Assembly: GCA_022360445.1 (NCBI GenBank)
Contig: JAKSCV010000099.1
Span: 1-34,605 of the forward strand
DNA: 34,605 bases
Source: Gammaproteobacteria bacterium
Lineage (GTDB): Bacteria > Pseudomonadota > Gammaproteobacteria > UBA5861
Direction of reading: 5' to 3'
Below the pieces are notes generated by a model. It saw nothing but the letters and a program-made list of their open reading frames with translations. It did no database searches and was not told the origin of the DNA. Of the stretch, positions 1-34,605 are shown piece after piece; position 1 is the first letter of the stretch; the number at the start of each line of letters is the position of its first letter. The position numbers and the translations under genes are program-made.

Positions 1-1
1 T

Positions 2-691
2 AAGCAGGCGATTTTTGAAAAGACTCGGCTGATCGCCTCCGCAGGCGTTTCCTATAATAAGTTCTTAGCAAAGATTGCCTCGGATATGGATAAACCAAAC
101 GGGCTTTTTGTCATCAAACCACACGAAGGGCCTGAGTTTGTTTTAAAGCTCCCTATCCGAAAGTTTCATGGCATTGGTTCAGCAACGGAAAAGAAAATGA
201 ACGCACTGGGCATTTATACCGGCCAGGATTTGCGCAAATGGCCTCTGGATGATCTGCAAAAGCACTTTGGAAAATCTGCGCGTTACTTTTTCCAAATTGC
301 ACGGGGAATTGATGATCGAGCAGTGACGAATCATCGTGAGCGGAAATCCATCGGTGCTGAAACCACTTTTTCCAGCGACATTGATAACCCCGATGAGCTC
401 ATCCAGCAATTACAACGGCTGGGCAAAGAAGTTGCCCAAACATTACAAAAGCGCTTTCTGACCGCGCAAACGATGACGATTAAAGTCAAATACGCCAATT
501 TTGAGCAAATTACCCGCAGTTACAGCCCTGGCACTCTGATTGAAAGTAACCGTGATTTACAAAAGTGGCTACCGCACCTGCTTCAAAAAACTGAAGCGGG
601 CAAGCGGCCTGTTCGCCTCTTGGGCGTGAGTATTTCCGGCCTGGAAAGCGCCCGTGAAACCCGGCGCCCTCAGCAATTAAATCTTTTCTAA
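2..691 (+). CDS. dinB: DNA polymerase IV, 3' part (5' end outside window)
   Basis: Error-prone Y-family polymerase for translesion synthesis. The reading frame is open from base 2, so the gene starts upstream of the window and no start codon belongs here. The first visible residues (ASAGVSYNKFLAKIASDMDKP) are the conserved palm segment of DinB. They are followed by the thumb (helix-hairpin-helix region around KFHGIGSATEKKMNALGI) and the little-finger domain. The protein ends in QQLNLF, which matches the C-terminal beta-clamp binding motif (QLxLF) of Pol IV. The catalytic acidic residues of the N-terminal palm lie outside the window. It converges on the carboxylase gene with a 17-bp gap and no obvious terminator. 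The family assignment is very secure. Confidence 0.96.
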   Translation, partial: KQAIFEKTRLIASAGVSYNKFLAKIASDMDKPNGLFVIKPHEGPEFVLKLPIRKFHGIGSATEKKMNALGIYTGQDLRKWPLDDLQKHFGKSARYFFQIARGIDDRAVTNHRERKSIGAETTFSSDIDNPDELIQQLQRLGKEVAQTLQKRFLTAQTMTIKVKYANFEQITRSYSPGTLIESNRDLQKWLPHLLQKTEAGKRPVRLLGVSISGLESARETRRPQQLNLF

Positions 692-708
692 AAAGAAGCC
701 TGCTAAGA

Positions 709-2316
709 CTAGAACCTGAAGACCGGGAACCGGGTTTCCTCCGCTGGGCAACGACCGGCAATATCCAGATGTAATGCCAGAACTTCACGCGTTTCGACAG
801 GGTCAAGAATGTCATCCGACCACAAGTTCGCGGCAAAATTGTAGGCATTGGCAAAGGCATCAAAATCATCGCGCACCATTTGTTTGTACTTCTCTTTTTC
901 ATCTTCAGGCCAGGTGTTGCCTTCACGATCGTAAATGCCCTGGCGCACGCCAGCCAGCACCATGGCGGCCTGATCTGGCCCCATCAATGCCGTACGCGCA
1001 TTGGGCCAATTAAAGAGTGCATCGGGTTTAAATGCTCGACCACACATCGCCAGGTAGCCCGCACCGTAGTCACCACCAATCACGACTGTATATTTAGGCA
1101 CTTTGGCTGCGGCCATGGCAGAGATCAATTTAGCGCCGTGCTTGGCAATACCAGTTTGCTCCGCCTCTCGGCCAACCATGAACCCTGAAACATCGGCCAT
1201 GAATAAGAGCGGGATGTCCCGTTGACAACACAGGCTGATGAAGTGCGCACCCTTAAGCGCAGACTCACCAAACAACACGCCTTTATTGGCCAGGATACCG
1301 ATTTCGAAGCCCATAATGCGGGCAAAACCACAAATCAGAGTATCCCCGTAATGAGGCTTAAATTCCTGCAGATTACTGTCGTCAATCAGCCGACAAAGGA
1401 TTTCATGGGTATCGTTTGGAATTCGGTGATCATGGTTGATGAGACCATAAATTTCGGCAGGGTCATGTCTCGGTGGTACTGCTTCTGCCACTTGCCAGCG
1501 CATGTCTGGCTTGTTGCCCAAGCGCTCAACAATATCACGGGTAATCGCGATAGCATGAGAGTCGTTTTCGGCCAAGTGATCCGTCACACCACTGACCTTG
1601 CAGTGCATTTCCCCTCCGCCGAGCGACTCGGCATCAATGATCTCACCCGTGGCGGCTTCCACCAGGGTGGGACTCCCCAGATACATATAGCCTTGTTCTC
1701 TTACGATCACCGCCTCATCACACAAGGCGGGCATGTAAGCACCACCTGCGGTGGATGGCCCATGAACGATGGCAATTTGGGGAATACCCTCCGCCGACAT
1801 CATAATTTGGTTGTAAAAGATAGAGCCCATCTGCCCGTCATCCGGGAAGATACCCGGCTGCTCAGGCAAGTTAGCGCCCCCGCTTTGAACCAGGGTGATG
1901 CACGGCAGACGGTGCTTCCAGGCATACATTTGCGCGCGCACGTGCTTTTTTGCTGTGAGTGCGTAATAAGAGCCTCCCTTAACCGTGGCATCATGCGCCA
2001 GGATCATGCACCGCCGACCGTGGATCAACCCAACACCCGTAATAAACCCGCCACTGGGCAGTTCATTATTATGCAGATCTAACCCAACTAGCATCCCTAA
2101 CTCTAAAAACGGTGAACCAGGATCACACAGCGCTTTGATGCGGTCGCGCACCATCATTTGATTGCGTTTTTTATGCAGTTCTCTCGCTTTCGCAGGGCCA
2201 CCCAGTTTGACTTCACCCCGACGACGGTGAAGCTCCTCGACTCGTTTTTGGAACGCTTCTTTGTTCGCTAAAAACTCGTTTGAAGTTGTTGATATTTGAG
2301 ACTGAATAATCGGCAT
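709..2316 (-). CDS. Acyl-CoA carboxylase, carboxyltransferase (beta) subunit
   Basis: 535-residue biotin-dependent carboxyltransferase of the methylcrotonyl/geranyl/propionyl-CoA carboxylase beta family, of normal length. It should move a carboxyl group from carboxybiotin to an acyl-CoA in the cytosol. Crotonase-like N and C halves are visible, each with an oxyanion-type glycine motif: STAGGAYMPA near residues 188-197 and IGGDYGAGYLAMCGRAF near 413-429. As I recall methylcrotonyl-CoA carboxylases, the latter normally reads GGSFGAGNYGMCGRAY. The replacement at and after residue 421 suggests a different acyl substrate. No biotin carboxylase/biotin carrier (alpha) subunit lies in the window, so its partner is encoded elsewhere. 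It is divergent from the BadH-like SDR across a 290-bp region with two palindromes. Its own ribosome site is weak. MCC, GCC and a novel acyl-CoA substrate all remain possible. Confidence 0.88.
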   Translation of the reverse strand: MPIIQSQISTTSNEFLANKEAFQKRVEELHRRRGEVKLGGPAKARELHKKRNQMMVRDRIKALCDPGSPFLELGMLVGLDLHNNELPSGGFITGVGLIHGRRCMILAHDATVKGGSYYALTAKKHVRAQMYAWKHRLPCITLVQSGGANLPEQPGIFPDDGQMGSIFYNQIMMSAEGIPQIAIVHGPSTAGGAYMPALCDEAVIVREQGYMYLGSPTLVEAATGEIIDAESLGGGEMHCKVSGVTDHLAENDSHAIAITRDIVERLGNKPDMRWQVAEAVPPRHDPAEIYGLINHDHRIPNDTHEILCRLIDDSNLQEFKPHYGDTLICGFARIMGFEIGILANKGVLFGESALKGAHFISLCCQRDIPLLFMADVSGFMVGREAEQTGIAKHGAKLISAMAAAKVPKYTVVIGGDYGAGYLAMCGRAFKPDALFNWPNARTALMGPDQAAMVLAGVRQGIYDREGNTWPEDEKEKYKQMVRDDFDAFANAYNFAANLWSDDILDPVETREVLALHLDIAGRCPAEETRFPVFRF

Positions 2317-2490
2317 AGTGACTTCACTTTCGTTGTTATATTTAAAAAACAGGACTCATTATTGGCGCAATAAACTTGCGCTATATGACCTTACTGATTA
2401 CAGCTCTTTTGATTCAAATGATAACGCGCGCGCCTATCTACAGTACGCTTGCCAAATAGCATCAAGAGCCTTTAAATTGACATCCAAAAT

Positions 2491-2529
2491 TCTAATCCCT
2501 GTTAGAGAAATATTCTAATACTTGTTAGA
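2491..2529. promoter_or_regulatory. Two tandem 16-bp palindromes, candidate operator
   Basis: TCTAATCCCTGTTAGA at 2491-2506 and TCTAATACTTGTTAGA at 2514-2529 are two copies of one imperfect palindrome (arms TCTAA / TTAGA), with starts 23 bp apart. They sit in the 290-bp region between the divergent carboxylase and SDR genes, about 80 bp upstream of the SDR start. This is the layout of a dimeric repressor site bound twice on about the same DNA face. TetR-type or similar regulators of acyl-CoA catabolism are plausible binders, but none is encoded in the window. The rest of the region is AT-rich with no gene that I can support. Confidence 0.6.
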
Positions 2530-2606
2530 ATTGAGGGGACGTGGAACGGACTTCCATCTAAACATCATCTCAGTTTTATTCATTTAACTACACAGGAGGA
2601 TCTCTT

Positions 2607-3404
2607 ATGGATCTCGAACTCGCAGGAAAATCCGTGGTCGTCACAGGCGGCGGTTCAAACATTGGCCGAGCCATTGTGCTTCAATTTGCTGAAGAAGGCG
2701 CTAACATCACCATTGGTGACATCGACACCGCATCCGCAGAAAAAGTCGCAAAACTGGCAATCGAAAGAGGTGCAGCAGATGCTCAGGTGGTTAAAACAGA
2801 TGTCACTAGCATTGATGATGTCAACGCACTGTTTAATGCAGCCACCAGTAAATACGGCTCGTTAGATGCGCTGGTCAACAATGTCGGTTGGGACAACCTG
2901 ATGCTGTTTACGGAAACAACGCCCGAATTCTGGAACAAAGTCATCAACATCAACTACGTGGGCGTACTGAACTGCTGTAAAGCCGCGCTTGATATCATGA
3001 TTCCTCAAGGCACGGGCGGTTCAATCGTATCAATCAGCTCCGACGCCAGTCGTCAAGGTGAGCCACGTGAAGCAGTTTATGGTGGCGTTAAAGCAGCTAT
3101 TAACAGTCTGATGAAAACACTTGCCAAAGAAAATGGTCGTTTCCAAATTCGCTGCAACGCCGTCTGCCCTGGGGTCACTATTCCCGCAGATGATGAAGTC
3201 GGCAACGAAAGTATGTGGACAAACAAAGACGCCATGTTTAATGATGACCAGCTGGCCAAGGTTGCCAAGATGTTACCCTTGAAAAAGGTTGGACGCCCCC
3301 AAGACGTTGCCAACCCTGTGGTCTTTCTCTCATCGGCCAAACGCGCAGGCCACATCACAGGCCAAGTCCTCAGCGCCAGTGGCGGTTACAGCATGATTGG
3401 TTAG
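2607..3404 (+). CDS. SDR dehydrogenase, BadH-like (2-hydroxycyclohexanecarboxyl-CoA dehydrogenase type)
   Basis: 265-residue classical short-chain dehydrogenase. The cofactor loop TGGGSNIG is at residues 13-20 and NNVGWD at 91-96. The catalytic triad is Ser145, Tyr158 and Lys162 (YGGVK), and the protein closes with GQVLSASGGYSMIG. The combination of NNxGWD, SSDASR..GEPREAVY and the C-terminal SxSGGxxMxG closely resembles BadH as I remember it. BadH oxidises 2-hydroxycyclohexane-1-carboxyl-CoA to the 2-keto ester in alicyclic acid degradation. A related cyclic or branched 3-hydroxyacyl-CoA is equally possible. Start choice is firm: AGGAGG lies six bases before ATG. A strong terminator follows at 3431-3464. 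The tandem palindromes upstream may control it. Confidence 0.85.
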   Translation: MDLELAGKSVVVTGGGSNIGRAIVLQFAEEGANITIGDIDTASAEKVAKLAIERGAADAQVVKTDVTSIDDVNALFNAATSKYGSLDALVNNVGWDNLMLFTETTPEFWNKVININYVGVLNCCKAALDIMIPQGTGGSIVSISSDASRQGEPREAVYGGVKAAINSLMKTLAKENGRFQIRCNAVCPGVTIPADDEVGNESMWTNKDAMFNDDQLAKVAKMLPLKKVGRPQDVANPVVFLSSAKRAGHITGQVLSASGGYSMIG

Positions 3405-3430
3405 GTCTCACTTAACGACTGACCAACCAG

Positions 3431-3464
3431 GCCCGGTAACCACATGGTCACCGGGCTTTTTTTT
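3431..3464 (+). terminator. Rho-independent terminator after BadH-like SDR
   Basis: GCCCGGTAACC and GGTCACCGGGC form an 11-bp stem with one mismatch and a four-base loop, directly followed by eight T residues on the + strand. It lies 27 bp after the SDR stop codon. Confidence 0.9.
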
Positions 3465-3509
3465 GCCTCAATACGGCATACAATCAATATGAGGCTGTCC
3501 CGCATTCAT

Positions 3510-4313
3510 TTAAAACGTGGACAATCCGCCATTAATACTCAGGGTTTGGCCTGTCACAGCATCACCACCAGGGCCCGCAAAAAAGGCGACAGCTTTAGCA
3601 ATATCATCACAATGCACATCAAACATCATACGTTTACGCAGATGGTCGATCATTCCTTTATGTTTTTCACTGGGATCCATGCCTTCAGAAGCACTCATGC
3701 CCCAACGTGGCACCGCATCTGAAATAAAGCTCATTGCAACAGAGTTCACATGAATTTTGTCACGGCCAAACTCTCGGGCCAGCGCCCGGCACATTTGCAT
3801 CATACCGGCCGTAGAGCCCCCAATCAGTGATTCACCTACTGTGGCGACTCGGCCGGCATCGGTTCCAACCGCGATAATGCGCCCACCTCCTGCTTTTTGC
3901 ATATGCGGATATACCGCACGGATAGCGTAGGCGCGAGTCAGCCAGTGTGCACGGATGTAGCGGTCAAGGTCTTCAATGCCCATATCTTTGAACAGCGCGA
4001 AAGCAGGCGAGTCTGTACTCGCACCCGCCCCACTGGCAGCCAAAATATCAATATGTCCCATTCGCTCGGCAACCCGATCAACCATTGCCTGAATATCTTC
4101 TGCTTTCAGCAAGTCCGCTTTTTCAAAACAGGCCTCACCTCCGGCAGCCTGAATTTCCGAGACAATATTGTCACCGGCTTCCTGATTACGACCATTCACT
4201 ACGACAAAAGCACCCAAGGATGCCAACCGTTTGGCAATTGCGGCGCCAATAAACGCCGTTGCCCCGGTCACAATCGCAACTTTCCCGGCCAGTTCTTGTG
4301 TTTGATTTCCCAT
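3510..4313 (-). CDS. Degenerate SDR-fold protein lacking the catalytic Tyr and Lys
   Basis: 267 residues, starting at ATG 4313, where GGAGGA sits four bases upstream; a longer TTG start at 4325 would overlap that site. The Rossmann signature VTGATAFIG is clear at residues 15-23 and the SDR C-terminus GQTLSINGGL is kept. Aligned with the neighbouring BadH-like enzyme (SSDASRQGEPREAVYGGVK), the active-site stretch reads GTDAGRVATVGESLIGGST. Catalytic Ser is Thr151, Tyr is Ile164 and Lys is Thr168, and the NNAG motif is AASG. It is therefore unlikely to be an ordinary NAD(P)H oxidoreductase. It may be a binding or structural partner, or use other chemistry. The frame is intact with no sign of decay. 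It converges on the BadH-like gene and probably belongs to the same catabolic block. Confidence 0.85.
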   Translation of the reverse strand: MGNQTQELAGKVAIVTGATAFIGAAIAKRLASLGAFVVVNGRNQEAGDNIVSEIQAAGGEACFEKADLLKAEDIQAMVDRVAERMGHIDILAASGAGASTDSPAFALFKDMGIEDLDRYIRAHWLTRAYAIRAVYPHMQKAGGGRIIAVGTDAGRVATVGESLIGGSTAGMMQMCRALAREFGRDKIHVNSVAMSFISDAVPRWGMSASEGMDPSEKHKGMIDHLRKRMMFDVHCDDIAKAVAFFAGPGGDAVTGQTLSINGGLSTF

Positions 4314-4549
4314 ATAGTCCTCCAAGGTTAAATGCCAATTTTTTCTAAAAAATTGTTCAGATTATATCTCTTTAATCAATCGTCAATAAGCTCTGTTTAA
4401 TTTTTAGAGTGCTGGGGAGTTATGGGTAACCGTGTCGGAAATGCCTCAAACGTTGGCTTAAGATATTACCCAATCTGTCGCTATTTTCTATAAATACAAC
4501 CCGTTAAATAGTCATTCTGTCAGTCCCTTTGGCCATTCAGGTAATTAAC

Positions 4550-5053
4550 ATGAGAAAACAAACTGGCTTTACTCTCATTGAGCTTATTGTCGTCATGATC
4601 ATTCTAGGTGTATTGGCAACAACTGCTTTGCCTAAGTTTATGGATGTCACCAGCCAGTCTCACGAAGCAGCAGTCGCTGGAACGGGTGGTGCCTTTGGCA
4701 GCGCCGTTTCACTGGCGCACGCTCAGTGGATCGCTAACGGACATGTGACAAGTATCGATGATCTTGCCGGATTTGGCGACGGCACGATTGATACCAGCAC
4801 CAGTGGCTGGCCAACAGATACAGCCGGCAATAATGACCTCAGCACAGCGACACATTGCATTCATATTTGGAATGGTTTGATGCAGAACCCACCCACCGCC
4901 GTGACTGGCAGCAGCACGAAGGCCAGTTACATTGCAACGGTTAATGCCAGCGCAAATACCTGCACATACACATACAATAAGGCGACGAATATGTCGATCA
5001 CCTACGACGCAGACACAGGCAATGTCTCCGTCGACAGCGATAGCACGAGCTAA
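4550..5053 (+). CDS. mshA: MSHA-type major pilin
   Basis: 167-residue class III signal prepilin, first of a five-gene pilin operon. The short basic leader MRKQTG ends at the prepilin peptidase site, and mature pilin begins FTLIELIVVMIILGVLATTALPKF with Phe1 and Glu5. A hydrophobic N-terminal helix is followed by a Thr/Ser/Asn-rich globular part. Two cysteines (THCIHIW and ANTCTYTY) probably close the C-terminal D-region loop. I chose ATG 4550 rather than an upstream TTG because it gives the canonical six-residue leader. Similarity to Vibrio/Shewanella MshA (PKFMDV after the helix) and the downstream mshC-D-O-P order support the name. The product is expected as the main subunit of a type IV pilus used for attachment. 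Confidence 0.85.
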   Translation: MRKQTGFTLIELIVVMIILGVLATTALPKFMDVTSQSHEAAVAGTGGAFGSAVSLAHAQWIANGHVTSIDDLAGFGDGTIDTSTSGWPTDTAGNNDLSTATHCIHIWNGLMQNPPTAVTGSSTKASYIATVNASANTCTYTYNKATNMSITYDADTGNVSVDSDSTS

Positions 5054-5071
5054 TAACGGGGCACCTCTGTC

Positions 5072-5593
5072 GTGGATAGCAATATGGGCAGTAGAGGCCA
5101 AAAGTTTTCTGCCCGGAAAGCCAAAGCTGGTTTTACGTTGGTTGAACTGGTTGTCGTCATGATCATTGTGGGCGTGTTAGCCACTGTCAGTGTCCCTAAA
5201 TTTTTTTCAACCGCGGCCTTTTCAGAGCGGGGATTCACGGCGGAGGTGATGACAGTCATTCGGTTTGCTCAGAACTTATCTTCCACAACAGGCTGCGACA
5301 TCCGTATGGTCACGCTCGGTAATGAGATTGTCTTACAGCACTGGAACAGCTGTATCCCGGCTGATCATGCATCTGGCCCCTACCAGGCTGTCAAGCACCC
5401 AAGCGGTGGTCAGGCCTATCGTAAAGCGGCCCCCAGCGGTCTCGCGCTCCCCACTGTTGATGTGTATTTTGATAATCTTGGGAAGCCTTATGATAGTAGT
5501 ACGTCAGGCCTGCTAACAACACCACTCGACCTCAACATTGGCAGCCGGACTATTCGCATTGAACCTCACAGCGGTTTTAGCCATGTATTATGA
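5072..5593 (+). CDS. mshC: MSHA minor pilin, MshC-like
   Basis: 173-residue prepilin with leader ending KAKAG and mature start FTLVELVVVMIIVGVLATVSVPKFF, holding Glu5 and the hydrophobic helix. The globular part has two cysteines (TTGCDIR, WNSCIP) and an end typical of MshC/GspH-like minor pilins. It follows mshA by 18 bp. The start is ambiguous: GTG 5072 or ATG 5084, both in frame and both giving a leader with Lys/Arg before Gly. MshC proteins are minor subunits that help initiate pilus assembly. The name rests on position second in the cluster as well as sequence character. Confidence 0.78.
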   Translation: MDSNMGSRGQKFSARKAKAGFTLVELVVVMIIVGVLATVSVPKFFSTAAFSERGFTAEVMTVIRFAQNLSSTTGCDIRMVTLGNEIVLQHWNSCIPADHASGPYQAVKHPSGGQAYRKAAPSGLALPTVDVYFDNLGKPYDSSTSGLLTTPLDLNIGSRTIRIEPHSGFSHVL

Positions 5594-6071
5594 CCCCGTG
5601 AATTGTCACTGCCGCAAGCAAACAGGCGTTACGCTCATCGAATTGATCATTTCGATCACAATCATCTCCGTCGCTCTGGTGGCCACTCTAGGCGCATTTT
5701 CACAGAGTGTTGCGAAAAGTGCAGACCCCGCGATTCGCGCCCAGGCGGCTTCCATTGCTATGGCTTACATGGAAGAAGTGCTCTTACAACCCTACGCAGA
5801 CCCAGCAGGGTCGGATACAGGCGGCTGTGAAGAAGGTAACAGCCGCGACATTTATGATGATGTGAATGATTACGACTGTATTAATGATACGACTGGCGCT
5901 AAAGATCGTAATAACAACCTCATTCCAGGCCTGGAAGGTTACAACGTCCAAGTCAGCGTAGCGCCTTCAACGTTGAATGGCACAGCTGCCCAGAAAATTG
6001 TAGTCACAACGACTTACGATGGCGATGCGAGTCTCAAGGTGTCGCTCACAGCTTTCCGGGTGGACTACTGA
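5583..6071 (+). CDS. mshD: MSHA minor pilin, MshD-like
   Basis: 162 residues from ATG 5583, which overlaps the mshC-like stop by 11 bp. An in-frame upstream start at 5538 would lengthen the leader with hydrophobic residues and is unlikely. The leader ends in CRKQTG and the mature part begins VTLIELIISITIISVALVATLGAFSQSV. Position 1 is Val instead of Phe, but Glu5 is present. The sequence AASIAMAYMEEVLLQPYADP after the helix is typical of MshD/GspI-like minor pilins. Two further cysteines (GGCEEGN, YDCIND) may form a disulfide. Translational coupling to both neighbours indicates one transcript. Confidence 0.8.
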   Translation: MYYDPVNCHCRKQTGVTLIELIISITIISVALVATLGAFSQSVAKSADPAIRAQAASIAMAYMEEVLLQPYADPAGSDTGGCEEGNSRDIYDDVNDYDCINDTTGAKDRNNNLIPGLEGYNVQVSVAPSTLNGTAAQKIVVTTTYDGDASLKVSLTAFRVDY

Positions 6072-6967
6072 TGCGCTCGTATTCTCAACAATCCGGTTTC
6101 ACACTCGTCGAGCTGATTATTACCCTGGTTATCTCCATGATTCTGAGTGGTATTGTCAGCCAATTCATCACTAGGCCGGTGCAAGCCTACGCCGATCAGG
6201 AAATGCGCGCCCGGCTCGTAAGTACTGCAGAGCTGACACTCAAGCAGTTTCAACACGACATTCGTGGTGCCGTGCCCAACTCCCCTCGCGTTGCCTGTGG
6301 AGGGCTGTGCATTGAATTTCTATCACTCAAAACATCCGGACGTTACCGAGCCCAAGCTCCTGGTGATCCACTGGACTTTAACCCAAGTGCCAACGACACC
6401 ACCTTTGAAGTACTGAGTATGTTGCCCAGTGACCAGGCGGTGACCACCTCAGCGGACCCCGACGCTTGCCAGAACGGAACCGCAGACTGCCTGGTTGTCT
6501 ACAACACTGGATTAGCGGGCTCCAATGCCTTTAACCTGGATAACGCGGCAACAATCAATGCTGTCACCAGCGCTTCACCTCAAGTCATCATTTTCGATAA
6601 CACACGCTTTGCCAACAGTCTAAATGCTTTTCCTGTTCCCTCTCCGCATCAGCACTTCGCCATATCAGATGGCCCTGTTACCTATTTATGCGACACAGCA
6701 GCCGGCACGCTTCGAAAATATTGGGATTACCCGATTATCTCCAATCAGACAGGTGTCGACACAGCAGCGGAGCTTACCGCTTATTCCAATACCCAGGAGG
6801 CGCTTATCAGCAAACACGTGAGCAACTGCCAATTTACCTATGCCCCCGGCTCCGCGACTCATAGCAGTTTGGTGATCGTACGGTTACAGATCAGTGATCA
6901 AAATGCCTCGGGGTCAACGGAGCGTATCCAGTTACTCAAGCAAATTCACGTATCTAACACCCCCTGA
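6071..6967 (+). CDS. mshO: MSHA minor pilin, MshO-like
   Basis: 298 residues. The start overlaps the preceding stop by one base (TGATG). The leader MRSYSQQSG is followed by mature FTLVELIITLVISMILSGIVSQFITRPVQAYADQ, with Glu5 and a Pro-containing helix end as in MshO/GspJ-type pseudopilins. A large globular domain follows, with several cysteines (ACGGLC, DACQNGTADC, YLCDTA, SNCQF). It is the largest minor pilin of the operon, as expected for MshO. The likely role is in the pilus-tip or initiation complex in the periplasm and inner membrane. Confidence 0.82.
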   Translation: MRSYSQQSGFTLVELIITLVISMILSGIVSQFITRPVQAYADQEMRARLVSTAELTLKQFQHDIRGAVPNSPRVACGGLCIEFLSLKTSGRYRAQAPGDPLDFNPSANDTTFEVLSMLPSDQAVTTSADPDACQNGTADCLVVYNTGLAGSNAFNLDNAATINAVTSASPQVIIFDNTRFANSLNAFPVPSPHQHFAISDGPVTYLCDTAAGTLRKYWDYPIISNQTGVDTAAELTAYSNTQEALISKHVSNCQFTYAPGSATHSSLVIVRLQISDQNASGSTERIQLLKQIHVSNTP

Positions 6968-6975
6968 CAGGCTTT

Positions 6976-7395
6976 ATGATGCAAACGATTTATTCCAAAC
7001 ACAGCCAGAAGGGCTTTTCGATTGTCAGCGCGATTTTCATCGTGACCGTTTTAGCCGCTCTGGCCAGTTACACCCTCTCTATTAGTGCTGTACAACACAC
7101 TTCAAACACCCAGACATTACAGAAAATGCGCGCCCGGCTCGCAGCCTACAGTGGGTTAGAGTGGGGTATTCGTTATATACAGGACAATAACACCTGCCCA
7201 CCCGGCGGCATCAGTTTTATTGTGACAGCTTTTACTGTTTCTATTTCACAATGCGATGCATCAACCCTCATTACAGAAGGAACAAGCAGCTACCGCAGTT
7301 TTATGATAGAAAGCCATGCGGCCACGGTGGGTAAGGTCTTTGGCGAACGTGACTATGTGGCTTCCACTCAGCAAGTGATCATTACAGGCCCCTAA
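6976..7395 (+). CDS. mshP: MSHA minor pilin, MshP-like
   Basis: 139 residues, eight bases after the mshO-like gene. The leader ends in HSQKG and the mature part begins FSIVSAIFIVTVLAALASYTLSISAVQ. It lacks the usual Glu5, as I recall for MshP/PilX/GspK-type tip-proximal subunits. RARLAAYSGLEWGIRYI after the helix is the AxxGxEWG signature common to such proteins. Two cysteines (NTCPPGG, QCDAST) are present. It ends four bases from the convergent purK stop with no room for a terminator. No mshQ follows, so the operon ends here. Confidence 0.8.
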   Translation: MMQTIYSKHSQKGFSIVSAIFIVTVLAALASYTLSISAVQHTSNTQTLQKMRARLAAYSGLEWGIRYIQDNNTCPPGGISFIVTAFTVSISQCDASTLITEGTSSYRSFMIESHAATVGKVFGERDYVASTQQVIITGP

Positions 7396-7399
7396 CGGC

Positions 7400-8545
7400 C
7401 TAATCGGATAATGCCTGTTTGAGCGCCAATGCCTTGTCTAAGGCAATTTCAACATCCTCAGCCAAATAGGTAAAGTGCCCCATTTTTCGCCCAGTTCTCG
7501 GCAGTTTTTTGCCGTATAAATGCAATTTTGCCTGCTCATTCCTGAGGATGGCCAACCAGTTGGGTTCACCACCGCACCATAAATCTCCCATGAGATTCAC
7601 CATGACTGCCGCTGACCGAAGCTGCGTACTTCCCAACGGCAGTTGACACAGCGTGCGAAGCTGCTGTTCAAACTGGCATGTGTCAGCGGCATCTTGCGTA
7701 AAATGGCCACTGTTATGAGGTCGTGGGGCTATTTCGTTAATCAACACATCACCTGTTTTTGTGATAAAAAACTCAACAGCCAGCACACCCACGTAATCCA
7801 TGGCGTCAGCAAGCTTGGTAGCAAGCACTTGCGCCTTATCAGCCACACCTGGGTTGAGTCGGGCCGGCACAATGGTGTAATCAAGAATACCTCGAGTATG
7901 AACGTTTTCCGCGGCCGGGTAACAGGCCACTTGCCCACCTTTACTGCGCGCGAGCACGATGGAGATTTCGGTTGCAATCTCCACCCGCTCCTCAAGCACA
8001 CAGGGGACTTCTCCCATCGCTCGAAAAGCTTGGTCAACCTCATCCTGGGAGCCACATAATGACTGGCCTTTACCGTCATACCCCATGCGGGCCGTCTTCA
8101 ATATCGCATCACCGCCACCCAAGGTGCGCCACGCTGCTGCGATCTGGCTTGGCTGAGAAATGGTACTGAAAGGTGCGGTTTGCAATCCATGGCGCTGCAG
8201 AAAGGTTTTCTCCTGAATACGATCCTGGGCAATCGAAACCGCTGCGGCCGAAGGCGATACAATACATTGAGAAGACAAGTGCTCCAACACATCAGCTGGC
8301 ACATTTTCAAACTCAGTTGTGACAGCCTGGCAATGTGTCTTTAGCCATGTCAACGCACTTTCATCATCATACGGAGCACAGAGGTGCTCATCAGCCACAC
8401 GCCCTGCGGGACTTTCGGGATCAGGATCAAGCACGGCCACATCATAACCCATCTCACTGGCGACGAGGCTCAACATCCGGCCCAGCTGGCCACCACCTAC
8501 AATGCCCATTCGGCACCCAGGTAATACCGGTGGTTGATGTGTCAT
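7400..8545 (-). CDS. purK: 5-(carboxyamino)imidazole ribonucleotide synthase
   Basis: 381-residue ATP-grasp enzyme of purine biosynthesis. It makes N5-CAIR from AIR, ATP and bicarbonate. The N-terminal [12 protein letters not shown], the central [30 protein letters not shown] (ATP-binding) and the C-terminal [13 protein letters not shown] are all PurK signatures. Length is close to other PurK proteins. Its ATG overlaps the purE stop by four bases (ATGA), so the two are translated together, and their products act consecutively. It is convergent with the pilin operon. Confidence 0.96.
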
Positions 8546-9036
8546 AATTCCGGAGGGAGTTTCATGGAAAGTGCTGTCTGCTCAAGAGAAGCTTTAAACG
8601 CTTCTAACCGATCAGTCAAACCTGGGAGTTGATCAGCCAAAAGGCTTGCCGCAAAAATACCCGCATTAGCTGCCCCCGCTTCACCAATGGCAAACGTTGC
8701 AACGGGAACGCCTTTAGGCATTTGTACGATGGAAAATAGAGAGTCCTGTCCATTCAAGTGACGGGAAGGAACAGGAACTCCTAAGACAGGTAGTACCGTT
8801 TTTGACGCCAGCATACCTGGCAAATGCGCAGCACCTCCCGCACCAGCAATAATGCATTTCAGTCCCCGCGAAACAGCCAACCCAGCGTATTCAAACATGA
8901 GATCGGGTGTTCGATGCGCAGACACTACTCGATATTCACAAGGAACACCCAGTTCATCCAGTTTTTCGATAGCACATCGCATAACGGGCCAGTCACTGCT
9001 GCTACCCATCACGACGCCAACAAGTGGGTCCGCCAT
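8542..9036 (-). CDS. purE: N5-CAIR mutase
   Basis: 164-residue class I PurE, converting N5-CAIR to CAIR. Visible motifs are [13 protein letters not shown] near the N-terminus, VSAHRTPD with the catalytic His, and [18 protein letters not shown]. It is upstream of purK in the same operon, with a four-base overlap. Start ATG 9036 gives the standard length. Confidence 0.96.
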
Positions 9037-9098
9037 AGTTCACCGTTTGCACAAAAAAGCTGGAATTTTCCCCCTTTTTATATTTTTTATCCAGTTTT

Positions 9099-10181
9099 CT
9101 AGTTAAAAAGGATAATATTCCGCGCCACTTCGCCCCGTTCGAGCTGTTCGACACCTGTATTGATCTCTTCTAATTTGAGATGTCCGGAAATCATGTCGTC
9201 CAGTTTTAGTTTACCGGACAAGTAAAAGTCAACAAATCTTGGCATATCCACCCGTGAGCGGTTAGACCCCATCATAGTGCCTTGTATTTTCTTTTCTTTA
9301 AGAAAATCCGGGCCATGCAGTTCCACCATCGTGCCAACAGGTATCATACCGATCACCGTCGCAGTCCCTCCTACTCCTAACATTTTAAAGGCTTGCTCTG
9401 TTGTCTTTTTTAGCCCGATCGCCTCAAAAGAATAGTGTACCCCGCCCTGTGTCATTTCTCGGACTTGGCCAACAGGGTCCACTTCCGCAGCGTTAATCAC
9501 GTCGGTTGCCCCAAATTTTTTCGCCAATGATAATTTGGCTGGCATTTGGTCAATTGCAATAATCCGTCCAGCACCTGCAATCGCTGCACCATTGATGCAG
9601 GAAAGGCCAACACCACCGCAGCCAATGACAGCGACTGTTGTCCCGGGCTCAACCCCTGCTGTGTGAAAAACAGCACCGAGTCCCGTAGTCACCCCACAAC
9701 CGATCAAAGCGGCTCGGTCCAAAGGCATATCAGAGCGGATTTTCACAATCGCATGCTCATGAACCAGCATATGCTCAGCAAATGAAGATAGGCTTAAAAA
9801 TTGATGTATATCCCCCTCACCCACAATCAGCCTCGGCTCCTCTTCACTGTCCCTTTTTACTTCGGGGCTGTCACATCGGGACATATGTCCCGTTAGACAG
9901 TGCTCACAATGCCCACAAAAAACAGACAAACAGGTAATCACGTGATCTCCTGGCTTAACGTAAGTCACATCTTCTCCAACAGCCTCCACCACACCGGATG
10001 ATTCATGACCTAACACAGCGGGCAAAGGATGCGGGTAATCACCATTAATAAAATGCAAATCGCTGTGGCAGATACCAGCTGCCGCTGTTCTTACTAATAC
10101 TTCGTGTGATTTAGGTTTGGATATTTGAATATTTTCGATAGACAGTGGTTTCCCAACCTCGGTCAATACTGCAGCTTTCAT
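9099..10181 (-). CDS. Zn-dependent alcohol dehydrogenase (MDR superfamily, class III-like)
   Basis: 360 residues from ATG 10181, which has GGAGGG seven bases upstream; this start is far better than 10211. Catalytic zinc ligands are Cys38 (GICHSDLH), His59-Glu60 (GHE) and Cys162 (IGCGVTTG). The structural zinc site is C89-x2-C92-x2-C95-x7-C103. The NAD-binding loop GCGGVG is at 187-192. The family oxidises alcohols or S-hydroxymethyl thiols, and this subgroup resembles NDMA-dependent and formaldehyde dehydrogenase-like enzymes, so the substrate is unknown. It lies downstream of the acyl-CoA dehydrogenase on the same strand, but 440 bp away, with a convergently oriented small RNA candidate between. 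A CTAC-N6-GTAG palindrome lies 56 bp upstream of the start. It may provide a carboxylic acid precursor for the acyl-CoA pathway. Confidence 0.88.
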   Translation of the reverse strand: MKAAVLTEVGKPLSIENIQISKPKSHEVLVRTAAAGICHSDLHFINGDYPHPLPAVLGHESSGVVEAVGEDVTYVKPGDHVITCLSVFCGHCEHCLTGHMSRCDSPEVKRDSEEEPRLIVGEGDIHQFLSLSSFAEHMLVHEHAIVKIRSDMPLDRAALIGCGVTTGLGAVFHTAGVEPGTTVAVIGCGGVGLSCINGAAIAGAGRIIAIDQMPAKLSLAKKFGATDVINAAEVDPVGQVREMTQGGVHYSFEAIGLKKTTEQAFKMLGVGGTATVIGMIPVGTMVELHGPDFLKEKKIQGTMMGSNRSRVDMPRFVDFYLSGKLKLDDMISGHLKLEEINTGVEQLERGEVARNIILFN

Positions 10182-10236
10182 GGAACCCTCCTGATGAACT
10201 TGATTATGCAAATTTTGTCTATAGTTTTGTTGACAC

Positions 10237-10250
10237 CTACCGAACAGTAG
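10237..10250. promoter_or_regulatory. Palindrome upstream of the alcohol dehydrogenase, candidate operator
   Basis: CTAC-cgaaca-GTAG, flanked by partly symmetrical TTGAC/GTCAA, forms an approximate 25-bp dyad between the alcohol dehydrogenase start and the AT-rich stretch. The size fits a dimeric regulator site. It differs in sequence from the palindromes at 2491-2529, so the two loci need not share a regulator. Function is inferred from position only. Confidence 0.35.
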
Positions 10251-10328
10251 TCAAGCAGTTAAAAAACAGCCTTGCCTCTTGATTAACTTATGGTAAAAAA
10301 ATTTTTTATTTTTTTTTTTAATATTTAC

Positions 10329-10357
10329 TTGACTCAAATACTAACAAACACTATAGT
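10329..10357 (+). promoter_or_regulatory. Sigma-70 promoter for the small RNA candidate
   Basis: TTGACT at 10329-10334 and TATAGT at 10352-10357 are separated by exactly 17 bp, each one mismatch from consensus. Directly upstream (10291-10323) is a dense A/T tract that could act as an UP element. A start site around 10364 is predicted. No protein gene lies downstream on this strand before the terminator at 10478. Confidence 0.75.
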
Positions 10358-10363
10358 TCAAAC

Positions 10364-10507
10364 CGTGGACGCGAGAGAAGCGGTATACTCTCAAAATCCA
10401 GAGCTCTATTGCTCTACTTTTAAGTTTCGGGCTTAATGTGCGACTAGCCCACGCACACATTTCCTCCATCCCCTTGGTCCCGTAGCACTTACGGGATCTT
10501 TTTTTTG
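10364..10507 (+). ncRNA. Candidate structured small RNA, about 143 nt, no class recognised
   Basis: Transcript predicted between a near-consensus promoter and an intrinsic terminator in the 440-bp gap between two minus-strand genes. It has no credible coding frame. Visible structure in order: hairpin 1, GAGAG at 10373-10377 with CTCTC at 10388-10392; hairpin 2, AGAGC at 10400-10404 with GCTCT at 10411-10415. Next come interleaved arms GGGCT (10429-10433) / AGCCC (10446-10450) and TGTGCG (10437-10442) / CGCACA (10452-10457), which fit an H-type pseudoknot or two alternative hairpins. A single-stranded pyrimidine stretch TTTCCTCCATCCCC (10460-10473) follows, then the terminator stem. The TTTCCTCC stretch could pair with Shine-Dalgarno sequences. 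It does not resemble 6S, tmRNA, SRP, RNase P or CrcZ RNAs as I know them. Confidence 0.62.
10478..10506 (+). terminator. Rho-independent terminator of the small RNA candidate
   Basis: TCCCGTA and TACGGGA form a seven-bp stem with a five-base loop, followed by TC and a run of eight T on the + strand. On the minus strand no T run follows, so it does not serve the flanking minus-strand genes. Confidence 0.88.
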
Positions 10508-10620
10508 CGTGAAAGAAATTTATTGTCATGCGCAACGTTCAAGTACTTTGTTCGATTATTTCAGGCCCCACTGATTGAACCAGCAAGGCCCTTATCCATA
10601 ATAAGCTGATTAGAAAGCGA

Positions 10621-11772
10621 TTAATAAGCTAATACTTCACGCCCAAAAAGTTCCCGGGCAACCACCATTTTCTGAACTTGCGATGTACCATCTGCGAACT
10701 CTATACCAATCGTGTCGCGCAAGCGCTGCTCAAATGGGAAGTCTGATGTATACCCATAATGGCCATGAAGCTGCATGCATGTATAAATGGCATCAATACA
10801 AAAACGCTGGCCCATGGCTTTACAGATGGACGCCTCTTTTGTGTGAGATAAGCCTTGGTCCCTCAACCATAGTGTTCTGTAACAATATAATTTGATCAAC
10901 TCAACATGTGAATGCGCTTCAACTAAAGGAAACTGGACACCCTGAAACTTCCCAATCGGCTTACCAAAGGCTTTTCTTTCTTTAATGTAGTTACCAGTTT
11001 CTTCGATAGAGATTTCAGCCGCGCCTACGCACATCAGCGTCAGTAAAACACGCGCAATATCAAACAGCTTCATGGCTTCGGGAAAGCCTCGGCCTTGTGT
11101 CCCCAATAGGTTTTCTTTGGGTATTCTCACCCCTTGAAAAGAGGCAGAGCCTCGCTTGATGGCTTTGTGTCCCATGTCGTCATAAGGCGAACGGCTAAAG
11201 CCTTCCGAATCGGTAGGAACGAAAAATAAAGAAACACCAGTGGAGCCATCATCTTGTTTGGTTTTCGCAAAAACAAGCAGGGCATCGGCTTCCATAACCA
11301 TGCTAATCGACGCCTTTTCCCCTGTGATGACCCACTCGTCACCCTCCAGCTCGGCACGTGTGATTAACCCAGCTGCATCGGACCCGGAACCCGGCTCCGT
11401 GAGGCAAAAACCCAAGAGTTTTTCGGCCGCAAGTACTTGTGGTATCCACTCATCTTTAATGTGGTCTGGCGCAAGGTTTTCCAGCAAGAGCGAAAGGCCA
11501 CCACACAAAAGAACCGGGTAAGCTGCATTAAAGTCACCTCGAGCAACTTCATAGGTAATGACACCATGGGCCAATGCTCCGAGCTCACTGCCTCCATACT
11601 GTGAGCCGGCCAAACTGCTGAAAAAGCCCATTTGTCCCATATCTTTATACATGTCATGCGGGAACTCACCCGACTTATCCCAATGCTGATACTTCGGTAA
11701 GAGTTTTTCATTCGCATAACGCCGTACCGTATCGGCAATCGCCTGAATATCATCTGACAAATTAAAATCCAC
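10621..11772 (-). CDS. Acyl-CoA dehydrogenase, cyclohexanecarboxyl-CoA dehydrogenase-like
   Basis: 383-residue FAD flavoprotein of normal length. The substrate/FAD loop CLTEPGSGSDAAG (123-135) and ITGEKASIS (149-157) are present, as are the FAD contacts RKAFGKPIGKFQ (266-277) and HGHYGYTSDFPFEQRLRD (336-353). At the position of the usual catalytic Glu (YEGT) it reads ADGT, giving Asp361. Helix G, which carries the base in isovaleryl-CoA dehydrogenases, reads FDIARV with no acid. The overall look, starting MDFNLSDDIQAIADTVRRYANEKLLPKYQHWD, recalls AliB/BadJ-type enzymes, which fits the BadH-like SDR elsewhere in the window, but the substrate is uncertain. Start ATG 11772 has GGAGGA eight bases upstream. 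Confidence 0.87.
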   Translation of the reverse strand: MDFNLSDDIQAIADTVRRYANEKLLPKYQHWDKSGEFPHDMYKDMGQMGFFSSLAGSQYGGSELGALAHGVITYEVARGDFNAAYPVLLCGGLSLLLENLAPDHIKDEWIPQVLAAEKLLGFCLTEPGSGSDAAGLITRAELEGDEWVITGEKASISMVMEADALLVFAKTKQDDGSTGVSLFFVPTDSEGFSRSPYDDMGHKAIKRGSASFQGVRIPKENLLGTQGRGFPEAMKLFDIARVLLTLMCVGAAEISIEETGNYIKERKAFGKPIGKFQGVQFPLVEAHSHVELIKLYCYRTLWLRDQGLSHTKEASICKAMGQRFCIDAIYTCMQLHGHYGYTSDFPFEQRLRDTIGIEFADGTSQVQKMVVARELFGREVLAY

Positions 11773-11860
11773 GATAGGATCCTCCGTTTATATTAAAAAT
11801 AAAAAGTAAAACCAATCGGGCTGAGGTCCAAATTTTATAGAGCACTCAATCCCACTAATA

Positions 11861-14491
11861 TTATTCTGTTTTGTCATGACCTAAACTTTTACTGACAATT
11901 TCGTAAACGTCTTTGGATAAATCTGGTAAATCCAATAGGCGTTCTAACTGGTTTTTCATCTGACTTTGTCTCGCTTCATCATAACGGCGCCAGCGACTCA
12001 AACCCGTCACCAGTCGTGCGGCGATCTGTGGATTGCGTGTATTCATTTCAACAACATAGTCCGCCAATAAACGATAGCCCTCACCATCCTGCTGATGAAA
12101 ACGAACGGGGTTACTTAAGCAAAACGCACCAACAAGCGCGCGTAGGCGGTTGGGATTTGACGGTTCAAAATCATCATGACCGGTTAACTGCCTAACTCGT
12201 ATCAGTGTATTGGGAAGCGTAGATAAAGCCTGTACGGTAAACCATTTGTCAATCACCAGTCGCTGCCCTTGCCATTTGTGGTAAAACTCGGAAAGCGCTT
12301 GTTCACGGTATTTGCCATCAATATTAGTAAGTACCGATAACGCAGCCATGGTATCTGTCATCGTCGTTGCGCACTGAAACTGTTGATATCCTAACGTTTC
12401 CCACTGGCTGCTTTGCAAACTGCCTAGATAGGACAAGCACAGGTTCTTGATTTGACGGCAAGCCATGATATCGGGGTTAATGACATCATCACTTTGGCGA
12501 GCGGCGTTGCGATAAATCTGTTCAAATTCCGATTCAAATGCTTTGGCCAGTGACTTTTTGACAAATTGTCGCGCATGAAAAAGCGCTTCAATATCAATCA
12601 AAGACATGGTTTCCCCCACGACTTCTTCCGTCGGGAGCGCGAGCGCAGAGGCCACAATTGCCGGTGACGTGGCCGACTCAGATAACAGCTTCTCACACGC
12701 GTCACGCAAATCGGCGCTAAGCTCCAGGCTTCTACCCTGGCGAAAGTCTTCACTCAGCTTCTTGATGACACGGCCACTCAACGTTTGAGCGGCTTCCCAG
12801 CGACTGAAGGCATCCGTGTCATGTGCCACTAAAAAAGCTAAATCTTCATCAGGGTAGTCAAAAGCCAATTTCACCGGCGCAGAGAAACCGCGCAGCAAAG
12901 ACGGCACGGGTTTTTCTTTGATGCCGTCAAAAACAATGCGTTGTTTGGCCTGAGTAATGTCCACCACTTGCGCACGTCCGGCCTCAAGTTCTTGACCCTC
13001 CCTGCCAATCAATGCGAGCGCCAGGGGAATATGCAGCGCCTGTTTATTCGGCTGACCCGGTGTTGGCGGGGTGTGCTGAGACACTGTCAAAGCATATTGC
13101 TCGTTATTAGCATCATACTCTTCTGTTACCGTGAGTTCAGGGGTGCCCGCTTGCCCGTACCAGCGCTTGAACTGTGCAAGGTCGATGCCGCTGGCATCTT
13201 GCATGGCTTGAGCAAAATCATCACACGTGACGGCCTGTCCATCGTGACGGGCGAAATAAAGGTCCATACCTTTGCGAAAATTTTTAGCTCCCAGCAAGGT
13301 GTGCATCATCCGGATGACTTCGGCGCCCTTTTCATACACAGTCACTGTGTAAAAGTTGTTAATTTCAATGTAGGACGCTGGGCGCACCGGGTGAGCCATC
13401 GGACTGGCGTCTTCGGGGAATTGGCGCGCGCGCAACAGGCGCACATCGTCAATTCGCTTAAGGTCAGGGTTATTCCTATCCGCACTGAATGTCTGATCCC
13501 GAAACACGGTCAAACCTTCTTTTAAGCTGAGTTGAAACCAATCCCGGCAGGTGACCCGGTTCCCTGTCCAGTTGTGAAAGTATTCGTGCGCAATCACAGC
13601 CTCAATATTTAGAAAATCTTGATCTGTTGCGGTCTCTTTGTCGGCCAAAACAAATTTTGAATTAAAAATGTTCAAGCCTTTGTTTTCCATGGCCCCCATG
13701 TTGAAGTCATCCACCGCGACAATCATGTAGATATCGAGGTCATATTCCAGCCCGTACACCTGCTCATCCCAGCGCATGGCATGCTTGAGCGACACCATCG
13801 CATGATCGCACTGGCCGATATTATGCGCTTCGGTATAAATTTTCAGACAAACTTCCCGGCCCGATGCTGTCGTATAGCGATCTTCGATATGCGCCAGATC
13901 CCCCGCCACCAATGCAAACAAATAGGCCGGCTTCGGATGAGGATCTTCCCAGGTTGCGCTGTGCTGTCCATTTGCCAAATCCTGGCTGTCGATGCAATTG
14001 CCATTGGCAAGCAGTACAGGGTAACGGGCTTTATCCGCAACCAGCGTGGTGCGAAACCGGGCCATCACGTCAGGCCGATCCGGATAGTATGTGATTTTCC
14101 GAAAACCCTGCGCTTCACATTGCGTGCAAAAATTACCGCTGGATTGGTAGAGGCCTTCTAGGGAAGTATTGTTCTGTGGGTAAATTTCAGTGACGATTTC
14201 AAGCACACAACGCGCCGGGACTTCTTGAATCGTCAAACACTCATCATCCATATCATAATCGGACGGCATCAGGCGCTCACCATCCATTTTGATAGACTTG
14301 AGCACCAACTCTTCACCATCCAAAACCAAGGGACGATGGCTTTCAGTATCGGCCCGTACAACCGATAATGTACTGCTGACCTCGGTTGACTGCTCACCCA
14401 GTACGATGTGTAAATCAACCTCTTCAATCAAAAAGTCAGGGCGGCGATAGTCTTGAAGGCGGATTGTTTTAGGCGCCTGATTCTCTTTCAT
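11861..14491 (-). CDS. pepN: Aminopeptidase N (M1 family)
   Basis: 876 residues from ATG 14491, close to E. coli PepN. An in-frame start at 14521 would add ten residues not seen in the family, whereas 14491 has GAGG nine bases upstream. The zinc site is HEYFH at 302-306 with Glu325 (LKEGLTVFRD) as third ligand, and the substrate motif is GAMEN at 266-270. An alpha-helical C-terminal domain follows to residue 876. It removes N-terminal residues from peptides in the cytosol. Monocistronic, with 220 bp of non-coding DNA upstream. Confidence 0.96.
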   Translation of the reverse strand: MKENQAPKTIRLQDYRRPDFLIEEVDLHIVLGEQSTEVSSTLSVVRADTESHRPLVLDGEELVLKSIKMDGERLMPSDYDMDDECLTIQEVPARCVLEIVTEIYPQNNTSLEGLYQSSGNFCTQCEAQGFRKITYYPDRPDVMARFRTTLVADKARYPVLLANGNCIDSQDLANGQHSATWEDPHPKPAYLFALVAGDLAHIEDRYTTASGREVCLKIYTEAHNIGQCDHAMVSLKHAMRWDEQVYGLEYDLDIYMIVAVDDFNMGAMENKGLNIFNSKFVLADKETATDQDFLNIEAVIAHEYFHNWTGNRVTCRDWFQLSLKEGLTVFRDQTFSADRNNPDLKRIDDVRLLRARQFPEDASPMAHPVRPASYIEINNFYTVTVYEKGAEVIRMMHTLLGAKNFRKGMDLYFARHDGQAVTCDDFAQAMQDASGIDLAQFKRWYGQAGTPELTVTEEYDANNEQYALTVSQHTPPTPGQPNKQALHIPLALALIGREGQELEAGRAQVVDITQAKQRIVFDGIKEKPVPSLLRGFSAPVKLAFDYPDEDLAFLVAHDTDAFSRWEAAQTLSGRVIKKLSEDFRQGRSLELSADLRDACEKLLSESATSPAIVASALALPTEEVVGETMSLIDIEALFHARQFVKKSLAKAFESEFEQIYRNAARQSDDVINPDIMACRQIKNLCLSYLGSLQSSQWETLGYQQFQCATTMTDTMAALSVLTNIDGKYREQALSEFYHKWQGQRLVIDKWFTVQALSTLPNTLIRVRQLTGHDDFEPSNPNRLRALVGAFCLSNPVRFHQQDGEGYRLLADYVVEMNTRNPQIAARLVTGLSRWRRYDEARQSQMKNQLERLLDLPDLSKDVYEIVSKSLGHDKTE

Positions 14492-14711
14492 TACCCAGTC
14501 CTCATACTTCAAACAGAACACTTCATTTAAAATTAACGCCAGACATTCTCATCAACAACATAAACAGCCAGCCATCAATCCATTCACCCAAACCGTTCAC
14601 AGCTTATTGATTAACTTTCGAGTACAAAAGTAAAGCCTTTTGGCCGTTAATCATCATTGCATGCGCCAATTGGCTAAACTTTAGGCAAAAACCACACGTA
14701 TTTGTTTCACT

Positions 14712-15488
14712 ATGTCCGGATTTCGCAATTTACGTCTACTGATTTTATTTGGCTCACTTATATTAGCCACTGTTTACACGGTACATCAATTCATCTACTC
14801 ACGCGCATGGAATTCGCCCCTTCAAGTTGTTATTTACCCCATCAACGGGGATGGCACCGAGCACACGCAACACTATATCGACACGCTCACAAACGCTCAT
14901 TTTAACGATATTGACCAATTTATGGCACGCGAGGCAAAGCGCTATCAATTATTATTAGTTCACCCGACAGAAACCCGTCTTGGTTCCCAAATCAGTCAAT
15001 CACCGCCTAAGTTACCCGAGGATGCTGGCCCTTTCACCTCACTTATCTGGGGCCTCAAAACCCGCTGGTGGGCCTACAAAGTCACACCCGAAAACGATGA
15101 TGGATGGGATACCGTACGTATGTATGTTGCTTACCACAGCGGTCAACATGTAGGGGCGCTGGATCACTCACTGGGTTTGCAAAAAGGCTTGATGGGTATC
15201 GTCAACGCCTTTGCCCTAGTCTCACAAAGCAAACAAAATAATATCGTTATTGCTCACGAACTGTTACACACCGTGGGTGCGACTGATAAATACAATGCAG
15301 CGCTCGCACCGATCTACCCGGAAGGTTACGCCAACCCTCACAGAAACCCACTTTACCCGCAACGCAGTGCAGAGATCATGGCTGGACGTATTCCCACATC
15401 AAAATACGCGTCCTACATGGCACATAGTTTAAAAAGCGTCATCATTGGGCCTAAAACCGCAAAAGAAATCAATTGGCTCAAAGACTAG
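14712..15488 (+). CDS. Predicted membrane-anchored metalloprotease, family not recognised
   Basis: 258 residues with one N-terminal membrane segment (about residues 9-26) and the rest probably periplasmic. The zinc-site motif HELLHTVGATDKY is at 182-194: His182, Glu183, His186, and Asp192 in the third-ligand position of the HExxHxxGxxD/H (metzincin-type) pattern. Upstream, residues 105-155 contain a Trp-rich stretch (IWGLKTRWW) and an extended-strand region (RMYVAYHSGQ), as in metzincin N-terminal subdomains. I do not recognise a named family or substrate. It is a single gene read away from pepN. Its stop codon TAG forms part of the left CTAG end of the MITE-like element at 15485. Confidence 0.7.
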   Translation: MSGFRNLRLLILFGSLILATVYTVHQFIYSRAWNSPLQVVIYPINGDGTEHTQHYIDTLTNAHFNDIDQFMAREAKRYQLLLVHPTETRLGSQISQSPPKLPEDAGPFTSLIWGLKTRWWAYKVTPENDDGWDTVRMYVAYHSGQHVGALDHSLGLQKGLMGIVNAFALVSQSKQNNIVIAHELLHTVGATDKYNAALAPIYPEGYANPHRNPLYPQRSAEIMAGRIPTSKYASYMAHSLKSVIIGPKTAKEINWLKD

Positions 15489-15754
15489 GAAACCTCTGAT
15501 TAAGTCCATACGGTCTCTGCGTAGCTGAAACGCGTCGTTGCAAAGCGCAAAGCGATGGTAATGGCCTTAAGTCCTTGGCGGGATTTGCAACGCAGCAAAT
15601 GTGCGCTTCAGGCCTCGCCATTCGGGGCGGGCCGGTTTTTTTGTGCTCTTTGTTGTGGTTTTGACAAGAGCGAGACATTGTTTCAAAACCACGTCTCGAC
15701 CACGAAAAAAACGGCAAGCCAGAAATAGCATGGACTAAATCAGAAGTTCCCTAG
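15485..15754. mobile_element. MITE-like element, copy A (270 bp)
   Basis: Terminal inverted repeats are CTAGGAAACCTCTGATTAAG at the left end and, read on the other strand, CTAGGGAACTTCTGATTTAG at the right end. The match continues as TCCAT, giving 22 of 25 identical. About 150 bp of the interior is closely similar to copy B at 29205-29369, including GCAAAGCG and GCAACGCAGCAA motifs. Copy A has roughly 100 extra bp near its right end, which can fold back on itself (GTGGTTTTGA with TCAAAACCAC). CTAG at both ends fits a 4-bp target duplication, as made by IS5-type transposases. It encodes no protein, so it would need a transposase in trans. This element fills most of the 351-bp gap before cobU. 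Confidence 0.75.
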
Positions 15755-15839
15755 CAAACACCTAGACCACATTTTCTTTCAGCCCATCTGCCCTTACAAT
15801 GGTGCGTTTTAGCAAAGGTTCTCGACAACCGTTTCAACC

Positions 15840-16355
15840 ATGACACATCATCTCATTCTGGGTGGCGCACGTTCAGGGAAAAGCCGTTTTGCCGAACAAT
15901 TGGCAACCCGCTCTGGTCTGCCCGTCACCTACATAGCCACCTGTCAACCCGGAGAAGATGCTGAATTGGCTGAACGCATTGCGACACACCAAGCCAGGCG
16001 CCCCAGAAGCTGGGCGGTAATCGAAGAACCCATCCGCCTTGCAACGACATTACAAGCCAGCGCACGCGACGCGCACTGCATTCTGGTAGACTGCCTCACA
16101 CTCTGGCTCACAAACCTGTTGCTCAAAGAAGACCCCCATCTCCTGGAGACAGAACAGCGCGCATTGGTAGATACCTTGCCGACACTGCCCGGACAGGTCT
16201 TACTCATCAGTAATGAAGTTGGGCAAGGCATTTCACCCAACAACATCCTATCGCGCCGTTTTATTGACCAAACAGGGGAATTGCATCAAACCTTGGCACA
16301 GATTTGTCATACCGTCACGCTAGTAACAGCCGGACTACCGCAAAAACTAAAATAA
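15840..16355 (+). CDS. cobU: Adenosylcobinamide kinase / adenosylcobinamide-phosphate guanylyltransferase
   Basis: 171 residues (CobU/CobP family). It phosphorylates adenosylcobinamide and then transfers GMP, giving AdoCbi-GDP for the synthase CobS. The P-loop GGARSGKS is near residues 8-15, followed by YIATCQPGEDAEL, VDCLTLWLTNLL and LISNEVGQGISPNN, all diagnostic. Length is standard. It is first of a four-gene cob operon, 12 bp before cobT. No B12 riboswitch is visible in the 85 bp between the MITE-like element and the start. Confidence 0.95.
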   Translation: MTHHLILGGARSGKSRFAEQLATRSGLPVTYIATCQPGEDAELAERIATHQARRPRSWAVIEEPIRLATTLQASARDAHCILVDCLTLWLTNLLLKEDPHLLETEQRALVDTLPTLPGQVLLISNEVGQGISPNNILSRRFIDQTGELHQTLAQICHTVTLVTAGLPQKLK

Positions 16356-16367
16356 CGAGGAAGCACA

Positions 16368-17420
16368 ATGACGCACTGGATCGATATCCCCTGCCAGACC
16401 CTAGACCACCCGGCACAGGACGCCGCCACAACAAGACAGTCCCAACTGACCAAGCCACCAGGTGCGTTAGGCCAGCTGGAAACCCTGGCCATTCAGTTAG
16501 CCAGTATGCAGGGCACCCATTTACCGGAAATCCGGCATCCGCACATTACCATCTTCGCTGCTGATCACGGTATTGCAGCCGAAGGCGTCTCTGCATTCCC
16601 TCAGGCCGTCACACTCGAAATGGTCAAAAATTTCAGTTCTGGCGGAGCCGCCATCAGCGTCCTGGCGCAGGCACTTCAGGCCTCTCTAGAGATTATTAAC
16701 CTTGGTACCGTAGAACCACAGGCCGCACCTATTCCCGGTGTCACAGAAGCACGCATCGCAGCAGGCACGGCTAACTTTATTATTGCACCCGCCATGACGA
16801 ACGCCCAGTTGGATCTCGCTTTAGAGGTCGGTCGAGACGCGATAGACCGAGCCGCCAACAATGGCTCCAATCTTTTCATTGGGGGTGAAATGGGCATCGC
16901 AAACACCACATCCGCCGCCGCGCTCATTTGCGCACTGACCGGGCTAAAGCCGTCTGTTATTGTCGGGCCGGGAACAGGCCTTGATACCGATGGCGTGCAA
17001 CACAAAGCCACGGTGGTCAAGCGAGCCCTTGACCATCATGGTGATGGCCACAACCCCATCGAACTGCTGGCTCGCCTTGGCGGCTTTGAAATTGCCGCAC
17101 TCACTGGAAGCTATATCCGTTGTGCTCAACGCGGTATAACAGCCCTGGTTGACGGTTTCATTACCAGTGCGGCAGCGCTGGTGGCCGTCAAATACAAACC
17201 CGATGTACTCGATTGGCTGCTGTTCTCCCATGCTTCTGCGGAACCCGGCCACGCGCGGGTGCTCGAGGCGCTAGAGGCCAAGCCCCTAATCAACCTGGGA
17301 ATGCGGCTGGGTGAAGGGAGCGGCGCCGCGTCAACACTTCCACTCCTGAATTTAGCCTGCCAACTTCACAACAACATGGCCACATTCAGTGAAGCCGGTG
17401 TCTCGGAAAAAAGTGACTGA
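16368..17420 (+). CDS. cobT: Nicotinate-nucleotide-dimethylbenzimidazole phosphoribosyltransferase
   Basis: 350 residues. It makes alpha-ribazole 5'-phosphate from dimethylbenzimidazole and nicotinate mononucleotide for the lower ligand of cobalamin. Diagnostic segments are QLTKPPGALGQLE, FAADHGIAAEGVSAFPQ, GEMGIANTTSAAA, IVGPGTGLD and the C-terminal LGMRLGEGSGAA with the catalytic Glu. Preceded by a clear AGGAAG ribosome site. It overlaps the cobC start. Confidence 0.96.
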   Translation: MTHWIDIPCQTLDHPAQDAATTRQSQLTKPPGALGQLETLAIQLASMQGTHLPEIRHPHITIFAADHGIAAEGVSAFPQAVTLEMVKNFSSGGAAISVLAQALQASLEIINLGTVEPQAAPIPGVTEARIAAGTANFIIAPAMTNAQLDLALEVGRDAIDRAANNGSNLFIGGEMGIANTTSAAALICALTGLKPSVIVGPGTGLDTDGVQHKATVVKRALDHHGDGHNPIELLARLGGFEIAALTGSYIRCAQRGITALVDGFITSAAALVAVKYKPDVLDWLLFSHASAEPGHARVLEALEAKPLINLGMRLGEGSGAASTLPLLNLACQLHNNMATFSEAGVSEKSD

Positions 17421-18024
17421 ACAAACCCTCACGCTGGACTTGCTGCGCCATGGTGAACCTCAGGGCGGGCGAAGATTCCGTGGCTCACAAGATGACCCAC
17501 TGACGACAACAGGCTGGGAACAAATGCAGGCGCGCACCCGCGCAGCCACACCCTGGTCGTTTGTGCTCTCATCGCCTCTGAAACGCTGCCGCAACTTCGC
17601 CGAAGCGCTCGCGGAACAGTCACAACTTACGCTACAAATTGAGCCCGACCTGCAAGAAATACACTTTGGCGACTGGGAAGGCTTATCCGTAGACACACTG
17701 ATGCACACACACTCGGAGGCGTTACAAGCGCATTGGGATGACCCCATCAACAACACCCCTCCCGGCGGGGAATCACTGAATACCTTTCGGCAACGCATCG
17801 AAAATTGCTGGGAGAACATCTTGCAACGATACCCTGCCGGCCATGGCCTGATCGTTGCGCACGGGGGTACCATTCGCATTCTCATCTGCCGGGCGTTGGG
17901 TCTGTCCGTCAGCAACATGTGGCGGCTGGATGTTCCCTACGCATCGCTTTCCCGCATCACCGTTTACCGGGATAAGCAAAACAAGGCCTTGCCCGTTTTA
18001 ACCTTTCATGCCGGGCACTTGTAG
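17413..18024 (+). CDS. cobC: Alpha-ribazole phosphatase, histidine phosphatase family
   Basis: About 203 residues if translated from GTG 17413; a second in-frame GTG at 17389 would give 211. Both overlap the end of cobT. LLRHGEP near the N-terminus holds the phosphorylated His. SSPLKRCRNFAEAL, EIHFGDWEG and IVAHGGTIR with the second His complete the active site. It removes the 5'-phosphate from alpha-ribazole phosphate or cobalamin phosphate. The general family also includes phosphoglycerate mutases, so the specific role rests on its place between cobT and cobS. Confidence 0.88.
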   Translation: MTEQTLTLDLLRHGEPQGGRRFRGSQDDPLTTTGWEQMQARTRAATPWSFVLSSPLKRCRNFAEALAEQSQLTLQIEPDLQEIHFGDWEGLSVDTLMHTHSEALQAHWDDPINNTPPGGESLNTFRQRIENCWENILQRYPAGHGLIVAHGGTIRILICRALGLSVSNMWRLDVPYASLSRITVYRDKQNKALPVLTFHAGHL

Positions 18025-18758
18025 TGCCGACTCCTTTGCTGATTGCATTGCAATTGCTGACAAGGCTGCCTGTTCGGACGCAATATCCCAGCGCCAAACA
18101 CACTGGATACTCCCTGCTTTATTACCCGCTCATCGGGCTTTTCATCGGTGCTTTGTTGTGCTTGGTGAGTGTCGTCTTGCCCACTCAAAACACGTTCCTG
18201 CTCGCCGCGATTATCCTGCTTGTTTGGACACTCATCACGGGCGGCTTACATCTGGACGGACTGGCGGATAGCGCTGATGCCTGGATCGGCGGCTTTGGCG
18301 ACCGGGAAAAGACCTTACGCATCATGAAGGACCCGGCCTGCGGGCCAATGGCGGTTGGCGTACTTGTTTTAACCTTGTTGATCAAGTTTTCAGCACTGCA
18401 GGTTGCTCTCGAGCAATCCGTGTTGATAGCGGTACTCATCAGCCCAATCATAGCGAGAGCCGCTGTCATCGCACTGTATTTAACGACGCCTTATGCCAAA
18501 GACGAAGGGATGGGACTCCTGCTGATAGAAAATCTTCCCAAAAAACCCGCCGGTGCCGTGCTTGTGATCACTGCGGGCTTATGCTTGCTGGGTTCTGGCG
18601 CCTTGGCCTTGATGATGCTCATAACCGCCATCGCGACTTTTTGGCTACTACGCAAGCTGATGTGCACACGCATCGGTGGCGTTACCGGCGATACCACAGG
18701 CGCGCTGATTGAGATTACTGAAACCACCACACTGGTTGCCGCTACTTTGCTGATGTGA
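18024..18758 (+). CDS. cobS: Adenosylcobinamide-GDP ribazoletransferase (cobalamin synthase)
   Basis: 244-residue polytopic inner-membrane protein. The GTG start overlaps the cobC stop by one base. The conserved GGLHLDGLADSADAWIGG segment and the nearby MKDPACGPM are the CobS active-site region. RIGGVTGDTTGALIEITE near the C-terminus is also diagnostic. It joins AdoCbi-GDP and alpha-ribazole(-phosphate). Several hydrophobic helices are visible. End of the cob operon; it converges on the MFS pseudogene 11 bp away without an evident terminator. Confidence 0.94.
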   Translation: MPTPLLIALQLLTRLPVRTQYPSAKHTGYSLLYYPLIGLFIGALLCLVSVVLPTQNTFLLAAIILLVWTLITGGLHLDGLADSADAWIGGFGDREKTLRIMKDPACGPMAVGVLVLTLLIKFSALQVALEQSVLIAVLISPIIARAAVIALYLTTPYAKDEGMGLLLIENLPKKPAGAVLVITAGLCLLGSGALALMMLITAIATFWLLRKLMCTRIGGVTGDTTGALIEITETTTLVAATLLM

Positions 18759-18769
18759 CCTCACTTCGT

Positions 18770-19972
18770 TTATTTCATACCCGCTTCATTTCTCGAGGAC
18801 GGCCAAGCATAAAAAATTAAAGCTAGCAGAGTCACACCCGCCATCATGAGCAATGCATATTGATAGGCCCCTGGTGAATAGGTGCCAGCCGAAGCCGAAG
18901 AAGCCTCAATAATCAACCCACTCAACCACTGGATCAGAAAAGTCCCACCAATACCGAATAAATTCACGGACGTCACCGCCGTACCGGTCATCGACAAGGG
19001 CATGAACTGCTTGATTTCCGCCAGCGTCATTAATCCCAAAGCCCCGGAAAAACCAAAAGCGGCATATGCTAAACCCAACGTCCATGCTTCCATTGTCAAC
19101 ATCAACAGTAACTGGCTGAATAAAAATATTGTCGCCCCCAATATCAGGATGTTGCGTAAGCCCCAGTGTCCCCCCAACCAGCCTGAGGAAAGGTAACCGA
19201 CGGTCGTTGCCACGCCCATCATCAATAAAAAGTTCCCGGCCTCCAACGCACTCATCTGATACACATCAAACAAATAAGGTCCAGCCCAAAGCCCCTGAAA
19301 CGCCAACAAGTTCCCGCCCAAGGCAAAGTTTAGCAAGGCAATTTTCCAAAAAACCTTGTTCCCAAAAACATACCCCCAACCTTCCGATGGTTGAGGTTCA
19401 GCTTTCTCAGTTCCCTCTGGTGCATCGCGCACCACCACCATCAACAACAGGACTACGACGCCTAAAACCACGGCACCACCAGAAAAGACCACACGCCACC
19501 CGACTGTTTCGTTCAACCAAGCCAGAGGCGTTGCTGCAAACAGAGCCCCTGTTGAGCCGATGCCGACAAGCAATCCCGTCATTGTGGTGAATTGGCGAGG
19601 CTCATACCACTGACTAAACACTTTGATTCCCCCCATCAACACCCCCGCCATGCCGATGCCAATGAGTACGCGACCAGATAACACGCCAGACAACGAATCA
19701 GACATCGAAAAGATGAGGCTGCCAGCCACCGCCACCCACAGCAATGTGGATGAAACCCACCTCACACCAAAACGGTCCAAGGTCTTACCCAGCGGCAGCT
19801 GCATCGCTGCAAACGCGGCAAAAAATACACTGGTCATCAAACCTAAATCGGCGGCGGTGAGTTGCAGATCTTCTCGTAGATCTGGAGCGATAATCGCATT
19901 CGCCGAGCGATAAAAATACGAGAGAAATTAAGCGCCTGTGAATAATAAAAAAATCAAAAAATGCCTTGGCAT
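18770..19972 (-). pseudogene. MFS transporter interrupted by a single in-frame stop (codon 15)
   Basis: Read from ATG 19972, preceded by GGAAGGGG, the frame gives MPRHFLIFLLFTGA, then TAA at 19930-19928. It then continues without frameshift as FLSYFYRSANAIIAPDLREDL and on through a complete 12-helix major facilitator body to 18770. Related transporters, as I remember them, have an aromatic residue here (GAYFLSYFYRSANA), so TAA probably arose from TAT or TAC by one substitution. The total of 400 codons is the normal length. A restart at the internal TTG/ATG near 19840 would omit the first membrane helix. The motif A region KTLDRFGVRW is intact. Either recent inactivation or a base-calling error. 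Substrate unknown. Confidence 0.85.
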
Positions 19973-20097
19973 TAACCCCTTCCTCATCCTGCATAAAAAT
20001 TGTGTTTTAGCTGAGTGGCCGAATTTACAAGTCACAAAATAAGCGACTTGGGTTAGAATAGAAACTCAATCACTCCTGTCCAAACCGACAAACGATC

Positions 20098-21003
20098 ATG
20101 ACTCACTCCTCACCAACCCAGCCCGGGAAAGCGCGCCTCATTGACGGAAAAGCCTTCGCGGCTCAACTGCGCGAAGACATCAGCCACCGCGTCGCTGACT
20201 TCAAAAACACGCACGGTATCGCACCCGGCCTCGCTGTTATTCTGGTTGGATCGGACCCAGCAAGCCAAGTGTATGTGCGCAATAAAATTCGCCAAACTCA
20301 AGAAACCGGCATGCAGTCTTTTGATTACCAGCTACCTGCTAAGACCCCTGAAAGCGAGGTTTTATCGCTGATTGATCAGTTAAACCAGTCGCCTGACGTG
20401 CATGGCATTTTGGTGCAATTGCCCTTGCCCGGTCACATGGATGAGCACCGCATCACCGAAGCCATTTTGCCCGAGAAAGATGTCGACGGCTTCCACCCTG
20501 TTAATACCGGGCGTTTATCCATAGGCTTGCCTTGCTTAACCTCGTGTACCCCTCTGGGCTGCCTGATGCTCCTAAAAGCGGAATTAGGCGACCTGAGCGG
20601 CAAGGAAGCTGTCATTATCGGGCGCTCTAACATGGTGGGAAAACCAATGGCTGCGCTGCTGTTGAATGAAAACTGCACCGTCACTGTAACGCATTCACAC
20701 ACCCAAAATCTTGCCGAGCACTGCCGCCGGGCAGACATTCTCGTCGCTGCCGTTGGACGACCTGAAATGGTGAAGGGCCATTGGATCAAACCAGGAGCGA
20801 CCGTGATTGATGTGGGCATCAACCGTATAGAAACCGCTTCTGGCGAGAGTCGTCTGGTCGGAGATGTGGCTTTTAATGACGCCAAAACGGTGGCTGCCGC
20901 GATGACACCGGTCCCAGGTGGCGTTGGCCCAATGACCATTGCCTGCCTGTTGCATAACACACTTGAAGCGGCTCACAGGCAGCAATCTGTTTCAACCATC
21001 TAA
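20098..21003 (+). CDS. folD: Methylenetetrahydrofolate dehydrogenase / cyclohydrolase
   Basis: 301 residues. Bifunctional enzyme interconverting 5,10-methylene-, 5,10-methenyl- and 10-formyl-tetrahydrofolate. The catalytic segment [12 protein letters not shown] holds the Tyr and Lys. [30 protein letters not shown] (NADP binding) and [11 protein letters not shown] are the family signatures. The first 10-12 residues are longer than in E. coli FolD and of low complexity. The second acyl-CoA dehydrogenase follows 38 bp later on the same strand, perhaps by chance. Confidence 0.96.
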
Positions 21004-21041
21004 TAACTCATAATATCAATAAGTGAATAGGGAGGATAAAC

Positions 21042-22226
21042 ATGAATGATTACTTTGATATGGAATCGGTGCTCACGCCCGAGCAAATGGAAATGCGCGA
21101 AAGTTTGCAAAAACTTTGTGAAAACTACGGCGATGACTACTGGCTGGACCGAGACCGGACAGGGGAATTTCCTGAGGACTTTGTTCAAAAACTGGCCGAG
21201 CACGGCTGGCTGGGGCTCAATACCCCGGTTGAGCACGGCGGTTCTGGCCTGGGTATCACCGAAGGTGCCGTCCTGACACAGACGATCTCGGAATCCGGTG
21301 GGGGGATCGCTGCCCTCTCGTCAACCTCACACCCTATTTTTGGTCTGAACCCTGTCATCAAGTTCGGCCGCCCTGATCAAATTGAGCGCATGGTGCCTCC
21401 GGTCATCCAACGTAAGGAAATCACTTGCTTTGGCGTCACCGAGCCCAACACGGGCCTGGATACTACAAAGTTGAAAACCCGCGCAGAAAAAGTCGGCAAT
21501 AAATACATTGTGAACGGCCAAAAAATTTGGACTTCTACCGCTCAACACGCCACAAAGATTTTACTCATTGCCCGTACAACCCCTATCGAAAAGACAAAGC
21601 GCCCGATCGACGGCCTCAGCCTGTTTTATACCAATTTTGACCGCAACTATATCGAAGTCCGGCAAATCGAAAAAATGGGCCGCAAAGCTTCAGACTCTAA
21701 CCAGGTATTTTTTGATGGCCTGCCCATTCCAAAAGATGACTTGATCGGCGAAGAAGGAAAAGGGTTTTACTATTTGCTCCACGGCCTGAACCCGGAACGC
21801 ATTCTGGTGGCTGCCGGCGCTGTTGGACTGGGCCGGGCCGCGATCCGCAAAGCGGTTCAATACGCTAAAGAACGCGTCGTCTTTAACCGTCCGATTGGAC
21901 AAAATCAAGGCATCCAACACCCACTGGCCGAGTGCTGGGCTGAGCTTGAAGCCGCCAACCTGATGACATTTAAAGCCGCCAATTTGTACGATCAAGGCCA
22001 TGACGTAGGCCACTATGCTAATGCGGCGAAGTATCTGGCGGCAGAGGCCGGCTTTAAAGCCTGTACCCAAGCTGTGATGACACACGGTGGGATGGGGTAC
22101 GCCAAAGAGTTCCATGTTGAACGTTATCTGCGTGAAATCATGATTCCACGCCTGGCCCCTGTCAGCGCCCAGTTGATTCTCTGTTACATTGCCGAAAAGG
22201 TATTAGGGCTGCCTAAATCGTACTAA
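21042..22226 (+). CDS. Acyl-CoA dehydrogenase with helix-G catalytic Glu (isovaleryl-type)
   Basis: 394 residues. FAD/substrate loops are FGVTEPNTGLDTTKL (130-144) and VNGQKIWTSTAQHA (157-170), with RPIGQNQGIQHPLAECW and THGGMGYAKEFHVERYLRE near the C-terminus. The usual YEGT motif is replaced by LAPVSAQ. A Glu is present at residue 252 in HGLNPERILVAAG, the place where isovaleryl-CoA and long-chain enzymes keep their base. The enzyme should therefore be active, most likely on a branched or bulky acyl-CoA. The ribosome site GGAGG is seven bases before ATG. It may belong functionally with the carboxylase/SDR block. Confidence 0.9.
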   Translation: MNDYFDMESVLTPEQMEMRESLQKLCENYGDDYWLDRDRTGEFPEDFVQKLAEHGWLGLNTPVEHGGSGLGITEGAVLTQTISESGGGIAALSSTSHPIFGLNPVIKFGRPDQIERMVPPVIQRKEITCFGVTEPNTGLDTTKLKTRAEKVGNKYIVNGQKIWTSTAQHATKILLIARTTPIEKTKRPIDGLSLFYTNFDRNYIEVRQIEKMGRKASDSNQVFFDGLPIPKDDLIGEEGKGFYYLLHGLNPERILVAAGAVGLGRAAIRKAVQYAKERVVFNRPIGQNQGIQHPLAECWAELEAANLMTFKAANLYDQGHDVGHYANAAKYLAAEAGFKACTQAVMTHGGMGYAKEFHVERYLREIMIPRLAPVSAQLILCYIAEKVLGLPKSY

Positions 22227-22345
22227 GGCCTGTTCAAGCGCATTAATTGACACCTGCCCACGCCATTTTTTGCTCTTTAGGCACAGCGAGAAAACAGCAT
22301 GTGGCCGGCAATAGAATGTACACCTTGGTTTGCAACAAGGCCTCG

Positions 22346-22903
22346 TCAATAGCCAGCCTGTCCCCGTGTTTTCAGGTACACCAATGTATCTTCCCATTCT
22401 CCGGAAGGCCTCTGCCGATCAGCTGAAAGATGAGATACCAAAATGTAGCCACTCCGCTCCGCAACAGTACGGCTGCTGTGATTCGCAGGCTCTGTGCGGA
22501 TTTCAATCTGCTCGGCACCCAGCTGCGTAAACACATGATGTTCCAGGAGCGACACGGCATCCCTCATGTAACCTTTCCCGGTTTCACTGCTTCTCAACCA
22601 GTAACCTATTTCATAGGTGGGAGTGGCCGGGTCCCCGATCAACAAGCCGATCATTCCAAGAAACCGCTCATCTGACTGACGTACAATCGAGTAACGCAAC
22701 TCTGTTGTGAAGCTTTCAAATTGATCGATCGCATCGCGGATATTTTGGATGGTCTCTTCTTCCGTCAACGCATGATCGACCCAATCAAGAAATAGGCGCA
22801 GCTCGTGCTCGCTCTCACGCACGGCCTCCAGATTTTGCCGCCACAAACCCATAGATGGAGGCTCCAAGCGGATACGTGTATTCATCAATTGAGCAGCTGT
22901 CAT
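22346..22903 (-). CDS. GNAT acetyltransferase, RimJ/RimL type
   Basis: 185 residues. The N-terminal RLEPPSMGLWRQNLEAVRES layout, GYWLRSSETGKGYMRDAV (acetyl-CoA loop, Q/RxxGxG-like) and IEIRTEPANHSSRTVAERSGY are typical of ribosomal-protein-type N-acetyltransferases. It starts two bases after the HAD gene stop on the same strand, so the two are co-transcribed. The target is unknown: a ribosomal protein N-terminus, another protein, or a small molecule. Confidence 0.88.
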   Translation of the reverse strand: MTAAQLMNTRIRLEPPSMGLWRQNLEAVRESEHELRLFLDWVDHALTEEETIQNIRDAIDQFESFTTELRYSIVRQSDERFLGMIGLLIGDPATPTYEIGYWLRSSETGKGYMRDAVSLLEHHVFTQLGAEQIEIRTEPANHSSRTVAERSGYILVSHLSADRQRPSGEWEDTLVYLKTRGQAGY

Positions 22904-22905
22904 AC

Positions 22906-23562
22906 TTAATCTCTTAAGCTAATGACATCCCAACCGCGTTGCTTGGCAACGTTGGCCAGTTTTGCATCCGGATCGACCACGATCGGGTGAGTGACAGCTT
23001 CCAGCAGTGGCATGTCGTTATGTGAATCGCTGTAAAAATGGCTGTCTTCAAGTGTATGCGGCGTTTGCCCGAGCCACTCATTCAAACGCTCAACTTTACC
23101 GCCCTGAAAACAAGGTGTGCCCGAAACTCGCCCTGTGTAACGCCCACCCACAAATTCCGGATCGGTCGCCAGAAGATGATCAACCCCCAAGCGTTCGGCG
23201 ATGGGCTCTGTCACAAAAAAGTTAGTGGCGGTGATAATCAGTAAATAATCACCCTGGCTCCGGTGCTGATGGAGTAAAGCCCGTGATTTACTGGAAATGA
23301 TCGGCTCAATTTTGGTGTCGACAAACTCTGCCCGCCATTGATGTAAATCATGGATGGCATGGCGTGTGAGAGGTGTTAAGGAAAATGACAGGAACTCCAA
23401 AATATCCAGTGTGCCCGCCTCATATTGACGGTAATACATTTCGTTTTTGCGCCGGTACTCATCGCTATCGACAATGCCTCTGTCGCAAAGAAATTCCCCC
23501 CATAAATGATCACTGTCTCCAGTGAGCAAAGTGTTATCTAAATCAAAAATTGCTAGTGCCAT
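22906..23562 (-). CDS. HAD-superfamily hydrolase, subfamily IB (SerB-like)
   Basis: 218 residues. Motif I is FDLDNTLLTGD near the N-terminus (nucleophile Asp and acid/base Asp), motif II is IITATN, the motif III Lys is in QGGKVERL, and motif IV is YSDSHNDMPLLEAV. The helical cap between motifs I and II is of IB type, as in phosphoserine phosphatase. It is probably a small-molecule phosphatase; the exact substrate cannot be told. It is divergent from rppH, an arrangement I recall from pseudomonads. Confidence 0.9.
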   Translation of the reverse strand: MALAIFDLDNTLLTGDSDHLWGEFLCDRGIVDSDEYRRKNEMYYRQYEAGTLDILEFLSFSLTPLTRHAIHDLHQWRAEFVDTKIEPIISSKSRALLHQHRSQGDYLLIITATNFFVTEPIAERLGVDHLLATDPEFVGGRYTGRVSGTPCFQGGKVERLNEWLGQTPHTLEDSHFYSDSHNDMPLLEAVTHPIVVDPDAKLANVAKQRGWDVISLRD

Positions 23563-23717
23563 TGTCCCTGCCTGTTACGTGTCTCACGCTAAGATGATGA
23601 AATAATTAAAATCATTAAAAGTTATATGAGGTGAATTTTAGCAAATGCAATTTGCCGAGCGGTGTGTTTTTGTGGAGAATCGGTACTTAATGACAGTTTT
23701 TTTAAAGAGGTGTCTCT

Positions 23718-24230
23718 GTGATTGACAGGGATGGATATCGGTTTAACGTTGGGATCATTCTGAGCAACGACGATAAAAGTGTCTTTTGGGCAAAACGCTA
23801 TCGGCAAAATGCATGGCAATTCCCCCAAGGCGGCATTGCGCCTTCAGAATCACCCGAAGAAGCCATGTACCGTGAACTTTATGAAGAAGTTGGTCTGCGC
23901 ACCAAAGATGTCGAAATTATCGGGCGCACAAGCCGTTGGCTTCGCTACGATCTCCCCAAGCGCTTTATCCGGCGTAATAACCGACCGATTTGCAAAGGTC
24001 AAAAGCAGATATGGTTTATGTTGAGAATGGTGGCTGATGATGCGAAGGTGAATCTGAACAAACACAATAAGCCCGAATTTGACGAGTGGCGCTGGGTGGA
24101 TTACTGGCAGCCCGTGAATGACGTCGTTTACTTCAAACAGGATGTTTATTCAGCCGCTTTGAATGAATTAGCTCCTATGGTGTTTGAGCACCATCAAATA
24201 CCACCTAAGCCAAAACAACAACGCCGCTAA
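23718..24230 (+). CDS. rppH: RNA pyrophosphohydrolase
   Basis: 170-residue Nudix enzyme that removes pyrophosphate from the 5' end of mRNA and so starts decay. The start is GTG 23718 with AAGAGG upstream, giving MIDRDGYRFNVGIIL as in other RppH proteins. The Nudix box is GGIAPSESPEEAMYRELYEEVGL. The C-terminal WRWVDYWQPVNDVVYFKQDVY is also diagnostic. The stop overlaps the stop of the convergent DUF815 gene by four bases. Confidence 0.96.
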   Translation: MIDRDGYRFNVGIILSNDDKSVFWAKRYRQNAWQFPQGGIAPSESPEEAMYRELYEEVGLRTKDVEIIGRTSRWLRYDLPKRFIRRNNRPICKGQKQIWFMLRMVADDAKVNLNKHNKPEFDEWRWVDYWQPVNDVVYFKQDVYSAALNELAPMVFEHHQIPPKPKQQRR

Positions 24231-25123
24231 TCCTCAGAGTGCTTGCGCGTGCTTTCCTGCAACTTTTGTTTACCCACCCAGTCGTGAGCAAATTGCTGCG
24301 CAACCCGGCCACTGCGCGAGCCTCGTCGAAGCGACCACTGTAGTGAAGCGGTTCGCACCTCCTCCGTAAGCTCACCTCCATCTAATGTCTGTAACCAGTG
24401 GCTGACGATGGATAAATAATCCTCCTGCTTAAACGGTAAAAAAGACAACCAAATACCAAAGCGCTCGGAGAGAGAGACTTTCTCCTCTACCGACTCGCCT
24501 GGATGGATTTCCCCTTCAACATGTTGGGTTTCCTGATTGTCTTTTAGCATCTCAGGCATCAGGTGTCGGCGATTAGATGTTGCGTAAATGATAACGTTTT
24601 CCGGCGCAACAGCGATGGAACCATCCAATACTGCTTTTAATACCCGGTAACTGGGGTCTCCTTCAGAAAAAGACAGATCATCGACAAAGAGAAGATGACG
24701 GTTTTTCGAACGGGCTAGGGGAGAGACGATATCAGTCAGGTCCACCAAGTCATGCGCATCAACCTCAATTAATCTCAAACCTTGATCGGCATACTCATTC
24801 AATAAGGCTTTAACCAGCGAAGATTTTCCCGTGCCCCTTGCTCCCCAAAGCAAAGCATTATTGCAAGGGAATCCCCGAATAAATTGCTGCGTATTTAACA
24901 GCAGTGTCTGCTTTTGAGCTTCGATACCATGTAAGTCTGACAATTTAAGCGGATGAGGCTGGTGAACCGGTTGCAATCGGCCTTCACCTTGCGTGTTGCA
25001 TCGCCACCGATAGGCAATGGCCTCCTCCGACCTCGCAAGCGCCGAGGGCTGTGGATCGGCCAGTAGCTTTTCCACCCGTTCCAATAAGATATCTGCGCGA
25101 TCGAACAATTTTTTTATTTCCAC
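24227..25123 (-). CDS. DUF815 family AAA-type ATPase
   Basis: 298 residues. Walker A GARGTGKSS, Walker B LLFVDDLSF, the sensor segment IYATSNRRHLMPEM and the C-terminal SGRVAQQFAHDWV match the DUF815 group of ATP-binding proteins. These are widespread in proteobacteria but have no settled function. HLMPEMLKDN and the acidic GEIHPGESVEEKVSLSERFG are typical of the family. Convergent with rppH. Confidence 0.88.
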   Translation of the reverse strand: MEIKKLFDRADILLERVEKLLADPQPSALARSEEAIAYRWRCNTQGEGRLQPVHQPHPLKLSDLHGIEAQKQTLLLNTQQFIRGFPCNNALLWGARGTGKSSLVKALLNEYADQGLRLIEVDAHDLVDLTDIVSPLARSKNRHLLFVDDLSFSEGDPSYRVLKAVLDGSIAVAPENVIIYATSNRRHLMPEMLKDNQETQHVEGEIHPGESVEEKVSLSERFGIWLSFLPFKQEDYLSIVSHWLQTLDGGELTEEVRTASLQWSLRRGSRSGRVAQQFAHDWVGKQKLQESTRKHSED

Positions 25124-25242
25124 AGGCCACCTCTGTTGCCTTTGAGATTACAACCAGACATTGTGTTAAGTCTCCCGGCGAACGGCCGATAGCCCCTTTA
25201 AATTAACAAAAATTCAGGGTGTAACGTCAATAAGGACAAAGT

Positions 25243-26058
25243 ATGCCGGTCGCACGTTCAGCAAACACCACAAAAACAACTCATGCTCCGCAGACAGCGA
25301 TGAAATACAGCTGGATTCAAATGGTTGCAGCGACTCTGAGTCGATTTGACCTGGGAGTCGGCGGGCATTATGACACTGTTATTCACCCTTGCATATTGAA
25401 AGGACAACCCGGCTTCATTTATGAACGTGGGATTACTGAACTCTACCCTGGTCTTTTCAACTATTTAGAAAAACTGGCACAACGAAATCACCTGAAACTC
25501 CAGGAAAATCGGCGAATCGAGTCAATAGAGTTCAACGCTGAACGCCGGGAAATATGTTCACCTGTCATTGGATTAGGTGCATCTATCATGCTCAAGCAGA
25601 CAGCCATGGGTAAATCAGGGATCATTCCAAGTCCAGGCAATGTACTAAGAGGCAATCACACGCTCATTGACGTCAAGCACATCATCAATATTGCTGCTGA
25701 GGTCAAGCAAAAAGGCCAGCATCAGCTCATTGACGCCAACAGCATGATCAAGATCAAAGGCTCGGAGCGCGAAAAAGTCAATTACTACCAAGCCTGCTTG
25801 AAAAAAAACAATCGTAATAAGCTATACCATTATTTTGAAGGCCAGGGCTTTCATGCATTGGGATATATGTGTGGAGAACAATTTGCAGTAGAAGTACTAC
25901 TGGGCGGAGGGCCACTTAATGCACCAGGCATTTGGGGACCGTTACAAAGGATGTCAAAAGACCCTGTCGAGTTTCACCTTTTTATGGGACCGGGTACTCA
26001 GAATGGCTTTGGCATCCTCAAGTCTCGCTATATCCTTGATACCTTTAAAAATTCTTAA
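25243..26058 (+). CDS. Unrecognised protein, 271 residues
   Basis: A long open frame with AAGGA nine bases before its ATG. No signal peptide, no strong membrane segment and no domain that I can name. It contains a DTVIHPCILKGQPGFIYERGITELYPGLFNYLEKLAQ stretch, reading as a mixed alpha/beta fold, and a Lys/Asn-rich middle. The Gly/Pro-rich tail LGGGPLNAPGIWGPLQ ends in MGPGTQNGFGI. The tail has a faint likeness to the C-terminal end of saccharopine dehydrogenase-type proteins, too weak to use as a name. It lies 67 bp before the TraF_2-like gene on the same strand. It could be a fragment of a longer ancestral gene, since the N-terminal 20 residues look unstructured. Confidence 0.6.
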   Translation: MPVARSANTTKTTHAPQTAMKYSWIQMVAATLSRFDLGVGGHYDTVIHPCILKGQPGFIYERGITELYPGLFNYLEKLAQRNHLKLQENRRIESIEFNAERREICSPVIGLGASIMLKQTAMGKSGIIPSPGNVLRGNHTLIDVKHIINIAAEVKQKGQHQLIDANSMIKIKGSEREKVNYYQACLKKNNRNKLYHYFEGQGFHALGYMCGEQFAVEVLLGGGPLNAPGIWGPLQRMSKDPVEFHLFMGPGTQNGFGILKSRYILDTFKNS

Positions 26059-26125
26059 AGATTTATTTAACCTAATATCAGAACATGTCATGCCAAGAAT
26101 CAGTCATACAGTGAGGAGCGCTAGT

Positions 26126-27472
26126 ATGAAAAAAATGACTTTCGGACGTTTAAACGCTTGCTATCGATGGATCATCCTCATGAGTCTAGCCGTCTGTTTC
26201 CCCGGGCTTGCCTTGGCAGGTCAAGGACCTACCCAGACCTTAGGGCATGCCGTTAACCCCATTACCTCGCTCTACAGTACTTTGAATCCAGCGGCTAACA
26301 GCCTTTTGCTGGCTGACGACACCCACTACCGCTGGGGATATCTTTCTAACGTCGGACTCTCGGTTGAACTCGGTGAAGTTGACAATTTGATGGAAGAAAT
26401 CGATGAGCTTGCGGATGAGCTCGAGCGTGATGAGCTTACCTTTGACGAAGCCAATCGCATCATCACAAAATTCGATAGTCTGCTCAAACTCATGGGTGAA
26501 GAAGGTTACATCAGTACCCATGCTAATGCCGAAGTTCCGTTAATGCCGCTGCTATTCAAGATCAAAAAGCTCGGGGGCACATTCAGCTTTAATGCCGCAT
26601 TGGATGCATCCAGCGGCGCCTATGTACTGGATGCACCTTTAACCTATAACGCTATTGAAGAAGAACTGGAAACCGCCACATCCCTTTACATCAAATCAGG
26701 GCTGTCACAAGCACTGTCTCTTGGCTATAGCCGACACCTGTTTGACCTCGAAAGTTCTCAGGTTCCCTCACTGTCAGGCCTTGTGTTTGGTGGAGCTCGA
26801 CTCACAGCTTACCGCATGGAGTTGAGTAAGCAAGTTGTCGCGCTCGACTCGCTTGATGATGACGATGTTGGCGATGCGATTGCCGACAGCTACGACGAAA
26901 ATACGAAAACAACCAGCAATATTGGCCTGGACCTTGGCCTTATTTATCGCGGAAAGAACATCCAAGCAGGAGCCACTCTTTACAACCTCAATGAGCCCGA
27001 GTTTGACTACGGTCCGGTTGGCATCAGCTGCTCACAGTACCCTGATAACTCGGCCAAACGGCGGAATTGTGTCGCTGCACAATACTTTGCTGCATCTGGC
27101 GAAATCAATTCAAAAGAAACCTACACTCTTTCGGCACAACTCACACTTGATACGGCTGTACAAACCGAAGACAGACACTGGCAACTGGCCAGCAGCTTAG
27201 ACACGAACGCCGTCTACGATGCGGTCGGCAATGAACGGCAACTTTTTAATCTGTCAGCATCATATTTCTCAAATAGCCACTGGCTCCCATCGATTCGTTT
27301 AGGCTACAGCAAGAATCTGGCTGGCAGTGAGTTATCCATGTTACACGGTGGCCTCACACTGTTTGGTGGCACCCATATCGATTTTGCATACGGACTTGAA
27401 ACAGTCGAAATTGATGGAGACAAAGCCCCTAGGAGCTTTGGATTCAGCTTTGGATTCGAGCGTGCTTTTTAA
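26126..27472 (+). CDS. TraF_2-like outer-membrane beta-barrel protein
   Basis: 448 residues from ATG 26126, which has GAGGAG seven bases upstream; the longer frame from 25919 overlaps the previous gene and is rejected. A signal peptide ends LALA at residue 31. Residues 37-56 (HAVNPITSLYSTLNPAANSL) match the start of proteins labelled conjugal transfer protein TraF, which are in fact barrel-like and often chromosomal. An acidic helical insert lies near 85-115 (EVDNLMEEIDELADELERDE). Alternating beta-strands continue to the terminal Phe (SFGFSFGFERAF), an outer-membrane assembly signal. Followed 40 bp later by a lipoprotein gene, so probably co-expressed. True role unknown. Confidence 0.75.
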   Translation: MKKMTFGRLNACYRWIILMSLAVCFPGLALAGQGPTQTLGHAVNPITSLYSTLNPAANSLLLADDTHYRWGYLSNVGLSVELGEVDNLMEEIDELADELERDELTFDEANRIITKFDSLLKLMGEEGYISTHANAEVPLMPLLFKIKKLGGTFSFNAALDASSGAYVLDAPLTYNAIEEELETATSLYIKSGLSQALSLGYSRHLFDLESSQVPSLSGLVFGGARLTAYRMELSKQVVALDSLDDDDVGDAIADSYDENTKTTSNIGLDLGLIYRGKNIQAGATLYNLNEPEFDYGPVGISCSQYPDNSAKRRNCVAAQYFAASGEINSKETYTLSAQLTLDTAVQTEDRHWQLASSLDTNAVYDAVGNERQLFNLSASYFSNSHWLPSIRLGYSKNLAGSELSMLHGGLTLFGGTHIDFAYGLETVEIDGDKAPRSFGFSFGFERAF

Positions 27473-27512
27473 ATGAACGATTTACTTACACAACGCCGAA
27501 AGAGAAATCCGT

Positions 27513-29081
27513 ATGAACTTCCCCTACAAAGTCACACGCTTGTGTGCGGCCATCAGTACCGCACTTTTGATCTCATGTAACGCTGAGGACCCTGACACCA
27601 GCGCCGCTGACAGCGCCACGATCACCGGGATTGCCATTGATGGCTACATTGCCTACGGCACCGTTTACGTTGATGCCGACAATGATAACCGCCTGAGTGT
27701 AACAGACTCCCGGGCACTGACAGACCAAGACGGTTACTTTTCTTACAACCCCACCACCGGGGAAAACTACTGCGCCGACAACGCCAGCGCTCTTGAAAAA
27801 CGCTATTGCTTGCGCGCCTATCGGCACATGGAAAACGTCACTTTACGCATTGTGGGGGGTTACGACACCCAGACAGGTGAAGCCTTTGGTGGCAGCATGT
27901 CAACACGCATCGCATCAACATCAGAATCTGTAGGGCACACAACGATCACACCGCTGAGTTCCCTTCTCGCAGGCATAAGCCAGGACGACCAACCAGCTAT
28001 ACTGGTTGCCCTGGGATTGACGGAGAGCGACCTTAGCATCGATTACTTAAGCAGCACAGACTACAGCAGCCAGATTTTTACAAAAGCACTTCAACTCCAT
28101 AAAAGTGTTGTTTTACTGAACGAACTGTTTAAAGATCACTACGAAGACAGTGAGACATCTCCGGCTGATCTCAGCCCCTACATTTATACAGAAATTGCCA
28201 AGCAACTGCAGTCAAGCCAGCATTTCACAATCTCAGAAACGTTGCTCTCTAACATCGATGATGCGATTCGGGAAAGCCTGAAAAATGATGACAAGCTGCC
28301 AGCCATGTTTGATACAGCCCATCAGGATGCTCAACAAACAATCACCCGTACCGATCAAATTCAAACGATGATCTCACAGCTGCTTGACGGTACGAATCAA
28401 ACAGTCGGCGTTGCCGCAGCACGCGCTGTGGAAGTGGCCGTCCAGAAAATACTCAATAAGGAGCCAGAGGCTTCGATCAACAGCGCGATACCCGACAACA
28501 TCACCGCCGGAACATTGCCACAAAGTGAACTGGCCAGTTACCTGACAAAGCTATCAGATGAGACCGTTGACCTTCAGGTGCTTGTCGAATCAAGCGCTCC
28601 CGAAGTGGATGTAGAGCATGCCGCACCAGACTCATCAGAAGCATCACAGCTCAACACACTCAACGGTTATCGTATTGCCTTCGACTATGCTGAAGATACA
28701 GCAGACGGTAAAATCGTTTTCCTCTTTGATGGTGAGTCACATATCCCTGAAGGGGACGTATATGGCTGCATAAAATACACAGATACAGCAGACACTCAGT
28801 ATGATACGCAAGGCACCTTAATGACGGGACACTGGTCCGCCATGCCCGGCAATAATTATGCGGTTCTTTTGGATGTCAAACTTGGCTCAGAGGCCATCCA
28901 GCAGCAACTGGTGATGAAAAGCATCGGGATTGACGGAGGAACATCGAACCATCAATTCCGTTTCGAATTTGCCGGAAAATATGGTGTCTGGGAAAGCGAA
29001 GACGGAGTCACCTCTGTGGCAGATTCCAATCAAATCCCGCAAGATTCAACAGCCTGCTCAGCATACTTTAATCATCAGTAA
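27513..29081 (+). CDS. Predicted lipoprotein, 522 residues
   Basis: Signal peptide with lipobox LLIS-Cys22, so predicted lipid-anchored. After a short linker comes ITGIAIDGYIAYGTVYVDADNDNRLSVTDSRALTDQDGYFSY, a carboxypeptidase-regulatory-like or thrombospondin-like beta motif often found at the start of bacterial surface lipoproteins. A mostly helical, Asp/Ser-rich body follows. It ends in a small beta domain with Cys pairs (YGCIKY, TACSAYF). No catalytic motif is visible. It is downstream of the TraF_2-like barrel and may work with it at the outer membrane. Confidence 0.78.
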   Translation: MNFPYKVTRLCAAISTALLISCNAEDPDTSAADSATITGIAIDGYIAYGTVYVDADNDNRLSVTDSRALTDQDGYFSYNPTTGENYCADNASALEKRYCLRAYRHMENVTLRIVGGYDTQTGEAFGGSMSTRIASTSESVGHTTITPLSSLLAGISQDDQPAILVALGLTESDLSIDYLSSTDYSSQIFTKALQLHKSVVLLNELFKDHYEDSETSPADLSPYIYTEIAKQLQSSQHFTISETLLSNIDDAIRESLKNDDKLPAMFDTAHQDAQQTITRTDQIQTMISQLLDGTNQTVGVAAARAVEVAVQKILNKEPEASINSAIPDNITAGTLPQSELASYLTKLSDETVDLQVLVESSAPEVDVEHAAPDSSEASQLNTLNGYRIAFDYAEDTADGKIVFLFDGESHIPEGDVYGCIKYTDTADTQYDTQGTLMTGHWSAMPGNNYAVLLDVKLGSEAIQQQLVMKSIGIDGGTSNHQFRFEFAGKYGVWESEDGVTSVADSNQIPQDSTACSAYFNHQ

Positions 29082-29204
29082 ATCAACGTACAAACCTCCC
29101 AGCGCCTGTCTTCTCATTGAGTAGGCGTTGGGGCATGTCACTGATAACGCATCCATCAAAATACGTTGTGGTCGCGAGTATAAAAATCAATGGCAAGAAA
29201 GTGC

Positions 29205-29369
29205 CTAGGGAGCCTCTGATTAGGTTCATATTGTTTCTACGTGGACCTGAAGTGTGCAGTTGCAAGGTGCAAAGCGAAGGCAGTAACCTTAACTCCTTGG
29301 AGAGATGTGCAACGCAGCAAGTGCGTACTTCAGGCCTCGTCCTTCAGGGCTTAATCAGAGATTCTCTAG
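29205..29369. mobile_element. MITE-like element, copy B (165 bp)
   Basis: Left end CTAGGGAGCCTCTGATTAGG; right end on the other strand CTAGAGAATCTCTGATTAAG (16 of 20 identical). The interior matches copy A at 15485 in order and orientation and holds a second inverted pair (TGAAGTGTGCAGTTGC with GCAAGTGCGTACTTCA). The CTAG at 29366-29369 contains the stop codon of the minus-strand GGDEF gene. No coding capacity. The remaining 120 bp up to the lipoprotein stop hold one weak inverted repeat (CAGCGCCT / AGGCGTTG, 29100-29130) without a T run. Confidence 0.75.
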
Positions 29370-30364
29370 CCAACAGCCTGCCCTTCATCCGTTCCACCAT
29401 CTCGATAAATATTGGCCTGGTTTCTGCCATTTTTCTTGCCGAGATACAGGGCTTGGTCGGTTTTTTCCAGCCAGTCTTCATGTCCAGGTATGGATGTTGC
29501 CATCTCACAAATACCCAGGCTAATAGTCACTTTAATTTCTCGTCCTTCGTGTAAAACGAGGGCTTGCTCAACACTTTTTCGTAAGCGCTCACAGAATACC
29601 AAAGCAGAAGCCGCGTCGGTTTCTGTCAAAATAACGCCAAACTCTTCCCCGCCATAGCGCCCAGCCACATCAGTTGACCGGATGGTATTCCGCAGGTTTT
29701 GTGAAACCATTCGGATCACCTCATCACCAGCCTGATGACCGTAGGTATCATTCACCTTTTTAAAGTGATCAATGTCAAACATAACCAGCGAGCTTTGAGC
29801 AGCATAGCGTTTGCAGCGATCAAATTCAGCCACCAGGCACTCTTCCCAGTAACCGCGGTTATTCAATGCTGTCAAGCGGTCCGTACGGCTTAATGCTTCA
29901 AGTTGATGGTTGGACTTTTCCAGCGATTTTTTACCGACGGCAATGTCTGTGACATCATACACCAGCAAACACACATGGTTAACTGAGCCATCAGCAGAAG
30001 CCAGCGGGCTAATCACGATGTTTTGAAACATGTAAGGCTCAGTACCGGTAATGGGACGGTAATTCTTGAATTTAAATAAATAGGGACGTTGCTCCCAAAT
30101 GATAAAGGAACGGTTTTTAAGCAGAAAAACCGACCCCAGTTTGTGTTCCAACCAATCCTGTTCAACTTCTGGAAAAATTTCAAATACCGTTTTGCCTTTT
30201 GTGTAGTGCGCCGATAAGCCACTGTGATTATGCATAAAGCTGTTCCAGAGCTGAATCTTGTGACCGCGGTCGAGCACGATGAGGCCAACATCAATTGTCA
30301 TTAACAAGTCCATTAGCCAATGGAACTCTTTCAGATCAGCGGTATTTGTGCTTTGGCTCATCAT
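29366..30364 (-). CDS. PAS-GGDEF diguanylate cyclase
   Basis: 332 residues. The N-terminal PAS domain (about 15-140: VGLIVLDRGHKIQLWNSFM through LLVYDVTDIA) is followed by a short helical linker and a GGDEF domain. The active motif is GGEEF at 238-242, with RSTD at 229-232 five residues before it, an intact RxxD inhibitory site. DIDHFKKVNDTYGHQAGDEV completes the nucleotide pocket. It should make cyclic di-GMP with product inhibition. Its ATG overlaps the stop of the upstream response regulator by one base (TAATG), so the two are translated together. The stop codon TAG is inside the CTAG end of MITE copy B. Confidence 0.92.
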   Translation of the reverse strand: MMSQSTNTADLKEFHWLMDLLMTIDVGLIVLDRGHKIQLWNSFMHNHSGLSAHYTKGKTVFEIFPEVEQDWLEHKLGSVFLLKNRSFIIWEQRPYLFKFKNYRPITGTEPYMFQNIVISPLASADGSVNHVCLLVYDVTDIAVGKKSLEKSNHQLEALSRTDRLTALNNRGYWEECLVAEFDRCKRYAAQSSLVMFDIDHFKKVNDTYGHQAGDEVIRMVSQNLRNTIRSTDVAGRYGGEEFGVILTETDAASALVFCERLRKSVEQALVLHEGREIKVTISLGICEMATSIPGHEDWLEKTDQALYLGKKNGRNQANIYRDGGTDEGQAVG

Positions 30365-31395
30365 TAGGCCCCATCTCCCAAAAAGGAAAGACGCTCATTC
30401 AAAATATCCATCGAGTCGCCGGTTATCAGCAGCAGCAAGTCACAGGTGATGTGGTAGTTTTCAATCTCATAAGTCACCTCAATCGCCAGCATTTTGTGCC
30501 AGTGAGAAGCATTCGCCTGGAGCAAATCGGGGACATAAACATGCTGTCCGAGTACGACAGGATGGCCTTGGCTGAACTGCATATCCAATTGAGATGCAAA
30601 ACCATTCAGAAAAGCGCCCGTTAAGATACTGGCAACATCCATTAACAGCTCCAACTCCACCGCATGTGACAGCTCGCCCTTGTAGTTCAGCAATGTGGCC
30701 ATATCTGCAAAGCTGGAGTCGTCAAATATCAAAAGAGCCTCTCCAGCCACGCCCGAACCAATAAAACCTTGGCAAACTGCAGAGTAGGTGCTGTTTTCAG
30801 TGGAGAGGGAAAGCGCCATCTGTAACTCACTCACTTCCAGCATATTCACACTGGGAACAGGCAGTTTTACAAAGACGTTTAACAAACGGGCCAGTGAATC
30901 ACCGGCCTGCCCCATGGCCACATTGCACACCTCCTGTATGCAGTCTGTGAATTGGATGTTTTCTACAATGGGCAGGGCCCTTTTAGAAGATTCAACTGTT
31001 TTTGGGCTATCCTCCGTGTTAGCGGCAGGTTGATACAAGCCATAATTCTGCAAAAACTCAATCAACTCATGGCCATTAAACGGTTTTTTCAAAAAGCCGA
31101 TAGCCCCCAGCTTTTTAACCCGTGCTTCGGCTTCTGGCTGAATATCCCCAGACACCACAATGGTGATGGTTTGTAATTTTTTTTCTAACATGCTTTCCAG
31201 AGCCTGATAGCCATCCATAACCGGCATATTCAAGTCCAGAAAGGTAATTTCTGCACGGCCTGCCTCAACAGCCTCTACCGCTTCTTGGCCATTTTGGGCA
31301 AAGGAGACCTCAATATCCCAGTCCTCCGGTAAGCGCTGTGCCATCTGCTTTCGCGCAACACTGGAGTCATCACATACCAACACGGGAACCGTCAT
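30364..31395 (-). CDS. Response regulator with C-terminal CheC/CheX-type domain
   Basis: 343 residues. The receiver domain 1-120 has Asp9-Asp10, phosphoacceptor Asp54 (FLDLNMPVMDG), Ser82 and Lys104 (LKKPF). After a linker, residues 148-340 resemble the CheC/CheX phosphatase fold. The first active-site helix reads QEVCNVAMGQAGDSLA, keeping E-x2-N (Glu155, Asn158) with Pro at the x22 spacing. The second, LLMDVASILTGAFLNGF, has Asp and Ser where CheC has Glu and Asn, so it looks inactive. The protein may dephosphorylate itself or another receiver. It is first in a two-gene operon with the PAS-GGDEF cyclase, linking phosphorelay signals to c-di-GMP. Confidence 0.85.
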   Translation of the reverse strand: MTVPVLVCDDSSVARKQMAQRLPEDWDIEVSFAQNGQEAVEAVEAGRAEITFLDLNMPVMDGYQALESMLEKKLQTITIVVSGDIQPEAEARVKKLGAIGFLKKPFNGHELIEFLQNYGLYQPAANTEDSPKTVESSKRALPIVENIQFTDCIQEVCNVAMGQAGDSLARLLNVFVKLPVPSVNMLEVSELQMALSLSTENSTYSAVCQGFIGSGVAGEALLIFDDSSFADMATLLNYKGELSHAVELELLMDVASILTGAFLNGFASQLDMQFSQGHPVVLGQHVYVPDLLQANASHWHKMLAIEVTYEIENYHITCDLLLLITGDSMDILNERLSFLGDGA

Positions 31396-31729
31396 AATTT
31401 ATACCTAAAAGCTGCGTTTCAATTTCTTATCGTCCTTACGGGTATATAGACTGTTTGTCACAGATCTTTAATAATTATTTCAAATAAATATGATGAGATC
31501 GTCGGTCTAAAGACTTCATAACTCAGCCAGGCGTTCACCAAAGCGACGGAGATAGGTGGGCTTACAGTCAAAGCCTAAAAAATGACCGTTGGTATACCCA
31601 GTTGGGCAGCTCGTCAGGCACCTGGTCATTTAGTGGACTCAGCATGAATGAAAACACCGTACTATCTACATGCTGACAGGCACGTAGGATTTAATCAGCA
31701 ATCGACTTAAATAAGTAGGAACCAACCTC
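31396..31729. other. 334-bp intergenic region with an inverted repeat, no gene seen
   Basis: Divergent spacer between the regulator operon and the OmpA-type lipoprotein. It contains one perfect 8-bp inverted repeat, AAATGACC at 31580-31587 with GGTCATTT at 31624-31631, enclosing 36 bp, and an AT-rich near-palindrome around 31470-31490. I could not identify a convincing -35/-10 pair, an RNA gene or a small reading frame with a ribosome site. Confidence 0.4.
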
Positions 31730-33145
31730 ATGAAATCGGTCAAAAAAATTATAATCTTCAGCTCATTTCTGATGCTGTTAAGCAGCTGCGCTGGCCCTCA
31801 AAAACTCTCGCAACAGGCGATCTTTGAACAATACCCCGGCATTGCAACACTGAAACAATTGCTCGACAAAGGCAAAGAAGACGAGTTAATGCTCTTTGCT
31901 CCGGCGACCTATCAGGAAGCAGTGGAAACGTATGAACAAGCGATTGAAAGTGGCAAAAGTCGCAGCGCAGAAACGCCCGCCATTGCCCAAAAAGGTCAAA
32001 AAGAGCTCTCGCGTGCGCAGTCCATTGCTGCTCAATCCAAAGATATTCTTGAGGAAGTTGTCATTGCCCGGGAAAAGGCCAAAAAAGCCAATGCAGATCA
32101 AGTCAAAAAGGCTGCGTTTGGTGAAGCTGAGGACGAGTTATTAACACTCACTCGACTCATCGAAGCGAACAGGATTAGCAAAGCCCGTGAAGGCCGTGCG
32201 GATCTCATACGTCAATACAGCGCACTAGAATTGTCTGCGGTCAAAGAAACAACAGCTGCTAAAGCACGGGGAGCCATTCTCGTCGCAAAAAAACAAAACA
32301 TCGACAGGCTAGCGCCCAAAACACTCAAGTTAGCCGAAGAAGAACTGGCACTGGCGACCAGTACGCTGGAAGCTGATCTGGATAATAAAGAGAAAGCCGA
32401 CCGGCATGCCGAAAAAGCACTCTGGCATGCTCAAAGAGCAACAGAAATTGCGGACATTATTACCAACTTTCGCCAATCCGACTACTCATCTGAAGACATT
32501 GTGCTCTGGTATCAACAGCAAGTTGCCAAGATCGTGGAGCCTTTGGAAAAAAATGTCATTTTCAACCAAAACAATAAACTGGTGGTCAACAGCTTGAATG
32601 CGCAGATTCACAATCTCATTCAGGAAAACCATCACCTGGCGGCATCTCTTCAAGCCTCAAAAGACGCTTCACTGAGCGCCCAACAACAAACAGAAGCCGT
32701 GAAGCGACGTAACCAGGCCTTAGTCGCTAAATTTAACTTTGTCAGCAAACTTTTCAGCGCCGATGAAGCCGACGTTTACCAACAAGGCAACAATGTCTTA
32801 ATTCGCGCGCATGGGTTCTCATTCCCGACTGGGCGCAGTGAGATCATGTCAAACAACTTCGGCCTATTGAATAAAATAACAGAAGCCATCAATCAGTTCC
32901 CGGGATCAAAAGTGGTCATTTCCGGACACACTGACAATCAAGGCGGTGATGCTGCAAACTTCAGTCTCTCCCAGGCCAGAGCACAAAAAGTGGCTAAGTT
33001 TCTGAGTGAAGTCGGCAAGCTGAATACAAAGAATTTATCGTGGGTGGGCTATGGTAAAACTCGTCCCGTTGCCAGCAACGAAACGTCGAGCGGACGCGCT
33101 GCGAACCGCCGCGTAGAAATTTTGATTGTCAACGAAAGGCAATAA
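31730..33145 (+). CDS. OmpA-domain lipoprotein with helical DUF4398-like N-terminal region
   Basis: 471 residues. The lipobox LLSS-Cys20 marks a lipoprotein. Residues 45-330 are rich in Ala, Glu, Lys and Gln, with long heptad-like helices (DUF4398-like repeats such as YQEAVETYEQAIESGKS and AEEELALATSTLEADL), probably an extended periplasmic stalk. The C-terminal 110 residues are an OmpA peptidoglycan-binding domain (GFSFPTGRSEI, ISGHTDNQGGDAANFSLSQARAQKVAKFL, GYGKTRPVASNETSSGRAANRRVEI). It likely tethers the outer membrane to the cell wall. A terminator follows at 33158. Confidence 0.88.
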   Translation: MKSVKKIIIFSSFLMLLSSCAGPQKLSQQAIFEQYPGIATLKQLLDKGKEDELMLFAPATYQEAVETYEQAIESGKSRSAETPAIAQKGQKELSRAQSIAAQSKDILEEVVIAREKAKKANADQVKKAAFGEAEDELLTLTRLIEANRISKAREGRADLIRQYSALELSAVKETTAAKARGAILVAKKQNIDRLAPKTLKLAEEELALATSTLEADLDNKEKADRHAEKALWHAQRATEIADIITNFRQSDYSSEDIVLWYQQQVAKIVEPLEKNVIFNQNNKLVVNSLNAQIHNLIQENHHLAASLQASKDASLSAQQQTEAVKRRNQALVAKFNFVSKLFSADEADVYQQGNNVLIRAHGFSFPTGRSEIMSNNFGLLNKITEAINQFPGSKVVISGHTDNQGGDAANFSLSQARAQKVAKFLSEVGKLNTKNLSWVGYGKTRPVASNETSSGRAANRRVEILIVNERQ

Positions 33146-33157
33146 CCCAAACTGACG

Positions 33158-33188
33158 CGGCAGCCCGTTTTTAGGGCTGCCGGTCTTT
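33158..33188 (+). terminator. Rho-independent terminator after the OmpA-type lipoprotein
   Basis: CGGCAGCCC and GGGCTGCCG form a perfect nine-bp stem with a seven-base T-rich loop. The following GTCTTTAA is only a short T run, so termination may be moderate. It lies 12 bp after the stop codon. Confidence 0.75.
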
Positions 33189-33347
33189 AACCCGAAAAAG
33201 TAAAAAAACCAACCTCAGCCCACGCAATCAGACCTGGGCTCTCGTTCCCAAGCGACTTGCTCTATTCATAGCCATAGCCATCACTTGTCATTATGATGAT
33301 ACTGAGTATTCATCCACAACATAATCAAAAGGGATACCAAACCCAGT

Positions 33348-34605
33348 ATGAATATCTTGATGATGACAAATACGTTTACCCCGCATGTCGGTGGTGTGGC
33401 GCGTTCAATCGATGCTTTTTCACAAACATTCCGCCAGCAGAATCATCGTGTTTTAACCGTTGCTCCGACCTTTGAAGACATGCCAGATGATGAAAAAGAT
33501 GTCATCCGAGTAGCCGCCATTCAGAACTTCAACGGCAGTGACTTTTCTGTCGCTTTACCCATCCCCCACTTTCTCAGTCATGAAGTCGAAACCTTCAAAC
33601 CCGCCATTATCCATACTCATCACCCCTTTCTGGTTGGGGGGATTGCCCTGAGACTGGCTCACCAGTTCAAGACACCACTTATCTTTACACATCACACCCT
33701 GTATGAGCAGTATACGCACTATGTTCCGGGCGACTCAGCAGCGATGAAACGCTTTGTGATCTCGCTGTCGACACACTATGCCAATTTGTGTGATGCGGTG
33801 ATTGCCCCCAGCGAAAGCCTGAAGGACTTAATTGTCAGCCGTGGCGTTACGACACCCGTTCATGTCATTCCTACAGGTGTCCATCCTGCCTGCTTTCAAC
33901 GTGAAAGAAATCACTCACTCCGTGATGCCTTGGGCATCCCTCAGAGCGCCTTACTGATTGGGCATGTGGGGCGACTGGCAAAGGAGAAGAATCTGTATTT
34001 TATGGCCAACATTATCAAAGATTACCTTTTGCAAAATATCCAGGCTCACTTCTTATTGGTAGGCTCAGGTCCCATGAAAGCGGTACTGCATGATTATTTT
34101 TCAGACCACAAGCTCGATGGTCGGATCCATTTTTCTGGCGTGTTATCGGCTGAGGCTTTGACTGCTGCCTATTCCACCATGGATGTCTTCATCTTCACTT
34201 CCAAGAGTGAAACCCAAGGCATGGTGTTAACAGAAGCGATGGCCACCGGAACGCCTATTATCGGCTTGGATGCGCCTGGTGCGAGAGAAGTCATTCAAGA
34301 TGGAAAAAACGGCCGCCTGATCAAAACAGAAAGTCATGCGGATTTTATCTCCGCACTCAACTGGTTCACACAGCGTACCGAAAAGGAACACCTTGCCCTC
34401 CGCGCCTGTGCGCTGACAACCGCAGAAACATTTTCACTCCCCCGTACTGCAGACAAAGCACTCGCCCTCTACAGCGCACTGAGCGGTTCCGGCTTTACAT
34501 TAAATGAGGCTGGTTATGACACTTGGCACAGCATGCTTGGGCTGATCAAAGCGGAGTGGGAGCTGATCAAAGGTTATGCTGAAGCGGCGGTGGATGCCTT
34601 TTCAA
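33348..34605 (+). CDS. Glycosyltransferase, GT4-like, 3' end outside window
   Basis: 419 codons are visible and the frame is still open at the window end. It begins MNILMMTNTFTPHVGGVARSIDAF, the N-terminal Rossmann fold of GT-B enzymes with the Gly-Gly-Val acceptor loop. IIHTHHPFLVGGIALRLA and FTHHTLYEQYTHYVP are typical of lipid or diacylglycerol glucosyltransferase relatives. VIPTGVHPACF and GHVGRLAKEKNLYFM follow. The E-x7-E nucleotide-sugar motif is ETQGMVLTE. Substrates cannot be fixed, and membrane-lipid or polysaccharide glycosylation are both possible. The ribosome site AAGGGA is about 13 bases from the chosen ATG, rather far; ATG 33360 is an alternative. Confidence 0.88.
   Translation, partial: MNILMMTNTFTPHVGGVARSIDAFSQTFRQQNHRVLTVAPTFEDMPDDEKDVIRVAAIQNFNGSDFSVALPIPHFLSHEVETFKPAIIHTHHPFLVGGIALRLAHQFKTPLIFTHHTLYEQYTHYVPGDSAAMKRFVISLSTHYANLCDAVIAPSESLKDLIVSRGVTTPVHVIPTGVHPACFQRERNHSLRDALGIPQSALLIGHVGRLAKEKNLYFMANIIKDYLLQNIQAHFLLVGSGPMKAVLHDYFSDHKLDGRIHFSGVLSAEALTAAYSTMDVFIFTSKSETQGMVLTEAMATGTPIIGLDAPGAREVIQDGKNGRLIKTESHADFISALNWFTQRTEKEHLALRACALTTAETFSLPRTADKALALYSALSGSGFTLNEAGYDTWHSMLGLIKAEWELIKGYAEAAVDAFS

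What the first reader, a model, noticed from the sequence alone, without database searches (positions are those of the whole stretch)
10329..10507. A complete, apparently undescribed small RNA gene between two catabolic genes
A near-perfect sigma-70 promoter (TTGACT-17-TATAGT) preceded by an A/T tract is followed about 120 bp later by an intrinsic terminator with eight T. There is no coding frame between them. The body has two small hairpins and an interleaved pair of stems (GGGCT/AGCCC and TGTGCG/CGCACA), the order needed for an H-type pseudoknot or for a two-state switch. It runs antiparallel to both flanking genes, so it is not a leader of either. I cannot match it to a known RNA family.
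Basis: partly seen in the sequence, partly recalled or inferred. Interest (0 to 1): 0.75.

Follow-up and report, generated by a model that had tools for sequence, protein, structure and literature searches.

The report
Small RNA with a predicted partner
The window holds a real, previously uncatalogued small regulatory RNA gene whose exposed C-rich stretch is complementary, at 19 of 20 letters, to one other place in its genome: the start of a second RNA driven by the genome's only perfect sigma-54 promoter, so the two probably switch each other off.

Summary
In the only relative held in its order (Halothiobacillaceae MAG UBA5861) both promoter hexamers, the 3' half of the RNA and the terminator are identical. 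All 7 substitutions in the RNA fall at unpaired positions (P = 0.005), and the flanking intergenic DNA is less conserved. No Rfam family passes. The pseudoknot/switch idea has no support: those stems never vary, and one connecting loop is a single nucleotide. The RNA looks like a trans-acting, Hfq-type small RNA with a C/U-rich anti-Shine-Dalgarno seed (UUUCCUCCAUCCCCUUGG) just before the terminator; the genome encodes Hfq. The main new result: this seed has one near-complete complement elsewhere in the genome (19/20; no other site within 3 mismatches). It lies at nt 13-32 of a second predicted RNA on another contig, which follows the genome's only perfect sigma-54 promoter, ends in its own terminator (with a compensatory change), and stands beside a sigma-54 activator gene and a catabolic cluster. 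The layout resembles the SisA/CrfA sRNA-sponge pair of Caulobacter but is not demonstrably related to it. Expression, pairing and direction of control are inferred, not shown.

The parts
10329..10334 (+). -35 hexamer TTGACT
   Evidence: identical in the relative G001.
10352..10357 (+). -10 hexamer TATAGT, 17-nt spacer
   Evidence: identical in G001; one change in the spacer.
10294..10327 (+). A/T tract upstream of -35 (possible UP element)
   Evidence: Sequence; largely retained in G001. Role inferred.
10363..10506 (+). small RNA gene, about 143 nt; start predicted at 10362-10365, end in the U run
   Evidence: Promoter and terminator positions; 95% identical in G001, all 7 substitutions at unpaired positions, P = 0.005.
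10373..10392 (+). hairpin 1 GAGAG/CTCTC; loop variable between species
10400..10415 (+). hairpin 2 AGAGC/GCTCT; loop variable between species
   Evidence: no variation, so untested by covariation.
10460..10479 (+). predicted base-pairing seed UUUCCUCCAUCCCCUUGGUC: C/U-rich, anti-Shine-Dalgarno; 10476-10479 lie in the terminator stem
   Evidence: 19/20 complementary to one other genomic site only (G000:C88:128707-128726); 100% conserved; UUUCC and CCCCUU mostly unpaired.
10476..10506 (+). intrinsic terminator stem-loop and T8
   Evidence: 100% identical in G001.

Best explanation
The gene makes a trans-acting small RNA of about 143 nt. It probably binds Hfq through its terminator and U tail, and represses mRNAs by pairing its C/U-rich seed (UUUCCUCCAUCCCC) with Shine-Dalgarno regions. 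Its activity is set by a second RNA, encoded on contig C88 and driven by a sigma-54 promoter next to a sigma-54 activator gene and a catabolic gene cluster. The 5' part of that RNA (GACCAAGGGGAUGGUGGAAA) pairs with the whole seed and acts as a sponge: when the activator senses its signal, the sponge is made, the small RNA is titrated, and its targets are relieved. Shown from sequence: the small RNA gene; the unique 19/20 complementarity; the partner's promoter, terminator, conservation and neighbourhood; the presence of an Hfq gene. Inferred: expression, Hfq binding, real duplex formation, sponge rather than target, and the identity of the regulated mRNAs.
For: Small RNA gene: promoter, terminator and fold; 95% identical over 143 nt against 86/83% in the intergenic flanks, promoter hexamers and the RNA from 10420 onward identical; 7/7 substitutions at unpaired positions, P = 0.005. 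Seed and partner: pattern search with up to 3 mismatches finds only the gene itself and the C88 site, in each of two genomes; reversed control 0. Seed duplex -36.6 kcal/mol against -29.6 for the next best unrelated window among 6366 windows scanned; co-fold -117.0 against -95.0 for the two RNAs apart. Partner RNA: TTGGCACGGGTGTTGCT is the only perfect match to that sigma-54 motif in either genome; fold z -4.9; terminator carries a compensatory G-C to A-U change (read); RNA 96% conserved against 76% for the stretch between terminator and next gene and 82% for the start of that gene, so it looks like a unit of its own; divergent PAS-AAA+ sigma-54 activator, then SDR, acyl-CoA dehydrogenase, AtuA-like and other catabolic genes. 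Hfq encoded, E 1.3e-29. Possible direct target: acyl-CoA dehydrogenase whose start region carries GATGGG(G/T)ATGGAGA just before ATG in both species (-24.3 and -18.9 kcal/mol). Precedent: the sRNA SisA and its sponge CrfA (PMC12559287).
Against: No expression data. Both pairing sites are identical in the two genomes, so there is no compensatory change across the duplex. BLAST E of the complementarity alone is only 0.065-0.068; its weight comes from where it lies, which was judged after the fact. Part of each pairing site is in intramolecular stems. With only two genomes the age and constraint are poorly measured. Purine-rich complements are common around ribosome sites; the seed core with up to 3 mismatches gives 45 hits against 17 for the reversed control in the own genome, which a ribosome-site bias alone could explain.
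Confidence: 0.55

Rival explanations
1. The C88 RNA is not a sponge but the target: the small RNA binds the 5' leader of the sigma-54 operon transcript and alters its termination, stability or translation.
For: The site lies at nt 13-32 of a transcript whose downstream gene (SDR) starts about 165 nt after the terminator. Pairing would break the CCAAG/CUUGG closing stem of the leader.
Against: The site is far from any ribosome site. The RNA ends in a complete terminator and is much better conserved (96%) than the leader that follows (76%), as expected for an independent RNA.
Confidence: 0.22
2. The complementarity to C88 is coincidental; the RNA is an ordinary anti-Shine-Dalgarno small RNA acting on other mRNAs.
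For: BLAST E only about 0.07 for the complementarity alone. Both RNAs have low-complexity purine/pyrimidine tracts. Several looser matches lie at start regions.
Against: The one complement within 3 mismatches lies in the 5' end of an RNA behind the genome's only perfect sigma-54 motif, and matches exactly the predicted seed, in both species.
Confidence: 0.15
3. A structured cis or ligand-responsive RNA: the interleaved stems form an H-type pseudoknot or two-state switch.
For: Complementary segments in the order a-b-a'-b' are present and conserved. The RNA folds better than shuffles.
Against: No variation, so no covariation test. One connecting loop is 1 nt over a 5-bp stem. It ends in a terminator and the next gene is on the other strand, so there is nothing in cis to switch. 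No Rfam match.
Confidence: 0.04
4. Not an independent RNA gene: spurious promoter and terminator in a 440-bp spacer.
For: A looser promoter scan is no richer than shuffles. Only two related genomes are available.
Against: Promoter hexamers, seed and terminator identical while flanks diverge; 7/7 changes at unpaired sites; only + strand site of this quality in 34.6 kb.
Confidence: 0.04

Closest known systems
alphaR8 / MmgR family (Rfam RF00519 suhB), including SisA-D of Caulobacter, with the sponge RNA CrfA (PMC12559287)
   Same: UUUCCUCC core (here UUUCCUCCAU, 9 of the family's 10-mer UUUCCUCCCU) downstream of a small hairpin and upstream of a Rho-independent terminator; Hfq organism; a second RNA complementary to the core; link to carbon metabolism.
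   Different: 25.2 bits against a gathering score of 41, and an unrelated C-rich RNA scores 23.7, so the match is unspecific. Family is alphaproteobacterial; this is a gammaproteobacterium. Partner here is behind a sigma-54 promoter and pairs over 20 nt, reaching CCCCUUGG; CrfA pairs through a G/A-rich stem loop (protected residues G49-C63).
Qrr small RNAs and their sponge QrrX (Vibrio; PMC9732341)
   Same: Small RNA/sponge pair; sigma-54 promoter involved.
   Different: In Vibrio the regulators (Qrr) are sigma-54 dependent (general knowledge); here it is the presumed sponge. No Rfam match to Qrr.
Other C-rich anti-Shine-Dalgarno small RNAs: NmsR of Neisseria (PMC5362039), sX13 (RF02232), Betaproteobacteria toxic sRNA (RF02278), Esr41 (RF02676)
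   Same: C/U-rich stretch able to cover ribosome sites, before an intrinsic terminator.
   Different: Only sub-threshold Rfam resemblance for Esr41 (14.6 bits, E 3.3) and the toxic sRNA (14.4 bits, E 2.7), none listed for sX13; NmsR was not compared by sequence.
CrcZ / NrsZ-type sigma-54-dependent small RNAs of Pseudomonas (from general knowledge)
   Same: The partner RNA, like these, follows a sigma-54 promoter.
   Different: CrcZ scores 13.6 and 11.9 bits against a gathering score of 95 in the C88 locus, at places outside the predicted partner RNA.

Membership tests
alphaR8 / MmgR (Rfam RF00519 suhB) | covariance-model score at or above the curated gathering score (41 bits) | tested here: not met
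   25.2 bits, E 0.0036 for a 421-base search; an unrelated C-rich locus scores 23.7.
alphaR8 / MmgR (Rfam RF00519 suhB) | single-stranded 10-mer UUUCCUCCCU | tested here: inconclusive
   UUUCCUCCAU, 9 of 10; first half mostly unpaired, second half mostly in a weak stem in the model.
alphaR8 / MmgR (Rfam RF00519 suhB) | Rho-independent terminator after the 10-mer | tested here: met
   10476-10506.
alphaR8 / MmgR (Rfam RF00519 suhB) | alphaproteobacterial host, gene next to an N-formylglutamate amidohydrolase in most species | tested here: not met
   The relative is a gammaproteobacterium; neighbours are a zinc alcohol dehydrogenase and an acyl-CoA dehydrogenase.
trans-encoded Hfq-dependent base-pairing sRNA | own promoter and Rho-independent terminator with U run, intergenic, non-coding | tested here: met
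trans-encoded Hfq-dependent base-pairing sRNA | conserved seed with complementary partner RNA in trans | tested here: met
   by sequence only.
trans-encoded Hfq-dependent base-pairing sRNA | Hfq gene present in the organism | tested here: met
   G000:C109, 103.7 bits.
trans-encoded Hfq-dependent base-pairing sRNA | binding to Hfq and expression | not testable with these tools
   Needs RNA-seq, Northern blot, RIL-seq.
H-type pseudoknot / RNA switch | covarying pairs in both interleaved stems | tested here: inconclusive
   All four strands identical in the only relative.
RNA sponge (for the C88 partner) | partner covers the small RNA's mRNA-pairing seed | tested here: met
   19/20 across 10460-10479; the seed itself is a prediction.
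RNA sponge (for the C88 partner) | partner expression lowers activity or level of the small RNA | not testable with these tools
   Needs genetics.

The most novel reading that the evidence does not exclude
A lineage-specific two-RNA switch: an anti-Shine-Dalgarno small RNA that is titrated by an independent, sigma-54-driven sponge RNA made when a PAS-type activator senses a signal linked to a neighbouring catabolic cluster, so that induction of one pathway lifts repression of others post-transcriptionally. It would have arisen independently of SisA/CrfA.
Probability: 0.4. Interest if true: 0.6.

Novelty: new member of a known kind. Interest (0 to 1): 0.48.

Why it matters
Both the small RNA and its partner lie outside the Rfam families and have no relatives in the class genomes searched beyond one genus, so they add a new, apparently independently evolved candidate to the short list of bacterial sRNA/sponge pairs. 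If the sponge reading is right, it ties a sigma-54 activator of a catabolic cluster to translation control of other genes, in a layout like the Caulobacter SisA/CrfA carbon switch. Which RNA controls which could be settled with standard two-plasmid tests in E. coli.

Tried and rejected
Rfam: nothing at gathering score. The suhB/MmgR resemblance was considered as a family assignment and dropped, because an unrelated C-rich RNA reaches almost the same score. Class-wide search for the seed (18-mer, 1 mismatch, 369 genomes): the other hits lie in open reading frames or, in one case, in what I read as RNase P RNA. Genome-collection scan of the 20-mer: besides both sites in UBA5861 it gave hits in several Roseovarius, a Cloacimonadota and a Syntrophobacterales genome; I did not examine them and take them for chance or coding. 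Covariance-model search of 143 class genomes: three weak hits, one in an open reading frame and two C-rich RNAs sharing only CUUGG plus a G+C-rich terminator. A second match of the RNA, 83% over 28 nt inside what looks like a cytochrome c1 reading frame, E 0.44, taken as chance. Full-length duplexfold energies were uninformative: -71.9 lies within the shuffled range, so the seed was tested alone. Start-region targets from the looser pattern are suggestive only. The flanking dehydrogenases' own start regions pair weakly (-12.9, -11.8 kcal/mol; the stretch used for the alcohol dehydrogenase stopped just short of its start codon). Looking for the C88 activator's sensor part in 274 class genomes gave no close relative outside the genus. 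My first alignment of the two loci had one in the wrong orientation and was redone. One script timed out without output.

Full report
WHERE IT IS. The window is contig C103 of a 3.46-Mb draft genome. The only other genome held in its order is G001, the MAG 'Halothiobacillaceae bacterium UBA5861' (matching contig lengths; Gammaproteobacteria in NCBI taxonomy). The gap 10182-10620 lies between a zinc alcohol dehydrogenase (9099-10181, taking the ATG that follows a good ribosome site) and an acyl-CoA dehydrogenase (10621-11772), both on the - strand.

THE OBSERVATION. TTGACT-17-TATAGT at 10329-10357 and a terminator at 10476-10506 are as described. The promoter is a 10/12 match. A looser scan of the surrounding 1 kb is not richer than shuffles, but at this quality it is the only + strand site in the window. 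The 143-nt RNA folds at -40.2 kcal/mol against -30.7 for shuffles (z -2.6). The only small frame of note (23 codons, no ribosome site) meets an in-frame TAA in the relative. Between the two species the RNA is 95% identical; the intergenic DNA on either side is 86% and 83%, and the neighbouring dehydrogenase genes 94-95%. Both hexamers and everything from 10420 to the terminator end are identical. All seven substitutions (10379, 10380, 10383, 10387, 10405, 10409, 10419) fall at positions unpaired in the predicted fold (P = 0.005): the loops of hairpins 1 and 2 and a linker. So the gene is very probably real. With one relative this is the limit of the comparative evidence.

THE PSEUDOKNOT. The four segments are there but never vary, so they are untested. 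Geometry speaks against an H-type knot: the loop between AGCCC and CGCACA is one nucleotide and would have to cross the 5-bp GGGCT/AGCCC stem (my judgement from general knowledge). In the minimum-energy fold TGTGCG/CGCACA is a plain hairpin and GGGCT is used in a local stem. The next gene downstream is on the other strand, so there is nothing in cis to switch.

THE FUNCTIONAL CORE. Between hairpin 3 and the terminator lies UUUCCUCCAUCCCCUUGG, C/U-rich and able to cover Shine-Dalgarno sequences; UUUCC and CCCCUU are mostly unpaired, the middle pairs weakly with the 5' end, and the last GGUC of the complementarity is in the terminator stem. With a U8 tail this is the anatomy of an Hfq-type trans-acting small RNA. 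The genome encodes Hfq.

THE PARTNER. A search of the own genome with the RNA gave, besides itself, a 20-nt stretch at C88:128707-128726 (E about 0.07) whose + strand is complementary to the seed. With up to three mismatches it is the only such site in the genome, and the same holds in G001; reversed controls give none. The site is nt 13-32 of a predicted RNA. Upstream is TTGGCACGGGTGTTGCT, the only perfect match to this sigma-54 motif in either genome. Downstream, after a strongly folded body (z -4.9), is a terminator AGCTGGGCACAATGTGCCTGGCTATTTTTTT, in which G001 carries a compensatory G-C to A-U change plus a U-G to C-G change (read from the alignment). This RNA is 96% conserved, while the stretch from its terminator to the next gene is 76% and the start of that gene 82%. 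It therefore looks like an RNA gene of its own rather than only a leader. The divergent gene is a PAS-AAA+ sigma-54 activator; downstream are an SDR, an acyl-CoA dehydrogenase, a nitronate-monooxygenase-like protein, an AtuA-like protein and a luciferase-like oxidoreductase. The seed duplex is -36.6 kcal/mol; the best unrelated window among 6366 reaches -29.6. Co-folding gains 22 kcal/mol over the separate RNAs.

HOW IT MOST LIKELY WORKS. The small RNA represses mRNAs through their ribosome sites; the sigma-54 RNA covers its whole seed and titrates it when the activator is switched on. Why sponge rather than target: the site is far from any ribosome site, the partner ends in its own terminator, and it is more conserved than the leader behind it. 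A candidate direct target is an acyl-CoA dehydrogenase with GATGGG(G/T)ATGGAGA a few nucleotides before its ATG in both species (-24.3 kcal/mol in G001, -18.9 in G000). This is suggestive only, since the seed core resembles the complement of a ribosome site and such matches are enriched anyway (45 against 17 for the reversed control in the own genome).

COMPARISON WITH THE KNOWN. No Rfam family reaches its gathering score. The best weak match is suhB/MmgR (25.2 bits against 41), but an unrelated C-rich locus scores 23.7, and host and gene neighbourhood differ, so membership fails. It does work like that family in outline: in Caulobacter the alphaR8 RNAs SisA-D, with core UUUCCUCCCU, are inactivated by the complementary sponge CrfA on carbon starvation (PMC12559287). 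QrrX and Qrr of Vibrio are another sRNA/sponge pair (PMC9732341). The new pair has no detectable relatives outside its genus in the class genomes searched.

VERDICT. A real, lineage-specific small RNA gene (about 90% sure), most likely an anti-Shine-Dalgarno Hfq small RNA, with a specific predicted RNA partner on another contig (about 75% sure the pairing is meant, about 55% that the partner is a sponge). A new member of a known kind; the pseudoknot/switch reading is not supported. Expression, pairing and direction of control remain to be tested.

Noticed in passing
L006:1461-1641 (G000:C88:128667-128847); G001:C44 counterpart in L005: Second unannotated RNA gene: perfect sigma-54 promoter, strongly folded body with a UUGGGGGA stretch near a hairpin loop, terminator with compensatory change, next to a PAS-AAA+ sigma-54 activator.
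   Followed up: yes
L035:7810-18310 (G000:C88): Catabolic cluster with activator, SDR, acyl-CoA dehydrogenase, nitronate-monooxygenase-like, AtuA-like and luciferase-like proteins; the activator's sensor part has no close relative in 274 class genomes outside the genus.
   Followed up: partly
L044:1500-1586 (-) and L045:1430-1552 (+): C-rich small-RNA-like genes in two other gammaproteobacterial genomes: CUUGG followed by a G+C-rich terminator, weak Rfam scores to suhB, anti-hemB, sX13.
   Followed up: partly
L050:1501-1523 and L076 just before its ATG at about 1619: Acyl-CoA dehydrogenase start region complementary to the small RNA's seed in both species; candidate direct target.
   Followed up: partly
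window 4529-7395 (+): Run of genes, three of them with type IV pilin-like N-methylation motifs, next to purE/purK (- strand).
   Followed up: no
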